The translations under genes were made by a program, and so were the position numbers. The notes under the pieces are model-generated. The model did no database searches. It was not told where the DNA came from and was given only the letters and a program-made list of their open reading frames with translations. A stretch of DNA of 64,000 bases from Acidiluteibacter ferrifornacis (GTDB taxonomy: Bacteria > Bacteroidota > Bacteroidia > Flavobacteriales_E > Vicingaceae). This document shows, piece by piece, positions 1-64,000 of this stretch; within the stretch, counting starts at the first letter, position 1; each line of letters begins with the position of its first letter. The DNA lies in assembly GCF_009909615.1 (NCBI RefSeq), contig NZ_WWNE01000005.1, forward strand, positions 334 through 64,333. Reading direction: 5' to 3'.

Positions 1-1677
1 AGCAGTAACATTGGTTGCCGAGCTTGTCGCATTATTGATGGTCAAATTCAAAGTAATTACAGAATCACAACCTGCAGCATTTTGGATGGTATCGTTATAC
101 AATCCTGTAGCAGTATAAGTCATGCTGTTTTGCGCCCAAGTGTAAGTATCGCAAGCAACTTGTATATCAGTAGAATTTGAGCTTGAGCATTCGCTATATT
201 TAGCAACAAAAGCGCTTATGCCAGTACTAGAATAGTAAGCAGTAGCTTTAGATGGATCAAAATCAGAGTTTATTCCATTAAAGTATCCTACAATGTTTAT
301 ATTGTTTGATTTGTCCATTACTAGGGAATAGATATACTCATTACCCATACCACCCAAACTAAAAGCTTCTAAGTAGTTGCCATTTGGGCTATATTTAGAT
401 ATGAATGCATCGTTATTACCGGCAGAGGTTATGATTGCAGAATTATTTGAAAAATCAAAATCCACTGTTCCATAGAAAGAACCAGCAATTGTAATATTGC
501 CAGAACTGTCTAAAGCAATAGAGCTTGCAATGTCATTACTATAAGGATTACCAAAACTATTAGCCCAAAGTAGATTTCCATTATTATCATATTTGGACAA
601 GAAAACATCCATATATCCTAAACTAGTTAGATTTTTAGTATTACTCGAAGGGTCAAAGTCAGCAATCCCCTTAAAATGACCTGTCATATAAGTATTTCCT
701 TGGTTATCTATAACCAAGTCTCTACTTTCGTCGTCATCGATTCCACCCATACTTTTAGCCCAAATGATATTTCCATTTGAATCGTATTTGGCCAAGAAAA
801 TATCTTGACTAGGAAATCCATTTAATTTAATTGAGGATATTAAGTTTGTATTTGATCCGGATGGATCAAAATCTGCTATTCCATGAAAGTAACCAGTCAG
901 ATAAATATATCCGGCATTGTCAATTGATACTACTTTCCCTACATCACTATAATTTCCACCTAAACTAATAGCCCATTTATTTTGACCATTGGAATCATAT
1001 TTTGCAAGAAAGGCATTACCACCTCCTGTATCATAAATATTTGAATGCGAGGATGAAGGGTCAAAATTAGCTAATCCGACAAATTCTCCGGTTATATATA
1101 CATTACCAATTGCATCTAATGCTATAGAATGGCTATTGTCATATTTATCACCACCTAAATTATTGACCCAAACTAAATTTCCATTTGAATCGTATTTAGC
1201 TAGAAATGCATTGTAAAAAGCAGAAGTTCCCCCGGAACCAACTTGAGCGGTGAGAACATGGGAACTCGAAGAAGGGTCAAAATCAGCTGAAATTTGATAG
1301 AAACCTGTAATATATATATTTCCGAAAGCATCAACTGATAAGGCGTTAGCTTGGTCACTTCTATCTCCTCCCATATTAATCGCCCAAATATAATTTCCAT
1401 TTTTATCGTATTTCGCTATAAAAATATCAGAGCTTGGTGTTCCTGTATAACTGGTTGTAGAGGTTAAGTTTGCAACAGATGTTGAAGGATCAAAATCAAT
1501 TGTACCTGAAAAATAACCGGTTAAAATGGAGTTGCCTAAATGATCAATTGCGATGGAATATGATAGACTAGATGAATTCGTCCCTTGCAGTACATTTGCC
1601 CATTTAAATGCAACATTATTTTGTGCTATGGAGCATACATTTAATAGCATGGCTATTATGACTAATTTTTTATTCAT
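1..1677 (-). CDS. Secreted SBBP beta-propeller repeat protein, C-terminus cut by window edge
   Basis: The frame opens at the ATG complementary to 1675-1677 and stays open to base 1, giving 559 residues without a stop. Residues 1-19 form a signal peptide (MNKKLVIIAMLLNVCSIAQ). About six repeats of roughly 70 residues follow, each with an FDPSS-like turn, an IYITG-like strand and a segment such as AFLAKYDSNGNLVW followed by a short Gly-rich turn; this is the SBBP (seven-bladed beta-propeller) pattern. Near bases 1-165 the repeats give way to an Ig-like module with CDTYTW and CDSVITLNLTI, common in large Bacteroidota adhesin-like proteins that end in a T9SS sorting domain. That end lies outside the window, so T9SS export is inference. 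Substrate or partner is unknown. Confidence 0.85.
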   Translation of the reverse strand, partial: MNKKLVIIAMLLNVCSIAQNNVAFKWANVLQGTNSSSLSYSIAIDHLGNSILTGYFSGTIDFDPSTSVANLTSTTSYTGTPSSDIFIAKYDKNGNYIWAINMGGDRSDQANALSVDAFGNIYITGFYQISADFDPSSSSHVLTAQVGSGGTSAFYNAFLAKYDSNGNLVWVNNLGGDKYDNSHSIALDAIGNVYITGEFVGLANFDPSSSHSNIYDTGGGNAFLAKYDSNGQNKWAISLGGNYSDVGKVVSIDNAGYIYLTGYFHGIADFDPSGSNTNLISSIKLNGFPSQDIFLAKYDSNGNIIWAKSMGGIDDDESRDLVIDNQGNTYMTGHFKGIADFDPSSNTKNLTSLGYMDVFLSKYDNNGNLLWANSFGNPYSNDIASSIALDSSGNITIAGSFYGTVDFDFSNNSAIITSAGNNDAFISKYSPNGNYLEAFSLGGMGNEYIYSLVMDKSNNINIVGYFNGINSDFDPSKATAYYSSTGISAFVAKYSECSSSNSTDIQVACDTYTWAQNSMTYTATGLYNDTIQNAAGCDSVITLNLTINNATSSATNVTA

Positions 1678-1701
1678 TTTCTATTATTTTGATATGGAAT
1701 T

Positions 1702-1709
1702 CAAAAGTA
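1702..1709 (-). promoter_or_regulatory. Candidate Bacteroidota -7 element (TAnnTTTG) for the SBBP gene
   Basis: Minus-strand TACTTTTG matches the Bacteroidota -7 consensus TAnnTTTG and lies 25 bases before the ATG. No clear TTG is seen at the -33 distance, so the call rests on the -7 box and its position. Confidence 0.4.
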
Positions 1710-1749
1710 TTGAAATTATAAAATAATTAACATACCGATAAATGCGTAT

Positions 1750-2091
1750 TTATTCGGATAAATTTACCTTTTGTTTTATAAAACGCATTTTCGCTATTTC
1801 TTTTCCTTGATTGTAATGAAAAATAGAAGAATCTAAATTTGAAGCTTCCCACATAATTCCCAAACTTTTATTCAACTCCATTTTTAATGAGTCATTTTCA
1901 GTTTGAAGAAGGACTTTTTCAAAAGAGTCTATTTTCTCGTGGTTTTGACCAAGAATTAGATTAGCGTTTATTAATAGAAAGAGGACTAAAAACACTCTGA
2001 TTAGAATGTTTTTAAAGTAAATGTGCCCTCTTCTTGCTTTTAAAAAGAAAATGAATTGGACAATAGGTGAAAAGCGAAGATTGAGAAACAT
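1750..2091 (-). pseudogene. N-terminal remnant of a TPR sensor protein
   Basis: An open frame of 113 codons whose later part reads as a signal peptide (ILIRVFLVLFLLINANLILGQ) followed by a single TPR-like stretch containing DSLKMELNKSLGIM and NLDSSIFHYNQGKEIAK, then a stop. This pattern is how Bacteroidota TPR histidine kinases begin, and the two complete kinases at 4598 and 6577 start similarly (secretion signal, then an IDSSEYYIKIAYQNA-like helix pair). Nothing of the remaining repeats, membrane segment or kinase domain follows. I infer a 5' fragment left by deletion. It could instead be a short secreted protein; the true start is unclear because no ATG sits directly before the hydrophobic segment. 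Confidence 0.4.
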
Positions 2092-2261
2092 TGAGGGTAA
2101 AAGTAGCTATTTTCTGAAAAAGATTAACCCAGCCATTTGAAGGGGGGAGATAGTCAATTAAAGGGTTAACCAAAAAAGAGCAAGAAACCCTTATTCCACT
2201 ATTGAAGTAGTTATTAATCTCTTTGTCTTGAGTGGGAGTCGTCAATATTAAGGGACATAAA

Positions 2262-2293
2262 AAAATCCCAAATCGTAAACAATTTGGGATTTT
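2262..2293 (-). terminator. Rho-independent terminator after tRNA-Arg
   Basis: A perfect 12-bp stem (2262-2273 with 2282-2293; core ATCCCAAAT / ATTTGGGAT) with an 8-base loop is followed on the minus strand by a T run. It starts 8 bases past the 3' end of the tRNA gene. Confidence 0.85.
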
Positions 2294-2300
2294 AAAAGAG

Positions 2301-2374
2301 TGACCTCGGAAGGATTCAAACCTTCAACCTCCACAGCCGTAATGTGGTGCACTATTCAGTTATGCTACGAGGCC
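2301..2374 (-). tRNA. tRNA-Arg (anticodon ACG)
   Basis: The minus strand folds into a full cloverleaf of 74 nt: acceptor stem GGCCTCG / CGAGGTC with one G-T pair, D stem GCAT / GTGC, anticodon stem CCACA / TGTGG enclosing loop TTACGGC (anticodon ACG, decoding CGN arginine codons after A34-to-inosine editing), a five-base variable loop, T arm GAAGG / CCTTC and discriminator A. CCA is not encoded. A terminator hairpin follows, so it is probably transcribed alone. No integrase or attachment-site duplication is visible beside it. Confidence 0.95.
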
Positions 2375-2470
2375 ATTTTCGAAGCGCAAAACTACAAAAA
2401 ATATTAAATGCATGCCAATTGTTTTTATTAAATTGAAAAGATAAATGAATACAATCCTAATGAAAAGGTA

Positions 2471-4447
2471 TTATACGGGAAATTGGCTGCGGTTTAAATT
2501 AGGGTTTAGTTGAACTGCAGTATCAAAGCTGCTTTTGGATTTGTCTATTTCTCCTATCTCATAATAATTTAACCCTAAATTTAAGTAATACTGAGAATTA
2601 TTCGGAGAAGATTGAATTGCATTTTCAAGAATATCAATGCTTTTGGAGAACTGCTTATTCAATGATAAAGCAGTAGTTAGGTTAATAATGATATCTGCAT
2701 CATTTGGCTTCAAATTGTTAGCTTGATCTAAATATTTTATGGCCTTTGGAAGGTTGCTGAGCTGTTGTCCATAAATATTTCCAATTAAAAAATAGATGGC
2801 TGCGGGCTCAATTGAATGCATAACATACTCTTCATATAGCTTAACTTTTGTGGAAGGATCTTCCACCTTGCCGATTACAAATTGAATGTTTTGATGAGCA
2901 TTACTATGAGAAGGATTGATTGTGAGAATGTCGTAATAATACTTTAGTGCTTTGTGAGGAGATTTAGATAATTCATATTGGGCATTCCCCATTAATAATT
3001 TAGGGTCTATGTATTCAGGGTAAATATCAATAGCTTTCTGCAAGTGAGCTATTGATTGCATTAATAATTGTTGTTTTTCAACTGGGTTGTGGGTTGATTG
3101 TGCTTGCTCTAGCAATAAACCTCCTGCCATTGTTTGGCTTTTAGCACCATTAACACTTGTTTTTGCGTCTATTGTCGCCAAAACTAAATTACTCTTCCAA
3201 ACTTGATTTCTACTTATGGTTTTCCCTGAGTATGCTAAGAGTATACCGAATAGAATACCTATCGCTATGTTTTTATTTTTGAGTAGTTTATGACTGTCTA
3301 ATAACAGAAAATGGGCTAAAATAATACAAAATCCTAAAGAGGAGACATATATAAATCGTTCATTCATGAACACTCCAATTGAAAAGAAAAGATTGGAAGA
3401 AATACTTAAGCTCAATCCGTATAGAATTATTCCAAAGGCGTAAATGTTTTTCTTTATCAACCCCTTGATTGAAAAAAGTATCAAGCTGACATAAACAATA
3501 ACGCTCCATATTACTATTGGGTTGGTGAAACTAACGATAGGAATATGTTTCGGATAATAATCGTAGGTAAGTGGATGTGGGAAGAATAATAATGCGATAT
3601 ACTTCCACAAGGTAAAGATTATTGTAGCATATTTATCTGAAGTAGAGGCTTCTAAAAACGGGTCATTCATTAGGTTGTCAGCAACAGCATCTATAAACAT
3701 ACTACCAATTACCTGCCCTCTAATGAGGTACCAAATGGCGGCGATAGTGAATAAGCTTCCGAAACTAATGGACAATAGTTTCCAATTGTTAGTTCTAAAA
3801 AAATAAATCGTAACAGGAATTATCGCTAAAAATGTGATGGCTGTTTCTTTGCTTAGTAGTGCAAAAAAATAACAACCCATTGCGATAACTAGATAAACCC
3901 AATTTCGGTAATCAATGTATTTAAGAAGGAAATAAAGAGAGGCTAACACCCCTGTAAATGATAAAATCTCATCACTACCTTTTATATTGGCTACTACTTC
4001 TGTATGTATAGGATGGGCAATAAATAGTAAAGTAATTATTGCAGCTAGTAAATTCTGAGATTGTTTTGGAATACGCTCTTTAAATAGTTGTAAAAGTACC
4101 TTAAACAATAGGAGGACGTTCGTTAAATAAAAAAGTACAGTGAATAAATGAAATACTTTGGCATTCATTCCGAAAACTTGATGAATCAATGCGAAAACGG
4201 CAATAGATAGCGGTCTGTATCGTCCACCTGAAACTAAGCTTTTTTGTTGTCCATAGAAGCCGACCATTGATTCTGTTGAAAAAATCGAAGGAATGCCGGA
4301 AAGACCTTGCTTCACGAAACTATTCTCTGTGATTACAATGGAATCGTCTAACACAAAGTCATGGTTTAGAGTATTCCCATAAAGTAAGAATGTAAATACA
4401 ATAAAAACACCTAGGTATAATGATGTTGAAACGTTCATGAATTTCAT
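2471..4447 (-). CDS. TMTC-like GT-C glycosyltransferase with C-terminal TPRs
   Basis: A 658-residue polytopic membrane protein. The N-terminal two thirds contains about ten hydrophobic segments; an acidic pair sits in the first outer loop (LDDS, D34-D35), followed by the GGRYRPLS and HPIHTEVVANIKG motifs typical of DUF1736/TMTC-type GT-C transferases. The last 220 residues form at least four TPRs (for example HLQKAIDIYPEYIDPKLL and NLGLNYYEIGEIDKS). Animal TMTC proteins are protein O-mannosyltransferases using lipid-linked sugar; a matching role in surface-protein glycosylation here is inference. It stands alone, divergent from the kinase at 4598. ATG at residue 4 is an alternative start. Confidence 0.8.
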   Translation of the reverse strand: MKFMNVSTSLYLGVFIVFTFLLYGNTLNHDFVLDDSIVITENSFVKQGLSGIPSIFSTESMVGFYGQQKSLVSGGRYRPLSIAVFALIHQVFGMNAKVFHLFTVLFYLTNVLLLFKVLLQLFKERIPKQSQNLLAAIITLLFIAHPIHTEVVANIKGSDEILSFTGVLASLYFLLKYIDYRNWVYLVIAMGCYFFALLSKETAITFLAIIPVTIYFFRTNNWKLLSISFGSLFTIAAIWYLIRGQVIGSMFIDAVADNLMNDPFLEASTSDKYATIIFTLWKYIALLFFPHPLTYDYYPKHIPIVSFTNPIVIWSVIVYVSLILFSIKGLIKKNIYAFGIILYGLSLSISSNLFFSIGVFMNERFIYVSSLGFCIILAHFLLLDSHKLLKNKNIAIGILFGILLAYSGKTISRNQVWKSNLVLATIDAKTSVNGAKSQTMAGGLLLEQAQSTHNPVEKQQLLMQSIAHLQKAIDIYPEYIDPKLLMGNAQYELSKSPHKALKYYYDILTINPSHSNAHQNIQFVIGKVEDPSTKVKLYEEYVMHSIEPAAIYFLIGNIYGQQLSNLPKAIKYLDQANNLKPNDADIIINLTTALSLNKQFSKSIDILENAIQSSPNNSQYYLNLGLNYYEIGEIDKSKSSFDTAVQLNPNLNRSQFPV

Positions 4448-4597
4448 TCAGTCAAAGAAACAAAAAAACAATTGTATCGGGAATAGTATTTGATAAAATC
4501 ATTGAAGAGACGTATTTGACTACGTTGATTACCGTATTTTTTCTTAAATAGGAGCTTTCTGTTTTTCGAAAGGGATTGATTTTTATATTTTCGGAGG

Positions 4598-6577
4598 ATG
4601 AAACGCATTATATACTTTATTCTATCATTATATCCTTTGCTCGCAGTAGCCGGAAATGAACAAGTAAGAGATAGTATAAAACAGTTGATAAGAACGTCAA
4701 TGACAGAAGCTCACCGTATCAATCAATATGTGGCTCTTTCTAAAGCTTTCATTGATGTAAATATTGACTCTTCAGAATATTATATAAAAATTGCCTATCA
4801 AAATGCAATTGATATTGACTATGAAAAAGGAATTATTGCCACTCTTAACATTAAAGGTAACATTTTACAACGAAGGGGAAAACTAGATGAATCCATGCAA
4901 ATGTATGAAGTCGCTAAGAAGATGGCATTGAAGAATAACGATGATTCTAGTCTGGCTAAGATTTTAAATAACATCGGAATAATTCATAATAACAAAGGAG
5001 AATTTAATAAGGCTTTAGAGGCCTATTTTCAAGCATTGGATTATGAAAAGAAAATTAATCATAAAAGAGGTATAGCAGAGGCATATAACAACATCGGAGT
5101 AGTTCATTACTACCTGTCCGATATGGAGAATACCTTGTTATACCTTAAAAAGTCTTCTGAGATTTCTAAGGAAATCGGCGATTTAGAAATATTGAAGAAG
5201 GGATTGATTAATATAGGTGCCATTCACAGATATAGAGGAGAGTATGATGAAGCGTTATCCAATTATTATGAGGCGTTAGAAATTTGTGAAGTTTTAGGAA
5301 ATCATGCTGACATGAATACGAGTTGGCACAATATTGCAGAGGTTTACTCTTTGCAGCACCGATATAAAGAATCAGAAGAGTATTATAGAAAGGCACTCGT
5401 ATTCAATCAGAAGTTTGATAACAAAAACGGTTTAGCATTGGAGTATAACAATATTGGAAGTCTTTATTTAAAACAAAATCGATATAAAGAAGCCAAAGAA
5501 TATTTTGAAAAAGCATTGACAATTAGCCGAGAGGCCGGATATAGAAAACTAAAGGAGGATATATACGATGGTCTAGCCAATCTGTATGCCAAGCAAAATA
5601 ATTTCGCTAAGGCATTTGAATATTCGCAAATGTATATCAAGTTAAAAGACAGTATTCTTAATGAGGAGAACTCCAAAAATATAGCGGAGTTACGCACTAA
5701 ATATGAAACGGCTGAAAAAGAAAAGCTGTTGGCAGAAGAAAAGGGAATGACTGCTATATTAAGGTCTGAAAAAGCTGAAGCCGAGCTTGAAACTGTAAAT
5801 AGGAACAAGTGGATTATCTTTTTAGCATTAATCATGATAGCCGCGAGCATGGTGTTTTTAGCAATAGTTCAGAACAATAAGCGAAAAGCACAAGCAGAAA
5901 TTGATGCCGCAATAATCGAAGAAAGGGATCAAGGAGTGAATGCTGTTATTCAAGCACAAGAAGAAGAAAGGAAACGAATTTCAAAAGAACTTCATGATGG
6001 AATTGGACAACAACTGAGTGGTTTAAAAATGGCGTTTCAACGATTAGAGGATCGATTAAATCAAGAGATACCTCACCGAAAGGATGAAATTAAGAGATTG
6101 GTATCGATTATTAGTGATTCAGCAGATGAAGTAAGGACAATTTCTCATCAAATGATGCCAAGGGCATTAACGGAGGAAGGGTTATTGCCGGCAATAGGCG
6201 ATTTGTTGACTAAAAGTTTAGAGCCTTTAGATATCAAACATGATTACGAACATTATGGTATTTCAGGGCGATTGGAAGAAAGAATTGAATTGAGCCTATA
6301 CCGTGTTCTACAAGAATTAATTAACAATATTATAAAGCATGCAGAAGCTACGGAAGTGAATGTGCAACTTTTTAAGAACGGTGATCGTATTATTTTAATG
6401 GTTGAAGATAATGGAAAGGGTTTTGTTTCTGATTCAAAATCAGATGGACATGGGTTGCTTAATATAAAAAGTCGGATAAACTCATTGGGAGGTGATGTTA
6501 ATTATACTCCAAGTCCAAATCATGGAACTGTGGTAACTATTAGAATACCTCTTTCTAAAGTACAAAATTACGCTTGA
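4598..6577 (+). CDS. TPR-containing sensor histidine kinase (NarL/HisKA_3 family), first copy
   Basis: A 659-residue two-component sensor. A signal peptide (residues 1-18, ending AVAG) leads into about six TPRs spanning residues 40-350, a coiled segment, one membrane helix near 405-424, then a cytoplasmic HisKA_3 dimerisation domain with ERKRISKELHDGIGQQL (phospho-acceptor His466) and an HATPase_c domain with N box QELINNIIKHAE (Asn576), G1 box VEDNGKGF (Asp604) and G2 box GHGLLNI. Periplasmic TPRs probably sense a peptide or protein partner; the signal is unknown. No response regulator with a receiver domain occurs nearby. Its stop codon touches the start of the paralogue (TGATG), so the two are probably co-translated. 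Confidence 0.92.
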   Translation: MKRIIYFILSLYPLLAVAGNEQVRDSIKQLIRTSMTEAHRINQYVALSKAFIDVNIDSSEYYIKIAYQNAIDIDYEKGIIATLNIKGNILQRRGKLDESMQMYEVAKKMALKNNDDSSLAKILNNIGIIHNNKGEFNKALEAYFQALDYEKKINHKRGIAEAYNNIGVVHYYLSDMENTLLYLKKSSEISKEIGDLEILKKGLINIGAIHRYRGEYDEALSNYYEALEICEVLGNHADMNTSWHNIAEVYSLQHRYKESEEYYRKALVFNQKFDNKNGLALEYNNIGSLYLKQNRYKEAKEYFEKALTISREAGYRKLKEDIYDGLANLYAKQNNFAKAFEYSQMYIKLKDSILNEENSKNIAELRTKYETAEKEKLLAEEKGMTAILRSEKAEAELETVNRNKWIIFLALIMIAASMVFLAIVQNNKRKAQAEIDAAIIEERDQGVNAVIQAQEEERKRISKELHDGIGQQLSGLKMAFQRLEDRLNQEIPHRKDEIKRLVSIISDSADEVRTISHQMMPRALTEEGLLPAIGDLLTKSLEPLDIKHDYEHYGISGRLEERIELSLYRVLQELINNIIKHAEATEVNVQLFKNGDRIILMVEDNGKGFVSDSKSDGHGLLNIKSRINSLGGDVNYTPSPNHGTVVTIRIPLSKVQNYA

Positions 6578-8517
6578 TGAAAAGATACTTTCTTCTTCTG
6601 TTTTGTTGGTATATGGTCGGATACGGTCAAACTCATGTCGCAAATTTAGATAGTGTTTTATCAACGATGAAAGGATTGTCTGATAGTGCGAAAGTAGATA
6701 GTATGATTCAGGTTTCAAGATTCATAGTAAGAAATCATTCAAATGGAGAAGGGTTAGCTTATGCTTTGTGGGCACACCAAATGGGAGTAAAAAAGGGATT
6801 TACTGATTTAATACCGAAGGCTCGATTTTATATAGCTAATAATTATGAAAATAAGGGAGTTATAGATAGCACTATTAAACATTATAACCTAGCGCTCTTA
6901 GAATCTAAAAGCACGAAGCATCAAAATTGGTATGGCTACATATTTAACAATATCATTGTAGCATTACAAAAGAGAGGGCGATACGATGAAGCCCTTGCTG
7001 TAGCCTTTGAAGGATTAGAAATGGCAAGAACTCTGCAGGATACCTATTACATTGCTCGTTTTTATTCAGATATTGGATACATTCACGATCGATTAAATAA
7101 TTTTTCAGAATCTATAAAATGGCAAAAAAAGGGCATCGGACTTTTTGATTTAATTGGAGAAGACGTTAAAAAACATTTTGCGATATCCAGAATTGGAATC
7201 GCCTATGACGAATTAGGAGATTATGATTCAGCTCACTACTACAATCAAATCGCTTTACAATTTTTTACAGCAGAGAACTCTATCAAAGATATTGGAATGA
7301 TAAAGTCTAATATTGGAAATACCTATCTCAAAGAAAATAATTGGAAAATGGCATTGGATTACTTAAAAGATGCTTACGAAATCAATTACATTACAGGGGA
7401 TAATTTGGCGCTAAGTATTACGGCGATTAACCTTGGTAGGGCCAATAAAGAAATAGGTAATATTTCTAGAGCTAAGAGTCTATTTTCTGAAGGTATTCGT
7501 TTGTCAAAAGCTTTGGACGATTTAAAATTTCAATCAGAGGGGTATTATTCTTATTATGATTTGTTTGAATCACTGCAGCAATACGATTCAGCTTTGTTTT
7601 ATTTTAAATGGTACAAAGTGTTAGAAGATAGCCTCTATACTTTAAAGAAGTCTGAACAAATTGCAGAGCTAATCACTAAGTATGAAACCAAAGAAAAGGA
7701 ACAGCAAATTGAACTTCAAGAATTAACCTTAAAAAAACAAGAAGCTCAGATTGTTTCCAATCGATGGTTGAACTTTTTATTGATAGCATTGTGTGTTCTT
7801 GTGATTGTAGTATCAATTGGGCTTTATCTTAGATATATAGGAAAAAAAGATGCCGAAATACAACGAATGCTGATTGAAGAGCAAGAAAAAGGGTTAAATG
7901 CGGTCATCACAGCCCAAGAAGAAGAACGAAAGCGCATTTCCAAAGATTTGCATGATGGAATCGGTCAACAATTAAGTGGGTTAAAAATGGCATTTCAAAA
8001 AATGCTAAGAAACTGGAGTTTCAATAATCCTGAAGAGCGAGAAGAATTAAATCGACTCACTGAAATATTAAGTGAATCAGCCGATGAAGTTCGATCTATT
8101 TCTCATCAGATGATGCCCAAATCTCTTACTGAGCTTGGGATCGTTTCTGCATTAGAAGACTTGCTTTCAAAGAGCTTGGGAATGGTAGGGATTGAATATG
8201 AATTCGAGCACCATAAGGTAACAGATCGTGTGGAGGAGCAAATTGAAGTTACAATTTATCGCATAGTTCAAGAATTAATCAATAATATTATCAAGCACTC
8301 CAATGCTCAAATGGTGCACATTCAGTTATTCAAAAATGCAGGAAAAATTATTCTCATAGTAGAGGACAATGGAAATGGTTTCGCTGAAAATTCTACTGAA
8401 AAAGGGCATGGTTTGTTGAACATTAAAAGTAGGTTGAATACAATTCATGGGGAGGTAAATTATGCACCAAGCCCTGCTAGTGGAACCATTGCAACCATTC
8501 GGATTCCTATCAATTGA
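6577..8517 (+). CDS. TPR-containing sensor histidine kinase (NarL/HisKA_3 family), second copy
   Basis: A 646-residue paralogue of the upstream kinase with the same plan: signal peptide (MKRYFLLLFCWYMVGYGQ), TPR array, membrane helix near residues 397-418, HisKA_3 segment ERKRISKDLHDGIGQQL (His459), N box QELINNIIKHSN, G1 VEDNGNGF and G2 GHGLLNI. The kinase cores are nearly identical over short stretches, whereas the TPR halves are much more diverged, as expected after duplication and sensor divergence. The ATG at 6577 is preferred; it shares one base with the preceding TGA. A TTG three bases upstream would add one residue. The pair may form heterodimers; that is inference. Confidence 0.92.
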   Translation: MKRYFLLLFCWYMVGYGQTHVANLDSVLSTMKGLSDSAKVDSMIQVSRFIVRNHSNGEGLAYALWAHQMGVKKGFTDLIPKARFYIANNYENKGVIDSTIKHYNLALLESKSTKHQNWYGYIFNNIIVALQKRGRYDEALAVAFEGLEMARTLQDTYYIARFYSDIGYIHDRLNNFSESIKWQKKGIGLFDLIGEDVKKHFAISRIGIAYDELGDYDSAHYYNQIALQFFTAENSIKDIGMIKSNIGNTYLKENNWKMALDYLKDAYEINYITGDNLALSITAINLGRANKEIGNISRAKSLFSEGIRLSKALDDLKFQSEGYYSYYDLFESLQQYDSALFYFKWYKVLEDSLYTLKKSEQIAELITKYETKEKEQQIELQELTLKKQEAQIVSNRWLNFLLIALCVLVIVVSIGLYLRYIGKKDAEIQRMLIEEQEKGLNAVITAQEEERKRISKDLHDGIGQQLSGLKMAFQKMLRNWSFNNPEEREELNRLTEILSESADEVRSISHQMMPKSLTELGIVSALEDLLSKSLGMVGIEYEFEHHKVTDRVEEQIEVTIYRIVQELINNIIKHSNAQMVHIQLFKNAGKIILIVEDNGNGFAENSTEKGHGLLNIKSRLNTIHGEVNYAPSPASGTIATIRIPIN

Positions 8518-8641
8518 ATCAATATTTTCATTTCTAAACATTAGCCTAATACGGTAAAAGTCGTAGGTAAAATCGGTTGATTCCTCTATTTAAATCAACT
8601 TAGAATCTATGGTACTTCGTGTAGAATAAATTTTTAATCTC

Positions 8642-8863
8642 ATGAAGAAAGAAGTAAAGCAAGAAATGGAGGTTCTAACTGCTAGGGAAACAGAAGTTTT
8701 AAAGCATATTGCTAATGGTTATTCAAATACTGAAATTGGAAAAAAACTTCAGATTAGTCATCGAACAGTAGATTCTCATCGAACAAATATTCGAAATAAA
8801 TTAGGAGTGCACAACCTAGCACAAATGATTAAATACGCTTTAAAAGAAGGTATTGTAGATTAA
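8642..8863 (+). CDS. Stand-alone LuxR-type HTH transcription regulator without receiver domain
   Basis: A 73-residue protein consisting almost wholly of a GerE/LuxR DNA-binding domain: LTARETEVLKHIANGYSNTE, then the recognition helix region ISHRTVDSHRTNIRNKLG, then NLAQMIKYALKEGIVD. Family members normally carry an N-terminal receiver of about 120 residues that accepts phosphate from a NarL-type kinase; here only nine residues precede the HTH. The 124 bases upstream contain no receiver-coding frame. It follows the two kinases and its stop overlaps the next start (TAATG), so it heads an operon of secreted propeller proteins. How its activity is controlled is not visible; dimerisation through another protein is possible. 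Confidence 0.9.
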   Translation: MKKEVKQEMEVLTARETEVLKHIANGYSNTEIGKKLQISHRTVDSHRTNIRNKLGVHNLAQMIKYALKEGIVD

Positions 8864-10023
8864 TGAAGTCTGAACAGATTCACTTACAAAATAGCTTTAA
8901 TACAATGAAAATTCAGCTAGTTTATAGTTTGTTGCTTTTGTTTCCTGTCTTTTCGATTGGTCAAAATATTAATGAACAGTACGATAAATGGGCAGTTACA
9001 GAAGATGTCATAAACATCACAGGGATTGATCTTTCCCCAAATGGAAAAGAAGTGGCTTTAGTCGGGGGGAAGATGGATGCGATATACTTATACGATCATG
9101 TTAACCGAAAGCTGTTGCGAAAAATTCCAATGGATAAGGATTATAGCGGTTATAGAGTAGAGTATTCATCTAATGGCAATTATTTATTACTGCAAGAAAG
9201 AGTTACAGAATATTATTCCACCAAAAATTCTCGGGCCGGAGGTTATGCTGTAATAGATTTGAAGTCAGATAAAATAATTCATCAGTACAAAATGATTAAT
9301 GATTTGAAGATCTCATTCGATGAGAAATACCTTATTGTACTGGATAATGGAACGTTAGAAATAAAAGAACTCTCAAGTGGGAAAACGATTCAAAAATTTA
9401 AACCTGAGGGGGCGACAAATGCTGTCGCTATTAGTCCAAACGGAGAAGATCTAGCAGTAGTACAGAAACCTAACAAAGCTGATATAAAAATGTTAGTCGA
9501 CCGTAAAATGAACAAAAAGTCGATTAAGGCGGCTGCTAAATATAAGTTCTTGATTGCTATCTACGACTTCAAAACTCAAGAATTAAAAAGTGTAGTGCCT
9601 GAGTTTTATGACAATATAAGCATGCTTAAATACACTCCTGATGGGGAAAAACTTTTGAGCTTTAATATTGCTCAAAATTCTTACGTCAATGTAGCACTGC
9701 CTCAGTCAAATTATGAACCAACTAGAGAATCCTATTTAGGAAGAAGTACCACTCAACCTGATTTTCAATACGATTTTAGTGGTAATTATTTCGGGATAGC
9801 TACTGTAGAGAAGTTTCCTGCAATTAATATTTATCATGTTGGTAGTGGCTCAATCACTGATCAGTACGATACTCAAAATAAAATATGGAAAAGTGCAAAG
9901 CTTAATTTTTTTGCGGGAACTAACGCAAGTTTCATATTTACTCCTGATGGAGAATACGCCATAATAGCTTATGGTAATTCATTGATAAAATGGAGATATA
10001 ACCAATACAATCCCAATAATTAA
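8863..10023 (+). CDS. Secreted WD40-like beta-propeller protein
   Basis: A 386-residue predicted secreted protein. The ATG at 8863 overlaps the stop of the HTH gene by one base; an internal ATG at 8905 begins a more typical signal peptide (MKIQLVYSLLLLFPVFSIGQ) and is a credible real start. The mature part shows propeller-like repeats with D/N-G-K or D-G-E turns (LSPNGKEVALVGGKMDAIYL, SSNGNYLLLQ, SPNGEDLAVV, TPDGEKLLSF, TPDGEYAIIAYG), as in WD40/PD40 domains. No catalytic motif is seen. Being coupled to a regulator and another propeller protein suggests a shared envelope process, but the ligand is unknown. Confidence 0.75.
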   Translation: MKSEQIHLQNSFNTMKIQLVYSLLLLFPVFSIGQNINEQYDKWAVTEDVINITGIDLSPNGKEVALVGGKMDAIYLYDHVNRKLLRKIPMDKDYSGYRVEYSSNGNYLLLQERVTEYYSTKNSRAGGYAVIDLKSDKIIHQYKMINDLKISFDEKYLIVLDNGTLEIKELSSGKTIQKFKPEGATNAVAISPNGEDLAVVQKPNKADIKMLVDRKMNKKSIKAAAKYKFLIAIYDFKTQELKSVVPEFYDNISMLKYTPDGEKLLSFNIAQNSYVNVALPQSNYEPTRESYLGRSTTQPDFQYDFSGNYFGIATVEKFPAINIYHVGSGSITDQYDTQNKIWKSAKLNFFAGTNASFIFTPDGEYAIIAYGNSLIKWRYNQYNPNN

Positions 10024-10409
10024 TGCCTAAATCGACAATCATGAAAACCATATTGAGATTCTTATTTAGCATACTACTTCTGCTTTCACTTAATATCACA
10101 TATGCACAAAAGAAACCTTATTACACGGAGCAAGAACAAGTAGTAGAAGCCGCTCGAAACGCATTAAATAATGCTGTGGAGTCTGGAGATTTTAAAGAGT
10201 GGGCAATAAAAAATAACATGAAAGGTAGTTTCACTTTTAACCTCACCATAGGAGGTACGAAAGGAGAAGTATATACTATCAATGCGCTAGAAAGAACGGG
10301 AGAGGTAAAACAGCAGAATACATTAAAGGATTATGTCAAGTCCATGAGATTCCCATTTAAGATGCCTAAGAATCGTAGCTATCAATTTGAATATGAATTT
10401 AATTTTTAA
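10023..10409 (+). CDS. Small secreted protein with a TonB C-terminal-like fold pattern
   Basis: 128 residues. The start at 10023 overlaps the previous stop (TAATG); ATG at 10041 begins the signal peptide (MKTILRFLFSILLLLSLN) and may be the true start. The mature domain of about 95 residues runs GSFTFNLTIGGTKGEVYTIN, helix TLKDYVKSMRFPFKMPKN, then a strand QFEYEFNF. This strand-helix-strand order with a K-x-M-x-F-P turn resembles the C-terminal domain of TonB/AgmX proteins, but there is no membrane anchor or proline-rich linker, so it is not a complete TonB. The function is unknown; the assignment is by pattern only. Confidence 0.6.
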   Translation: MPKSTIMKTILRFLFSILLLLSLNITYAQKKPYYTEQEQVVEAARNALNNAVESGDFKEWAIKNNMKGSFTFNLTIGGTKGEVYTINALERTGEVKQQNTLKDYVKSMRFPFKMPKNRSYQFEYEFNF

Positions 10410-10441
10410 TCAAATCAACTATAATTAATAAACCAATTGTT

Positions 10442-12118
10442 ATGAAAAAGCAACTATTAATCATTTCAGGATTAGTCTCAATGAGCATAGGTGTATATGC
10501 TCAAGAAGATATGAAAGAAGCATGGACCCAAAAATACGATCACAAAACCGAAAGAGTTGGTACAGGCTTAGAAGGTGAAGGAGAAGTAAGTTACATCGCT
10601 ACAGATAAGGAGATTACTGTGTTTAAAACGAGTAACGGGGATGTTGTATGGACCAACAAGTTTAAAGAGATAACTCCTAACCTTAGAAAAATTGACGAGC
10701 TGATACCATTTTGGGCCTCAGATGCCATGTTCTTATTTGACAAGAAGGTTGGTAAAGATAAATTAGCAGTGATAAGCCTCACTTCAGGTAAGGTTTTATG
10801 GGAAAGTGAAAAATATCAAGGTCTTACAGATGGTGCGATTAGTTATCTACCTGAGAAAAAGGGATTTTTATTATCCTTATCTGATGGGTTAGTATTTGTC
10901 GATGCTGTGACTGGAGAGGAGAAATGGGAAACCAAACAATTTGTAGGGGCTATTGGACAGTATATTTATGAAAATGGAGATATCGTCGTAATTAATGTTG
11001 CGCCTTCACATTTAATGTCTTTATTTAAAGCATTCAGAAATCAAATTGCGCGAATAGACCTAGACAATGGAAATATTAAATGGACAGCCAAATATAACGG
11101 GATAGCTGAAAAGAAAGTTATTACTAAAGAACGTGTTTATGATTTGACTAGAAAGGGAGATAAGTTATTTTTAGAGTTAAATGGAATTCAAGTTTTTGAT
11201 TTTAATACAGGAGCTACTTTATGGACCGCGACTTATGATGCAACACCAGACGTAAAGAAACCTAAAACCGTTCGATATGGAGGTAGTGTATCTGGATATG
11301 TTAAAATTGGAGTGTATGAAACTACCGCCAAACCCGTAAGAGTAGGTAATGATGTTTACATTGTAGAAACTACTCAAAAAAGAGATCAAAAAATCAAGAA
11401 GTATGATGCAAATACAGGAAAGTTAATCTGGCAGAGTCCTGAAATTAAAGGAGCGAAATGTATTCCAAACTTGTTTGTGAAAGACGATAAAGTGATTATT
11501 CAAATAGGAGGAGTGGTAGAATATCAAGGTCGATACATGAGCGTGTCTAAAGATGCGAACACAGGAACCACTACTTGGACCTATACCGATAAAGTTTATT
11601 ATGAAAATGTAAAACCAAATGGTTTACAAGCATTTAATACGAGCGATGGAACTTTAGCTTGGGATACAGAGCGATTTAAAAAAGGTATTACCAACTCATT
11701 TTCAGAAGGAGAAAATATCTATGTGAGTAGCGGTAAGGCCTTGTATTCAATAAAAAGTGCAGACGGAACTGTGAATTATGAAGTTGATGTAAAGAATGGT
11801 GGGGTTGGAAATGCAACTCAAATTCGTAAACATAAGGATAAGATTATTGTTATAGGAGAGAAAGGGGTTTCTGCTTTTAATCAAGTAGATGGCTCATATC
11901 AATATGGAAATAAATACAAAAGGTCTGAACCTGTAAAACAAATTGATAACATCTTATTGATGGTAACAGAAAACAATGATTTCGCAGCTTTTAACTTGGA
12001 CGACTGTTCGTATGTTAAATACAATGCGAAAAAGGACTCTCAGCAAGAATTAAGTGAGGATGGAAACTTTGTTTGGGCGTATGAGAAAAAGGATGTAACA
12101 AAGTTAAAAACGCGCTAG
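10442..12118 (+). CDS. Secreted PQQ-like (BamB-type) beta-propeller protein
   Basis: A 558-residue protein with a signal peptide (residues 1-20, ending VYA|QED) and about ten repeats of the PQQ-propeller pattern, D-x-x-x-G-x-x-x-W: SNGDVVWTNKF, TSGKVLWESEK, VTGEEKWETKQ, DNGNIKWTAKY, NTGATLWTATY, NTGKLIWQSPE, NTGTTTWTYTD, SDGTLAWDTER. The family includes BamB, which scaffolds outer-membrane protein assembly, and quinoprotein dehydrogenases. There is no dehydrogenase active-site pattern and no lipobox, so I infer a binding or scaffold role. It is last in the operon that starts with the HTH gene, 32 bases after the preceding stop, and is closed by a terminator at 12133. Confidence 0.85.
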   Translation: MKKQLLIISGLVSMSIGVYAQEDMKEAWTQKYDHKTERVGTGLEGEGEVSYIATDKEITVFKTSNGDVVWTNKFKEITPNLRKIDELIPFWASDAMFLFDKKVGKDKLAVISLTSGKVLWESEKYQGLTDGAISYLPEKKGFLLSLSDGLVFVDAVTGEEKWETKQFVGAIGQYIYENGDIVVINVAPSHLMSLFKAFRNQIARIDLDNGNIKWTAKYNGIAEKKVITKERVYDLTRKGDKLFLELNGIQVFDFNTGATLWTATYDATPDVKKPKTVRYGGSVSGYVKIGVYETTAKPVRVGNDVYIVETTQKRDQKIKKYDANTGKLIWQSPEIKGAKCIPNLFVKDDKVIIQIGGVVEYQGRYMSVSKDANTGTTTWTYTDKVYYENVKPNGLQAFNTSDGTLAWDTERFKKGITNSFSEGENIYVSSGKALYSIKSADGTVNYEVDVKNGGVGNATQIRKHKDKIIVIGEKGVSAFNQVDGSYQYGNKYKRSEPVKQIDNILLMVTENNDFAAFNLDDCSYVKYNAKKDSQQELSEDGNFVWAYEKKDVTKLKTR

Positions 12119-12132
12119 TGTTTATGTCCTTA

Positions 12133-12166
12133 GGACGAGGTGTTGGGGCGCCTCGTCCCTTTTTTA
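12133..12166 (+). terminator. Rho-independent terminator of the propeller operon
   Basis: An 8-bp GC-rich stem GGACGAGG / CCTCGTCC (12133-12140 with 12151-12158), a 10-base loop and a T tract. The T tract overlaps the stop codon of the convergent gene ending at 12164. Confidence 0.9.
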
Positions 12167-12799
12167 TAGATATTTATGTGATCCATCACAACTGGGCATT
12201 CGTTTAGATTGACCACAAATACAATCATGAATACCGATACCGTCTAAAATACGTTGTCGGTATTTTTCTATTCGATCTATTCTAGTTTTAGATTGTTTCG
12301 CACTGGAGAAGTACAAATGGTAGCCTCTCTGCCTTCCTGGAGTCAATGCTTCAAACGCTTCTTTAAATGCCTGGTTCTCATTCATCTTGTCTTTTAGTTC
12401 ATCAATTAGATCCAGGTGACTACTTTTCTTTTTGTTGACTTTTATGCCGGCTTTTTCTACTTCAATAGATTCAAAAATATAAGTCTTTATGGTGTCTAAC
12501 TGATTTGTAATTTCTTGAACCGAAGTAAATTTTAAATACCTTACAGATTGTGAGTTTTCACCAGGAGCTACTAAAAGTTTTTCAGTGTCTTGGAGTAACA
12601 CTCCTTTTAAAAAACTTAATGCGATGAAACCTTTAAAACCAGCAATCATCATCATATTTGACTTTTTATATGTATAACACGGATTGCCCCACTTTAACTC
12701 TTCAGTGAGTCCGCACTCTAGTAATATCTTTTGAAGTAAAAGATATTCATCTTGCCATTGATTTGCACGCTGAATAAAATCGTCAACTTTTGGATGCAT
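12164..12799 (-). CDS. YdeI/DUF1801-type protein with a C-terminal CDGSH iron-sulfur motif
   Basis: 211 residues. Residues 1-115 look like DUF1801 (ELKWGNPCYTYKKSNMMMIA, FKGFIALSFLKG), and 130-190 match the YdeI/OmpD-associated helical region (AFEALTPGRQRGYHLYFSSA, SRIEKYRQRIL-like helix). The last 18 residues contain CICGQSKRMPSCDGSH, which fits C-x-C-x2-S-x3-P-x-C-D-G-S-H exactly, the pattern that binds a [2Fe-2S] cluster with three Cys and one His in mitoNEET-type proteins. Cluster binding is inference from the motif; normal CDGSH domains are about 40 residues and this one is minimal. It is a single gene with a convergent terminator. Confidence 0.8.
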   Translation of the reverse strand: MHPKVDDFIQRANQWQDEYLLLQKILLECGLTEELKWGNPCYTYKKSNMMMIAGFKGFIALSFLKGVLLQDTEKLLVAPGENSQSVRYLKFTSVQEITNQLDTIKTYIFESIEVEKAGIKVNKKKSSHLDLIDELKDKMNENQAFKEAFEALTPGRQRGYHLYFSSAKQSKTRIDRIEKYRQRILDGIGIHDCICGQSKRMPSCDGSHKYL

Positions 12800-12864
12800 C
12801 GCTTTTGGTTTTAGCTATAAAACTATAAATTTTATCCAACTTGATAAGCTTATTATCTTAATCA

Positions 12865-13002
12865 TTAACACCCTAATAATTCTCCTATTCCAAAGAAAAC
12901 TGCTAGCCATATTAACCCTTTGATCAAGAAAAATAAAAAACCAGCGACTCCTATTCGCTTTAACCAAGATTTTTTAGGGGATGTAGAAGGTTCAGTTTTC
13001 AT
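12865..13002 (-). CDS. Small single-pass or hairpin membrane protein
   Basis: A 45-codon frame from ATG (complement of 13000-13002) to TAA. It encodes a basic, Ser/Pro-rich start (MKTEPSTSPKKSWLKRIGVA) then a hydrophobic segment (GFLFFLIKGLIWLAVFFGIG) and ends LLGC. It begins two bases past the stop of the exonuclease gene, so it is almost certainly in the same transcript. Short proteins with a WLKRIG(I/V)AGFLFFLIKG pattern recur in Flavobacteriia as far as I recall; no function is known to me. Confidence 0.65.
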   Translation of the reverse strand: MKTEPSTSPKKSWLKRIGVAGFLFFLIKGLIWLAVFFGIGELLGC

Positions 13003-13004
13003 TT

Positions 13005-13523
13005 TTAAATTAATTGAGCAATTTCAGTAGGGTTTTCTTTTAGTATCATCTCGAATAACTGAACCGTTGCAGCAGCATCACCCTTGGCCCTGTGTCTTCC
13101 TTTAAGTTCAATTCCAAGATCTTTACACAGCTTTCCTAAACTATAAGATGGTCTATATGGTATGTATTTTCTGCTGAGGACAACAGTGCACAAATGCTTA
13201 CGTTCGTATTTATAACCTAAACTTTTAAATTCTTCTTTGATATAGGAATAATCAAATTTAGAATTATGAGCGATAATGGTGGCTCCTTGAGTGATTTGAA
13301 CAATTTCTTTAGCCACTTCATAAAACTTGGGGGCATCTTCTACCATATCATCAGTTATCCCGGTTAATTTCTGAATGAATGGAGGAATTGGTATTTGAGG
13401 ATTAATTAAGGTAGAAAATTCTCTAATTACTTTCAAACCATCATGTATAAAGATGGCTATCTCAGTTATTTTTCCTTGTCTAGCATTCCCGCCTGTAGTT
13501 TCTATGTCAATTATGGCAAACAA
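13005..13523 (-). CDS. DEDDh 3'-5' exonuclease (DnaQ-like)
   Basis: 172 residues making up one RNase T/DnaQ exonuclease domain. Exo I is DIETTG (Asp6, Glu8), Exo II HNSKFDYSYI and Exo III HRAKGDAAAT, giving the DEDDh set of acidic residues and the general-base histidine. In many Bacteroidota a similar domain is fused to a GIY-YIG nuclease; here the protein ends straight after Exo III. It may serve as a proofreading subunit of DNA polymerase III or in nucleic-acid turnover; the length does not decide this. A TAAATTTG -7 element lies about 15 bases upstream, so the mRNA has a very short leader. Confidence 0.88.
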   Translation of the reverse strand: MFAIIDIETTGGNARQGKITEIAIFIHDGLKVIREFSTLINPQIPIPPFIQKLTGITDDMVEDAPKFYEVAKEIVQITQGATIIAHNSKFDYSYIKEEFKSLGYKYERKHLCTVVLSRKYIPYRPSYSLGKLCKDLGIELKGRHRAKGDAAATVQLFEMILKENPTEIAQLI

Positions 13524-13537
13524 TCCGTATTTTTGTG

Positions 13538-13545
13538 CAAATTTA
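13538..13545 (-). promoter_or_regulatory. Candidate -7 element for the exonuclease operon
   Basis: Minus-strand TAAATTTG fits TAnnTTTG, 15 bases upstream of the exonuclease ATG. A TTTA near the -33 distance is only a weak match. Confidence 0.45.
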
Positions 13546-13590
13546 TCATTTAAGAATGAATTGATTGATTAAACATTTAAAACTTTAGAT

Positions 13591-13878
13591 ATGTCGAGTA
13601 AAAGAGAATTAAAAGAATCCATTAAATACAGAACCAACTTATTGATGGAGGATGCTTTTTCATACACATTGAACCACCCCGGAGACAATGATAAGAAAGC
13701 AGATGAATTAATAGATACTATAGCAGATAAGTGGTTTGAATTGGTAGCGAAAGTAAATCATTACCCACGAAATGGAAAGCGAGCTGAAGTGAAAAAATAC
13801 TTTGCAGGAATTAAGTCAGAACTAGATGAGTCTGCTGAAAAATTCAATAAAGAAATAGATAAATTGTATAAGAGCTAA
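13591..13878 (+). CDS. Small helical conserved-type hypothetical protein
   Basis: 95 residues, no signal peptide or membrane segment, rich in Lys and Glu. It is predicted all-helical by eye: residues 1-30 (SKRELKESIKYRTNLLMEDA), a turn at NHPGDND, a long helix KKADELIDTIADKWFELVAK and a C-terminal charged helix ending DKLYKS. I do not recognise the family. It is divergent from the exonuclease gene and followed by a shared bidirectional terminator, so it forms its own transcription unit. Confidence 0.7.
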   Translation: MSSKRELKESIKYRTNLLMEDAFSYTLNHPGDNDKKADELIDTIADKWFELVAKVNHYPRNGKRAEVKKYFAGIKSELDESAEKFNKEIDKLYKS

Positions 13879-13898
13879 TTGCCAAAATACAAGTATAA

Positions 13899-13931
13899 AA
13901 AAAGTCTCAATATCAATTATTGAGACTTTTT
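13899..13931. terminator. Bidirectional Rho-independent terminator
   Basis: A perfect 14-bp stem (AAAAAGTCTCAATA at 13899-13912 with its complement at 13918-13931) and a 5-base loop lie between two convergent genes. The stem ends supply T runs on both strands. Confidence 0.9.
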
Positions 13932-13935
13932 GTTT

Positions 13936-14079
13936 TTACATTGGTACTATTTTTAAATCTGGATACCTTGGGAGCCATATTTCCAAGGCCTTTTCATCTT
14001 TTACGTATATGATGGTATTTCGATCTAATTTTACTTTAATTTTTGGCTGTAATACTTTTTCTTTTTTACCTTTCGCCAT
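13936..14079 (-). CDS. Small basic hypothetical protein
   Basis: 47 residues from ATG at 14079: MAKGKKEKVLQPKIKVKLDR, then NTIIYVKDEKALEIWLPRYPDLKIVPM. The first half is strongly basic and the second could form a beta-hairpin. A longer frame upstream to 14142 exists but gives an AT-rich, unlikely N-terminus, so the MAKGKK start is preferred. It is convergent with the 13591 gene across the shared terminator. No recognised family. Confidence 0.5.
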   Translation of the reverse strand: MAKGKKEKVLQPKIKVKLDRNTIIYVKDEKALEIWLPRYPDLKIVPM

Positions 14080-14306
14080 GTCTATATATTTGTTTGTCGT
14101 AATATAATTATAATTTTTAAATATACCATAAAAAATATGCACGCATAATAATTAGTTGTTAAAGTTCCTTAATGCTGTTTTCAAGAATTAAGAATATGGC
14201 AATCATAGTATAGCGAGTAGCATTAAAATTTGGTAAAGAATTTCTCTTTTGACTAGTCGAATAAATGGAATGGTCTTAACTTTCGGAATCAAAATATAAG
14301 AGAATT

Positions 14307-14816
14307 ATGAATAAACCCAACTTAGATCAAGTTGCCGATTACTATCATAAATACATAAAATTGGTTCCTGATGGTGATTTTTATAATCTAATGAATAATA
14401 ATGTTTTATTGCTTAAAAAAGCGTTAGCAAAAAACAAGAAAGGAGCAGATTATGCATATGCAGAAGGGAAGTGGACCATCAAAGAGATAGTGAGTCACCT
14501 TATTGATGTGGAAAGGGTGATGATGAATAGGGTGCACGCTTTTGTTAGAGGAGAAAAAAATCCAATCGCAGGTTATGATCATGATGCTTATGTGGCTGAT
14601 GCGGATCTTTCTAATAAATCATTGGAAGGCCTTATCAATGAGTTTGAATTGATACGTAAAGCGAATTTGGCGATGTTTCAAAATTTTTCTGAATTAGAAT
14701 GGGAAAGAGGCGGAATAGCTAATAATGTTCAGTTTACAGTTAGGGCAATAGCATATATAATGATTGGGCATGTAATTCATCATGTCAATGTGTTAGAGGA
14801 GAGGTATTATGATTGA
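14307..14816 (+). CDS. DinB-family (DinB_2) putative metal-dependent protein
   Basis: 169 residues with the four-helix DinB/YfiT plan: helix 2 carries WTIKEIVSHLIDVER (metal-ligand His) and the last helix GHVIHHVNVLEERY (two further His), the spacing used by the three-histidine metal site. Family members include bacillithiol S-transferases and many proteins of unknown substrate. Its end overlaps the csaA start by eight bases, and the hydrolase at 15140 follows at once, so the three form an operon. Confidence 0.82.
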   Translation: MNKPNLDQVADYYHKYIKLVPDGDFYNLMNNNVLLLKKALAKNKKGADYAYAEGKWTIKEIVSHLIDVERVMMNRVHAFVRGEKNPIAGYDHDAYVADADLSNKSLEGLINEFELIRKANLAMFQNFSELEWERGGIANNVQFTVRAIAYIMIGHVIHHVNVLEERYYD

Positions 14817-15138
14817 TTGGAATGATTTTGAAAAAGTAGATATTCGAACAGGTACAATTGTATCTGCAACAGTTTTTGAAAAAGCGAGAAAGCCAGCTTA
14901 TATTCTACATATCGATTTTGGTGAATTAGGAATAAAGAAATCCTCTGCACAAATTACTTCTCACTATTCTACTGATGATTTAATAGGGAAACAAGTTATA
15001 GCTGTTGTAAACTTCCCAGCAAAGCAAATAGCCAATATTCAATCGGAATGTTTGGTACTAGGAGCAGTTGAGGAGGATGGTAAAGTGGTGATTCTACAAA
15101 CAGAACGACCAGTAAAAAACGGAATAAAAATTAGTTAG
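14809..15138 (+). CDS. csaA: CsaA-like tRNA-binding chaperone
   Basis: 109 residues with the EMAPII/Arc1p-type OB-fold: FEKVDIRTGTIVSA, KPAYILHIDFGELGIKKSSA, the QVIAVVNFPAKQIANIQSEC segment and a GAVEEDGKVVIL strand. These are the hallmarks of CsaA, a dimeric export-related chaperone with a tRNA-binding fold, close to the C-terminal domain of methionyl-tRNA synthetase. The length fits the family (about 110). It is translationally coupled to the DinB gene by an eight-base overlap. Confidence 0.9.
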   Translation: MIDWNDFEKVDIRTGTIVSATVFEKARKPAYILHIDFGELGIKKSSAQITSHYSTDDLIGKQVIAVVNFPAKQIANIQSECLVLGAVEEDGKVVILQTERPVKNGIKIS

Positions 15139-15139
15139 C

Positions 15140-15973
15140 ATGAAAATATATCCAATAGAGACAGGAAATTTTAAATTAGACGGTGGAGCCATGTTTGGTG
15201 TTGTTCCCAAAAGTTTGTGGTCGAGAACGAATCCCGCCGATGAAAATAATTTATGTACTTGGGCCATGCGATGCATGCTCATTGAAGATGGCGAGCGATT
15301 GATATTAATCGATAATGGAATTGGTGAGAAACAGTCGGAGAAGTTTTTCAGTCACTATTATTTGCATGGAAGTGCTACTCTGGAGGACTCCATTACCAAA
15401 TTGGGCTTCGGTTTGGATGAAATTACTGATGTGTTTTTAACCCACTTGCATTTTGATCATTGTGGTGGTGGAATTAAATGGAACCGTGATAAAACAAAAT
15501 TTGAAGCGACATTTAAAAATGCCAATTATTGGACGAATCGCAAACACTGGAAGTGGGCAACTGAACCCAATGCTCGTGAAAAAGCTTCTTTCTTGAAAGA
15601 GAATTTGATGCCGATGCAAGAGTTAGGGCAGTTGAAGTTTGTAGAAGATGGATTCGATGCTTTTGAGATTTTTTATGCCAATGGACATACAGATGCCCAA
15701 ATGATTCCATTAATTGATTACCAAGGCAAAAAGTTGGCTTTTATGGCTGATCTATTGCCTTCTGCAGGTCATGTGCCTTTACCTTATGTGATGGGTTACG
15801 ATACTCGTCCTTTGTTGACTTTGGATGAGAAGAAGTTGTTTTTAGGGCGTTGTGCTGATGAAGAGATTTTTATGTTCATGGAGCATGATGCTACCAACGA
15901 AATCATAACTGTTCAGAACACAGAGAAAGGTGTGCGGTTTAAAGAGTCGTTTCAATTTAATGAGGTGTTTTAA
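15140..15973 (+). CDS. Metallo-beta-lactamase-fold hydrolase
   Basis: 277 residues, no signal peptide. The dinuclear zinc motif is THLHFDHCGG (HxHxDH) near residue 100; a later NGHTDAQM holds the next His, an FMADLLPS strand supplies the bridging Asp, and MEHD near the C-terminus the last His. Overall order matches the MBL-fold group that includes N-acyl-homoserine lactonases, but the substrate cannot be told from sequence. It begins one base after the csaA stop. Confidence 0.88.
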   Translation: MKIYPIETGNFKLDGGAMFGVVPKSLWSRTNPADENNLCTWAMRCMLIEDGERLILIDNGIGEKQSEKFFSHYYLHGSATLEDSITKLGFGLDEITDVFLTHLHFDHCGGGIKWNRDKTKFEATFKNANYWTNRKHWKWATEPNAREKASFLKENLMPMQELGQLKFVEDGFDAFEIFYANGHTDAQMIPLIDYQGKKLAFMADLLPSAGHVPLPYVMGYDTRPLLTLDEKKLFLGRCADEEIFMFMEHDATNEIITVQNTEKGVRFKESFQFNEVF

Positions 15974-15990
15974 AGAAGTATTGATCGTTT

Positions 15991-16037
15991 TATTTTAACC
16001 ACAAAGGGCGCAGAGGTTTTCGAAAAGTTCGCAAAGT
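15991..16037 (+). repeat. Intergenic repeat copy 1 (AACCACAAAGG...GTTCGCAAAG)
   Basis: Begins TTTTAACCACAAAGGGCGCA and ends AAAGTTCGCAAAG. The order TTTTAACCACAAA, then a CA-rich middle, then AAGTTCNCAAA is shared with the copy at 16185. Confidence 0.5.
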
Positions 16038-16184
16038 GATGGACATTGAGAATTTGGGACTGTGCCATTCAATACCATTCAAAAGATTGTTGACATTTTC
16101 TATTTAATCAAAGGGAAAAAGGAATCGAAAAGTAAATTCATTGATTTAAGTCTTGCTTTTAACACCTAGCTTCTTGCCTCTTTT

Positions 16185-16227
16185 TTTAACCACAAATTGC
16201 ACAAAGAGATGTACAAAGTTCACAAAT
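16185..16227 (+). repeat. Intergenic repeat copy 2 (AACCACAAATTGCACAAAG...)
   Basis: Begins TTTAACCACAAATTGCACAA and ends AAAGTTCACAAA, parallel to the first copy about 190 bases upstream. It abuts the promoter of the 16283 gene. No inverted-repeat structure is obvious. Confidence 0.5.
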
Positions 16228-16242
16228 CCCCCTTCCAAACCT

Positions 16243-16250
16243 TACTTTTG
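16243..16250 (+). promoter_or_regulatory. Candidate -7 element for the nucleoid-associated protein gene
   Basis: TACTTTTG matches TAnnTTTG exactly, 32 bases before the ATG at 16283. The -33 region (TTC near 16219) is a weak match. Confidence 0.45.
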
Positions 16251-16282
16251 AATTCGGAAAAAATTTCAAGCGCTATTCAACT

Positions 16283-17329
16283 ATGATCAATCACATCAAT
16301 TCAGAAATAAAAGAGCTTTCTGTACACCAAGTCGGTAATAAAGCCAATGAAGAACCATTAAATTTTTCTTTTGAGTCGATAGACGTAGAAGATGAAACAC
16401 TACAAGGGTTATTGCAACAATATTTCCTAAAGCCTTTTACAACGGAGGAGTTTTACAACTTTACTTTTTCTAATGGAGAGTTTGAATTGAATCCATTATA
16501 CAGTTATGCGACATCTATTTTTGAAGAAGAACGGTCATTTCATGATAACACCAAGAAAATAGCACAGTACTTATACGATGTGTCGAATCATCCGAATATA
16601 AAACCAGGAGATTTGTTTGTTGCCAAATTGGATGGCATTCGTTTAAATGATCAGGAAGTAGATGTAATTGGAATTTTTAAATCGGAGAACAAGCACTCGT
16701 TTATTCAGATTAATGATACTGAAGATAGCTTAACCATCAATTATGAAAGTGGGATAAACATTGATAAACTGGACAAAGGATGTTTGATTTTTAACAGAGA
16801 CAAAGATCAAGGATATCGAGTGTGTATTATCGATAAAGCGAATAGAGGAGAAGAGGCACATTATTGGAAGGATTTGTTTTTAAACATTAAAACCTGCAAC
16901 GATGATTACCACAATACCAAGGAGTTTTTGAACATAGCTAAGAGTTATGTGACCGATAAAATGTCGGATGAATTCGCGGTGGATAAAACTGATCAGATTG
17001 ATATTTTGAATCGTTCTGTAGAGTATTTCAAAACCAAAGAATCCTTCAACAAAGAAGAATTTGAAGAAACCGTTTTTCAAGATGAGAATGTCATCAATTC
17101 ATTCCGATCGTTTGATAATAATTACCGGACGGAGCACGAGATGGAAATTAAAGACGAATTTGACATTTCGGGGCAAGCGGTAAAAAAGCAGCAGCGCCTG
17201 TTTAAAAGTATCTTAAAACTGGATAAAAACTTTCATGTTTACATCCATGGAGATAAAGATTTAATTGAAAAAGGAGTAGAATCCGACGGACGTAAGTTTT
17301 ATAAAATCTATTACGAGAAAGAGGATTAA
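16283..17329 (+). CDS. NdpA/YejK-type nucleoid-associated protein
   Basis: 348 residues, close to the family length (about 335). The N-terminus INSEIKELSVHQVGNKANEE, the GDLFVAKLDGIRLNDQEVDV central block, YWKDLFLNIKTCNDDYHNTK and the C-terminal IHGDKDLIEKG ending match the 37-kDa nucleoid-associated protein family as I know it. Members bind DNA non-specifically; a specific role in Bacteroidota is not established. No neighbours appear to be co-transcribed; the DUF779 gene is convergent. Confidence 0.85.
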   Translation: MINHINSEIKELSVHQVGNKANEEPLNFSFESIDVEDETLQGLLQQYFLKPFTTEEFYNFTFSNGEFELNPLYSYATSIFEEERSFHDNTKKIAQYLYDVSNHPNIKPGDLFVAKLDGIRLNDQEVDVIGIFKSENKHSFIQINDTEDSLTINYESGINIDKLDKGCLIFNRDKDQGYRVCIIDKANRGEEAHYWKDLFLNIKTCNDDYHNTKEFLNIAKSYVTDKMSDEFAVDKTDQIDILNRSVEYFKTKESFNKEEFEETVFQDENVINSFRSFDNNYRTEHEMEIKDEFDISGQAVKKQQRLFKSILKLDKNFHVYIHGDKDLIEKGVESDGRKFYKIYYEKED

Positions 17330-17334
17330 TTCAT

Positions 17335-17691
17335 TCAATAGTTTCCTAAGGCTTTATTTTCTTCATCGGTTAATAAACGAGATTGGATTATAAAGCGCAA
17401 ACCTAGCGGGATTTCTAAAGAAAAACTAGCTCCTCTTCCTGTGGTAACATCTACAGTAAGGTGAGTGTGTTTCCAATATTCAAATTGGTCTTTGTTCATG
17501 TAGAAGTTTACGCCTCCAACTTCTCCCAATAGAATATCGCTTTCATCGAGGTACATGTCCTCTTTTTCAAAAATCATAGGAGCGGATCCATCGCAGCAAC
17601 CGCCACTTTGGTGGAAAATGAGCTCACCGTGTTTTTCTTTCAATTGTTGAACTACTTTAAGAGCTACTTCTGTAATTTCGATTCGTTTCAT
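17335..17691 (-). CDS. DUF779 family protein, aldehyde dehydrogenase partner
   Basis: 118 residues from ATG at 17691 (MKRIEITEVALKVVQQLKEK). Motif HQSGGCCDGSAPMIF near residue 28 with adjacent cysteines, then VDVTTGRGASFSLEIPLGLRF, typical of DUF779. In many bacteria this family sits beside an NAD-dependent acetaldehyde dehydrogenase, and here one lies about 450 bases upstream on the same strand; the role is unproven but probably tied to that enzyme. A longer frame to 17727 runs into a hairpin and is less likely. The Cys-Cys pair may bind a metal. Confidence 0.82.
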   Translation of the reverse strand: MKRIEITEVALKVVQQLKEKHGELIFHQSGGCCDGSAPMIFEKEDMYLDESDILLGEVGGVNFYMNKDQFEYWKHTHLTVDVTTGRGASFSLEIPLGLRFIIQSRLLTDEENKALGNY

Positions 17692-17712
17692 AATGAATAG
17701 CCTTTTAAAATA

Positions 17713-17740
17713 AAGGCTGAATAACAATCTATTCAGCCTT
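17713..17740 (-). terminator. Hairpin with T-rich tail upstream of DUF779 gene
   Basis: An 11-bp perfect stem (17713-17723 with 17730-17740; core AAGGCTGAATA) and a 6-base loop, followed on the minus strand by TTATTTT. It lies between the aldehyde dehydrogenase and DUF779, so it either ends the upstream transcript or attenuates read-through into DUF779. Confidence 0.5.
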
Positions 17741-18142
17741 CATTTATAAATTGGATATTGAATGATTAGTGTCCGATAAAATATAAAAAACAAACTAGAT
17801 ATCAAGATGTATCTTAATCAATACATAAGTCTTTTAAAATTATAATACAATTTAATTGGTGTTAAATAAGACTTACTTTTTTTGATTTAGATTTTTCATT
17901 TTTTTGTCCGCCAAAAAACGAAACAAAAAAAGCTCGACCTTTGAATTTTTATTTCCTCCAAATTTTATAAATCCTAAGTTCAGCCGGGTGATCTCCAATC
18001 ACAGATTGGAGCTTCCCGGTTTCTCTAAGAATTTATTTCATTTTCCAAAAACAAAAATTCAAGGGACAACATTAAAATTAGCATTCGTTTTTTATTCAAA
18101 ATTTTTAATCGGACAACAATGAAATAGGATATTGAATAAAAA
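17741..18142. other. Gene-free stretch with a palindrome
   Basis: About 400 bases between the two genes of the aldehyde locus. A 72-codon frame at 17904-18122 has no recognisable features and is probably spurious. The only structure is the imperfect palindrome at 17984-18019. Confidence 0.5.
17984..18019. repeat. REP-like imperfect palindrome
   Basis: CCGGG-(TGAT)-CTCCAATC, loop ACA, GATTGGAG-(CTT)-CCCGG. Two perfect stems of 5 and 8 bp are separated by a small internal loop. It is unusually GC-rich for this region and has no T tail, so it is not a terminator; it resembles REP-type mobile palindromes. No second copy is seen in the window. Confidence 0.45.
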
Positions 18143-19642
18143 TTAAAAGAACCCTAATTTATTTTTATCGTAAGAGATCAACATGTTCTTGGTCTGACGA
18201 TAGTGATCCATCATCATCAAATGGTTTTCTCTACCGAAACCCGATTTCTTGTATCCACCGAAAGGAGCATGCGCAGGATAAGAATGGTAACAGTTTACCC
18301 AAACTCTACCAGCTTTTATGGCTCTTGGAATTTGATACAATTGATGGGCATCTCTAGTCCAAACGCCAGCTCCTAAACCGTATAACGTATCGTTTGCAAT
18401 TTCTAACGCTTCCGCTTCGTCCTTAAATTTAGTTACACAAGCTACAGGTCCAAAAATCTCTTCTTGAAACACACGCATTTTGTTGTGTCCTTCTAATAAC
18501 GTAGGTTGAATGTAAAAGCCATTGGCTAAATTGCCGCTTAACTTACTCGCAGCACCACCTGCCAATACTTTTGCACCTTCTTCCACTCCGATTTTCAAGT
18601 AAGATTGAATCTTCTCGTATTGGTCGTTTGAAGCCTGAGCACCTACTTGTGTATTTACATCGTAGGGGTTGTCCTGAATAATGGCTTTGGTTCGTGCAAT
18701 TACACGCTCCATAAATTTATCGTAAATGTCTTCCTGAACCAATATACGAGAAGGACACGTGCACACTTCTCCTTGGTTGAATGCGAACAATACCGCTCCT
18801 TCAATGGCTTTGTCTAAGAAGGCATCGTCTTCGTCCATTACTGAGTTAAAGAAAATGTTTGGTGATTTGCCACCTAATTCCATGGTAACTGGATTTAGAT
18901 TTTTAGAGGCATACTGCATAATCAATTGTCCAGTGGTGGTTTCTCCTGTAAATGCTACTTTATCCACTCTTGAACTTGATGCCAATGGTTTTCCTGCCTC
19001 AGGGCCAAAACCGTGAACAATGTTTAATACTCCCGGAGGGAATACTTCTGCAATTTTTTCCATTAATAAAGTCGCTGAAGAAGGAGTTTGCTCTGCTGGT
19101 TTCAAGACCACACAGTTTCCTGTAGCCAATGCTGGAGGAAGTTTCCAAGACAACATTAATAATGGGAAATTCCATGGAATAATTTGACCAATCACACCAA
19201 GTGGTTCTTTAATATTCATTGAAAGGGTATTTGAGTCGAGTTCACTCGCTCCGCCTTCTTCTGCACGAATACACGATGCAAAGTAGCGCCAATGATCAAT
19301 TGAAAGAGGTACATCCGCATTCAATGTTTCACGAATGGGTTTTCCATTGTCGCAAGTTTCTACTAATGCAAACTCTTCTAGATTCGCCTCTATAATATCG
19401 GCCACTTTATTTAACAAAGCGGAACGCTCAGTTACGGATGTATTTCCCCACGCTTCTTTGGCTGCATTGGCTGCATCTAACGCCAATTCTACATCTTCTT
19501 TCTGTGAACGAGGATACTTTGCAATGAATGAATTGTCAATTGGCGATGTATTCTCAAAATATTGACCACCGATTGGAGCAACGAACTTTCCGTTGATGAA
19601 GTTGTGGTAGGTGTCTTTAAATTGGGGTTTTGAATAACTCAT
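18143..19642 (-). CDS. NAD(P)-dependent aldehyde dehydrogenase (acetaldehyde type)
   Basis: 499 residues, the usual ALDH length. Cofactor-binding and catalytic parts are all visible: [19 protein letters not shown] with the catalytic Asn, [25 protein letters not shown] with the general-base Glu, [12 protein letters not shown] with the nucleophile Cys, and EEIFGPV. The closest named types by pattern are ExaC/AldB-like acetaldehyde dehydrogenases. It oxidises an aldehyde to the acid in the cytoplasm. The divergent AraC regulator at 19806 and downstream DUF779 gene form a recurrent locus and point to aldehyde-induced control. Confidence 0.93.
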
Positions 19643-19738
19643 AATATGGTATTTTTAATAGTTAGTATTGTTGCTTTATTCTCTTCAATGATTCAAGAAA
19701 TAAGCTGCCAATAAAAATAGTCCAACCATTTTTTGATT

Positions 19739-19767
19739 AATTGAACGTATTTATTATTAAATTGAAC
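19739..19767. promoter_or_regulatory. Candidate AraC-family operator: two direct half-sites 21 bp apart
   Basis: AATTGAAC occurs at 19739-19746 and again at 19760-19767, in the same orientation, exactly two helical turns apart. It lies in the intergenic region between the aldehyde dehydrogenase and its divergent AraC-type regulator, where such tandem sites are expected. Assignment to this regulator is inference. Confidence 0.45.
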
Positions 19768-19805
19768 AGTTCTATCATATTTCGATCAAAATTATTTAAA
19801 CACTT

Positions 19806-20726
19806 ATGAGTCAGTTGTTAAGTTTGCATCATCACCAAAGGAAGTTGAATCAGTTGGTAGAGAACAGAACAGTTTATAGTGCTGAATTTGCAGAACTGAA
19901 CATCTTTGAGACTTATGAAGTAGCCGATAAAGTGGCTCTGACATTCGATTTTCCGGTGATAGCAAGTATGCTAACTGGCAAAAAAATAATGCACATTGAT
20001 GGATTGGAAAGCTTTGATTTTTATCCGGGTCAATCGGTAGTGATGCCTACCCGAAAAGAAATGGTAATCGATTTTCCTATTGCCACTAAATCTGATCCAA
20101 CACAGTGCTTGGCCTTAGGGATTGATACTAGTAAAATCAATGACATTGTACTCCATTTTAATCAACATACAGCGATAGAAGAAGAAAATGGAAATTGGCA
20201 GTTGGATAATTTTGCTTCTCACTTAACCAATAACACTGCAGTAAACCATTTGGTAGAACGATTGGTGTATACATTTACCAACAATAATAAGTCAAAAGAT
20301 GTATTGTTGGATTTGATGATTCAAGAGTTGGTGGTGCGATTACTACAAACAAAAGCGAAATCCATTATTTTGAATGATCGGGAGAATATGTTGACCGACA
20401 CTAGAATGGGGATGGTGATTAAATACATACGTGAAAATTTAACCAAGAAGGACCTATCAGTGGAGCAATTGGCTGAAAAGGCATGCATGAGTGCTTCCCA
20501 TTTTCATAAGAAGTTCAAGAACACTTTAGGTTTCTCTCCAATCGATTACATCAACTCAGAGAAGATCAAGTTTGCAAAAAGCATGATCAAACGAAACAAG
20601 AAACTGCAAATAGCTGAGGTGGCTTTTAAATCAGGATTTAATAATGTAAGCTACTTTAACCGACAGTTCAAAAAGATGGAGTTGATGACGCCACAGCAGT
20701 TTAAGAAGTCGGTGATGGCTGATTAA
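19806..20726 (+). CDS. AraC-family transcription regulator of the aldehyde locus
   Basis: 306 residues. Residues 1-195 form an AraC_N-type sensing domain (FDFPVIASMLTGKKIMHIDG, PGQSVVMPTRKEM), and 205-306 the double helix-turn-helix: DLSVEQLAEKACMSASHFHK and IAEVAFKSGFNNVSYFNRQF. Divergent placement 163 bases from the aldehyde dehydrogenase start argues that it controls that gene, probably as an activator responding to an aldehyde or alcohol. The effector is not predictable from sequence. Confidence 0.88.
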   Translation: MSQLLSLHHHQRKLNQLVENRTVYSAEFAELNIFETYEVADKVALTFDFPVIASMLTGKKIMHIDGLESFDFYPGQSVVMPTRKEMVIDFPIATKSDPTQCLALGIDTSKINDIVLHFNQHTAIEEENGNWQLDNFASHLTNNTAVNHLVERLVYTFTNNNKSKDVLLDLMIQELVVRLLQTKAKSIILNDRENMLTDTRMGMVIKYIRENLTKKDLSVEQLAEKACMSASHFHKKFKNTLGFSPIDYINSEKIKFAKSMIKRNKKLQIAEVAFKSGFNNVSYFNRQFKKMELMTPQQFKKSVMAD

Positions 20727-20925
20727 GGGTTAATTCTTTCTAAAAGGCATTCCATTTCACCGAATATCTCCAAAAAGCGCTATTTTCTGACGAAAATGGA
20801 CATTTTTTGTTTTCAGAATTTCAATTTATTCTAATTTCTTCGAAACATCCTTTCAATAAAACTGGAGGTTGTAGAGTGGAAAGTAAACAATAATTATACT
20901 TCTTATTATTAATTAGTTACTTCTT

Positions 20926-20933
20926 TATTTTTG
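20926..20933 (+). promoter_or_regulatory. Candidate -7 element for the 67-residue protein gene
   Basis: TATTTTTG fits TAnnTTTG, 27 bases before the ATG at 20960. No clear -33 TTG. Confidence 0.4.
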
Positions 20934-20959
20934 TATTCAAAATTTATTAAATTAATATT

Positions 20960-21163
20960 ATGAAACTAATTAAAGTAATGCTCCACTTTGAGCCACAAGA
21001 AAATTATTCTAGCAACCACGAATTTTTTTTGAATCCAAATCAAATTAAATTTATAGATCCTGAAGACGGAAATATCTTTTTAGTCGATAATGAAATCCAG
21101 GGAAGAACTATTATCCAATGCAATGTTGTTGAATATTCTGATTATTTATCATTAACTGAATAG
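20960..21163 (+). CDS. Small cytoplasmic hypothetical protein
   Basis: 67 residues, acidic, no signal peptide or membrane segment. MKLIKVMLHFEPQENYSSNH, then FFLNPNQIKFIDPEDGNIFL and IIQCNVVEYSDYLSLTE suggest an all-beta fold with a strand-turn-strand over residues 25-50. It has its own -7 element and a terminator-like hairpin just downstream, which supports a real, separately transcribed gene. I do not recognise the family. Confidence 0.6.
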   Translation: MKLIKVMLHFEPQENYSSNHEFFLNPNQIKFIDPEDGNIFLVDNEIQGRTIIQCNVVEYSDYLSLTE

Positions 21164-21208
21164 ACTCAAAATAATTATTTTCTGATTTGTGTCAACTTTT
21201 AATGGAAA

Positions 21209-21253
21209 GAGCACATAATTCTAAACTAAAAAATAAATTAGAATTATGTGTTC
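21209..21253. terminator. Inverted repeat between convergent genes
   Basis: Arms 21209-21223 (GAGCACATAATTCTA) and 21239-21253 pair with one mismatch around a 15-base A-rich loop. The right arm reaches the stop codon of the ChaN-like gene. No strong T run follows, so efficiency is uncertain. Confidence 0.5.
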
Positions 21254-22107
21254 TAATACGTCTCCGTCACATCCTCATCGACCACAATAATAAAGTCGGC
21301 TTTTTGTTTGGCTTTGGCTGATAACTCGTAAACATTAGCTTGTGTTACAGTAGTTATCGTCAAGTAGTTTAATTCCGGTTTTTGCAATTTCAAATACCAC
21401 AAAATACCTTGGTAATCATCAGAATGATAAGCGCCGTTGTAATGAATGAACGTGCTGTTTGAGTTATAGTTGGCTAAGATAAAATGGGCCATGGTGGCAT
21501 CTTTTAGCGCCTGTGCTCTAGGAAGATTATCTCCGCCGTGTCCGCCCATCATTTTTAACATTTCTACGTATCCACTCAACGAAGAATCATAAGCAATTGG
21601 CAAAGGAGCAATCCATGTTTTTTCTAAATCAGAAATAGAATCCAAACTGCCAAAACCACCTTTGTACACTTTAGAAGCATAACGGCGGGGCACATTTGTC
21701 GCTATAAATGGAAACTGCTTGCTTTTGGCAAAGTCCACTAACGGTTGGTAATCTGTTCTGAAATTGTTCCACAAACGTGCAGTAGTATCTAATCCTTTGG
21801 CATCAATAGAATCGGAGAGGTAAAGATTCAGTGGTTCTTGATTGTCGGCTTCAAACATTTCTGCTCCTACAGTTACTGCTTTTGTTTCAGCAATACTTTT
21901 CAATACTTCCAACTCTAACCAATGCGAAATGGCATTATTGTGCAATTCTCCAAATAAGATGATGTCGCTTTTATCGGCTGCTTTTACCAACTTTTTATAA
22001 GTGGTCTTTTTCCCTTTGGCGGTATAAATTTGATAAGCATCCATTTTCTGTGCAACAGATGCATGAACAAGAAGGATCGTGAAAATACTGGTAAGAATCG
22101 CTTTCAT
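21253..22107 (-). CDS. ChaN-like heme-uptake (Tiki superfamily) protein
   Basis: 284 residues from ATG at 22107, with a signal peptide (MKAILTSIFTILLVHASVAQ). ILFGELHNNAISH near residue 55 carries the conserved E-x-H-x3-H of the ChaN/Tiki fold, followed by GAEMFEADNQ and, later, MMGGHGG and FIHYNGAYHSDDYQGILWYL. ChaN proteins bind heme or iron in pairs and are linked to heme uptake in Campylobacter and Pseudomonas. It is the last gene of the heme operon, seven bases after the HmuY lipoprotein gene. A longer frame to 22134 would overlap that gene and lacks a good signal peptide. Confidence 0.85.
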   Translation of the reverse strand: MKAILTSIFTILLVHASVAQKMDAYQIYTAKGKKTTYKKLVKAADKSDIILFGELHNNAISHWLELEVLKSIAETKAVTVGAEMFEADNQEPLNLYLSDSIDAKGLDTTARLWNNFRTDYQPLVDFAKSKQFPFIATNVPRRYASKVYKGGFGSLDSISDLEKTWIAPLPIAYDSSLSGYVEMLKMMGGHGGDNLPRAQALKDATMAHFILANYNSNSTFIHYNGAYHSDDYQGILWYLKLQKPELNYLTITTVTQANVYELSAKAKQKADFIIVVDEDVTETY

Positions 22108-22114
22108 ATTTTTC

Positions 22115-23077
22115 TTAAAGTCGTTTGAATTCAAAGGTAGGAGTTCCTTTTATTCCATTGTCGTCATAAAAGTCTAAAAAGTGCAATTTGTAGGTATATC
22201 CTTCATTGTCATTCAAAATAAAAACATGTTCTGGATAAATGGTAAAGGTATTGTCATTCAAATCAAAGTATTTCCATTCGTAGCCAATGGCATCTTGATC
22301 GGTAGAAAAGGTATACGCTGAGGTTGATGCTAAATCAATTGTTTTAAAGGCAGTAGTTCTGTCTTCGGCTACTTTGGTTCGGTAAGGATTCAACAATACT
22401 CCAGTTACTAAATAGGGATTGATTGGATCGTAAAAAATGTGGGTGTATTGTGTGAAACAGATGTCGTATGCTGTTTTTAAGGGTTCAATTTGAATTGGTG
22501 TGTGATTGGTAAACGAATAAGCGATTCGGTTATAGAGGTCATTCTTTGCAACAGTTGCTTCATGAAAATCCGAACCATCGAGTTTCGCATATTTAAACGA
22601 ATAGATTCCATCTTTGATGGTGAGGAATTGGATTTTAATCAATCCCATAGATTTGCCTTTTGGCGTATATCCTCTATCAATCACAATTACTTTATTGTGG
22701 TTTTCCCAATTGCCAATCGCCAAGCTATCTTTTATTCCAGTTTGATGATCACTTTTAAAGGTAAGTCCCGAGGTAGAGGTGAGGCTATTGAAATCAGAAG
22801 TAGGACTAATGGCAGCTTTTGCAGCCAATCCACTGTTTAAATAAATGAAATTACTGCTATCGCTCGCATCAAAAGATATGTCCCAATCGGTCTTCAAGTT
22901 TCGACTAACTTCTGTGTTTGTGCCCAAGTCAAACCATACTTGGTCTGCATAGGTTTCCGTCATATTCACTGAATTTATGATGACTTCACCTTCAGTAACT
23001 GGCGCAGCCAAAGGCAATTCTTCTTGCTCGCAGGCAATCAATACGAGCGCAATTATCGGGAATATGATTCGTCTCAA
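22115..23077 (-). CDS. hmuY: HmuY-like heme-binding lipoprotein
   Basis: 320 residues with a lipoprotein signal (MRRIIFPIIALVLIAC, lipobox Cys16). HmuY pattern: VWFDLGTNTEV, KTDWDISFDAS, the central GYEWKYFDL and YPEHVFILNDNEGYTYKLHF near the C-terminus. HmuY proteins are cell-surface hemophores passing heme to the HmuR receptor, whose gene directly precedes this one with a four-base overlap (ATGA). It shares WD.xF, a C/VFTxY.T and GY(E/D)WKxFD blocks with the T9SS-exported protein at 29284, so the operon holds two diverged HmuY paralogues. Confidence 0.85.
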   Translation of the reverse strand: MRRIIFPIIALVLIACEQEELPLAAPVTEGEVIINSVNMTETYADQVWFDLGTNTEVSRNLKTDWDISFDASDSSNFIYLNSGLAAKAAISPTSDFNSLTSTSGLTFKSDHQTGIKDSLAIGNWENHNKVIVIDRGYTPKGKSMGLIKIQFLTIKDGIYSFKYAKLDGSDFHEATVAKNDLYNRIAYSFTNHTPIQIEPLKTAYDICFTQYTHIFYDPINPYLVTGVLLNPYRTKVAEDRTTAFKTIDLASTSAYTFSTDQDAIGYEWKYFDLNDNTFTIYPEHVFILNDNEGYTYKLHFLDFYDDNGIKGTPTFEFKRL

Positions 23078-25353
23078 TTTTTAGAAATTTGAAGGTTTAA
23101 CTTAAGAAATAGCGTTCTTCCTGTTCCCACAGAAATGGATGATCCTGAACCGCCGTGTGCATTGTTGCTCGATAAGGTGGAGTTCACTTGCTGCACATCA
23201 AATATATTTTTTACGCCTAGGCCCACTTGAAAACGTTTCTTGAAAAATTGTTTAGAAACAGTGGCATCAAGCAATTGGTAGCTTTCAATGGTTTGTTTTA
23301 CAATTGCTCCATCGGTGTTGTATCCAAAGCTTGGCAACTCTCCTTGGTGCTTGAAGTAGGCAGAAAGGGTGAGTTGAGGTTTTTTAAAGACGTAAGAGGC
23401 ATTGGCCATAAATTCTGCAGAATAGCTGAATTCATCCACTGAAATGTCGTCTGAAAGGTCATTGTATCGACCAATGTAAGAAGCGCCTAGGTTGACTTTT
23501 AGCGCATTTCTGATGAAAGAAACATTTGCAGTTGCTCCTTGCGTTTTGTTTTTACCAATGTTCACATAAATGGCGGTGTCGCCACTGGTAGAAACTTGAG
23601 CGAAGTCGATTAAGTTGGTGATGTCGTTGTAAAACAAATTGATCGAGCTTTTTATCAATACTTTTTGAACTAACTTTTTATGAGAAATACTCAAGGAATA
23701 GTTATCTGACTGTTCTGCTTTTAAATCTGAATTCCCAAATAAACTGTGATTCACATCGTCAAAGTTGAAATACAATTCTTTCAACGTTGGAGCTCTGAAA
23801 CCTTGAGCGTAGGAACCTCGGAAGGTAAAAGGTCCTTTTACATATTTCAGATTTAAGGAAGGGGTCACTGGCATATCGTATTTGGTATTGTATCCGTATC
23901 GAACGCCCGGTTTTATCACAAAATCTTTAAATGGGGAAAGTTCTGCTGTTGCAAAAAATGCATAATCGCCTAATTGCTGTTCATTGTCTTCGATTCGTTT
24001 ACCGGTGGCCAATTCAAAGTTGAGGTCGTAGCCCAATTCATAATTGATCCATTTATCGGCATGAGTGGTGGTAATGCTACCTCTCGACATCAACAACTGA
24101 TAATCGGTGGTGTCTTGTAAATCATTGGTAGCGGTTTCTTCAATCAATTGTTGTTCGAGCGTAGTTAAATCCTTCAAGTAGGCTTCTTTTACTCGGCGAT
24201 AATCGTTGAACGCAGCGATTACATTTATCCGTCTATTTTGACCCACTTTCCCATTCAACGACAAGGAATTGTCCCAACGTTTAGTGTGGTAATAATCGTC
24301 AAAAGCAACGATGGTTGTGGCTTTTGTTCTTGGTATTCCAAGATTGGTGATTTCTTCATTAAAGTATTCGGATTTGAATCCGAGTTGCATTTTTTTGAAT
24401 TGATAGAGGTATTGGATTCGACCAAAGTACTGCTCTTTGGCATTCCATTGATCCACTCGATTGCTATCCGCTAACTCTTGATCAAACGAAGGGAAAAATT
24501 CATCGGATGGCTTCCATCCGTCAAAGTAATTTCTTCCACCAGAGATGCGCAGGTGTTGGTTGGGTTTAATTTTAAAGGCAGTATTTACATTGAAGTTGTA
24601 GGTTCCTATATTTTCGGTGTAGGTAGTAATTCCTACTGTCATTTTTTGAGCTGATTCTTTTTTGGTGATGATATTGATTGTTCCGGCAAGGGCATTACTT
24701 CCGTAGTTTACACTCAAAGGCCCTTCCACAATCTCGATGCGTTCCACATCATTTAAATTGATCTGACTTAAGTCGATTTCTCCATCCAAGCGACCAATCA
24801 CAGGTACGCCATCGATTAATATTTTTACATTTTGTCCGCTCAAGCCCTGAAGACTCATGCCTGAACCTAAAATGTTGTCATTAGATATTCTGATGTTTAA
24901 TTCATTGGTCAGCACATCTTTCAAGGTAACGGCCGCCATGCCTTCTATTTTTTCTCTACCAATAACATGTACTTTGTGTACCGAATGGTCTTGGCTTCCA
25001 GGAGCATATTGGGCCGTGACAATCACTTCATTAATGGAGTAGTTGGCTGGTTGTAATTGATAGGTATAGTCTTTTCCTGATTCGATGGTATCGGATACTG
25101 TTTGATAGCCAATAAAAGAGACATGAATCATCAAATTCGAATTTCCATTGAGCACGGAATTGGGGATGGTGAAAAGTCCGTTATTATCGGTAGAAAAGGC
25201 AAGAGGAGTCGCCTCCTCTTGCTCAATTTGAATGGTGGCTCCAACCAATGGCGACTTATTCTCGGAATCTATAATGGAAATGTTTTGCGCATTAACGAAT
25301 TGCAAGTTGATCAATATAGCCAACGAAAAGACGATCCATTGAAATCCATTCAT
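23074..25353 (-). CDS. hmuR: HmuR-type TonB-dependent heme receptor
   Basis: 759 residues. Signal peptide (1-22), a carboxypeptidase-like beta-sandwich at about 23-110 (PLVGATIQIE, LSFIGYQTVSDTI-like strand), a plug with LSGQNVKILIDGVPVIGRLD and NDVERIEIVEGPLSVNYGSN, and a 22-strand barrel ending in aromatic-rich strands. Near residue 535 lies GFRAPTLKELYFNF followed by GNSDLKAE, the FRAP and NPNL-type blocks characteristic of heme receptors. It moves heme across the outer membrane, energised by TonB-ExbBD encoded elsewhere. It overlaps the lipoprotein gene by four bases and follows hemS by one base. Confidence 0.92.
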   Translation of the reverse strand: MNGFQWIVFSLAILINLQFVNAQNISIIDSENKSPLVGATIQIEQEEATPLAFSTDNNGLFTIPNSVLNGNSNLMIHVSFIGYQTVSDTIESGKDYTYQLQPANYSINEVIVTAQYAPGSQDHSVHKVHVIGREKIEGMAAVTLKDVLTNELNIRISNDNILGSGMSLQGLSGQNVKILIDGVPVIGRLDGEIDLSQINLNDVERIEIVEGPLSVNYGSNALAGTINIITKKESAQKMTVGITTYTENIGTYNFNVNTAFKIKPNQHLRISGGRNYFDGWKPSDEFFPSFDQELADSNRVDQWNAKEQYFGRIQYLYQFKKMQLGFKSEYFNEEITNLGIPRTKATTIVAFDDYYHTKRWDNSLSLNGKVGQNRRINVIAAFNDYRRVKEAYLKDLTTLEQQLIEETATNDLQDTTDYQLLMSRGSITTTHADKWINYELGYDLNFELATGKRIEDNEQQLGDYAFFATAELSPFKDFVIKPGVRYGYNTKYDMPVTPSLNLKYVKGPFTFRGSYAQGFRAPTLKELYFNFDDVNHSLFGNSDLKAEQSDNYSLSISHKKLVQKVLIKSSINLFYNDITNLIDFAQVSTSGDTAIYVNIGKNKTQGATANVSFIRNALKVNLGASYIGRYNDLSDDISVDEFSYSAEFMANASYVFKKPQLTLSAYFKHQGELPSFGYNTDGAIVKQTIESYQLLDATVSKQFFKKRFQVGLGVKNIFDVQQVNSTLSSNNAHGGSGSSISVGTGRTLFLKLNLQISKN

Positions 25354-25354
25354 A

Positions 25355-26416
25355 TTAGTTATTCAATTTTAATTTGTTTTCAACTTCTTGAACGATTGCT
25401 CTCCATTCTTCCAATTCTGGAATGCCTGGTTTTCTTTTTCCAAAAAGTTGAGCGATTTGATTTCCTTTTTTGTCGAAACATTCTAAGGCGGTTACAGTGC
25501 CATCTTCAGAAGGTTTTCTAACAATCCATGAGTCAGCAATAGAAGACTCTTTAACATGTAGATTAAAATCAGGATCCAATACATTGAACCAATCTCCATG
25601 ATCCATTAATTTCTTCACAGGTCCTGTATGGATTTGAATCATACCTGGATTTCCAACAAATACCATGATTGGAGTTTCTCTTTCAGCTGCCGTTGTTACC
25701 ACCTCTCTCAAAGCGTTATTCGAAACTTTAACCGCATAATTTCCTTCTGGAGCTAATCGCAACGCTTGCGTTCTAGTTAATCCATTCTTTCTCAATAAAC
25801 CGAAAAAATGATGGGTGTCAGTTAGGTTTCTCCAACCTTCCTGGAAAGAAGCGACGTCAATTTCGCTATCTGCTTTTTCTGCTGGTAAAGCTGCTTTTGG
25901 CTCTGTAATTATAATGGAAGACTGATCATCTGATTTATATTTTTCAACGATTTGATCAAAAACTGCATCATTACTCAACGGTGTCAGGTAAATTTTATGG
26001 ATGGCTTCACCGTCTTTGGCAAAAAACTGTAAACTTTTTCTTGGTTTCTCTTCTGCATTTTCAACTACTGCGAATGCTGAACCCCAACTAGCAAAGAAGA
26101 TTCTCAAATCAATGTCTTCGCCAACGAACAGGCCAACATGGGGATTCTCCAATGAGGGATTCAAGTAAACGCCTTTTCGTTCATGAACTACATCGTCATT
26201 TCTCGTCAATGCCATTACTTTGCCTAGAGCTTCTACTTCAGCTAGAATTGCCGTAAACTCTGGTTTTAATCGAGTTACATTTTCGCCACAGTTCAAAGCC
26301 AATAACTCAACTTCTGTAACATTTAATTCGTCAGCTGCATTTCTAATTCTTAATTGTGGTTTAAGTTGTTTTAAAACTTCCCATTTTTCTTTTAGTGAAG
26401 ATGTTTGTGTTTCCAT
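25355..26416 (-). CDS. hmuS: HemS/HmuS-family hemin-degrading factor
   Basis: 353 residues, cytoplasmic. Two HemS repeats are visible: LGKVMALTRNDDVVHERKGV in the first and NALREVVTTAAERETPIMVF with IQIHTGPVKKL in the second; ADSWIVRKPSEDGTVTALEC closes the domain. The family binds heme and opens the ring or releases iron inside the cell. It sits between the ABC transporter genes and the receptor, the normal position in Bacteroidota heme loci. Confidence 0.92.
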   Translation of the reverse strand: METQTSSLKEKWEVLKQLKPQLRIRNAADELNVTEVELLALNCGENVTRLKPEFTAILAEVEALGKVMALTRNDDVVHERKGVYLNPSLENPHVGLFVGEDIDLRIFFASWGSAFAVVENAEEKPRKSLQFFAKDGEAIHKIYLTPLSNDAVFDQIVEKYKSDDQSSIIITEPKAALPAEKADSEIDVASFQEGWRNLTDTHHFFGLLRKNGLTRTQALRLAPEGNYAVKVSNNALREVVTTAAERETPIMVFVGNPGMIQIHTGPVKKLMDHGDWFNVLDPDFNLHVKESSIADSWIVRKPSEDGTVTALECFDKKGNQIAQLFGKRKPGIPELEEWRAIVQEVENKLKLNN

Positions 26417-26437
26417 GGATTTTATATTTAGTGTGTA

Positions 26438-27280
26438 TTATATTGTTAAAGAGACTTCATGTCCTTGCACTGTTGGATTAAATTTTTGATACATTTTGCC
26501 ATAACATCCAAAGTATACCACTGGGCAGTTGTGGTAAGGATGCTGATCTATTTTTACTCTCAATTCATAGCAAGAGCTGATTAATTCTTCGTTTAAAACT
26601 TCTTTTGCTGTTCCGAAGGCCAATTGATTTCCGTTTTTCAACAACAGAATTTTATCGGCATATTGTGCAGCCATATTCAAATCATGCAATACCAATAAGG
26701 TGACGTTTCGGTCTTCCGAGAATTGCTTGATTCGCTGTAGCATCAAGTGCTGATGATGAATGTCTAAGTTGTTTAGAGGTTCATCTAAAAGCAGTAGCTT
26801 ATTGGTGTTTTCAGTGTTATTGAGTTGAATTTGAGCAAATACTCTAGCGGTTTGAACCCGTTGCTTCTCTCCACCTGAAAGGGTTTCGTATGATCGATCT
26901 GCAAATTTTTGCATATCCGTAAACTCCAATGCCTTTTCAACTGCTTCAAAATCTTGCCGACTAGGTTGATTGTTAAAGTGAGGATATCGGCCCATCAATA
27001 CTACTTCCCGCACGGGGAAATCATAACTCATCTGAATTTGTTGCGTAAGCACTGCTCTTTCCAAAGCCATCTCATCAGACGGAAAATCGGTGATCAATTG
27101 ATCTTTCCAAAATACTGAAGACGAAGGGAGGGTTCCACTGATGGCTTTTATTAACGTAGATTTTCCTGCACCGTTAGGTCCAAGAATGGCAATCAATTCT
27201 CCCGGCTTTACTTCAAAACCAATTTTGCTTAATAGTTGCTTTTGGCCAACTGCTATCGATAAGTCTTTAATTGCTAACAT
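26438..27280 (-). CDS. hmuV: Heme ABC transporter ATP-binding protein
   Basis: 280 residues. Walker A GPNGAGKST, signature LSGGEKQRVQTA, Walker B KLLLLDEPLNNLD, switch His in LLVLHDLNMAAQYAD. The family resemblance is HmuV/FecE. It energises import of heme across the inner membrane with the permease at 27280, whose last base is shared with this gene's start (one-base overlap). A C-terminal tail of about 25 residues (YHNCPVVYFGC) is unusual but unexplained. Confidence 0.93.
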   Translation of the reverse strand: MLAIKDLSIAVGQKQLLSKIGFEVKPGELIAILGPNGAGKSTLIKAISGTLPSSSVFWKDQLITDFPSDEMALERAVLTQQIQMSYDFPVREVVLMGRYPHFNNQPSRQDFEAVEKALEFTDMQKFADRSYETLSGGEKQRVQTARVFAQIQLNNTENTNKLLLLDEPLNNLDIHHQHLMLQRIKQFSEDRNVTLLVLHDLNMAAQYADKILLLKNGNQLAFGTAKEVLNEELISSCYELRVKIDQHPYHNCPVVYFGCYGKMYQKFNPTVQGHEVSLTI

Positions 27281-28320
27281 CAGAACGTAGATTTTTTTTG
27301 TTTCAACAAGAGGTAAAGAAAGATAGGAGCACCGGCTAATGCAGTGATAATGCCGATTGGAATCTCTGCAGGCGCTACTATTGTTCTAGAGAAATTATCT
27401 GCCCAACACAACAATAATGCACCTGCTAGGGCAGAGGTAGGCAATAAGAATCGATGGTCAGATCCGCCAACTAATCGTAGAATATGAGGAACCACTAAAC
27501 CTACAAAGCCAATCATTCCGCAAAAGGCAACCGCAGTTCCTACGGACAAAGCCGTAAATATGACAACTCTTCGTTTTAGTTTTTCAGTGTTGATTCCAAT
27601 GTATGCTGCTTCTTGTTCTCCAAGAGCCAATGCATTGAATTGCTTGTGCAATGGAAGTATGAAAATTAGTGTCAAAATAGTACAAGCTCCAACAATCAAG
27701 ACATTGTACCAAGTAGATCCGCCTAAACTTCCCATGGTCCAAAAGGTCAATGTTCGCAACTGCACATCATTTGCTAAGTAAGTCAATAATCCTGTTCCAG
27801 CTGCAGCCACTGCATTTATGGCAATTCCCGAAAGGAGCATGGTCATTACATTGATTTTCTTTCCTTCTTTGGCTATTCTAAAAATGAATACGATCACGAC
27901 AATGGCACCAACGAAAGTAGCCACAGAAAGCAAGGACAAGCCTGCAAAAGAATAGCTCGAAAATAAAGTGTCTCCGGCTAAAACAATTACAATGGCTGCT
28001 GCCAACATGGCTCCGGAAGAAATTCCAATAATGGTTGGGTCAGCTAAGGGGTTTCTGAATAAACCTTGAAGCGCTGCTCCGCATAATGCGAGAGAGCTGC
28101 CAATGAATAAACTCATTAAAACTCTAGGTAGGCGAATTCCCCAAAGAATGGCATTTTGCTGAAACAGTTCAGTGGGGTTTTCTTGACCGGTGAATTTATT
28201 GGTCAGCAATGAAATAAATTGATCAAAAGAAATAGAAACTGATCCGATGTTGATCGATACGAAAAACGATACAATCAGAGCAGCAACTAATCCTAAAGAT
28301 GTGATACGCTTTTTATTCAA
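27280..28320 (-). CDS. hmuU: Heme ABC transporter permease (FecCD family)
   Basis: 346 residues with about ten membrane helices. The FecCD markers are seen: LPRVLMSLFIGSSLALCGAA, GLFRNPLADPTIIGISSGAM, and FVGLVVPHILRLVGGSDHR facing the ATPase. It forms the inner-membrane channel with HmuV. Its start overlaps the end of the hmuT gene by eight bases. Confidence 0.93.
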   Translation of the reverse strand: MNKKRITSLGLVAALIVSFFVSINIGSVSISFDQFISLLTNKFTGQENPTELFQQNAILWGIRLPRVLMSLFIGSSLALCGAALQGLFRNPLADPTIIGISSGAMLAAAIVIVLAGDTLFSSYSFAGLSLLSVATFVGAIVVIVFIFRIAKEGKKINVMTMLLSGIAINAVAAAGTGLLTYLANDVQLRTLTFWTMGSLGGSTWYNVLIVGACTILTLIFILPLHKQFNALALGEQEAAYIGINTEKLKRRVVIFTALSVGTAVAFCGMIGFVGLVVPHILRLVGGSDHRFLLPTSALAGALLLCWADNFSRTIVAPAEIPIGIITALAGAPIFLYLLLKQKKSTF

Positions 28321-29209
28321 CGGTAATTGATTTGAATTTTTGATTCAGCTCTAGTGCTGCTTTTCCTACTCTTGGGCCGAAACCTGCTAAGTACTGACCT
28401 TCTAAAGCGAAGAATTGATTCTTTTTAGCTGCTGTTGTTACTGCAATAGATGGAATTTGTTGGATTCCGTCCGCACCTTGTAAGCTGTTCATTCCAGATT
28501 CAAAAAGGATGATTAAGTCTGGGTTAGCCGCTACCATTGATTCTGCAGTTAATGGCTTGTATTCTTCAAAATCATTGGTTCCATTGATTCCTCCAGCCAA
28601 TTGAATCAGTTGAGCTACTGAAGTGTTGCTTCCACCAACCATCATGTTTCCAACGCCTCTTGCGTAAATAAACACAGCTGTTGGTTGAGATGTAAGTGGC
28701 TCTAATTTAGAAATGTCTTCATCAATAGTGGCATTGATTTGAATAGCAGTTTCCAATTGGTTCAATTCTTTTGCAATGGTTTCAATCAGCTTTTTGGTTC
28801 CGTTAATAGAATATTCTTGCTCTACTAATAAGGTTTTGACTCCTGCTGCTTCCAGTTGCTGAACGAGTTCTGCTTTTATTTCGTCTTTTTTTGCAATCAC
28901 TAAATCTGGCTGCATGGAGATAATACCTTCCGCTTGAACACTCGTGATGTGACCTAACTTCGGCAAACCTTGAATAGCTTCCGGATAAGTACTGGTGATG
29001 TCCGTTCCTACTATTTTATCGCCTAATCCTAGCTCAGCAACTATTTCACTTACTACGCCACTTAACGTGACTATTCGTTGGTATTCTTTTGTTTCAACTT
29101 GCACTATTTCTTCCTTATTTCCTTCTGTTGAAGTAGTTGGTGAGTCACAAGAGGCGAATCCAAGTATTAAAAGGATTACTGCTAAAAGAAAGGGTGTTTT
29201 ATAGGTCAT
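28313..29209 (-). CDS. hmuT: Heme ABC transporter substrate-binding lipoprotein
   Basis: 298 residues from ATG at 29209. The lipoprotein signal MTYKTPFLLAVILLILGFAS is followed by Cys21, a lipobox (GFAS|C). The BtuF/HmuT fold is shown by QRIVTLSGVVSEIVAELGLG, IVGTDITSTYPEAI, LPKLGHITSVQAEGI and LVIAKKDE. It delivers heme from the periplasm to HmuUV. An upstream extension to 29266 would place a non-signal stretch ahead of the lipobox and is rejected. Confidence 0.9.
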   Translation of the reverse strand: MTYKTPFLLAVILLILGFASCDSPTTSTEGNKEEIVQVETKEYQRIVTLSGVVSEIVAELGLGDKIVGTDITSTYPEAIQGLPKLGHITSVQAEGIISMQPDLVIAKKDEIKAELVQQLEAAGVKTLLVEQEYSINGTKKLIETIAKELNQLETAIQINATIDEDISKLEPLTSQPTAVFIYARGVGNMMVGGSNTSVAQLIQLAGGINGTNDFEEYKPLTAESMVAANPDLIILFESGMNSLQGADGIQQIPSIAVTTAAKKNQFFALEGQYLAGFGPRVGKAALELNQKFKSITVE

Positions 29210-29226
29210 TTTTTTAAATTTTAAAA

Positions 29227-29257
29227 AGTCAGGCGGAAAGTATATTCCCACCTGACT
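29227..29257 (-). terminator. Hairpin between the T9SS HmuY gene and hmuT (attenuator candidate)
   Basis: Arms AGTCAGG(C)GG(A)AA and their complement (29227-29239 with 29245-29257) form a stem of about 13 bp with two weak positions, followed on the minus strand by TTTTTAAAA and, 17 bases later, the hmuT ATG. Position within an otherwise continuous operon suggests partial termination after the first gene. Confidence 0.5.
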
Positions 29258-29283
29258 GATACACACTAATTATTAATCTATTT

Positions 29284-30540
29284 TTATTGAACAATTAATT
29301 TTTCAGTCACAGCACCTTTTGAGTGCGTTAACCGAATAAAGTAGACACCTGTTTGCAGACGAGGTATTGAAATTTGATGTTGATCAAAAGAAGAATTGAT
29401 TTGTATATTCTCTTCCGAAACCAATTGTCCATTCATAGAGATGACACTTAGTTGTGCATTTGAAATTCCTGAAGGCATATCAGCAACTATAGAAATAGAT
29501 CCTTCTGCTTTTGCGGGGTTTGGATAGATGTAAAACTGTCCGTTTTGAGCTGTATTCTCTTGGATAGAAGTGGTGGTTAGTTTCTGCTTCGAGAAATAGA
29601 AGTTCCCATTTCCACTTCCACCAAATCCTGTCATTACCACTTTCCAAACTGCGCTATCTTGTGTCTTTACAAAATATACAGTACTGTCATCGATTAAGTA
29701 AGAAAACGTTGCAAAATCAAATGATTTCCAATCGTATCCGATTGTCGCGAAGTCCGTATTGAAAGTATGGTTGCTGTAATTTTGATAGGTGGAAACATCG
29801 TTAACTGGATAAACCTTTACTGCTTCAACTCCTATATTTTGAACAATTCCTGAAACTCCATAAGGCGTTGGAATGAATGTGGTGTATTTAGTAAATACTA
29901 AATCCCAACTGTTGCTCATCGGCTCAATGTCGATAATGCTATCGTTTGCAATAGAGTAGTAGCCGAAATTCTTTCCTGTGAAGTGGGCTTTGGTCAATAC
30001 TTTATTGACCATGTTTGATCCATTTAAATCAGCCACTTTAAAGTAGTATTTTCCACCGGCTAGTTGCTCTATCCAAATTTTCTTGATTTGTCCATTTGCC
30101 ATTTTGGCGATATATAGACTATCACCAGTTACATAATGTGTCACTTGGTTGTACTTTCCCCAACCTAAATCAAATGGATCACTTGAAAGTGTGCCGTTGA
30201 AAGCTCCTCGATTCCATGATTTGTCATCATTATAGGTTGCTGTCCAAGACGACATTCCCGTTGTATCCATGGTTGCCCAGGCAGAGGTGTCACCATTGGG
30301 ATAGATATAAAGTTCTGCCCCATTAGCGGTGTTGAACAAGATCGGAGCAGAGAATCCATTGATTTGGAAACCCATGTCCCAATCTGCGGAAGCATTTGTC
30401 GAAACAGTTCCATTTTCCAAACTGTACCATGCTTGGTTGGTATATCCTGCACCAATTGATGCTGAATCATCTGCTAATTGTGCTTTTGAAGTGTTTGAGA
30501 ATAGGAAGGCGAATGATCCTAGTAGTAAAATTTTTTTCAT
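29284..30540 (-). CDS. HmuY-like protein with T9SS C-terminal sorting domain
   Basis: 418 residues. A signal peptidase I-type signal (MKKILLLGSFAFLFSNTSKA), then an HmuY-like domain over about 25-335 with NQAWYSLENGTV, ADWDMGFQING, NSWDLVFTKYTTFI, TIGYDWKSFDFATFSYL and STVYFVKTQDS. The last 80 residues are a type A sorting domain (FYIYPNPA, LSVISMNGQLV, LQTGVYFIRLTHSKG, TEKLIVQ). T9SS cargo is moved to the cell surface or outside. It is the first gene of the heme operon and differs from the lipoprotein paralogue only in its export route, so I infer a secreted or surface-attached hemophore. Confidence 0.85.
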   Translation of the reverse strand: MKKILLLGSFAFLFSNTSKAQLADDSASIGAGYTNQAWYSLENGTVSTNASADWDMGFQINGFSAPILFNTANGAELYIYPNGDTSAWATMDTTGMSSWTATYNDDKSWNRGAFNGTLSSDPFDLGWGKYNQVTHYVTGDSLYIAKMANGQIKKIWIEQLAGGKYYFKVADLNGSNMVNKVLTKAHFTGKNFGYYSIANDSIIDIEPMSNSWDLVFTKYTTFIPTPYGVSGIVQNIGVEAVKVYPVNDVSTYQNYSNHTFNTDFATIGYDWKSFDFATFSYLIDDSTVYFVKTQDSAVWKVVMTGFGGSGNGNFYFSKQKLTTTSIQENTAQNGQFYIYPNPAKAEGSISIVADMPSGISNAQLSVISMNGQLVSEENIQINSSFDQHQISIPRLQTGVYFIRLTHSKGAVTEKLIVQ

Positions 30541-30562
30541 GTTGATTTTGTTTGCTGCTATT

Positions 30563-30587
30563 CTTATTTAAATTCATTCTAAATAAG
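30563..30587. promoter_or_regulatory. Palindromic operator candidate at the heme-operon start site
   Basis: Perfect 8-bp arms CTTATTTA and TAAATAAG flank nine bases (AATTCATTC), 25 bases in all. It begins six bases past the -7 box (30594-30601), so it covers the predicted start of transcription. AT-rich palindromes of this size are typical of Fur/DtxR-class iron regulators. No experimentally known site is claimed. Confidence 0.6.
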
Positions 30588-30593
30588 GTGCTG

Positions 30594-30625
30594 CAAAGAT
30601 AGCTTCAACAGAAAGTTGCTGTCAA
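30594..30625 (-). promoter_or_regulatory. Promoter of the heme operon
   Basis: Minus-strand TATCTTTG (30594-30601) matches TAnnTTTG, and TTG (30623-30625) lies 21 bases upstream, the best-matched Bacteroidota promoter in this window. Predicted transcript begins near 30587, giving a leader of about 47 bases before the ATG at 30540. Confidence 0.7.
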
Positions 30626-30702
30626 TCGCCTATTCGTGGTATTCGTGTACCCTTTGTGTGGTATTTTGATTCTACCCTCTATGGGGTATAGATGGTGGGA
30701 AA

Positions 30703-31458
30703 TTAGATCTCTCTAATGTCATTCTCTTTGATCCATCCTTTATTCCCGTTTGGAAGCGCGACATTTCTCCATTCGTTGGTAGATTCCAATAAATGTACTT
30801 TTGTTCCTTTGTGTAATACAAATAAAACAGTTCCACTTTCACCTGGGGCACTTTTAATACTAACAGTAGGAGTGAAAATGATGGCTGCTTTGGCTTCATT
30901 GGAATAATTGTGTTGTTGATAGCCGAAGAAGTAGCAAATAATGGCCATTAACAAAACTGCTGAAGCACCAAAAAAGCCTATTCTTCTGATGATTGACTTA
31001 TTTGCCAATAAATAGAAAAGTGCTAACATTAAACTAGTAAATAGTAAGAAAGTAGCAATAATTCCCCAAGAATCGGCAGAGTTTAAATTGATAATTTGCT
31101 TCCACCATCTATTAATCACTAATTCTCTAGCAGGTTCTATTTTATCTGTGGTTTTGGCGTATGCTAACTTTAAGTTTTGTTTCACGTCTTCATTTGACGG
31201 GTCAATTTTTAAAGCTTTCTCATAGTGAAGTATCGCTGAAGGAATCTCATCCAATTTATAATGAGCATTCCCAATATTGAATTGCAGGTTGAACCCATTA
31301 ATACCGGCTTTCTCTAATTCATAATAGACTTTTAACGCTTCTTCATAGTTCGCTGATTCATAGAGTTCATTCGCCTTTTCAAATTGCGCTTCAAATTGAT
31401 TTCCTGCAAATAAGCTCACGGAAACGAATAAGGTTAGTGTGAAGAGTATCTTTCTCAT
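30703..31458 (-). CDS. batE: BatE: TPR and SH3-like membrane protein
   Basis: 251 residues: signal peptide (1-18), two to three TPRs (FEKANELYESANYEEALKVY, LQFNIGNAHYKLDEIPSAIL), two membrane helices at about 135-155 and 163-182, and a C-terminal bacterial SH3 domain (AAIIFTPTVSIKSAPGESGT and WRNVALPNGNKGWIKENDIR). The order is that of BatE in Bacteroides/Leptospira-type aerotolerance loci. It starts four bases inside the batD end (ATGA) and is the last gene of the operon. Confidence 0.85.
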   Translation of the reverse strand: MRKILFTLTLFVSVSLFAGNQFEAQFEKANELYESANYEEALKVYYELEKAGINGFNLQFNIGNAHYKLDEIPSAILHYEKALKIDPSNEDVKQNLKLAYAKTTDKIEPARELVINRWWKQIINLNSADSWGIIATFLLFTSLMLALFYLLANKSIIRRIGFFGASAVLLMAIICYFFGYQQHNYSNEAKAAIIFTPTVSIKSAPGESGTVLFVLHKGTKVHLLESTNEWRNVALPNGNKGWIKENDIREI

Positions 31459-33254
31459 TTGATTTGGTTTTCAATTTTACTAATTAATTCAATCGAAAGC
31501 TGATACATTTCTTCTGCTTTCAGGTCAGAGCTTGGTGCATATCTGGCCATCTCTGCATCATCAATTAATTTTGCAACTGATTGGATGTCCTCTTTGGCAA
31601 CATTGGTTCCATTCAATTGGTCAAGTATTTTTTCTTTAGATAAGTCTGCTTTTGGGATACTCAATTTGTCGGAGAAGTAATTGAGCACAGCTACTCCAAT
31701 TTCTTGATAAAAAGAAGTTAAGTCATTGTTGGATAGGTGTTTTTTAGCGCTAGCCAAACGTTTAGTTGCCATTTTATTGGCCTTATTTTTTTTCAATAAT
31801 ACTTTATTGCTATTGAGCGCATCAAACTTTGATTTATACCAAATCCCACCACCTAATAATAAGAAAGGGAGAATCATTAAGAAATAGAATAAGCTAGATC
31901 CAAAGAAATGCTCGTTTTCATCTGTTAAACCATCAGCGGAACGTTTGATATGAATAATGTCATTGTCTAAGAGTGCAATTTCTTCTTTATTAGAAGGAGT
32001 GTAAGCAACCACTTCTTTCCCATCTCCCTTCAATACTTTCAGTTGTATGGGATTGGTTGATGCTTGTTTGTATGACTTACTAGCTAAATCAAAATAGCTA
32101 AAAGTAAATGCTGGTATTGTAAAATCACCTTCATGTCTAGGGATAATTAAATACTCAAACTCTCTGCTACCTGATATTCCGCTTAGATTCGTGGCAAATT
32201 TATCGTTTACTTTTGGGTCATACACTTCAATGTCAGGCTGAGTAGGAAGTTCAGGAGAGGGGAGAAGATGTAGATTTCCTTTACCTCCAATGGTGATTTT
32301 TAGGTTAATTGCTTCATTGGCCTTCACTTCTGTTTTATTGACTGTCATTTCAGCGGTAAATGAACCTACAGCACCATTAAAGTCAGCAGGTTGGCTTCCT
32401 GAAAGTGGTTTAACATTTATTTTTATTGGTTTACTTTTCAGTAAAACTTCTTTATTTTCAATTGCTCCACCAAACATTTGTTCAAATACACTTCTCGCTT
32501 GCCCGGTTCTAACTTGATAGATAGCATTTATCTCAATTGGATCAATTTGTAGTTCTCCTGAGCGCTGAGGATAAAGTATGGAACTTTTTAGTTCTAAGGT
32601 GGTATACTGCTTTCCGTTGAATGTTGCAACATCTTGTTTTAATTGGCTATCATATAGAGATTTGATGTCTTTGCTCCAAAATCCATTTAGATCAGGGGTT
32701 TTATTAACAGCTAAATTTGCCAATGTTTGACGGGTGTATAAAACATATCGAACGGTGATTTTCTCACCCACAAAAGCAGAAGTTTTGTCGGCATCTACCA
32801 GAATAAACATGGACTCAGAAAGTGCATTGGCTTCTTTACGCTGTTGCGCTTCACGTTCCTTACGCTCTTGTTCTGCATTTTTTTGAGAAACATTTATTTG
32901 TATAGGCTCCGTTGTCAATACTTCATCTCCAATATCACCTTTGGCAACACCTATTTCTAGATCTCCTTCCTCAATGGCTTGAATAACGTATGATATAGAG
33001 CTAACATTACTAATTCTACCATTAACATTTTGTTGTCGATAGGATTGCATGGGGCCTTGTAGTACTTGAAAACCCCTAAAGTCAGGAGGTGTGAAGCTTC
33101 TTAGGTTAGCATTGGTTGTAAAAGTTACTTGAATACGTTCACCTAATGAGATAGCTGTTTTACTCACCGTAGCTTTGAAGCTGACAGAGCTTGCCGTGGC
33201 GTCAAAAGCGACTCCAACAAGGAGAATAAATAGATAAATAACACTCTTTTTCAT
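31455..33254 (-). CDS. batD: BatD: oxygen-tolerance protein
   Basis: 599 residues from ATG at 33254: MKKSVIYLFILLVGVAFDAT signal, a long periplasmic part of stacked beta-sandwich domains (SLGERIQVTFTT, FVGEKITVRYVLYTRQTLAN, VKANEAINLKITIGGKGNLH), one membrane helix near residue 450 (FLMILPFLLLGGGIW) and a cytoplasmic helical tail ending LISKIENQIK. This is the BatD arrangement. An upstream ATG at 33275 would overlap batC; the downstream one leaves a four-base gap and begins directly with the signal, so it is preferred. Confidence 0.85.
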   Translation of the reverse strand: MKKSVIYLFILLVGVAFDATASSVSFKATVSKTAISLGERIQVTFTTNANLRSFTPPDFRGFQVLQGPMQSYRQQNVNGRISNVSSISYVIQAIEEGDLEIGVAKGDIGDEVLTTEPIQINVSQKNAEQERKEREAQQRKEANALSESMFILVDADKTSAFVGEKITVRYVLYTRQTLANLAVNKTPDLNGFWSKDIKSLYDSQLKQDVATFNGKQYTTLELKSSILYPQRSGELQIDPIEINAIYQVRTGQARSVFEQMFGGAIENKEVLLKSKPIKINVKPLSGSQPADFNGAVGSFTAEMTVNKTEVKANEAINLKITIGGKGNLHLLPSPELPTQPDIEVYDPKVNDKFATNLSGISGSREFEYLIIPRHEGDFTIPAFTFSYFDLASKSYKQASTNPIQLKVLKGDGKEVVAYTPSNKEEIALLDNDIIHIKRSADGLTDENEHFFGSSLFYFLMILPFLLLGGGIWYKSKFDALNSNKVLLKKNKANKMATKRLASAKKHLSNNDLTSFYQEIGVAVLNYFSDKLSIPKADLSKEKILDQLNGTNVAKEDIQSVAKLIDDAEMARYAPSSDLKAEEMYQLSIELISKIENQIK

Positions 33255-33258
33255 CTTC

Positions 33259-33996
33259 TTACCAGTCCTTTTCAATGTTTATTTTTACCGCTTTCTTTTT
33301 CTTCTTTTGCAATTCTTGCTGTACTTCTTGTTCTCTATTGTTTAAGTTCTCCAGCATTCGTTCAGCATCTTGCTTAGACATTTCATTTTCCTTCTGCTGC
33401 TGTTCTTGCTGCTCTTGTTCTTGCTGTTCTTGTTGTTGTTCCTGCTCCTGCTCCTGTTGTTCCTGCTCTTGATCTTTTTGTTCTTGCTCCTGATCTTGTT
33501 TTTCCTCTTCCTTTTTTTCCTCTTCCTTCTTTTCTTCGTCTTTTTGTTCTTCTTGCTGCTGTTGTTGTTCTTGCAACATTTGTTTTGCGTATGCGTAATT
33601 GTAACGCGTTTCTTCGTCCTTAGGTTGATTAATTAAAGCTCTTTTGAATGCTTCAACGCTTTCCTTATACTTTTCAGTTTTCATGAAAGTGTTTCCTAAG
33701 TTATGATATGCACGAGCTTTATCCTTTTTATCTTTTGCTGCTTGTGCCGATCGGTCAAAATATTGAGCTGCTTCTTCAAACTTTCCTTCACGGTATAATG
33801 CATCTCCTAAATTATACATGGCCTTATCAGCCGATGGATTTATTTCTAGCGCTTTTTTATATTGCTCAGCAGCTTCAGTGTATTTGTTTTGTTTGAATAA
33901 TTCATCTCCTTTACGCATAGCAGAGTATTCGCTTTGTGCAAATAAGCCACTGCTTGAAATTATTCCAACAAATAGTATGTAGAGGTGCTTTTTCAT
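33259..33996 (-). CDS. batC: BatC: TPR protein with an extreme Gln/Glu-rich tail
   Basis: 245 residues. Signal peptide (1-20, ending LFA|Q), three TPRs at about 25-130 (DELFKQNKYTEAAEQYKKAL, AMYNLGDALYREGKFEEAAQ, YHNLGNTFMKTEKYKESVEA), then residues 142-205 made almost only of Q, E, K and D (33382-33573), and a C-terminal basic stretch ending QKKKKKAVKINIEKDW. BatC homologues carry TPRs; the low-complexity spacer is expected to be helical and extended, perhaps crossing the periplasm. It overlaps batB by four bases. Confidence 0.85.
   Translation of the reverse strand: MKKHLYILFVGIISSSGLFAQSEYSAMRKGDELFKQNKYTEAAEQYKKALEINPSADKAMYNLGDALYREGKFEEAAQYFDRSAQAAKDKKDKARAYHNLGNTFMKTEKYKESVEAFKRALINQPKDEETRYNYAYAKQMLQEQQQQQEEQKDEEKKEEEKKEEEKQDQEQEQKDQEQEQQEQEQEQQQEQQEQEQQEQQQKENEMSKQDAERMLENLNNREQEVQQELQKKKKKAVKINIEKDW
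33382..33573. repeat. Low-complexity (CTG/TTC/TTG-rich) tract encoding Q/E/K
   Basis: Purine-rich on the coding strand, built from CAA/CAG/GAA/GAG codons with short unit runs. Slippage-prone, so its length probably varies between strains. Confidence 0.7.
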
Positions 33997-35033
33997 GATT
34001 CTTTTTCCTCAAATAATTTCACTTTTTCTATCCATTTTGGTTTGCGTTCTGATAAAATAACATCTATGAATAATAAGAAAAACGCAATCCCAAAGAAAAT
34101 TTGATATCGGTCTTCAAAATCGGTAAATATTTTACTATCGTATTCCTTTTTTTCTAAGCTACTTAGCTCTTGCATAATTTGTGGAATACCCGCACCGGAA
34201 TTGGTTGCTCTGAAATATTGCCCATCACCAGCCATTGCTATTTCTTGAAGCATTTCTTCATTCAAACTACTAACCACCGTATTTCCTTCATTATCTTGCC
34301 TAAAGCCATTTTGTCGTCCATTTTTAAACACAGGAATAGGTGCACCTGATGGACTACCCATTCCTACAGTAAATACCCTGATTCCAGATTTTCTAGCTTC
34401 TTCTGCTGCTGCAATGGCATCATCTTCATGGTTTTCGCCATCAGTCAAAATAATTAAAGCTCTATTTTTGGCTTCTTCTTTCGGGAAGGAGTTGATGGCT
34501 AAATCAATTGCTGCCCCAATAGCAGTACCTTGTGTTGGAACAATATTATTATCAATAGTTTGTAAAAATAATTTTGCTGCTGAATAATCGGAAGTCAAGG
34601 GTAATTGAATATATGCTTCACCTGCAAAAACGATCATCCCAATTCTGTCACTTTTCAATCGTTCTATCAAACGTTCCATCGCTAATTTAGCTGCAGTTAA
34701 TCGATCCGGAGATAGGTCTTGTGCCATCATAGAATTGGAAACATCAATGGCCACCATTAGTTCTAATCCTTCTGCCTTAACGTTTTCTTGTTTTGTTCCA
34801 ATTTGTGGGTTTGCTAAACCAATGACTATGAATATAAAAGCCATTAGAGATAAGTAGAATTTGGCATTTGCCTTTACTTGCGAACGATTAGGAATTAATT
34901 GTTGCATTCTTAGGTTTTCTCCAAATCGTTGTCTAGCATTTTTTTGCCAGCGTCGATATAGAATGAATAACAACAGTATCAATGGCACTAGAGCCAATCC
35001 CCAAAGGAAATAAGTATGTTCAAATCTAAACAT
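33993..35033 (-). CDS. batB: BatB: von Willebrand factor A domain membrane protein
   Basis: 346 residues. Two N-terminal helices (5-23 and about 60-77), a vWA domain with the MIDAS motif AIDVSNSMMAQD (D-x-S-x-S) followed by GMIVFAGEAY, TQGTAIGAAID with the MIDAS Thr and ALIILTDGENHED with the MIDAS Asp, and a C-terminal helix near residues 315-335. This is the BatA/BatB type. It overlaps batC and starts one base after the batA stop. Confidence 0.9.
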   Translation of the reverse strand: MFRFEHTYFLWGLALVPLILLLFILYRRWQKNARQRFGENLRMQQLIPNRSQVKANAKFYLSLMAFIFIVIGLANPQIGTKQENVKAEGLELMVAIDVSNSMMAQDLSPDRLTAAKLAMERLIERLKSDRIGMIVFAGEAYIQLPLTSDYSAAKLFLQTIDNNIVPTQGTAIGAAIDLAINSFPKEEAKNRALIILTDGENHEDDAIAAAEEARKSGIRVFTVGMGSPSGAPIPVFKNGRQNGFRQDNEGNTVVSSLNEEMLQEIAMAGDGQYFRATNSGAGIPQIMQELSSLEKKEYDSKIFTDFEDRYQIFFGIAFFLLFIDVILSERKPKWIEKVKLFEEKES

Positions 35034-35034
35034 G

Positions 35035-36042
35035 TTAAGTAATGGATTTAAATACAGTTGTTTTGAGCACTATTGCTAATAAAAGACTGATGGATGCAAT
35101 TAACGCAAACGGAAGAAACTCTTCCTTTTTTCTTCGGTATTCAGTAACTTCTATTTTGGATTTTTCCAATTGGTCTATTTCTTCATAAATGGCTGCCAAT
35201 TTTCTATTATTTGTAGCTCTGAAATACTTTCCACCTGTAGTTTTTGCGATATCTGTTAACGTTTTTTCATCGATTTTTACATCTACCATTTCATATCTGC
35301 TTCTTCCAAATGCATCTGTTACAGGAAATGGCGCTTTTCCATTTGTTCCCACTCCAATTGTATAAACCCTAACCCCAAATTCTCTTGCAATTTCGGCAGC
35401 GGTTAAAGGAGGAATGCTGCCTGCAGTATTGCTACCATCTGTCAATAGTATAATTACCCGACTTTTAGCATCACTTTCTCTCAGTCGATTGACAGCAGTT
35501 GCTAATCCTAAACCTATAGCAGTTCCATCCTCAATCATTCCATTTTTAACGTCTTTAAATAGGTTAATAACCACAGAATGATCCGTGGTCAAAGGACATT
35601 GTGTAAAACTTTCGCCACTATATACTACCAAACCAATTCGATCTTGAGGTCTCTCTTTGATAAAATCAATTGCTACCTCTTTGGAGGCTTCAATTCTATT
35701 GGGTTTTAAATCTTCTGCCAACATAGAGCCTGAAATGTCAAAAGCAATCATGATATCAATACCTTCTGTGACTACATTTTGATAGCTTAAGGATGATTGT
35801 GGACGTGCTAAAGTAAAGATGATGGCTGATAAACAAATGATTTCTAGAATAAATGGAGTGTGCCTCATTAACACTTTTATGGATTTATTATGAGGGTTTA
35901 TCCAATTTAAGCTAGAGAATTTTAAGTCTGCATTCTTTTTCTTTAAACGTAAAAAATACCATAGCAACGCAATAGGCAACAAAGCAAACAATAAGAAAAA
36001 ACTTGGGTTTGCAAATTGAATATTGTTCATCCACTCTATCAT
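35035..36042 (-). CDS. batA: BatA: von Willebrand factor A domain membrane protein
   Basis: 335 residues. N-terminal helix, a second helix near 60-78, the MIDAS motif AFDISGSMLAED, GLVVYSGESFTQCPL, EDGTAIGLGLATA, RVIILLTDGSN, and a C-terminal membrane helix. The paralogue of BatB; together they are thought to form a membrane complex acted on by the MoxR ATPase. It overlaps the upstream 36039 gene by four bases. Confidence 0.9.
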   Translation of the reverse strand: MIEWMNNIQFANPSFFLLFALLPIALLWYFLRLKKKNADLKFSSLNWINPHNKSIKVLMRHTPFILEIICLSAIIFTLARPQSSLSYQNVVTEGIDIMIAFDISGSMLAEDLKPNRIEASKEVAIDFIKERPQDRIGLVVYSGESFTQCPLTTDHSVVINLFKDVKNGMIEDGTAIGLGLATAVNRLRESDAKSRVIILLTDGSNTAGSIPPLTAAEIAREFGVRVYTIGVGTNGKAPFPVTDAFGRSRYEMVDVKIDEKTLTDIAKTTGGKYFRATNNRKLAAIYEEIDQLEKSKIEVTEYRRKKEEFLPFALIASISLLLAIVLKTTVFKSIT

Positions 36043-36998
36043 GACTTCGCCTCCTCCTCTTTGTTTGATTCAGGTTCAATCAGTTTTGTATTTTCAATAA
36101 TTGCATTGGCCTCTTTGATTACCATTTCATTTTCAGATGCCAATGGTTTTTCTTTGGCGAATTTTACCATGTCTGCAATCATTAAAATTTTGATCAGTCG
36201 TCGTTTTTCAGCCTCATTAATATCTGTAAATCTCAATGCAGTGATAATTTCATCTGAAGTTTGCTCTAAGGCATGAATCTCAAACCGTTGTTCCAAATAC
36301 TCCCTCAAAATATGTGTCAGTTCTGAGTAGTACTCTTTTGTTTTGTCTTGCTGCCATAGCTTTTTACTTTCTAATTGTTTTAAAGCCTCTAATGCTGATA
36401 TGTGGGGAGGAATACTCGGCTTGATAATTTCTTTGATTTTTTCAACTTTGGGTTTATTCTTGAAATAGTATATTAAAATTAAAATCAATCCAATAAGCAG
36501 TAATCCACCCAAAAAATATGGCCAATAAATTTTGAAAAATTCTTTAAATGAAAATGGTGTTTCATTAATGTTTTTGATGTCTTTAATATCAGCTTCTGCT
36601 TCAATGGTTACATTAGAAACTTCTAGCATTAAAGCTTTAGTTTTAAAATGCTCTCCATTAATGACAAACTCAAAAGGAGGAATAGGGTAGTAGCCACTGT
36701 CCCAAGCTGTAATAGTCAATCTTTGAGATAGCTTTTTATATTTAACATCTGCTTCGTATGCCGTATCTATCTCCTTAATTTCAACAATTTCAATTCCTCC
36801 GTATAAAGTATCTTTAAGAGTGGGGAATACAATATCTGAGCCCGCTAAAAAAGTAGCTTCTAGATAAATGTCAGTTTGTTCTCCTACTTTTATTTTGCTG
36901 GTATCGATAGTAGCTAAGACGTCGTTAACACTTGATTGAGCAAAACCAATTATGCTCAACATCATAAAGGAAAAGAATATAAAAACTTGCTTTCTCAT
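36039..36998 (-). CDS. Bat-operon membrane protein of unknown function
   Basis: 319 residues. A signal peptide (MRKQVFIFFSFMMLSIIGFA), a periplasmic beta-rich part to about residue 160, one membrane helix near 168-190 (YFLGGLLLIGLILILIYYF) and a cytoplasmic helical domain (SALEALKQLESKKLWQQDKT, YYSELTHILREYLEQRFEIH). The cytoplasmic part looks like the DUF4381 domain common in MoxR/Bat loci. It lies between the DUF58 and batA genes with one- and four-base overlaps, so it belongs to the same machine. Confidence 0.75.
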   Translation of the reverse strand: MRKQVFIFFSFMMLSIIGFAQSSVNDVLATIDTSKIKVGEQTDIYLEATFLAGSDIVFPTLKDTLYGGIEIVEIKEIDTAYEADVKYKKLSQRLTITAWDSGYYPIPPFEFVINGEHFKTKALMLEVSNVTIEAEADIKDIKNINETPFSFKEFFKIYWPYFLGGLLLIGLILILIYYFKNKPKVEKIKEIIKPSIPPHISALEALKQLESKKLWQQDKTKEYYSELTHILREYLEQRFEIHALEQTSDEIITALRFTDINEAEKRRLIKILMIADMVKFAKEKPLASENEMVIKEANAIIENTKLIEPESNKEEEAKS

Positions 36999-37876
36999 TA
37001 TCTTCTGAATTCTCTTCTTTTAAATAAATTCATTAAAGGACCAACGTATGATTCGTGAGCAGGTATGTTGGCAACATCAACTCCACTTTTTCTAAAAATT
37101 TGCTCCAGCATTTTTTTACGCCTTAGAACTTCTTTTTTAAAATCCAATCGTACTTCTTTGTCACTGCTATTGATCCACTTTTGTATACCTGTCTCTGCAT
37201 CTCTCAATTGAATTAAACCTACATCGGGTAATTCTTCTTCGCGGATATCGTAGATGTTTAAGGCTACTAAGTCGTGTTTATTATTCGCCATCTTTAGGCT
37301 GTCTTCAAATTGATTATCGATAAAGTCAGAAATGAGAAATGCAGTACATTTTCGTTTAATCACTTTATTAAAATAGCTTAATGCTTCTTTGATACTTGTT
37401 CCTGAGCTTACTGGTTTGAATTCAAGTAGTTCTCTAATAATCATTAGAATGTGGCTTTTTCCTTTCTTAGGAGGAATAAATTTTTCAATCTGATCACTAA
37501 AGAAAATAACGCCTACTTTATCGTTGTTTTGAATAGCAGAAAATGCTAAAACAGCACAGATTTCAATAATTTGTTCTTGCTTGGTTTTAGATTGAGTACC
37601 AAATTCTCCTGATCCACTGACATCGACAATCAGCATTACAGTCATTTCACGTTCTTCTTCGAATACTTTGATATAGGGCTTATTGAATCTAGCAGTTACA
37701 TTCCAGTCGATGGTTCTAATTTCATCGCCTGGCTGATACTCTCTTACCTCGCTAAACGCCATACCTCGCCCTTTGAAGGCCGAATGATATTCGCCAGAAA
37801 ATATCTGATTAGAAAGACCTTTCGTTTTTATTTCAATCTTTCTAACTCGCTTTAATAGAGTTTTTGTATCGGTCAT
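36998..37876 (-). CDS. DUF58 family protein of the MoxR/Bat locus
   Basis: 292 residues. The DUF58 signature is seen in FSEVREYQPGDEIRTIDWNV followed by ARFNKPYIKVFEEEREMTVM, and the C-terminal half folds like a vWA domain (LIVDVSGSGEF, SSGTSIKEALSYFN, AFLISDFIDN). DUF58 proteins accompany MoxR ATPases and are probably their adaptors. It is second in the operon, 44 bases after the moxR stop. Confidence 0.9.
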   Translation of the reverse strand: MTDTKTLLKRVRKIEIKTKGLSNQIFSGEYHSAFKGRGMAFSEVREYQPGDEIRTIDWNVTARFNKPYIKVFEEEREMTVMLIVDVSGSGEFGTQSKTKQEQIIEICAVLAFSAIQNNDKVGVIFFSDQIEKFIPPKKGKSHILMIIRELLEFKPVSSGTSIKEALSYFNKVIKRKCTAFLISDFIDNQFEDSLKMANNKHDLVALNIYDIREEELPDVGLIQLRDAETGIQKWINSSDKEVRLDFKKEVLRRKKMLEQIFRKSGVDVANIPAHESYVGPLMNLFKRREFRR

Positions 37877-37920
37877 TAATGCTGTAAATTGATGAATTAA
37901 TAATTAGAGAGGACTAACTA

Positions 37921-38958
37921 CTAGGGAACTTCTACGGCATTTAATATTTCGTTAACAATATCTTCGCGGCTAATTTCTTCTGCTTCTGCTTCGTAGGTTA
38001 ATCCAATTCTATGGCACAAGACATCTTTGCAAATGGCACGAACATCTTCAGGGATGACATAGCCTCTTCTTTTAATAAAAGCATAAGCTTTTGCAGCCAA
38101 TGCTAGACTAATACTAGCTCTAGGGGAACCTCCAAAACTTATTAAGTCTTTATAGCGCTCTAAACCATAATCTTGTGGATATCTGGTGGCAAATACAATG
38201 TCGATGATATATTGTTCGATTTTTTCGTCCATGTAGACTTCTCTAACGGCCTCTCTGGCTCTAATGATGTCATTAGGACTAATAACTTTACTTGCTTTTG
38301 GCATTCCAGCTTGCGCCAAATTGCTTCTAACAATCATTTTTTCTTCTTCCCTTTTTGGATAATCCAATACCACTTTTAGCATAAATCGATCAACTTGGGC
38401 TTCTGGTAAAGGGTATGTACCTTCTTGCTCGACTGGGTTTTGAGTGGCTAAAACAAGAAATGGTTTAGGTAGCTTAAAAGTTTCTTCTCCAATAGTGATT
38501 TGTTTCTCTTGCATAGCTTCCAATAGTGCACTTTGTACTTTGGCAGGTGCTCGGTTTATCTCATCAGCCAAAACAAAGTTGGCAAAGATGGGACCTTTTT
38601 TAATGGAGAATTCTTCTTTTTTCTGACTATAAATCATTGTACCTATAAGGTCGGCAGGCAATAAATCAGGGGTGAATTGAATTCTACTAAATTGTGCATC
38701 AACGCATGTAGCCAAAGTATTAATAGCTAAAGTTTTTGCAAGCCCTGGAACACCTTCCAATAATATATGTCCATCAGCAAGTAATCCAACTAAAAGGCGC
38801 TCCACCATGTATTTTTGGCCAACAATGACCTTATTCATTTCAAGGGATAATAAATCTACAAATGCGCTCTCCTTTTGGATTTTCTCATTAATTGATTTAA
38901 TGTCTGCAACTTGGTTTGCAGGCGTAGCGGTAGTTTCCATACTATTTGATTCTTCCAT
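37921..38958 (-). CDS. moxR: MoxR-family AAA+ ATPase
   Basis: 345 residues. Walker A LEGVPGLAKTL, Walker B FVLADEINRAPAKVQSALLE, sensor 1 FLVLATQNPVEQEGTYPLPE, arginine finger and sensor 2 region FGGSPRASISLALAAKAYAF. This is the MoxR subfamily. It heads the eight-gene Bat operon and probably remodels the vWA partners encoded downstream. ATG at residue 7 is another possible start. Confidence 0.93.
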   Translation of the reverse strand: MEESNSMETTATPANQVADIKSINEKIQKESAFVDLLSLEMNKVIVGQKYMVERLLVGLLADGHILLEGVPGLAKTLAINTLATCVDAQFSRIQFTPDLLPADLIGTMIYSQKKEEFSIKKGPIFANFVLADEINRAPAKVQSALLEAMQEKQITIGEETFKLPKPFLVLATQNPVEQEGTYPLPEAQVDRFMLKVVLDYPKREEEKMIVRSNLAQAGMPKASKVISPNDIIRAREAVREVYMDEKIEQYIIDIVFATRYPQDYGLERYKDLISFGGSPRASISLALAAKAYAFIKRRGYVIPEDVRAICKDVLCHRIGLTYEAEAEEISREDIVNEILNAVEVP

Positions 38959-38983
38959 ATTATCAACTTATTTTTGATGTGGA

Positions 38984-39008
38984 CTAAATTATATATAGAG
39001 CCCGCAAA
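38984..39008 (-). promoter_or_regulatory. Weak promoter candidate of the Bat operon
   Basis: Minus-strand TAATTTAG (38984-38991, one base off TAnnTTTG) and TTTG at 39005-39008 with a 13-base gap, shorter than usual. It is 26 bases upstream of the moxR ATG. Confidence 0.25.
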
Positions 39009-39064
39009 CCACTGAATATAGGCTGTTAAATATTGTTAACACCTCTCTTGACTTAACATTAATT

Positions 39065-39517
39065 ATGGTTAAACCAGAAATGAGTGAAAGAATGCAAATT
39101 TTAAGGTTGATGGATAGCGATTTTCAAGAATTGAAAACTGCTTTTTCAATTAGAAAGAAAGTTTTTGTTGAAGAACAGCGGGTATCTGAGGCCGACGAAT
39201 TTGATGAATTTGAAAAGGAATCCCAACACTATTTATTAAAAATAGATGGTAAACCAATTGCTACTGCTCGTTGGAGATTTATAGGTGACAAAATAAAGTG
39301 TGAGCGATTTGCAATGCTTTCAGAGTATAGAAACAAAGGTTTTGGGAGTGAATTATTGAGTGAATTGATTAAGGATGTGAAGGGTAAATCTGATAGGGTT
39401 TACTTGCATGCACAGCTAAAAGCAATACCTTTTTATAAACGATTGGGTTTCATCAAAGTTGGGGATCAGTTTACTGAATGTGAGATTGAGCATTATATGA
39501 TGATACTTTCGAAATGA
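39065..39517 (+). CDS. GNAT-family N-acetyltransferase
   Basis: 150 residues. The GNAT core runs RKKVFVEEQRVSEADEFDEF, HYLLKIDGKPIATARWRFIG, CERFAMLSEYRNKGFGSELL (acetyl-CoA loop R-N-K-G-F-G) and KAIPFYKRLGFIKVGDQFTE. The F-V-E-E-Q start is like ElaA-type proteins. The substrate is unknown. It is divergent from moxR and likely transcribed alone. Confidence 0.88.
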   Translation: MVKPEMSERMQILRLMDSDFQELKTAFSIRKKVFVEEQRVSEADEFDEFEKESQHYLLKIDGKPIATARWRFIGDKIKCERFAMLSEYRNKGFGSELLSELIKDVKGKSDRVYLHAQLKAIPFYKRLGFIKVGDQFTECEIEHYMMILSK

Positions 39518-39598
39518 GGAAAAAAGATGAAAACAATTGTCTTTTATTTGAATATCTTTAACCCAATATAGTAAGTCAATAAGGAATTATTACAACAG

Positions 39599-40738
39599 AT
39601 GCCTGACCGAATACCATTCAATAAACCCTATTTCACAGGGAAAGAAACGGAGTATATTGAAACTGCAGTAAAGTCAGGGCATATTTCAGGTAATGGAGAA
39701 TATACCCAAAAGTGTCATCAGTTCTTCGAAAGTAAGTGGGGGATTAAGAAGGCTCTATTAACCACTTCATGTACTGATGCGTTAGAAATGGCTGCGATTT
39801 TGCTAAACTTACAAGCAGGAGACGAAGTAATAATGCCTTCATTTACTTTTGTTTCAACAGCAAACGCTTTTGTTCTGAGAGGGGCTAAAATTGTGTTTTG
39901 TGATAGTCGAGAGGATCATCCTGGTATGGATGAAAATACCATCGAAGCATTAATTACAGAGAAAACCGTTGCAATTGTTCCGGTTCACTATGCTGGTGTA
40001 GCATGCGACATGGAAAAAATCATGGGTTTAGCAAAAAAGCATGGATTGTTTGTCGTAGAAGATGCCGCACAGGCAATTGACAGTTATTATACTTTTTCAG
40101 ATGGAACAACTAAAGCATTGGGAAGCATAGGCCATTTAGCAGCTTTCTCGTTTCATGAGACCAAGAATATTATTTCAGGAGAAGGAGGGATGCTTGCTAT
40201 TAATGATGAGCAATTTATCAAAAGGGCTGAAATCATTTGGGAAAAAGGCACCAATCGTTCAGCTTTTTTTAGAGGAGAAGTCAATAAGTATGGATGGGTA
40301 GATATTGGGTCTTCTTTTCTACCTTCAGAGGTTATTGCAGCTTTTTTATGGGCACAATTAGAGAATTTAGAATCCATTCAAAATCGAAGGAAAATTATAT
40401 GGGAGAGGTATCATTCATTATTGCACAATTATTTTAATTTGATAACAATTCCGAAGTATGCCACTAATAATTTTCATATATTTTACATCAATTGTAATTC
40501 AAATATTGAGCGATCAAAGTTGATTAAAAAATTTCGTGAATATAATGTAATTTCAGTTTTTCATTATTTGTCATTACACAGTAGTCGTTATTATAAGAGT
40601 AAGCACGATGGTCGAGAATTGGTCAATTGTGACAGATATTCCGATTGTTTATTAAGGTTGCCTTTATTTTTTGAACTCACCGAAATGGAGCAGAATAAGG
40701 TTGTTGAGATTATTAAAAACTTTATAAAAGAGAATTGA
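39599..40738 (+). CDS. wecE: WecE/RffA-type dTDP-4-dehydro-6-deoxy-D-glucose aminotransferase
   Basis: 379 residues of the DegT/DnrJ/EryC1 family. IPFNKPYFTGKETEYIETAV, TSCTDALEMAAILL, PSFTFVSTANAFVLRGAKIV, VEDAAQA and the PLP-lysine site FSFHETKNIISGEGGM. FHETKN with GEGGM is typical of RffA/WecE, which makes dTDP-4-amino-4,6-dideoxygalactose (dTDP-Fuc4N). It is followed with a one-base overlap by a GT2 gene, so it probably feeds a surface glycan; no dTDP-sugar synthesis genes are in the window. Confidence 0.88.
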   Translation: MPDRIPFNKPYFTGKETEYIETAVKSGHISGNGEYTQKCHQFFESKWGIKKALLTTSCTDALEMAAILLNLQAGDEVIMPSFTFVSTANAFVLRGAKIVFCDSREDHPGMDENTIEALITEKTVAIVPVHYAGVACDMEKIMGLAKKHGLFVVEDAAQAIDSYYTFSDGTTKALGSIGHLAAFSFHETKNIISGEGGMLAINDEQFIKRAEIIWEKGTNRSAFFRGEVNKYGWVDIGSSFLPSEVIAAFLWAQLENLESIQNRRKIIWERYHSLLHNYFNLITIPKYATNNFHIFYINCNSNIERSKLIKKFREYNVISVFHYLSLHSSRYYKSKHDGRELVNCDRYSDCLLRLPLFFELTEMEQNKVVEIIKNFIKEN

Positions 40739-41655
40739 TGAAGTTTTCAATTGTCATACCCTGTTATAAAAGTAGCAACACATTGATCGAATTGAAAAAT
40801 AGATTAATAGATGTCATTACTCCTTTATCAGCAGATTTTGAGATTATTTTAGTGAATGATGGAAGTCCTGATGATGATTGGGAGATCATTAGTAATATGG
40901 CTAAAAATGACAGTCGTATTAAGGGCATAAACTTTAGTAGAAACTTTGGTCAACACTATGCGATCTCTGCTGGACTAGAAATTGCAAAAGGGGAGTGGAT
41001 CGTGGTTATGGATGGAGATTTACAAGATAGACCAGAGGAAATTGCTAATTTGTATAAAAAGAGTCAAGAAGGATATGACCTAGTTACCGCTAAAAGAGTT
41101 TTACGAAAGGATGCATACATTAAAAAAATGTTTTCGAAATTATTTTATTGGCTGTTTGGATATCTTACTAATACCAAGTACGATAATACTGTAGCTAATT
41201 TTGGAATTTATCATCAAAAGGTCATTCATGCTTTAATACAGATGAAAGACAAAATTAGGGTGTTCCCAATTCTCATTCAATGGGTAGGTTTTAAAGGAAC
41301 CAGTATAGAAGTAGTTCATAACAAAAGACAAAATGGGGTATCTGCATATACTTATAAAACCTTATTTACTTTAGCATTCGATATAATAGTTTCATTTTCG
41401 AATAAACCTCTTATGTTGATGGTTAGATTAGGAATAGTGATTTCTATTTTATCATTTTTCGTTGGAATTTATTACATATATTCTTATTTGGAAGGGGAGA
41501 TTTTAATCTTGGGTTTTGCAAGTATTATCATATCTATTTGGCTTTTATCTGGATTAATTATCTTATTCCTAGGTGTATTAGGTATATACTTAGGGAAAGT
41601 GTTTGACGCATCAAAAGATAGACCAACCTATATTATTAAAGAAAAGCTAAATTAA
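40738..41655 (+). CDS. Membrane-anchored GT2 glycosyltransferase (ArnC/GtrB-like)
   Basis: 305 residues. GT-A domain: FSIVIPCYKSSN, ILVNDGSPDDDWEII, GINFSRNFGQHYAISAGLEI, VVMDGDLQDRPEEI (DxD-like). Two C-terminal membrane helices at about 225-250 and 260-285. Such enzymes move a sugar to undecaprenyl phosphate. ATG at 40738 shares a base with the preceding TGA; a TTG three bases earlier is less likely. Probably handles the sugar made by the adjacent aminotransferase (inference). Confidence 0.88.
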   Translation: MKFSIVIPCYKSSNTLIELKNRLIDVITPLSADFEIILVNDGSPDDDWEIISNMAKNDSRIKGINFSRNFGQHYAISAGLEIAKGEWIVVMDGDLQDRPEEIANLYKKSQEGYDLVTAKRVLRKDAYIKKMFSKLFYWLFGYLTNTKYDNTVANFGIYHQKVIHALIQMKDKIRVFPILIQWVGFKGTSIEVVHNKRQNGVSAYTYKTLFTLAFDIIVSFSNKPLMLMVRLGIVISILSFFVGIYYIYSYLEGEILILGFASIIISIWLLSGLIILFLGVLGIYLGKVFDASKDRPTYIIKEKLN

Positions 41656-41656
41656 T

Positions 41657-42445
41657 ATGTCTTCTCCTAAAATTCTTGCAGATTACCTAGAAATAGGAAT
41701 AAATACAATTATAGAGCCATCCGCTGTTATAAGAGGCATAAATGGAAATGCAAAAAGAATTATCATCGGAGATAATGTATATATAGGGGAAAGTGTTCAA
41801 ATTATTTGTGATGACTTTGAAATGGGTGATTACGGTAAGATACATCACCATACTAATATTCACGGATATAAACCTTGTAAAATAGGGCATAATATATGGG
41901 TCGGTCAATATTGTATATTGGATACTATTGGTGGATTGACTATTGGAAATAACTGTGCTGTAGGTGCACAAACCCAGCTCTGGTCACATATTAAGTTTGG
42001 TGATACATTGGAGGGATGTCGTTTTTTGAGTGATAAACCATTGTCAATAGGAGATGATGTCTACTTTAGTGGTAAATGCGTAGTATCACCAGTTAATATT
42101 CAGGATAAAGCCATGGCCTTAGCAGGATCGGTGATTACTAAAGATATGGAGTTTAATACGATTTATGCAGGCGTTCCTGCAATGTCGGTTACTGACAAAT
42201 TAGGGTATCAATTTGATACAATTTCGGTTGATGATAAGTATAAAAAAATGATAGAATATCTGTCTCATTCTGGGGTGAATACATCAAAGATTAAAATAGT
42301 GAGAGAAAGGAGTGAGGCAATTTTAGAGGATAATATTTCTTATTTTATAGTAGCTACTCGTGAGTACACTAAAAAGCTATCCGATGAAGAAATTTTTTTT
42401 ATGAAGTTTTTGTTGCCTGAAAAGGCAAAGTTTACGCCTTTATAA
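41657..42445 (+). CDS. Left-handed beta-helix (hexapeptide) acyltransferase with C-terminal extension
   Basis: 262 residues. Hexapeptide repeats cover about 25-180 (IIIGDNVYIGESVQIIC, IGHNIWVGQYCILDTIGGLT, IGNNCAVGAQTQLWSH, IGDDVYFSGKCVVSP), ending in the NTIYAGVPAMSV turn. Residues 190-262 are a helical tail not in the plain family. It starts one base after the GT2 stop. Likely acetylates a sugar; acceptor unknown. A terminator follows. Confidence 0.85.
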   Translation: MSSPKILADYLEIGINTIIEPSAVIRGINGNAKRIIIGDNVYIGESVQIICDDFEMGDYGKIHHHTNIHGYKPCKIGHNIWVGQYCILDTIGGLTIGNNCAVGAQTQLWSHIKFGDTLEGCRFLSDKPLSIGDDVYFSGKCVVSPVNIQDKAMALAGSVITKDMEFNTIYAGVPAMSVTDKLGYQFDTISVDDKYKKMIEYLSHSGVNTSKIKIVRERSEAILEDNISYFIVATREYTKKLSDEEIFFMKFLLPEKAKFTPL

Positions 42446-42473
42446 TAATTATGATACAGTGGTTGTTGAATCA

Positions 42474-42510
42474 AAAAAGGGTAATCCTATTTAATAGAAT
42501 TACCCTTTTT
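42474..42510. terminator. Bidirectional terminator between acyltransferase and pckA
   Basis: A 17-bp stem with one mismatch (core AAAAAGGGTAAT, 42474-42490 with 42494-42510) and a 3-base loop; T runs occur on both strands. It ends two convergent transcripts. Confidence 0.9.
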
Positions 42511-42530
42511 ATTGGAATGAAATTTATTTC

Positions 42531-44141
42531 TTAACTAACAACAGATTTTGGAGAACCAGCCATAATTTCTTCATTAGCATATTCTTCATATTTAGTAAAG
42601 TTCTTAGCAAAAGAATCAGCTAAGGTGTTTGCTTTTTTATCATAAGCTTCCTTATCTGCCCAGGTGTTTCTTGGACTTAAGATTTCACTTGGAACATTTG
42701 GACATTCAGTAGGCATCGCTAAACCAAACACTTCATGAGTATTATAGTCTACGTTGTCAAGTTGGCCTTCTAAAGCTGCAGTAATCATCGCTCTGGTATA
42801 CTTTAAACTCAAACGTTTTCCGGTACCATAAGCACCACCAGACCAACCAGTGTTGATTAGCCAAACTTTTACATTGTTTTCACGCATTTTATTACCCAAC
42901 ATCTCAGCATATTTTGTTGGATGCAATGGCATAAATGGTGCTCCAAAACAAGCAGAAAAAGCTGTTGTTGGCTCAGTAATTCCGGCTTCAGTTCCAGCTA
43001 CTTTCGCTGTATATCCTGAAATAAAATGATACATCGCCTGACCTGGAGTTAATTTGGAGATTGGAGGTAACACTCCGTATGCATCACATGTTAAAAAGAA
43101 GATATTTTTTGGGGCAGGACCTGCCGACCCATCTTGAATATTGTCAATATGATGAATTGGGTATGAAACTCTTGTATTTTCAGTTTTTGAAGAGTCCAAA
43201 AAGTCAACTTCAGCTGTGCCATCAACGAAATTGATGTTTTCTAGAAGTGCTCCAAATTTGATTGCATCAAATATTTGTGGTTCATTTTCTCTTTTTAAGT
43301 CGATGCATTTTGCATAACATCCACCTTCAAAATTAAACACAGAATCATCGTCCCAACCATGCTCATCATCACCGATTAATCTTCTATTTGGATCAGATGA
43401 TAAAGTCGTTTTTCCAGTTCCTGAAAGTCCAAAGAATACTGCAGTATCACCATCCTTACCAACGTTAGCAGAACAGTGCATTGAAAGTACATTCTTTTGG
43501 TGTGGTAAAATAAAGTTCAAGGCAGAGAATACTCCTTTTTTGATCTCACCGGTATATCCAGTTCCACCAATTAAAAGGATTTTTTTGCTGAAGTTCATCA
43601 CCGCGAAATTGTGTTGTCTTGTTCCATCAATTTCTGGATCAGCCATAAATCCTGGAGCACAAATAATTGACCATTCTGGATCAAAATTCATAATTTCTTC
43701 ATGGGAAGGTCTTAGGAACATGTTGCTAGCAAATAGGTTAGACCAAGGAAATTCAGTAACAACCCTTAGGTTCATTCTATATTTTTCACTTGCACAAGCG
43801 TATGCGTCTCTAACATAAACTTCACGGTTCGCTAAATAAGCTGTTACTCTATTGTAAAGATTATCGAACTTATCGGCATCAAACTTAATATTGATATCTC
43901 CCCACCAAACTGCATCCTTTGTAATTTCATCCATAACAATGAATCGATCCTTAGGAGAACGTCCCGTGAACTCACCGGTGTCAACGGCTAGAGCACCTGT
44001 CGAGGCTAAAGCACCTTCTCCTCGGATAATAGTGTCTTCAATCAATTGAGCAGGTTCTAGGTTCCAAAATGCAGCTGATACATTTGTCAATCCCAAAGAA
44101 GCAATGGAAGCATTTTTGGCTTTTAATCCAAATTCTGTCAT
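42531..44141 (-). CDS. pckA: Phosphoenolpyruvate carboxykinase (ATP)
   Basis: 536 residues, the normal length. FTGRSPKDRFIV (PEP/oxaloacetate site), P-loop GLSGTGKTTLSSDPNR, kinase-2 motif IGDDEHGWDDDSVFNFEGGC, and the adenine-binding stretch INTGWSGGAYGTGKRLSL. It converts oxaloacetate and ATP to PEP, the first step of gluconeogenesis. It lies between two blocks of surface-polysaccharide genes but faces the other way and has its own promoter-like element upstream and terminator. Confidence 0.97.
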   Translation of the reverse strand: MTEFGLKAKNASIASLGLTNVSAAFWNLEPAQLIEDTIIRGEGALASTGALAVDTGEFTGRSPKDRFIVMDEITKDAVWWGDINIKFDADKFDNLYNRVTAYLANREVYVRDAYACASEKYRMNLRVVTEFPWSNLFASNMFLRPSHEEIMNFDPEWSIICAPGFMADPEIDGTRQHNFAVMNFSKKILLIGGTGYTGEIKKGVFSALNFILPHQKNVLSMHCSANVGKDGDTAVFFGLSGTGKTTLSSDPNRRLIGDDEHGWDDDSVFNFEGGCYAKCIDLKRENEPQIFDAIKFGALLENINFVDGTAEVDFLDSSKTENTRVSYPIHHIDNIQDGSAGPAPKNIFFLTCDAYGVLPPISKLTPGQAMYHFISGYTAKVAGTEAGITEPTTAFSACFGAPFMPLHPTKYAEMLGNKMRENNVKVWLINTGWSGGAYGTGKRLSLKYTRAMITAALEGQLDNVDYNTHEVFGLAMPTECPNVPSEILSPRNTWADKEAYDKKANTLADSFAKNFTKYEEYANEEIMAGSPKSVVS

Positions 44142-44240
44142 AAAATTTATGTTTTGATTTCTAAGAATAACAGAAACGTATTTCTAAGTTTATATTTCTG
44201 TTAATTGTTTTACTTTAAAAATAAAAGATATTTAACACTA

Positions 44241-44248
44241 CAAAAGTA
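44241..44248 (-). promoter_or_regulatory. Candidate -7 element for pckA
   Basis: Minus-strand TACTTTTG matches TAnnTTTG, about 100 bases upstream of the ATG, which implies a leader of about 90 bases. The -33 match is poor. Confidence 0.4.
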
Positions 44249-44350
44249 ATCCAAGTTTTTAGAAATAAGAAGGTTTTTTTCTACTTTTTGGGTACTAGAT
44301 ATTAACTGGGAGATGGTGATAAACTAGAAGTTTATACCATTATTCATTAT

Positions 44351-44358
44351 TATTTTTG
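44351..44358 (+). promoter_or_regulatory. Candidate -7 element for the second polysaccharide block
   Basis: TATTTTTG matches TAnnTTTG, 28 bases before the ATG at 44386, with TTTA 20 bases upstream as a weak -33 match. Confidence 0.45.
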
Positions 44359-44385
44359 CACATTTGCCAATCTTAAAGAAACGAT

Positions 44386-45726
44386 ATGTTAACCCTTTTT
44401 GATGGAATTATTGGATTGTTTTATGCTCTTATAATATTAGGAGCAGGGTGGATTTATAAAAATAATCAGCTGCTAAAAGGATACACTAATTATCGGTTTT
44501 ATTTCCCCTCATTATTTGTGCACGTTTTTGGAGCTATTGGGTTTTGTCTTGTTTATGGTCTCTATTATGGGGGAGGAGATTCTTATTACTATTTCCGTGG
44601 TGGGGAAAGTTTGGTTAATATGTTTTTTATGTTTCCCTTAGATACGCTAAGTGTATATCCATATAATATTAGTGATTTACCTGATAATTTAAAGTATATC
44701 ACTACTTGGTTAGGAGGAGAGAATGGAGAGGATGCATTCTTGACCATGAAGCTTGCTTCAATATTTTGTTTATTGGGTTTAAATAGTTTTATTGGAGCAA
44801 GTATTATTCTTTCATTCGTAAGTTTTTTAGCTAATTGGAAATTATTTAAAGTAATAAACTCTTCATTGTTAGCTTCTAATATTATTGTTCCAAAATTATA
44901 TTATCTATTGTTTATTCCATCATTACTCTTTTGGGGTACAGGAATATTGAAAGATACATTCGTTTTTATTTTTCTGGTATTTATTTTTAATACAATAGTA
45001 AACTATTTTAATCCAACCTATAAAGTTGGAAAACTTAAAGGAATTTTAATACTCATCGTATGTATAATAGTCGGAATATTTATGCTAAAATTAAAGGCTT
45101 ATGTGTTTTATAGTTTTATAGTTTCTCTAGCTATCTCTTATTATAATCGAATAATTGGAGTTTCAGCGTTAAGTGCATCTAATAAGGTGTTTGGGTACTT
45201 CATAAATTTCTGCTTTATAGGACTTATTGTTGGTTTAACTACTTTAGGTTTTCAATCTTTCCAAAGTGAAATACTTAGGGCACAAGAAGAAGCCTTATCA
45301 ATAATTCAAGGATTTCATTCATGGCATACAGTTTTAGGAGGCTCTAGCTACAGTTTAGGAATTACTGAATATACTTTTTTTGGTATTCTTAGTAAAACTC
45401 CTTTAGCTTTTTTAGTGACTTACTTTGGACCATTTCCATGGCAAGTTAAATCTCCAATAATGTTGTTTACCGCTCTCGAAAGTTATATTTTCTTTATTCT
45501 ATTTATTAGAGTTGTTTGGAAGGACAGATTTGGGTTTATATCAAAATACAAAAGGAACAATATATTTCTATTTTCTATCATATTTTCACTAATTTTTGGG
45601 TCTATGATCGGAGTTACTTCATATAATTATGGAGCACTAGCTAGATTTAAAATACAATCTTTGCCATTTTTTCTATTATGGTTGCTTAGCTTTTATAAAC
45701 CTGAAAAAAATCGGAGAATTGGCTAA
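44386..45726 (+). CDS. Polytopic membrane protein of a polysaccharide locus (possible polymerase)
   Basis: 446 residues with about ten hydrophobic helices. Between helices 1-3 is an outer loop with YGGGDSYYYFRGGESLV and further on ITTWLGGENGEDAFLTMKLA; FWGTGILKDTFVF lies in mid-protein. These resemble GT-C or Wzy-like integral proteins by shape only, and I do not recognise the family. Being first of a twelve-gene run that holds a flippase and glycosyltransferases, a role as glycan polymerase is the best guess. Confidence 0.7.
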   Translation: MLTLFDGIIGLFYALIILGAGWIYKNNQLLKGYTNYRFYFPSLFVHVFGAIGFCLVYGLYYGGGDSYYYFRGGESLVNMFFMFPLDTLSVYPYNISDLPDNLKYITTWLGGENGEDAFLTMKLASIFCLLGLNSFIGASIILSFVSFLANWKLFKVINSSLLASNIIVPKLYYLLFIPSLLFWGTGILKDTFVFIFLVFIFNTIVNYFNPTYKVGKLKGILILIVCIIVGIFMLKLKAYVFYSFIVSLAISYYNRIIGVSALSASNKVFGYFINFCFIGLIVGLTTLGFQSFQSEILRAQEEALSIIQGFHSWHTVLGGSSYSLGITEYTFFGILSKTPLAFLVTYFGPFPWQVKSPIMLFTALESYIFFILFIRVVWKDRFGFISKYKRNNIFLFSIIFSLIFGSMIGVTSYNYGALARFKIQSLPFFLLWLLSFYKPEKNRRIG

Positions 45727-46834
45727 GAACGTAATCTATTTTAAGGGATTAAATGGAATTCGTGCGATTGCAGCAGTTAGTGTGCTTTTATCACATATAA
45801 CTTTAGCATTGTCAAACTTTGGCCTTAAATCAAATTTGTTAGGATACACGGATACAGGAGAGACAAAAACGCTCGATTTAGCAGGCTACGGAGTTACAAT
45901 CTTTTTTGTTTTGAGTGGTTTTTTAATTACATATTTACTTCTTGTAGAGAAAGAGCAAACTTCGACCGTCAGTATTAAAAAATTTTATTGGAGAAGATTG
46001 TTGAGGATATGGCCATTGTATTTTAGTTATCTATTCTTATCGTTATGTATTGCTATCTATTTTGATATCTCGGTAAATAGTAGTTCGGTATTTTATTACA
46101 TAATTTTTTCAGCCAATGTACCCTTCATTTTGGGAACTTCATTACCGTTTTTGTCTCATTACTGGTCATTAGCTGTCGAAGAACAATTCTATATATTTTG
46201 GCCATTTTTTTCACTTTTTCGTGTTAAAGTTATGCTAATGCTTTCAGTTATTATTATAATTATCCTCATATGGACAAAAGGTTTTTTACACATTTATCAC
46301 CCCAATTCTTTACTAGAAACAATTATTCATGTCAGTAGATTCCATTGTATCTTGATAGGAGCAGTTGCAGCAATGTTATACTTTTTAAAGCATAAACTTT
46401 TTATATTGCTTACTACAAGTAAACTTAGTCAACTCTTAACATGGATGTGGTTAATATTTATTGCATTAAATAAATTCCATATTGCATCTTTTCTAGACAA
46501 TGAATTGGTTTCTATATTTGCTGTGTTATTAATAATGAGCCAAATTTGTGAAGCCCCGCTATTGTCCATGGAAAATAGATTGTTTAATTTTTTGGGAACT
46601 ATCTCTTTTGGACTTTATGTGTATCATCCATTATTAATTTATTTGCTTTCTAAGGTGTTGATTGTGAGTAATTCTGAGAGCGTGTTATGGACTATTATTG
46701 TATATCTACTTTGCACGTTATTGACAATTATTGTTGCTCAGATATCATTCAAATATCTAGAGCAGCCTTTTTTGAAGTACAAGAAAAAGAAATATACAAT
46801 TGTTGGGAGTGCTAGAAATGCAGATCGATTATGA
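45719..46834 (+). CDS. Acyltransferase family 3 (OafA-like) membrane protein, first copy
   Basis: 371 residues, ten to eleven membrane helices. IYFKGLNGIRAIAAVSVLLSH (conserved R and H), FFVLSGFLITYLLLVE, KKFYWRRLLRIWPLYF, SHYWSLAVEEQFYIFWP and a late GLYVYHPLLIYL. This is the Acyl_transf_3 family that O-acylates surface glycans from cytoplasmic acyl donors. No in-frame ATG lies near; TTG at 45719 gives the natural start and overlaps the previous stop by eight bases. The next gene is a paralogue. Confidence 0.88.
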   Translation: MAKNVIYFKGLNGIRAIAAVSVLLSHITLALSNFGLKSNLLGYTDTGETKTLDLAGYGVTIFFVLSGFLITYLLLVEKEQTSTVSIKKFYWRRLLRIWPLYFSYLFLSLCIAIYFDISVNSSSVFYYIIFSANVPFILGTSLPFLSHYWSLAVEEQFYIFWPFFSLFRVKVMLMLSVIIIIILIWTKGFLHIYHPNSLLETIIHVSRFHCILIGAVAAMLYFLKHKLFILLTTSKLSQLLTWMWLIFIALNKFHIASFLDNELVSIFAVLLIMSQICEAPLLSMENRLFNFLGTISFGLYVYHPLLIYLLSKVLIVSNSESVLWTIIVYLLCTLLTIIVAQISFKYLEQPFLKYKKKKYTIVGSARNADRL

Positions 46835-47955
46835 ACTCAACACCAAAGATTTATTTTAGCGGACTTGATACAATAAGATTCGTGGCAGCACTTATGGTCT
46901 TTTTGGGGCATACAATTTCAAACTCCTTTACTAAACTAGGGATAGAAGTAGAATCATTTAGCTATAAAATTTTGTCTATATTTTCAAGTGGAGGTACAGG
47001 AGTATCAATATTTTTTGTGCTCAGTGGGTTTCTGATTACTTATTTAATAATCTCGGAAATCGAACATGGGAAATTTAGTTTGAAGAACTTTTATATTAGG
47101 CGAACATTGAGGATTTGGCCACTCTATTATGCTGTGGTAATATTTTCTTTTTTTCTTTATCCTGGATTAAAGATTTTGATTAATCAAAATCAACCTCTAG
47201 CGAGTCAAGTTTTATATCATCTGACGTTTCTCAGTAATTTCGATGTAATAAATGTTTACCAAAACTCATTAGGATTAGAGGCAATGTCTCAAAACATTAC
47301 ATGGTCGGTTTCAATCGAAGAGCAATTTTATTTATTTTTTCCATTAATCTTTTTTTTACCCATAAAAGGGTGGGGGTGGTGTATTATAGTACTAATGACA
47401 ATATCGTTAGTGTTTAGATATGTTAATCAATCAAACTCGATTATATTGTATTATCATACACTATCGGTACTGCCAGATTTATTGACAGGAAGCTTATTTG
47501 CTTATTTGATAAGTATAAATAAAAAGATTTATACGTTCTTTGAAAGTACTAAAGTTATGTTTCATATAACCGTACTCTTAATATTCTTTGCAATAATGGT
47601 GTTGGATAGTTACATCGAGAATTGTGAAACATTTTTCCGGTTTATAAAGGGGGTAATTGTTGGGTTAATTGTTGTGACACAGGCGTTATCTTTAAATAAG
47701 TCCTGGTTTAATTTTGCTAAATGGAAGTTTGCAGACCGATGGGGAAAGCGCTCTTATGGGATCTATATGCTCCATCCTATTTGTATTACATTGATTGATG
47801 TGTTCTATAGATTGATTGGATACAATTATACCTCAACTTTTTCAAAACATCTATTCGTTGTGCTCTTAACTTTAATTTTTACACTTGCGTTAAGTGAGAT
47901 TAGTTACAGAAATTTAGAAATGAAGTTTTTATCGTACAAAAATAAATTTAGATAG
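46831..47955 (+). CDS. Acyltransferase family 3 (OafA-like) membrane protein, second copy
   Basis: 374 residues. IYFSGLDTIRFVAALMVFLGH, FFVLSGFLITYLIISEIEHG, KNFYIRRTLRIWPLYYAVVI, NITWSVSIEEQFYLFFPL and SYGIYMLHPICITL match the first copy motif by motif, with many differences between. It starts inside the previous stop (ATGA). Two copies suggest two acylated positions or two acyl groups on the glycan. Confidence 0.9.
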   Translation: MNSTPKIYFSGLDTIRFVAALMVFLGHTISNSFTKLGIEVESFSYKILSIFSSGGTGVSIFFVLSGFLITYLIISEIEHGKFSLKNFYIRRTLRIWPLYYAVVIFSFFLYPGLKILINQNQPLASQVLYHLTFLSNFDVINVYQNSLGLEAMSQNITWSVSIEEQFYLFFPLIFFLPIKGWGWCIIVLMTISLVFRYVNQSNSIILYYHTLSVLPDLLTGSLFAYLISINKKIYTFFESTKVMFHITVLLIFFAIMVLDSYIENCETFFRFIKGVIVGLIVVTQALSLNKSWFNFAKWKFADRWGKRSYGIYMLHPICITLIDVFYRLIGYNYTSTFSKHLFVVLLTLIFTLALSEISYRNLEMKFLSYKNKFR

Positions 47956-47973
47956 TTTCACTCCTCAAAGAAA

Positions 47974-49422
47974 ATGCAAAAACTTACTAAAGTATTCACC
48001 TTAGCTTTCGGACAAGGGCTTAACATAATTGTTAACTTACTTTTCTTACCATACATGGCTAGGGTACTAGATTATCAAGAGTATGGAACTTACGGTCAGG
48101 TTTTGCTTATTGTCTCTTTTATAGCTGCATTATTATCATTCGGATTGCCTCAAATTATCTATGTTTATTTAGCTAATGCTGATGACTCTAAACGCATATC
48201 TGTCTTTAATTCTTGCTTGTATGGTTCGGCTTTAATTGGTCTTGTTGGAGGTATTTTACTTATCTCATGTAGTTCTCTTTTTTCTTTATGGTTTAATAAT
48301 GAAGGGTTAACTATTTTATTGCAGTTGTATTCATTATCCCTTTTATTTATTCTTCCTTTTAATTGTATTAACTCTTATTTTATTTTTTTGAATAAAGTTA
48401 AGATTAGTGCGATAATTGCAGTAGTCACTAATATCTTAAAAGTAGGATTTGTCATAACTGCTATTCATGTTTTCCATTCAGTCTATATTGCAATTTTTGG
48501 TGTGCTATTAAGTGAAATAATTCAACTCACAATAGGGGTAATCATTTCTCGAAAAAGCATCAAATTTAAATTTGATTTTATTTTAATTAAAGAACTATTA
48601 AAGAAAGGATTTCCACTTGGCCTTACAGGTGTGTTAGGAGCAGGGATTTTATACGTGGATAGTGCAATGATAAGCAGCATTGAAGGAATTAAGCCTTATG
48701 CAATATATAGAAATGGAGCGATTGAAGTGCCATTTATATCAACATTATATGCATCTATATCAGCAATAGTTTTACCTGAAGTTGCTAAATTATTTCAAGA
48801 AGCCAATTTTGATAGGATTCTTGATTTAAAGAAAAAGGTAGTCATGAATTCAATGATGTTGACCTATCCGGTACTGATTTTTTTATTATTCAATTCACAT
48901 AATATTATTGTTACCTATTTAGGAGAAATGTATAAAGAGAGTGCAATTGTATTTGCGGTATTTAATTTAACTCTTCTAATAAGGATAACTAATTATTCAG
49001 ATATTTTAATTTCTGCTAATAAATCAAAGGTCATTTTGAAAATATACCTTCTGACCTTTTGTATTAATATTATGCTCAATTACCTTTTAATTGTTTCTTT
49101 TGGAATTGTTGGAGCGGCCATCAGTACAGTGATAAGTTTGTTTGTTTTAGCTGCTTTACAACTAGTAATTTCACTGCAATTAATTAAGAAGCGGCTTACT
49201 GATTTATTCGATTTTAAGATGCTTTTATTAATGATATCTTTATGTGTTGTACTAGCATTAGTTTTAAAGTGGATTTTTAGCAGTAGTGGTAAGTATACAT
49301 TTTTATTTTTCGGTGGGATTTATTTTCCAATTATCTATTTAATCTTGCTTAGATTTGACTTTTTTTCAATGGATATTATTAAACAGTTAATTCCGAAGTT
49401 TTTGTTCAGGAAAAAAGGATAA
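47974..49422 (+). CDS. Polysaccharide flippase (Wzx-like, MOP superfamily)
   Basis: 482 residues with twelve to fourteen helices. Start QKLTKVFTLAFGQGLNIIVN, MARVLDYQEYGTYGQVLLIV, KKGFPLGLTGVLGAGILYVD and FGIVGAAISTVISLFVLAAL match polysaccharide biosynthesis proteins of the Wzx type, which flip undecaprenyl-linked oligosaccharide. It lies next to the acyltransferases and ends with one base shared with the acetyltransferase gene. Confidence 0.88.
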   Translation: MQKLTKVFTLAFGQGLNIIVNLLFLPYMARVLDYQEYGTYGQVLLIVSFIAALLSFGLPQIIYVYLANADDSKRISVFNSCLYGSALIGLVGGILLISCSSLFSLWFNNEGLTILLQLYSLSLLFILPFNCINSYFIFLNKVKISAIIAVVTNILKVGFVITAIHVFHSVYIAIFGVLLSEIIQLTIGVIISRKSIKFKFDFILIKELLKKGFPLGLTGVLGAGILYVDSAMISSIEGIKPYAIYRNGAIEVPFISTLYASISAIVLPEVAKLFQEANFDRILDLKKKVVMNSMMLTYPVLIFLLFNSHNIIVTYLGEMYKESAIVFAVFNLTLLIRITNYSDILISANKSKVILKIYLLTFCINIMLNYLLIVSFGIVGAAISTVISLFVLAALQLVISLQLIKKRLTDLFDFKMLLLMISLCVVLALVLKWIFSSSGKYTFLFFGGIYFPIIYLILLRFDFFSMDIIKQLIPKFLFRKKG

Positions 49423-49928
49423 TGGGATTAAAAATATTTTTTTTCAAATGGTTTGGACAACCATACTATAAAGACTTGCCATTCGGGCTTTTAGTCGCAA
49501 ACTGGTTTTTTCAACGCATTCTTCTAATTAATTCTGAAGTGCCATTCCTAGTGAATTTTACAAGCAGAATAAAAGGGTATAAGAATATGCAAATTAGTAA
49601 AGATGTTTTTGCAAGTTTTACAAATTCTGGTGGCCTATACGTAGTTGCTTTTGATGGAGGAGTTATAAAAATCAATGAGCGTACAATTATTGCTCCTAAC
49701 GTTGTAATAAATAATGCCAATCACGATCTTGAAAACAGAGATAAACATCATGTTAAGAATATTATTATAGGTTCTAATTGTTGGATAGGAGCAAATAGTG
49801 TTATTTTAGGAGGTACTGTATTGGGAAATAATGTAACAGTTGCAGCAGGTAGTGTTGTGAATAAGGAATATCCAGATAATGTTGTGATTGGAGGGGTTCC
49901 TGCCAAAGTCATAAAAACTTTAAAATAG
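49422..49928 (+). CDS. Hexapeptide O-acetyltransferase
   Basis: 168 residues. A hydrophobic N-terminus, then a left-handed beta-helix: IKINERTIIAPNVVINNANH, IIIGSNCWIGANSVILGGTV, LGNNVTVAAGSVVNKEYPDN and VVIGGVPAKVIKTL. The NANHD stretch provides the catalytic His of WcaF/Maa-type enzymes. Starts inside the flippase stop (TAATG). Acetylates a sugar of the glycan; acceptor unknown. Confidence 0.88.
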   Translation: MGLKIFFFKWFGQPYYKDLPFGLLVANWFFQRILLINSEVPFLVNFTSRIKGYKNMQISKDVFASFTNSGGLYVVAFDGGVIKINERTIIAPNVVINNANHDLENRDKHHVKNIIIGSNCWIGANSVILGGTVLGNNVTVAAGSVVNKEYPDNVVIGGVPAKVIKTLK

Positions 49929-49932
49929 CTAA

Positions 49933-51195
49933 TTGAAAATACTTATCATTTCATATTACTATCCACCTTGTAATAGTATTGCAAGCTTAAGGCCTGTTTC
50001 ATGGGCGAAAGAATGGACTAGTATGGGGCATGAAGTCACTGTGGTTACGCGGAATTGGGAAGAGACTGACAATAAATGGCCCCGATTTATTGCATCTTCT
50101 AAAGAAAAAATAATAAAGGTTTCATTAGATAACGGATTTAAAGTGTTGAGTTTACCATATGAGTCATATAGTTATCTTAAAAGCAAACTCTTACGGAAGA
50201 TAAACTCAGTGCTAAAATTATTAAATGGAGATTTTAATTATGAAATTGAATTAAAGGAATTTTATAAAGGAATTAGAGATGAAATTAAGGTGGAAACTCC
50301 TGATTTAATTGTGGTTACGTCTCCACCTTTGGGCCTGGTCAAGCTAGGGTATAGAATTGCTAAAGAGTTTGATTTGAAATATATAGTAGATTTTAGAGAT
50401 TATGAGAATCATTTTGTCTTAAATCAACAACCCAAATTATCAATTCCTGACAGAATTAACCTCCATATAAAAAAGTGGTATTTAAAGAAATGGTTAAAAT
50501 CGGCCAGTCTAGTTTCTGTTGCATCCAAAGAGTTCGCAACTTACTTTTCTAAAAACGGAATAACAACAAAAGCCTTGGAATTTACCAATGGTTTTGAGCC
50601 AGATTTATTCAATTCGATTCAATATGAACAATCTGATAAATTTACCATTTCTATAATCGGTTCTATTCTTAATAATCAAGAAGTGAATATTTTTTTAGAT
50701 GGATTCAATAAGTTTATTACGAAATGTGATTCAGCTAATGTTCAAATTAATTTTATTGGAGGGAAAAATATTCCCGAAATGGCGGAAAAATGGGAGAATC
50801 GAATTCCATCAACACTTTTGCATTTAACTGAACGAATTGACCGTAAGAAAGCTTTAGAGATTGGTAAGAACTCAACTCTATTATTCTATCCTGGCTGGAA
50901 AAATTACAAGGGGATGTATTCAGGAAAAATCTTTGACTATCTTGCATTAAAGAGGCCAATTTTAATAGCGCCTTCTGATAATGATGTAATTGAGAGATTG
51001 ATATTAGATACTAAATCTGGTGAAATTGCCAATACAGCAGAAGAAGTTAGTCGCTATTTACTAACACTATATTCCGAATGGAAAAGTAATGGAAGTGTAG
51101 CCTATCATGGCAATTCAGAAAAAATTAAAGAATATTCTAGAAGCACAATCGCAAATAAAATGGCGATTAAAATTAAAGAAGCAATAAATTTGTAA
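49933..51195 (+). CDS. Glycosyltransferase family 4 protein
   Basis: 420 residues of the GT-B fold. N-terminal ILIISYYYPPCNSIASLRPV and LIVVTSPPLGLVKLGYRIAK; C-terminal domain ITTKALEFTNGFEPDLFNSI, ISIIGSIL, then GMYSGKIFDYLALKRPILIA with an E-like ligand position for the nucleotide sugar. No ATG is in frame; TTG at 49933 is the natural start, five bases after the previous stop. The sugar is unknown. Confidence 0.85.
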   Translation: MKILIISYYYPPCNSIASLRPVSWAKEWTSMGHEVTVVTRNWEETDNKWPRFIASSKEKIIKVSLDNGFKVLSLPYESYSYLKSKLLRKINSVLKLLNGDFNYEIELKEFYKGIRDEIKVETPDLIVVTSPPLGLVKLGYRIAKEFDLKYIVDFRDYENHFVLNQQPKLSIPDRINLHIKKWYLKKWLKSASLVSVASKEFATYFSKNGITTKALEFTNGFEPDLFNSIQYEQSDKFTISIIGSILNNQEVNIFLDGFNKFITKCDSANVQINFIGGKNIPEMAEKWENRIPSTLLHLTERIDRKKALEIGKNSTLLFYPGWKNYKGMYSGKIFDYLALKRPILIAPSDNDVIERLILDTKSGEIANTAEEVSRYLLTLYSEWKSNGSVAYHGNSEKIKEYSRSTIANKMAIKIKEAINL

Positions 51196-51199
51196 AACA

Positions 51200-51922
51200 A
51201 TGGGATTAAAGTTTACAAGAAAAAAGGAGCATTTTTTCTTACTTTCATTGCTCTATCGATTAGCAAAATTAAACCCACTTTCTCAAAAGAGGAGATTGAA
51301 ATTATACTTGGAGCTGACGTGGATTTTTGATCGATTTGCCCATTCGGAGGCTATGGCATTTTATGAAATCTCGAAGAATCCCGTAAGGATAAATACTCTA
51401 AACTTTTTAAGTTCTGAGCTAAAACCAGATTATAAGGTTTTAGATATAGGGTGTAATAGAGGGGACTTAACTAATTTGATCGCTGAACATGTATACAGAA
51501 TAACTGGAGTAGACCACGATACAAATGCTATAAAGAGTGCAAAGTTAAATTATGGTAATACAAATATTCAATTCATTAATGGGGACGCATTAGAGCATGT
51601 TAAGAATGTTTCAGAAAAATATGATCTTATTATTCTTTCCCATATTCTAGAACATATTGACAACCCTATCTCATTTTTAAGAGCTTATATCCCGTATTCT
51701 AAATATATATATATAGAAGTCCCTGACTATGAGAAGTCCTATCATAATGTTTTTAGAAAAGATGTAGGAGCCGTACTTCAATTTACAGATAATGATCATA
51801 TTTCGGAATTCGATAGAGAAGAAATAGAGCAAATTTTTGAAGAACTGTACTTGGTGATTTTAAGAAAAGAGTTTAGGCATGGAGTAATGCGTTATTTCTT
51901 GAAATCAAGTGAAGTAATTTAA
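51200..51922 (+). CDS. SAM-dependent methyltransferase
   Basis: 240 residues. Class I fold: YKVLDIGCNRGDLTNLIAEH (motif I), ITGVDHDTNAIKSAKLNY, IQFINGDALEHV, YDLIILSHILEHIDNPISFL (post-I and motif IV). The N-terminal 70 residues are basic and of unknown use. Starts four bases after the GT4 stop. Probably methylates a glycan or lipid carrier; acceptor unknown. Confidence 0.85.
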   Translation: MGLKFTRKKEHFFLLSLLYRLAKLNPLSQKRRLKLYLELTWIFDRFAHSEAMAFYEISKNPVRINTLNFLSSELKPDYKVLDIGCNRGDLTNLIAEHVYRITGVDHDTNAIKSAKLNYGNTNIQFINGDALEHVKNVSEKYDLIILSHILEHIDNPISFLRAYIPYSKYIYIEVPDYEKSYHNVFRKDVGAVLQFTDNDHISEFDREEIEQIFEELYLVILRKEFRHGVMRYFLKSSEVI

Positions 51923-51930
51923 ATTACTAG

Positions 51931-53067
51931 ATGATGGTATTGCAAATTATCTCCGACACTAATAAGTCACTAGCTTTTGAAATTATTGCCGACGGATTTA
52001 AGCGTAATCATATTAAATGCCACTACATCCTTATACAAGAAAAGGATTCTGAATTTTCAAGGTATTTATCAAGTATTGGAGTTGAGTATACAATAATTGG
52101 GCTTAAGAATAAAGCGGGTATACTTAAAACATTTATTAAAATAGTGAAAGTTTTAAGTAAGAATAAACCAAAAATAGTACATACACACCTACGAACAGCA
52201 AGTATATTAGGACTCTTAGCTGCAAAATTAACACGCATTCCTATTCGACTACATACTAGACACCACTCAACCTTAAACTTTAACTATTATCCAAGTGGGG
52301 TGAAGTATGATAAATTGATAAACCTACTCTCGACACACATAATTTCAATTTCTGATGTAGTTACCAATGTACTAGTAGAAAAAGAAAAGGTAAATGAGAA
52401 GAAAATAACTGTCATACCACATGGAATACATTTGGAACGGTTTAAAAATGTTCCTCAAAAAAGAATTGACCTACTTCAAGAAAAGTACCATTTGAAAACC
52501 CATAAAGGTCCTTTTATAGGTGTAATTTCTAGGTATATTGAATTGAAAGGAATTCAATATATAATTCCTGCATTTAAGAAATATAAGGCTATTTACCCAG
52601 ATGCGCATCTAGTTCTAGCAAATGCTATTGGAGATTATAGTGATGAAGTTAGGTATTTGTTGAGAACTCAATTAAAAATAGGTGATTATACAGAGGTAGT
52701 CTTTGAGAGTGATTTGTATGCTTTCTACCAATTATTTGATATTTTTATACATGTACCTGTAGATGAAAATGTAGAAGCTTTTGGGCAAACATATATTGAA
52801 GCCTTGGCAGCTGGTATACCTTCCATTTTTACTTTATCTGGAATAGCTAATCAAATTATAACGGACAATTATAATTCAATTGTAGTTTCTTTTTGTTCTT
52901 CAAATGCTATTTTTGAGGCATTAATTGAATTGTCCGAGGATAAAGATAAAAGGGATAATTTAATAGTAAATGGATTAAAAACAGTTCAGGACTTTTCCGC
53001 AGAAAAATATGTTCAGAATCATATAAAACTATATCAAGAACTATGTCATCAGAACGTCAAGAATTAA
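51931..53067 (+). CDS. Glycosyltransferase family 4 protein
   Basis: 378 residues of the GT-B fold. KPKIVHTHLRTASILGLLAA, RIPIRLHTRHHSTLNFNYYP, KKITVIPHGIHLERFKNVPQ, FIGVISRYIELKGIQYIIPA, FGQTYIEALAAGIPSIFTLS (E-x7-E nucleotide-sugar site). ATG at 51931 and 51934 are equally possible starts. Its 3' end overlaps the next gene by 25 bases, so the two are coupled. Confidence 0.88.
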   Translation: MMVLQIISDTNKSLAFEIIADGFKRNHIKCHYILIQEKDSEFSRYLSSIGVEYTIIGLKNKAGILKTFIKIVKVLSKNKPKIVHTHLRTASILGLLAAKLTRIPIRLHTRHHSTLNFNYYPSGVKYDKLINLLSTHIISISDVVTNVLVEKEKVNEKKITVIPHGIHLERFKNVPQKRIDLLQEKYHLKTHKGPFIGVISRYIELKGIQYIIPAFKKYKAIYPDAHLVLANAIGDYSDEVRYLLRTQLKIGDYTEVVFESDLYAFYQLFDIFIHVPVDENVEAFGQTYIEALAAGIPSIFTLSGIANQIITDNYNSIVVSFCSSNAIFEALIELSEDKDKRDNLIVNGLKTVQDFSAEKYVQNHIKLYQELCHQNVKN

Positions 53068-53780
53068 ATGTGATAAGTCCGTGGTGGGGCGAACATATAC
53101 ACAGGTACAACGAAGTGATCAATCAATTGAATGGAAATGAAAAAATTTTGGATATTGCTTGTGGTACTGGATTTGGCTCTAATTTGTTAGCATCTAAAGT
53201 TAAAGGAAGTGTAATAGGAGGAGACTTGTCATCAGAAACCATTGAACTCTGCCAGAATTCTTGGAACGCAAAGAATCTGTCATTCCAAGAAATGGATGGA
53301 ACTCAATTGAAGTTTGAAGACAATACTTTTGATGTAGTGGTGTCTTTCGAAACAATCGAACATACAACAGCTTTTAATGAAATGATTTCTGAGTTTAAGC
53401 GCGTAACAAAGAAAGGAGGTAAAATCTATATTTCTACACCCAACAAATTAATAAATAGTCCAACAGGTATAGTTACCAACCCATTTCATACTCAAGAGTG
53501 GTATTATGATGAATTCAAAGAATTAATTCAACATCACTTTGATAACTATCAGCTGTATGGTCAAAAATATGTGAGGTATAAGAATGGAGGTATTGCTCAA
53601 AAGGTTGAGAATATCTTATACAAACGCGGGGTGAGAAAAATTCCTATTAAGATTCAGGACAAAATCATGAATGTTTTTGGACAGCCCTCTATGTATCCAA
53701 CAGAGTTGGATTATGAAATGGTGAGCAATTCAAATGAAATTAGTGAATGCAAAACCTTTTTTCTAATAGTGGAAGTATGA
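53043..53780 (+). CDS. SAM-dependent methyltransferase
   Basis: 245 residues, class I. NGNEKILDIACGTGFGSNLL (motif I), GSVIGGDLSSETIELCQNSW, FDVVVSFETIEHTTAFNEMI, GGKIYISTPNKL. Unlike the gene at 51200, motif I is the classical D-x-A-C-G-T-G-x-G. It overlaps the previous gene by 25 bases and the next by four. Confidence 0.88.
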   Translation: MSSERQELNVISPWWGEHIHRYNEVINQLNGNEKILDIACGTGFGSNLLASKVKGSVIGGDLSSETIELCQNSWNAKNLSFQEMDGTQLKFEDNTFDVVVSFETIEHTTAFNEMISEFKRVTKKGGKIYISTPNKLINSPTGIVTNPFHTQEWYYDEFKELIQHHFDNYQLYGQKYVRYKNGGIAQKVENILYKRGVRKIPIKIQDKIMNVFGQPSMYPTELDYEMVSNSNEISECKTFFLIVEV

Positions 53781-54643
53781 ATAAACCGCTGATTAGTATA
53801 ATTATACCTTGTTTTAATGCTGAGTTGTATATAAAAGAGACACTTGAGTCGATTTTAATCCAGACAGAACAAGACTTTGAGATAATAGTGATTAACGATG
53901 GTTCTTCTGATAATACTGTTTCGATAATTGAAGAGATAAAGGATGATAGAATAAAATTAATTAATCAATCTAATTCAGGTGTTTCTATTGCAAGAAATAA
54001 TGGACTAGAACAGTCAAGCGCTAATTACATAGTATTTTTTGACGCAGATGATTTAATGACCCCAAAATTCCTGAGCGATAGAGTAGAGGTACTTCAAAAA
54101 AATAATGAAGTAAGCTTCGTATACTCTGATGTAATTTCATTTAAAGGATTCAATCGTAATGATAAACTCAGTCAGGTTCGAGGTGCTGGAAACAATCTCG
54201 AAGAAGAAATTTTGTTCTACGATTCTTCTGTAAGCACTTGTCCATCTAATTATATGTTAAGGAAGTCAGACTTATCTAAATACTCTATTTCATTTAATCC
54301 CAATTTATCAAGTCATGCTGACCGCTATTTTTTATTGGAACTGAATAAATGTAAATTGAGGAGTAAATATATAAATACCAGCGATAATTGCTTATTGTAT
54401 AGGGTTCTGGACAATAGTATGTCGCATCAATTATCAATTGGATTAGCAAATGATGCTGAATTATATTACAAAGAGTTGGAGCAGAATAGTATAGTATCCA
54501 ATTCTTTACTGAAGAAGGCTCTATCTAAGGGATATTACATTATTGGTGCAACCTATTTTAAACTAGGAATGAAGGTGAAGGCTATTCAATATTTGATCAA
54601 GGGATTCACTTTAGCTCCTCGTTACTTTATGAAACTTTTTTGA
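53777..54643 (+). CDS. Glycosyltransferase family 2 protein
   Basis: 288 residues from ATG at 53777 (ATGA overlap). GT-A fold: LISIIIPCFNAELYIKETLE, FEIIVINDGSSDNTVSIIEE, SGVSIARNNGLEQSSANYIV, FFDADDLMTPKFLSDR (DxD), no membrane helix. Starting at an upstream ATG (53747) would put ten non-conserved residues ahead of the fold and is rejected. Confidence 0.9.
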   Translation: MNKPLISIIIPCFNAELYIKETLESILIQTEQDFEIIVINDGSSDNTVSIIEEIKDDRIKLINQSNSGVSIARNNGLEQSSANYIVFFDADDLMTPKFLSDRVEVLQKNNEVSFVYSDVISFKGFNRNDKLSQVRGAGNNLEEEILFYDSSVSTCPSNYMLRKSDLSKYSISFNPNLSSHADRYFLLELNKCKLRSKYINTSDNCLLYRVLDNSMSHQLSIGLANDAELYYKELEQNSIVSNSLLKKALSKGYYIIGATYFKLGMKVKAIQYLIKGFTLAPRYFMKLF

Positions 54644-54644
54644 T

Positions 54645-56507
54645 ATGTGTGGAATAGCAGGATTCATAAATAAAAGTTGGAGCGAGAAGGAATTGCGTAG
54701 AATGAATAACGCTATCGCACATAGAGGGCCTGATGCAGAAGGGATTTATTATGATAAATCAGTTGGCATAGGGTTAGCTCACAGGCGTTTGAGTATCCTT
54801 GATGTAACAGCTAGCGCTAATCAACCTTTCTATAGCAGGTGTGGTCGGTTTATAATGGTTTATAACGGAGAAGTTTACAACTTTAAAGAGTTAGAATTAG
54901 AATTGGAAGAGGGGGCCGGTTTTAAAGCGACCACCAACTCAGACACAGAAATTATTCTAGAGGCTTTTACCTTGTGGGGGACGCAATTTGTGGAAAAGTT
55001 AAATGGGATGTTCGCTATTGCGATTTGGGATACAATCGACAGAAAATTAAATATTTATCGTGACCGTATAGGAATCAAACCAATATACTACTACATAAAA
55101 GATGGTGTTTTTGCATTTTGCTCAGAAATGAAAGGAATTTTTTCCATACTGAATTCTGAGGAGTTAACCATCAATTATGCTTCAATAACCGATGTATTGC
55201 ACTACGGTTACACACCTTCAAATGCAACAATATATAATGAAATTAAAAAGGTTCCTGCAGGATGTGTTCTTAATATAGATCTTAGTGGTAAAATAGAATT
55301 GTTGAGTTTTTGGGATATAAATAATGCTATCGAACCTTCAACGAAGTTAAATGAATTGATTGTTAAGAAGGAGTTGAAAGAGCTTTTAATTCAGTCAGTA
55401 AAATCTCAATTGGTATCAGATGTGCCATTGGGTTGCTTTCTGAGTGGTGGCATTGATTCTAGTTTAGTAACTTCAATTGCTCAAAGTGTTGCAGACCAGC
55501 CAGTCAAAACATTTACTATTGGTTTTAAAGAGTCCGCGTCTGATGAAAGTAAGTATGCAAAACAGATATCAGAATATCTAGGAACTAATCATACTGAATT
55601 TATTTTGTCAGAAAAGGACGCAATTGATCAAGTTGAGAAGTTACTTTCGATTTATGATGAACCATTTGGTGACTCATCTGCTATTCCTACTTTATTAGTT
55701 TCTCAAATTGCAAAGAAGGAAGTTACAGTTGTGCTATCAGGGGATGGTGGAGATGAACAATTTCTAGGCTACGGAATGCATTTGTGGTCAAAACGACTGG
55801 ATTCACCCATATTTAAGAAGCTAAGAAAGCCGATAATTTCAGCAATTCAATTATTCGGTAATGATCGTTTGAAACGTGGTAGCATGGTGATGGATTATCC
55901 CAATGAACAAACAAAACGAAGTCATATCTTTTCTCAAGAACAGTACTTATTTTCTCAAAAGGAGATTCAAGAGTTGCTTGTTGTGCCAAATAAAGGTAGT
56001 CAACTACAAGAAAATTGGGAATTGGCAAGAAAACTAAAGCCAATGGAAGCTCAAGCTTTTTTTGACTTCAAATATTACCTTAAGGAGGATTTATTGGTTA
56101 AAGTTGATAGGGCATCTATGCATCATTCTTTAGAAGTAAGAGTGCCATTACTTGATCATAACTTGTTAGAATATACCGTAAATATTGACGAGTCTTTAAA
56201 ATATAGAAATGGAGAGAGTAAGTATATTCTAAAAGAGGTCTTGTACGATTATCTACCAAAAGAATTGTTTAATCGACCTAAAAAGGGCTTTTCTATTCCA
56301 TTAGCTAAATGGTTGAAATCTGATTTAAGTTATCTAATTGATAACTATTTGAAAGAAGAAATAGTTGTGAAATCAAATATTGTGAAATGGAATGAGGTAA
56401 GTGAATTAGTTAAGCGATTCAGAAATGGAGAAAACCATTTATACAATAGAATATGGATTTTAATACAGTTGCATCACTTCCTGAGTCAGGAAAGACAAAT
56501 TTCATAG
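54645..56507 (+). CDS. asnB: Glutamine-hydrolysing asparagine synthase family protein
   Basis: 620 residues. Class II amidotransferase domain with Cys2 nucleophile (MCGIAGFINK), AIAHRGPDAEG and YNGEVYNFKELE; synthetase domain with the PP-loop GCFLSGGIDSSLVTSIAQ, ELGTNH-like LGTNHTEF and VVLSGDGGDEQFLGYGMHLW. In glycan loci these proteins often amidate uronic acids rather than make asparagine; which applies here cannot be told from the sequence. It is the last gene of the polysaccharide block. Confidence 0.92.
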   Translation: MCGIAGFINKSWSEKELRRMNNAIAHRGPDAEGIYYDKSVGIGLAHRRLSILDVTASANQPFYSRCGRFIMVYNGEVYNFKELELELEEGAGFKATTNSDTEIILEAFTLWGTQFVEKLNGMFAIAIWDTIDRKLNIYRDRIGIKPIYYYIKDGVFAFCSEMKGIFSILNSEELTINYASITDVLHYGYTPSNATIYNEIKKVPAGCVLNIDLSGKIELLSFWDINNAIEPSTKLNELIVKKELKELLIQSVKSQLVSDVPLGCFLSGGIDSSLVTSIAQSVADQPVKTFTIGFKESASDESKYAKQISEYLGTNHTEFILSEKDAIDQVEKLLSIYDEPFGDSSAIPTLLVSQIAKKEVTVVLSGDGGDEQFLGYGMHLWSKRLDSPIFKKLRKPIISAIQLFGNDRLKRGSMVMDYPNEQTKRSHIFSQEQYLFSQKEIQELLVVPNKGSQLQENWELARKLKPMEAQAFFDFKYYLKEDLLVKVDRASMHHSLEVRVPLLDHNLLEYTVNIDESLKYRNGESKYILKEVLYDYLPKELFNRPKKGFSIPLAKWLKSDLSYLIDNYLKEEIVVKSNIVKWNEVSELVKRFRNGENHLYNRIWILIQLHHFLSQERQIS

Positions 56508-56682
56508 AATCCCATAATTTTATTTCGATAATTAGTAGTTAGTTTAGTTTTTCTAAATTTAGTCGTGGACTCATTTCGTTTTTGAAAGGGTCATTAGTAA
56601 TTTATTAAATCGGTTAAAGTTTTTGACTATTAAACGTCTTTAATTCATTTTAAACAAGTTTCTTTCACAAATTTAATATTCT

Positions 56683-56690
56683 TATTTTTG
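56683..56690 (+). promoter_or_regulatory. Candidate -7 element for the PKD protein gene
   Basis: TATTTTTG fits TAnnTTTG; the predicted transcript begins about 12 bases before the ATG at 56709, which supports that start over the TTG at 56688. Confidence 0.5.
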
Positions 56691-56708
56691 ATTTATATCC
56701 ATTCAAAT

Positions 56709-59700
56709 ATGAGAAGAGTCAAGCTAAATGAGGTTTTATTAATTATAATTATTTTCTTTTTCTTTTCATCTCATGCCCAAAATAGATTAACTTCAATCTC
56801 TCCAACTCAGAGCTCAGTTGTTTTTTCCGATAAAGTAAGTTTAAGTTGGAATAATTTTTATGGAGATGCTAATCAGCTTTTAATTTCAAGCGACTCATTA
56901 TTCTCAAATATAGTATACGCCTCTACTATTAACAATAAAACTAAAGATACAATTACCATATTGAATACAGGGAAGTATTTTTGGAAAATTGTAACTTATA
57001 GTTTAGGTCAAAAAATAGATAGTTCTATAGTAAATAATTTCACTTACAGTGATATTTATAAATTATCCGGACTAAATCTATTCTTTATCTCTGACTCAGG
57101 AATATCCGTAGATGTTAATGACCAGGTTTTTCAATGGAAAAACTTAGTGGATACTACTAATCATGCAAATCAAACAAACGCTTCATTGTCACCACTTTTT
57201 ATAGATTCAATTACAGCCCTAAATAATAAACCTGTAATTAGGTTAGATGGTGTTAATGATGTATTGTTTATAGACTCCTCATTTGTTATTACCGAAATCT
57301 ATTCAGTTTTCAATTGGGGAAACAATACTGTAACCTTTAATAAAAGTTATGCTGGGTTATATACTGCTCAAAACTATTCTAGTTACATGATTGGAACTGG
57401 ACCTAGTGCAACGAATGCATTAGTTTCAGATTTTTTTACTTTTAGAATTAATGGGAAAGCAGGTCCGGGGTTTTTACCATTGAATAATTACAAGTTAGTA
57501 CATGGTTTCAGATCTAATCCTATTAGTGCGCCTAGTTTGCAAATAGGTAAAAATAGAACTGTTCCTACTCATTGGAAGGGAGATGTAGCTTCACTTATCG
57601 GATTTTCCTCACCCCTAAACGATTCCCTTCGAAATATCGTGAATAAATACCTCTGCCAAAAATATTCCAATACGCTCTCACTTGGCGCTGATATCTTTGT
57701 TCCTTATGGTTTCTGTGATACATTAGTTCAAGTAGATACTAACTTTATTTCTTACCGATGGAGCAATGGAGATACGACAAGTGCTTCCCGATTGACCCCA
57801 GGTAATACTTATCGATTAACGGTCATTAATAAGTTTGGTTGCAGTTATACCGATGAGATTTATGTGACTACTCCGGTAAAACCTAAGAATGGTGCAACTT
57901 TGTGCTTAGGTGAAACTTATATTTGGAATACAGCGCTTTCCAAGACGGACTACAGTTTTTTATGGAGTAACTTTTCTACAGATTCTGTGCTGCTGATTAA
58001 TCAACCTGGCGATTACTTTGTTCGTATTACAGATACAAACAATTGTTATTACGATTCAGATACAATTACAATTAATTATGATTCTACGCTTGCAAATGCA
58101 TCACTAGGACCTGATACTGCTATCTGTCTAGGGTATGAAATCGGCTTGCAGAATCCACCTGTTGGTATTACTTCTTATTTGTGGAATACCAACCAAACAA
58201 TTCCTAGAATAGTTCCACAGTCCACAGGATTATATTGGTTGGAAGTTACTGCAAATGGTTGTACCAAGAGAGATAGTATTTTTATTACCATTCGTGGTGA
58301 CGCGCCAACAGCCGATTTTATTGCCAATGATGTTTGTTTTGGAGATAGTATTGATTTCTTAGATGTTTCAATTAATCCATCTTTAGGAATTATCAATCAA
58401 TGGCGATGGAGTTTTGGAAATACACAAGGTAGTCAGCTTCAAAACCCCACAGTGTTATACGACTCTGTAAAAACCTATACCGTTTCATTGTATGTAGAAA
58501 CAGACGCTCAGTGTTCGGATTCTATTTCAAAAACAGTAACCATTAACCCAAATCCTAAAGCAGGCTTTTATAATAGTTTAGCCTGTAAAGGAGATTCTGT
58601 ATTTTTTACAGATTCATCTTCCATTACTTCAGGAAGCATTCAGTATTGGAGGTGGAAGTACAATGATTTGAATCAAAGTCCGGATACTAGTAGATTACAA
58701 AATCCTGCAACAGTTTTTAGTAACGCCCAAAATTTTCCAATTCAACTAATTGTCACCTCAGATTTAGGCTGTAAGGATACGCTAATCCAGAATTTAAAAG
58801 TAAATGATTTACCAAGACCCGACTATGTCTTTACCGGAAACTGTTTAGGAGATTCTACTACTTTTACGAACTATTCATCCTATCCTCAAGGTACAACCTT
58901 AAAGTCCATCAGTTGGAATTTTGGAAATAATTCTACTTCAACTAGAATTAATCCAACTATATTTTATTCCACACCTAAGATTTATTTGGTGAAACTTGAG
59001 ACTGAGCTCAACACAGGATGCAAGGCAACAATTCAGCGGCAATTCGAAATGAATGATAAGCCTGTAGCCAATTTTAATACATCAGAGTTTTGTTTGAAAA
59101 ATTTCGGGCAAGTGAATGATTTAAGTACCGTAACAAGAACCACTTTGAGTTCATGGAAATACCATTTAAATCAAGTGGGTGGCTACAAAGATTCCGCTTT
59201 CATCCAAAACCCTAGTTTTAAGTTGACAACTTTGAATAAATTTGAATTGATTCAACAGGTAACATCACTCAAAGGATGTAAGGATACAGCTTCAAAAGTA
59301 ATACAGGTAAGGAACAATCCTAAGGCATTATTTAACCTTCAGACCAATACAGGTGGGGCTCCATTTGAATTAAAGTTTGATACAATTACACCTTCTCATA
59401 ACTACGAATGGTCATTTGGAAATGGAGACTCGGCTTTTGTTTATCGACCGACTTATGTCTACCAAGATACCGGGATATATTCAATTAAACTGTTTTTAAG
59501 GAATGAGTTTGGATGTATTGATTCAATGAAAAGGTCAGTGAACGTAAAAATCCCTAACCTGAATCTGTTGTTAGATACTATTGTAGTAGATCAAACCAAT
59601 AACCTAGTGAGGATTGGGGTGGTATTGATTAATACAGGCAACAATGAGATCAACTCAGTTCGAATGAGTGCCAATTTAAATTCTAGTTATCGAATAGAAG

Positions 59701-60131
59701 AAACTTGGAAGGGGCAGTTGTTCCCCAATGATTTTGTTTATACAGAATTTACTTCGTCAGTCTCATTAGGGGCTTCAGGAATAAATGATTTTACATGTGT
59801 TGAAATCTTAGCTGTTAATGACATGAACGACTTAGATCTTTTAAAAGATGAGGTTTGTGTTAAAGGGACTGGACCTCGGTTATTTTTAAAAGGATATCCA
59901 AACCCCACAGAGAATAATATGACAGTAGAAATGGTAATCCCTAATGAAGGAACCGTTACTGCAAAGGTATATGACAATAAAGGCAGAGAGCAATTTCGTT
60001 TATTTGATGAAGAGCGATCAGAAGGGTTTTATCGATTTGAAATACAAAGTGCAGTCTTAAATGCAGGAATATACTATCTAATTGTCGAATACAAGGGGGC
60101 TACATATAAATTGCCTTTTATAAAAAAATAG
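56709..60131 (+). CDS. Large secreted PKD/Ig-like repeat protein with T9SS sorting domain
   Basis: 1140 residues. Signal peptide (MRRVKLNEVLLIIIIFFFFS, ending SHAQ), a fibronectin-like module (SPTQSSVVFSDKVSLSWNNF), a LamG-like region over about 120-320 (KPVIRLDGVNDVLFIDSS), two Ig-like modules with LSLGADIFV and CLGETYIWNT, at least five PKD-like repeats (QWRWSFGNTQGSQLQNPTVL, SISWNFGNNSTSTRINPTIF, NYEWSFGNGDSAFVYRPTYV) and a C-terminal sorting domain (LKGYPNPTENNMTV, LNAGIYYLIVEYKG, KLPFIKK). It is exported to the surface; function is unknown, and no catalytic motif is seen. Confidence 0.85.
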   Translation: MRRVKLNEVLLIIIIFFFFSSHAQNRLTSISPTQSSVVFSDKVSLSWNNFYGDANQLLISSDSLFSNIVYASTINNKTKDTITILNTGKYFWKIVTYSLGQKIDSSIVNNFTYSDIYKLSGLNLFFISDSGISVDVNDQVFQWKNLVDTTNHANQTNASLSPLFIDSITALNNKPVIRLDGVNDVLFIDSSFVITEIYSVFNWGNNTVTFNKSYAGLYTAQNYSSYMIGTGPSATNALVSDFFTFRINGKAGPGFLPLNNYKLVHGFRSNPISAPSLQIGKNRTVPTHWKGDVASLIGFSSPLNDSLRNIVNKYLCQKYSNTLSLGADIFVPYGFCDTLVQVDTNFISYRWSNGDTTSASRLTPGNTYRLTVINKFGCSYTDEIYVTTPVKPKNGATLCLGETYIWNTALSKTDYSFLWSNFSTDSVLLINQPGDYFVRITDTNNCYYDSDTITINYDSTLANASLGPDTAICLGYEIGLQNPPVGITSYLWNTNQTIPRIVPQSTGLYWLEVTANGCTKRDSIFITIRGDAPTADFIANDVCFGDSIDFLDVSINPSLGIINQWRWSFGNTQGSQLQNPTVLYDSVKTYTVSLYVETDAQCSDSISKTVTINPNPKAGFYNSLACKGDSVFFTDSSSITSGSIQYWRWKYNDLNQSPDTSRLQNPATVFSNAQNFPIQLIVTSDLGCKDTLIQNLKVNDLPRPDYVFTGNCLGDSTTFTNYSSYPQGTTLKSISWNFGNNSTSTRINPTIFYSTPKIYLVKLETELNTGCKATIQRQFEMNDKPVANFNTSEFCLKNFGQVNDLSTVTRTTLSSWKYHLNQVGGYKDSAFIQNPSFKLTTLNKFELIQQVTSLKGCKDTASKVIQVRNNPKALFNLQTNTGGAPFELKFDTITPSHNYEWSFGNGDSAFVYRPTYVYQDTGIYSIKLFLRNEFGCIDSMKRSVNVKIPNLNLLLDTIVVDQTNNLVRIGVVLINTGNNEINSVRMSANLNSSYRIEETWKGQLFPNDFVYTEFTSSVSLGASGINDFTCVEILAVNDMNDLDLLKDEVCVKGTGPRLFLKGYPNPTENNMTVEMVIPNEGTVTAKVYDNKGREQFRLFDEERSEGFYRFEIQSAVLNAGIYYLIVEYKGATYKLPFIKK

Positions 60132-60139
60132 GTTTAGAA

Positions 60140-60715
60140 ATGGAGTTGATTTTTGCTACTCATAATGCGAATAAGGTTAAAGAAATTAAGAATCAATTGG
60201 GTGAAGGATTTAATGTCAAAAGCCTCAATGAGATCAACTTTTTAGAAGATATTCCTGAAACTGAAAATACGCTTGAAGGGAATGCATTGCTCAAAGTTCG
60301 TGCAATTCATAAGCAAACGGGGTTGAATTGCTTTGCTGATGATACAGGACTTGAAGTAGAAGCGCTGGATGGTGCACCAGGAGTTTATTCCGCTCGATAT
60401 GCTGGAGAGTCTTGTGATGCTAACGACAATATGGATCTAGTATTGGAAAACCTTAGAGGAGAGGTCAATCGTTCAGCCCGTTTTAGAACCGTAGTTGCAC
60501 TGATAATAGACAATCAAGAATATATTTTTGAAGGAGTTTGTGAAGGTGAAATTCTTCACACAAAAACTGGAAGAGATGGCTTTGGCTATGATCCTATTTT
60601 TAAGCCAAAGGGATATGAGAGAAGTTTTGCGGAAATGTCCATTATTGAAAAGAACTTAATTAGTCATAGAGGATTAGCTGTAAAAAAGTTGATTGGTTTT
60701 TTGAATCGGCTTTAA
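60140..60715 (+). CDS. rdgB: RdgB/HAM1 non-canonical purine NTP pyrophosphatase
   Basis: 191 residues. FATHNANKVKEIKNQL, LEGNALLKVRA, CFADDTGLEVEALDGAPGVY (metal-binding acidic residues), SARYAGE, GRDGFGYDPIFKP and SHRGLAVKKL are the family motifs. It hydrolyses ITP, XTP and dITP to the monophosphate, keeping deaminated purines out of nucleic acids. It starts nine bases after the PKD gene and may be co-transcribed. Confidence 0.96.
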   Translation: MELIFATHNANKVKEIKNQLGEGFNVKSLNEINFLEDIPETENTLEGNALLKVRAIHKQTGLNCFADDTGLEVEALDGAPGVYSARYAGESCDANDNMDLVLENLRGEVNRSARFRTVVALIIDNQEYIFEGVCEGEILHTKTGRDGFGYDPIFKPKGYERSFAEMSIIEKNLISHRGLAVKKLIGFLNRL

Positions 60716-60751
60716 TTTTTTATGTATTATTACAGTTATAAAATTATTATT

Positions 60752-61855
60752 ATGAGATTATTACTACTGTTAATTTTTGCTACAATTTTTAGTTCAACTC
60801 ATGCACAAGAGTTTCTGTTTTTTGGATCACAACAAACTGGAAGTATTTACAAGGTAGATCTTTCAAATAATAATATAAAGGCGATTGATTCAGGAGTAGT
60901 TCACATTAGAAGATTTAGTGTAGATACTTTGAATAAAAAAATTTATTGGGCTGCAGGAAGTCAAAACAAGATTGTAAGATCAGACTATTCAGGAGCCAAT
61001 AAACAAGACGTTCTGCTAAATGCCTCCGACATAAATAATCTGAAGGTAGATCCAATAAATGGAAAAATTTATTATTCCATTATAGGGAATTCTAGTATTA
61101 GAGTTTGTTCATTAAATGGATTAAATAGTCAAATATTAATTAGTCCTGTTAATAATGTTCAAGGAATTGCTGTGGATGCTAGTCGTAATGCTATTTATTG
61201 GACAGAATACAATAATGGAGATATTAAAAAGGCAAGATTAGATGGATCAAATGTAACTACGATATTTAATTCCAATGACATAATTTTTGATTTAGATATA
61301 AATCCTTTAAATGGGTTATTGTATTTTACTAATAGAACAGGAGATTTAATTCAATCAATAGACACTACAGGAGGTAACTTACAAACTATCATTTCTGCAG
61401 GTGCAAGATTAGGTACAGTAAAGGTTAGCGCTCAATCAAATCAGCTGTTTTGGGTTACAAATGGAACTAATAGAAGCCAAGTCTCAATGTCAGACTTGAC
61501 AGGTAATAATATCCAGACTATAATTGATACAACAACCTTTGTTATCAGTGGTATGGATATCAGTGAGGCACCAACCTTAGTAGGTGTTTCAAACGTTAAT
61601 TACGCATATGAAACGAGTCTTTTCCCTGTTCCATTTTCTGAAGAGTTGTTTGTAACTTTTAAAGATCCTATTGATAAAAATGTAATAGTCTCCCTTTTTG
61701 ATATTAGTGGAAGAGAGGTGTTTTCTCAGAAAAAAAATATTCATAACCAAACTCAATTAGAAAGAGGTGATTTGATGTCTGGTATTTATTTAATAAGAAT
61801 TATTGATGAAGAAACTAAAGAAGTTATAATGGCTAAAAAAGTAATGGTCAAATAA
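60752..61855 (+). CDS. Secreted YWTD-type beta-propeller protein with T9SS sorting domain
   Basis: 367 residues from ATG at 60752 (MRLLLLLIFATIFSSTHAQ signal). Mature part has five to six blades with the LDL-receptor-like pattern: KKIYWAAGSQNKIVRSDYSG, NAIYWTEYNNGDIKKARLDG, GLLYFTNRTGDLIQSIDTTG, NQLFWVTNGTNRSQVSMSDL. The final 75 residues form a sorting domain (SLFPVPFSEELFV, LFDISGREVF, LMSGIYLIRIIDEE, MVK). The upstream ATG at 60722 would add ten non-signal residues. Its ligand is unknown. Confidence 0.85.
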   Translation: MRLLLLLIFATIFSSTHAQEFLFFGSQQTGSIYKVDLSNNNIKAIDSGVVHIRRFSVDTLNKKIYWAAGSQNKIVRSDYSGANKQDVLLNASDINNLKVDPINGKIYYSIIGNSSIRVCSLNGLNSQILISPVNNVQGIAVDASRNAIYWTEYNNGDIKKARLDGSNVTTIFNSNDIIFDLDINPLNGLLYFTNRTGDLIQSIDTTGGNLQTIISAGARLGTVKVSAQSNQLFWVTNGTNRSQVSMSDLTGNNIQTIIDTTTFVISGMDISEAPTLVGVSNVNYAYETSLFPVPFSEELFVTFKDPIDKNVIVSLFDISGREVFSQKKNIHNQTQLERGDLMSGIYLIRIIDEETKEVIMAKKVMVK

Positions 61856-62306
61856 ATCTAATGTTTCTTTAATTTGAATTTTACTTTTAATTTCTATTCA
61901 AAATAGTTGATTTTTAGATAAAAAGATAAAAGACAGTATTTTAAATGCAACAGAAAGTCTTAAAATTTCGTCAGTAGCATAGAAATAATCGCTATGCTTA
62001 AAAAATCCTCTATTCTTTCCTTTGCCTTTTTAGAAGGCTTCTGTGTCATTCTAATTGAATTGGCGAGTGGCCGAATTGTAGGTACTTTAGGTATTAAAAT
62101 TTTAAAAGCTACTAGAGATAAATTTTCTAAGGACATATATAACTACAGTTTCATTAAAAATAGGATACAGTAGACCATCTATTCGCGAAAACATTTGATT
62201 CAATAATAGGGCATTTAGTTTTCCATAATTATTAACATCACTACCTTTTCTGGATAAGGAGGTGTAATTTTGAGATAATAGTAATACCTCAAAATCCAAC
62301 TCAATT
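61856..62306. other. Gap with one gene remnant and no other supported gene
   Basis: About 450 bases between the YWTD gene and dnaE. The truncated remnant (61994-62173) is described separately. Another frame on the minus strand (62102-62299) has no recognisable content. No terminator with a convincing T tail was found. Confidence 0.5.
61994..62173 (+). pseudogene. N-terminal remnant of a spermidine-synthase-like membrane protein
   Basis: A 59-codon frame starting MLKKSSILSFAFLEGFCVIL then IELASGRIVG, as at the start of fused spermidine-synthase-like membrane proteins, where FLEG..V...EL...R...P..G is followed by a further 400-800 residues. Here the frame shifts to an unrelated KILKATRDKFSKDIYNY and stops. 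I infer an internal or 3' deletion. The similarity is by memory of the family pattern, not by a search. Confidence 0.45.
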
Positions 62307-64000
62307 ATGTGTCAATTCTCTCACCTTCATTGCCATTCTCAATTTTCATTGCTTGATGGAGCTGCCTCCATTCCCGGAATGATGGCAAAAGCGAAGGCGG
62401 ATGGAATGCCAGGAATTGCGCTAACTGATCATGGAAATATGTTTGGCGCCTTTCAGTTTGTAGCAGAAGCAGCTAAAGTTGGTATTAAACCAATAGTTGG
62501 GTGCGAATTTTATTTAGTAGATGATCGATTTAAACGAGAGTTTACCAAAGGAGATAAGGATAAGCGTTATCACCAATTACTATTAGCTAAAGATCAGGCA
62601 GGATATCAAAACTTATCAAAACTCTGTTCTTTGGGTTTTCTTGAAGGTCTATATGGTAAATACCCACGTATCGATAAAAAACTTTTGAGCCAATATAAAG
62701 AAGGGTTAATCGCAACTACTTGTTGTATTGCATCTGAAGTTCAGCAAACTATTTTAAATGAAGGAGAAGAGAGAGGAGAGGAAGTTTTTAAAGAATGGTT
62801 TGAGATTTTTGGAGAGGATTATTACATAGAAATTCAGCGGCATGACTTAGGTGAAATTGACAACACAGGAATGACGCAGGAAGATGTCAATCAAATATTA
62901 ATCAAATGGTCTAAAAAGTATGGAGTTCCGTTAATTGCAACCAACGACTCTCACTACATAGAAGAAGAAGATTGGTTAGCGCACGATATTTTATTGTGTG
63001 TGAATACTGGTGATAAGATTAGTACTCCTAGAGGTTATGGAAAAGGGTTTCGTTTCGGTTTCCCCAATCACGAATTCTATTTCAAGACAACTGCCGAAAT
63101 GAAGGAATTGTTTAAAGACATTCCCGAGGCCATTGATAACACTAACCGAATTGTAGACTCCATCACTCCTCCTGAGTTAAAAAGGGATATTTTATTACCT
63201 AACTATACCCTTCCTGAAGGTTTCTTAACTCAAGACGATTATTTAAAACACCTGACCTATATCGGAGCTAAGAAACGATATGGGACGATTTCTGCAGAAG
63301 TTCAAGAACGATTAGACTTTGAGTTGAAGATTATTAAGGAAATGGGCTTCCCAGGTTATTTCCTAATTGTTCAAGATTTTACCACTATTGCTCGAGACCT
63401 TGGAGTTTCAGTTGGCCCTGGTCGAGGCTCTGCGGCAGGTTCTGCAGTTGCATATTGTGTGGGTATTACAAACATTGACCCGATTAAGTACAAATTACTT
63501 TTTGAGCGATTCTTGAATCCTGAAAGGGTGTCGATGCCCGATATCGATATTGACTTTGATGATGATGGTCGATCAAAGATTATCGACTATGTTGTGAAAA
63601 AGTATGGGCGAAACCAAGTCGCTCAGATTATTACTTATGGTTCAATGGCAGCCAAATCTTCCATAAAGGATGTGGGTAGAGTGCTTGATATTCCGCTGCC
63701 AGATGTGGAGAAACTGACTAAAATGGTTCCCGATATTTCTTTGGCAAAAGTGTTTAATTCAGATGAAGCGATGCTAAAAAAGATGCTCAATGCCGAACAG
63801 CAAGAGCAAGCGAATCAAATGCGGACTATCATCGCTGGAAATGACATTTTTGCAGAAACCCTTCAGCATGCAAAAAAACTAGAGGGTTCAGTTCGAAATA
63901 CTGGTATTCATGCTTGTGGGGTTATTATTTCTCCTGATGATATCACCAACTACATTCCTGTATGTACTTCTAAAGATGCGGAATTGCTGGTGACACAGTT
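62307..64000 (+). CDS. dnaE: DNA polymerase III alpha subunit, N-terminal part (cut by window edge)
   Basis: 564 complete codons are present and the frame is open at base 64000. PHP domain: FSHLHCHSQFSLLDGAA and ALTDHGNMFGAF (metal-ligand histidines), ATNDSHYI. Polymerase palm: VGPGRGSAAGSAVAY, LFERFLNPERVSMPDIDIDF with the catalytic Asp pair, and a following helix SKIIDYVVKKYGRNQVAQII. The ATG at 62307 lies at the expected PHP boundary. It is the replicative polymerase of the cell. The window ends inside the palm-finger part, before the tau-binding C-terminus. Confidence 0.97.
   Translation, partial: MCQFSHLHCHSQFSLLDGAASIPGMMAKAKADGMPGIALTDHGNMFGAFQFVAEAAKVGIKPIVGCEFYLVDDRFKREFTKGDKDKRYHQLLLAKDQAGYQNLSKLCSLGFLEGLYGKYPRIDKKLLSQYKEGLIATTCCIASEVQQTILNEGEERGEEVFKEWFEIFGEDYYIEIQRHDLGEIDNTGMTQEDVNQILIKWSKKYGVPLIATNDSHYIEEEDWLAHDILLCVNTGDKISTPRGYGKGFRFGFPNHEFYFKTTAEMKELFKDIPEAIDNTNRIVDSITPPELKRDILLPNYTLPEGFLTQDDYLKHLTYIGAKKRYGTISAEVQERLDFELKIIKEMGFPGYFLIVQDFTTIARDLGVSVGPGRGSAAGSAVAYCVGITNIDPIKYKLLFERFLNPERVSMPDIDIDFDDDGRSKIIDYVVKKYGRNQVAQIITYGSMAAKSSIKDVGRVLDIPLPDVEKLTKMVPDISLAKVFNSDEAMLKKMLNAEQQEQANQMRTIIAGNDIFAETLQHAKKLEGSVRNTGIHACGVIISPDDITNYIPVCTSKDAELLVTQ

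Follow-up and report, generated by a model that had tools for sequence, protein, structure and literature searches.

This locus raises the question of why a single heme receptor should be accompanied by two HmuY-like proteins that bear different export signals. Within the window, the 64,000-nucleotide stretch of Acidiluteibacter ferrifornacis DNA analyzed here, eight genes lie on the minus strand from 30540 to 21253 in the 5′–3′ order Y1, T, U, V, S, R, Y2, and ChaN. At a probability of roughly 0.62, our best explanation of the whole is a heme uptake operon arranged around a conserved surface triad of Y1, R, and Y2.

The leading gene, Y1 (29284–30540), encodes a HmuY-like protein of 418 aa with a signal peptide, recognized by eye, and a C-terminal T9SS type A sorting domain. 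It is followed by T (28313–29209), a periplasmic binding protein (PF01497 Peripla_BP_2, 2.6e-30) with the lipobox FASC, assigned by eye, and U (27280–28320), a FecCD-type permease (PF01032 FecCD, 4e-90). V (26438–27280) is a heme ABC transporter ATPase (ABC_tran, 6.1e-23) that scores 285.2 bits against NF010068 with a cut-off of 261, and S (25355–26416) belongs to HemS/ChuX (PF05171 HemS, 5.1e-78; PF06228 ChuX_HutX, 9.4e-57). R (23074–25353) is a TonB-dependent heme-type receptor (barrel, 6.2e-31; Plug, 2.4e-19) with a carboxypeptidase-like N-terminal extension. The TTG start of Y2 (22115–23077), a HmuY lipoprotein (PF14064, 3.4e-18), overlaps the stop of R, and ChaN (21253–22107), a ChaN-like heme-binding protein (PF04187, 6.8e-55), ends the run. 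T is taken to start at ATG 29209 (listed frame from GTG 29266) and ChaN at ATG 22107 (listed frame from TTG 22134); their Pfam scans began at 29218 and 22101, a few residues away from the respective ATG. This gene order bears out the preliminary description, which had placed the T9SS protein first and the lipoprotein seventh, and the same-strand run with heme-specific partners in Pfam and NCBIfam agrees with its reading as a heme uptake operon. Upstream of Y1, TATCTTTG at 30594–30601 fits what we take to be the Bacteroidota promoter consensus. It was rejected as the Y1 promoter, the motif occurring in the window at chance frequency (94 found, 94.2 expected).

By sequence, T, U, V, and S together with R are assigned to the Hem/HmuRSTUV type of importer, with a binding protein, a permease, a heme ATPase, HemS, and a receptor of the FRAP/His/NxxL kind. 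Motif alignment shows that R keeps the loop FRAP...His536...NSDL, with FRAP, the loop histidine, and NxxL all in place. HmuTUV and HmuS had been named in this run. Importer genes and a HemS/ChuX gene are indeed there, but T, U, V, and S are of the Yersinia type, unlike the Bacteroidota hmuSTUV. The available text of PMC12583661 and PMC10434189 describes Porphyromonas gingivalis HmuS as a CobN-like de-chelatase and its T, U, and V as other membrane proteins, so all four are of another kind here. The name HmuS is corrected here: no CobN-like HmuS as in Bacteroidota hmuYRSTUV was found, S being HemS/ChuX by Pfam and different from the de-chelatase described in the accessible part of PMC12583661.

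The label "HmuY-like" for Y1 needed proof because the window protein has no match to Pfam HmuY (PF14064) up to E 10, below the curated cut-off. The evidence came from Y2 and from relatives. Y1 and Y2 share 27% identity over 320 positions by BLASTP (E 7e-23), profile–profile comparison with hhalign gives a probability of 100 (E 8e-47), and a search of the window genome with Y1 returned two matches only, Y1 and Y2. Among 49 scanned Y1 proteins (the window Y1 plus 48 of 78 long Y1 frames), 32 match Pfam HmuY at E ≤ 1e-3, the window Y1 lying outside those 32. Together with the modeled fold described below, this upholds the earlier label. The sorting domain, residues 338–417 (29290–29529, minus strand), matches PF18962 Por_Secre_tail (2.8e-14) and TIGR04183 (1.9e-13), and its model superposes on the mirolase CTD 8qb1 (Z 12.1, 78 aligned, 1.7 Å). 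Por_Secre_tail is present in 49/49 scanned Y1 proteins. The same genome carries T9SS, as judged by the parts searched, SprA (2637 bits) and sorting domains (109 above cut-off). Y1 is a T9SS type A cargo by its sorting domain and its T9SS-bearing genome, its export as such being predicted. The lipobox rule flagged 6 of 78 Y1 frames, and by eye only that of L081 looks real; this protein has no sorting domain by eye, which counts against our main reading.

Structure models extended the homology to the fold. For Y2 (pLDDT 95.2), the model aligned with heme-bound HmuY 3h8t at Z 15.8 (138 aligned, 2.2 Å), and all 10 Foldseek matches at E ≤ 1e-3 were HmuY-family chains. For Y1 (pLDDT 93.1), on whose HmuY fold the preliminary description had staked its proposal, that fold is present in the model, with Z 14.2 to PinO 6r2h (131 aligned, 3.0 Å). 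With full-length Y1, the leading Foldseek matches were unrelated beta proteins, BfrB being ranked 37th, and a second aligner ranked the HmuY family top; the Foldseek ranking was probably distorted by the sorting domain attracting matches. Y1 is absent from the second aligner's listed matches to 3h8t and 6eu8, which is no sign of a difference.

Both proteins have roughly double the length of the Pfam HmuY model. A single HmuY domain with an insert would agree with Pfam searches of the halves, in which one HmuY model is split across the Y2 halves and none is found in the window Y1 halves, a miss that, like that of the whole window Y1, counts against our main reading. This candidate was disfavored because the halves align mutually at 92% and 91% probability versus ≤1.7% in 40 column shuffles each. 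Y1 and Y2 thus apparently each consist of an internally duplicated, possibly strand-swapped HmuY domain. Sequence-profile alignment with HmuY covers this domain at its two ends only, and the His/His or Met/Met pairs of HmuY, including P. gingivalis His134/His166, could not be placed on Y1 or Y2 by profiles, which counts against our main reading. Heme binding by Y1 and Y2 is predicted, with axial ligands proposed from conservation alone. The candidate in Y1 is His135 (codon 30136–30138, minus strand; residue 114 of the mature protein), found in 71 of 73 Y1 proteins without nirS linkage; its absence in the other two counts against our main reading.

Y2 carries a clear HmuY domain (PF14064, 66.7 bits against a curated cut-off of 27), as do 47/47 scanned Y2 proteins at E ≤ 1e-3 (the window Y2 plus 46 of 64 Y2 frames). 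A lipobox was flagged in 63 of 64 Y2 frames, two of these sites (L053 and L084) being repositioned by hand. The two HmuY-fold proteins therefore do differ in export signal, as had been claimed, with a T9SS sorting domain in Y1 and a lipobox in Y2. The lipobox cysteine of the window Y2 and its following residues read CEQEEL (23015–23032, minus strand), a near match to the signal for lipoprotein export in Bacteroidota, which the accessible part of PMC5080379 gives as C-X-K-(D/E)2 after the lipobox cysteine. Going by that account, Y2 may well face outward as a surface lipoprotein, as a relay requires. Glutamine at the lysine position counts against this; the exact C-x-K-(D/E)2 occurs in 32/64 Y2 relatives.

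Conservation of the triad was examined across relatives. All three genes, Y1, R, and Y2, share a strand in 65 of the 79 loci, and contig ends cut 12 of the 14 loci that have no full triad. In a class sample of 395 genomes, a listed Y2 lies no more than 12 kb from at least 117 of the 129 Y1 genes listed. The triad occurs in records labeled Flavobacteriales, Chitinophagales, Sphingobacteriales, Saprospirales, and others. In the tree, Y1 and Y2 separate into two clades with a support of 100, so the pair is old. The interval between Y1 and R varies, holding TUV with HemS, an exported CbiX-type lipoprotein with PepSY, DUF6607, or nothing. Counting against our main reading, Y1 stands with neither R nor Y2 nearby in L102 and without Y2 in L093. 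From the conserved triad and the two-clade tree, the view that both Y1 and Y2 matter for one receptor gains weight.

In the proposed mechanism, Y1 would cross the outer membrane via T9SS, and the double HmuY domains of Y1 and Y2 would take up heme outside the cell. Y1 would sit farther out, released or held on the surface glycan, a placement weakened by the possibility that cargo of T9SS type A stays entirely attached to the cell. The lipoprotein Y2, probably flipped so as to face outward, would stand beside R. Heme would be imported by R, bound in the periplasm by T, and moved into the cytoplasm by U and V, where S would hold or degrade it. The genes, their homology, the modeled fold, the export signals in the sequence, and the conserved linkage are observed; from these we infer the actual export of Y1 and the surface position of Y2. 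We give the heme handover from Y1 to Y2 no better than even odds.

In one clade, the triad directly follows nirS, the gene of the denitrification enzyme cytochrome cd1. The receptors of this clade have no heme-loop histidine, which is present in 60 of 61 other receptors, the lone exception being a near copy of a nirS-linked receptor. In the same clade, Tyr130, His135, Tyr219, and Tyr227 of Y1 (mature 109, 114, 198, and 206) are changed, and no inner-membrane or degradation genes lie between Y1 and R. NirDLGH and NirJ are needed for heme d1 synthesis. Searches for heme d1 synthesis covered NirDLGH, NirJ, and NirF. NirDLGH and NirJ were not found in the nirS-triad genomes, the NirJ test being weak: its cut-off of 515 bits was passed by no control, and 14/14 controls gave low matches like those of the tested genomes. 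NirF was searched in six genomes at default E and in G053 and G290 only at 1e-20, where it could be missed. We tentatively suggest, at less than even odds, that the triad serves generally as a surface module capturing tetrapyrroles, with an exchangeable processing part, and has been retuned to heme d1 in denitrifying Bacteroidota. The heme d1 reading is proposed because of the nirS adjacency, the empty Y1–R interval, the lost loop histidine, and the missing synthesis genes among those searched. The nirS-linked triad would capture heme d1 from neighboring cells and bring it to the periplasm, the workplace of NirS, for use as a cofactor and not as iron. Our literature searches found no publication on such a heme d1 uptake system.

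Other explanations of the window operon were weighed against the same data. Y1 and Y2 might form no relay at all, acting in parallel or as one surface complex with R, each for different heme sources. Their shared fold and their retention with R in varied orders (R-Y2-Y1 in 11 of 65 triads), which signals joint need without a direction, agree with this, but the preservation of distinct export signals in two old clades suggests different positions. The same data accommodate such an arrangement, and we regard it as a real contender that falls short of an even chance. It differs from our main reading only at the handing step. Alternatively, Y1 might be no heme carrier, binding a heme-bearing protein or stripping its heme and handing the task on. 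The weaker Pfam HmuY matches of Y1 (32/49 scanned, none in the window Y1) would suit this, yet its modeled fold is that of heme-binding relatives, and in one clade Tyr130, His135, Tyr219, and Tyr227 change where the receptor loses its loop histidine, as pocket residues would; we consider it improbable. A ligand of another tetrapyrrole type, such as a cobamide, is very unlikely. Among NCBIfam models, those of B12 proteins score best for U and R, both below their cut-offs, and a cobamide system was set aside given the heme ABC model passed by V, the HemS/ChuX and ChaN domains, and the heme loop histidine kept by R. Membership of BtuH in the HmuY family gained no support, the terms "HmuY" and "Pfam" both being absent from PMC8941943.

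To our knowledge, Yersinia importers include no HmuY proteins and no T9SS. Yersinia HemRSTUV/HmuRSTUV, systems named in the available portion of PMC3832793, have a receptor, binding protein, permease, ATPase, and HemS in common with this operon. P. gingivalis HmuY–HmuR (hmuYRSTUV) likewise pairs a lipoprotein of HmuY fold with a neighboring heme-loop TonB receptor; it is described, in the sources available to us, with one single-size HmuY, whereas the operon here adds a second HmuY that bears a T9SS sorting domain. In Flavobacterium columnare, a T9SS-exported HmuY combines a HmuY domain with Por_Secre_tail, and the accessible text mentions one HmuY and no lipoprotein partner, in contrast to Y1 and Y2 here (PMC9618737). 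By the same text, its deletion left growth and virulence wild-type-like (PMC9618737), which counts against our main reading. Flavobacterium psychrophilum HfpY is HmuY-like, binds heme, and is co-transcribed with the receptor HfpR; the available part of that report describes one HmuY and a partly kept HfpR loop motif (PMC9331221). Porphyromonas endodontalis has a T9SS-sorting-domain gene upstream of hmuY within its hmu operon (PMC11208336, in the portion available). Prevotella intermedia has two hmuY loci on different chromosomes, and next to the orphan locus is a T9SS gene that is up 104-fold under low iron (PMC10434189, accessible part). The T9SS protein is not termed HmuY-like in the available text of either report (PMC11208336, PMC10434189), unlike Y1. 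As these partial sources indicate, both a T9SS-exported HmuY (F. columnare) and an hmu operon containing a T9SS gene (P. endodontalis) are already published.

HmuY has mostly been taken as one protein per receptor in the literature available to us. Here, a pair of double-sized HmuY proteins that differ in export signal accompanies one receptor across several orders, which suggests that this receptor needs two capture proteins. With the exchangeable module being cytoplasmic HemS in some loci, an exported lipoprotein of CbiX-like type with PepSY in others, and absent elsewhere, these loci offer a ready-made series in which to ask at what site heme is dismantled. The heme d1 dependence of the nirS-linked branch is directly testable; if true, the enzyme behind a key step in denitrification would rely on other species to supply its cofactor.

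All eight genes of the heme operon listed in the preliminary description were found, tightly spaced on the minus strand, with Y1 (HmuY-like, with a T9SS sorting domain; 29284-30540) as the first. The start codon of the HmuY lipoprotein Y2 (22115-23077) overlaps the stop codon of the TonB receptor R, and U and V, the permease and ATPase of the heme importer, have one base in common. A Pfam scan of window Y1 found the T9SS sorting domain and no HmuY. Direct comparison of Y1 with Y2 gave E 7e-23 and 27% over 320 positions, and profile comparison gave probability 100 and E 8e-47 over 272 columns. Among 49 scanned Y1 proteins (window Y1 plus 48 of 78 relatives' frames >300 aa), HmuY was matched in 32 and the sorting domain in all 49. 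Based on these comparisons and the scans of relatives, Y1 is settled as HmuY-like. Outside the scanned set, a Y1-type protein in a Marinilabiliales record (L081:7520-8506) appears on visual inspection to have a lipobox (YSC) and to lack the sorting domain, suggesting a switch of export route.

AlphaFold2 models were built from alignments of 49 (Y1) and 47 (Y2) sequences, with mean pLDDT of 93.1 and 95.2, respectively. The Y2 model aligned with heme-bound HmuY (3h8t) over 138 residues at Z 15.8 and 2.2 A, followed by BfrB, PinO, apo-HmuY, BVU_2192, BF2707 and Tfo at Z 15.3 to 13.5. A missing HmuY fold in Y1, named beforehand as speaking against the proposed heme relay, did not occur: the HmuY part of the model matched PinO at Z 14.2 (3.0 A, 131 residues) and BVU_2192, BfrB and BF2707 at Z 13.1, and residues 313-397 resembled the sorting domain of mirolase (Z 12.1). 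This HmuY part spans about 300 residues in Y1 and Y2 alike, versus 157 positions in the Pfam model. Aligning the N-half with the C-half gave probability 92.4 (E 5e-7) for Y2 and 91.0 (E 1e-6) for Y1, with paired motifs around WD..F and VY.(V/I)K; 40 column shuffles each reached at most 0.8 and 1.7, and reversed copies 0.2 and 0.4. In four Y2 proteins, the N-halves matched the N part of the HmuY model and the C-halves its C part, from position 42, 64, 90 or 92 to the end; neither window Y1 half matched HmuY in the same type of scan. Both proteins thus apparently carry an internal repeat, a duplicated HmuY domain, which we read as a swapped arrangement.

Export signals were examined with one lipobox rule, which flagged 63 of 64 Y2 frames and 6 of 78 Y1 frames, L081 alone among the latter looking real. 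The exact C-x-K-(D/E)2 signal, described in passages of PMC5080379 as optimal for surface export in Capnocytophaga canimorsus, occurs in 32 of 64 Y2; window Y2 (CEQEEL) departs from it at Lys. The window's genome encodes SprA and 109 sorting domains over cut-off among 114 matches. Published work already describes a HmuY secreted through the T9SS (PMC9618737), an hmu operon containing a T9SS gene (PMC11208336), a T9SS gene adjoining an orphan hmuY (PMC10434189, whose reference list names a paper on two Prevotella intermedia HmuY homologues), HmuY diversity and ligand pairs (PMC12106395), and a Tenacibaculum maritimum HmuY lipoprotein (PMC5561996, PMC10288586). Searches of open-licence papers for two HmuY proteins with different export routes found none describing such a pair, judged by titles, abstract openings and selected passages. 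The operon is a variant of the HmuY-HmuR kind.

Scanning named genomes with the Y1 alignment yielded 79 loci, whose frames were then searched with the window proteins. Y1, R and Y2 occurred together in 65, on the same strand in every case. A contig end cuts near Y1 or R in 12 of the remaining 14; L093 has Y1 and R with no Y2 found in the remaining 2.3 kb, and L102 has Y1 with neither R nor Y2 within 7.6 kb before or 5.4 kb after. In a sample drawn from the class, 147 of 395 genomes matched the joint profile, 134 of these with at least two matches, and Y2 lay within 12 kb of Y1 on the same contig for 117 of 129 Y1 genes among the matches listed (median 3.6 kb). Two genomes rated 100% complete (G346, G366) had one Y1-sized match each. 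The set is patchy, since G001, from the window's own genus, had no match. Phylogenetic analysis of 56 domains of each type, taken from 55 loci plus the window, placed Y1 and Y2 on opposite sides of a branch with support 100, pointing to an old pair; these loci were found by the Y1 pattern, so HmuY proteins at large were not sampled. Both proteins were of sufficient length in 63 loci, and eight of these (L045, L058, L064, L080, L086, L101, L103, L108) were removed before tree building because they were near-duplicates or had truncated or odd frames. The Y1-R-Y2 triad is real and conserved. A relay of heme between Y1 and Y2 is possible, its direction being unsupported by the present evidence.

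The interval between Y1 and R varied among the 65 triads, with gene families assigned by clustering and a Pfam scan of one example each. A CbiX-domain protein was present in 17 (L035, L036, L037, L041, L045, L048, L051, L053-L056, L061, L062, L069, L071, L078, L109), 16 of which also carried a partner, PepSY in 11 and FMN_bind/Fer4 in 5. Window-like T, U, V and S were found in 5 triads and other single genes in 3. The interval was empty in 23, including 5 triads located behind nirS and 3 in which S, V, U and T follow Y2 in the opposite direction. The order was R-Y2-Y1 in 11. DUF6607 occupied the interval in 6 (L038, L040, L042, L077, L089, L096). The lipobox rule flagged 19 of 20 CbiX-type frames. 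By eye, the flag in L109 fell on an internal Cys, and L054, the one frame that the rule passed over, has NSSC. The presence of a lipoprotein with a chelatase fold beside a heme receptor suggests extracytoplasmic iron removal. The CbiX-type lipoprotein may be a counterpart of CobN-like HmuS and a candidate extracytoplasmic de-chelatase.

A His in the loop between the FRAP and NPNL motifs is given as a heme receptor feature in passages of PMC3832793 and PMC9331221, the latter also noting mutants that behave differently. In an alignment of 68 receptors, window His536 was kept in 60 of the 61 unmarked as nirS-linked. The sole exception, L110, has lost its upstream part at a contig end and nearly duplicates nirS-linked L090, with branch lengths of 0.03 and 0.01. 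All seven nirS-side receptors lack the His, with Ile in 6 and Tyr in 1. The capture proteins differ likewise in mature numbering, comparing the seven nirS-linked rows with the others: Y1 Tyr109 (0/7 vs 73/73), Y1 His114 (2/7 vs 71/73), Y1 Tyr198 (His in 7/7 vs Tyr in 68/73) and Y2 Tyr207 (0/7 vs 59/59), counts that are not independent because the nirS-linked rows, apart from the G053 receptor, are related as one clade. Fisher values computed from them therefore cannot be taken as probabilities.

In these loci, a cytochrome cd1 protein directly precedes Y1 (L088, L090, L094, L095, L097, and L116 in G290, each with the triad); L091 has it in two frames, with Y1 only, at a contig end. The L090 protein is full-length NirS, matching P. 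aeruginosa NirS (1bl9) at E 2e-152 and NirF at only 1.6e-12, and nor-type neighbours were seen by eye around these triads. PF02239 was matched at E <= 1e-20 in only 4 of the 395 class genomes, and Y1 adjoins nirS in three: G006 and G012, whose coordinates are those of the L094 and L097 genomes, and G290, a single 4.1 Mb contig. G006 and G012 each have more than one pair per cell, one heme-type and one nirS-linked. In the fourth, G053, Y1 was not found; an R-like TonB receptor without the loop His lies directly behind nirS (L115:13821-15836) and falls outside the nirS-linked clade on a long branch of unsure placement.

Genes for heme d1 synthesis seem to be missing from these NirS-bearing genomes, since NirDLGH and NirJ were not found and PF02239 mostly hit NirS alone. 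No NirDLGH match (PF17805) turned up at E <= 1e-3 in G006, G012, G021, G032, G417 and G419, and none exceeded the cut-off in G053, G290, G418 and G421; among 14 control genomes, 4 scored above it. NirJ gave none over cut-off in six genomes, a weak test, as none of the controls reached the cut-off. NirS was the single PF02239 match in 5 of 6 genomes; the genome of L088 has two extra matches, one below cut-off, so a protein resembling NirN or NirF may occur there. This reading of the branch is weakened by the possibility of divergent synthesis genes, by incomplete assemblies, by the lack of an HmuY pair in G053 and by the restriction to essentially one clade. Carriage of nir synthesis genes varies among NirS clades, according to passages of PMC10999283. 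The nirS-linked branch is the most rewarding thread of our analysis, and its sequence features raise the possibility that the nirS-linked Y1-R-Y2 triad takes up heme d1.
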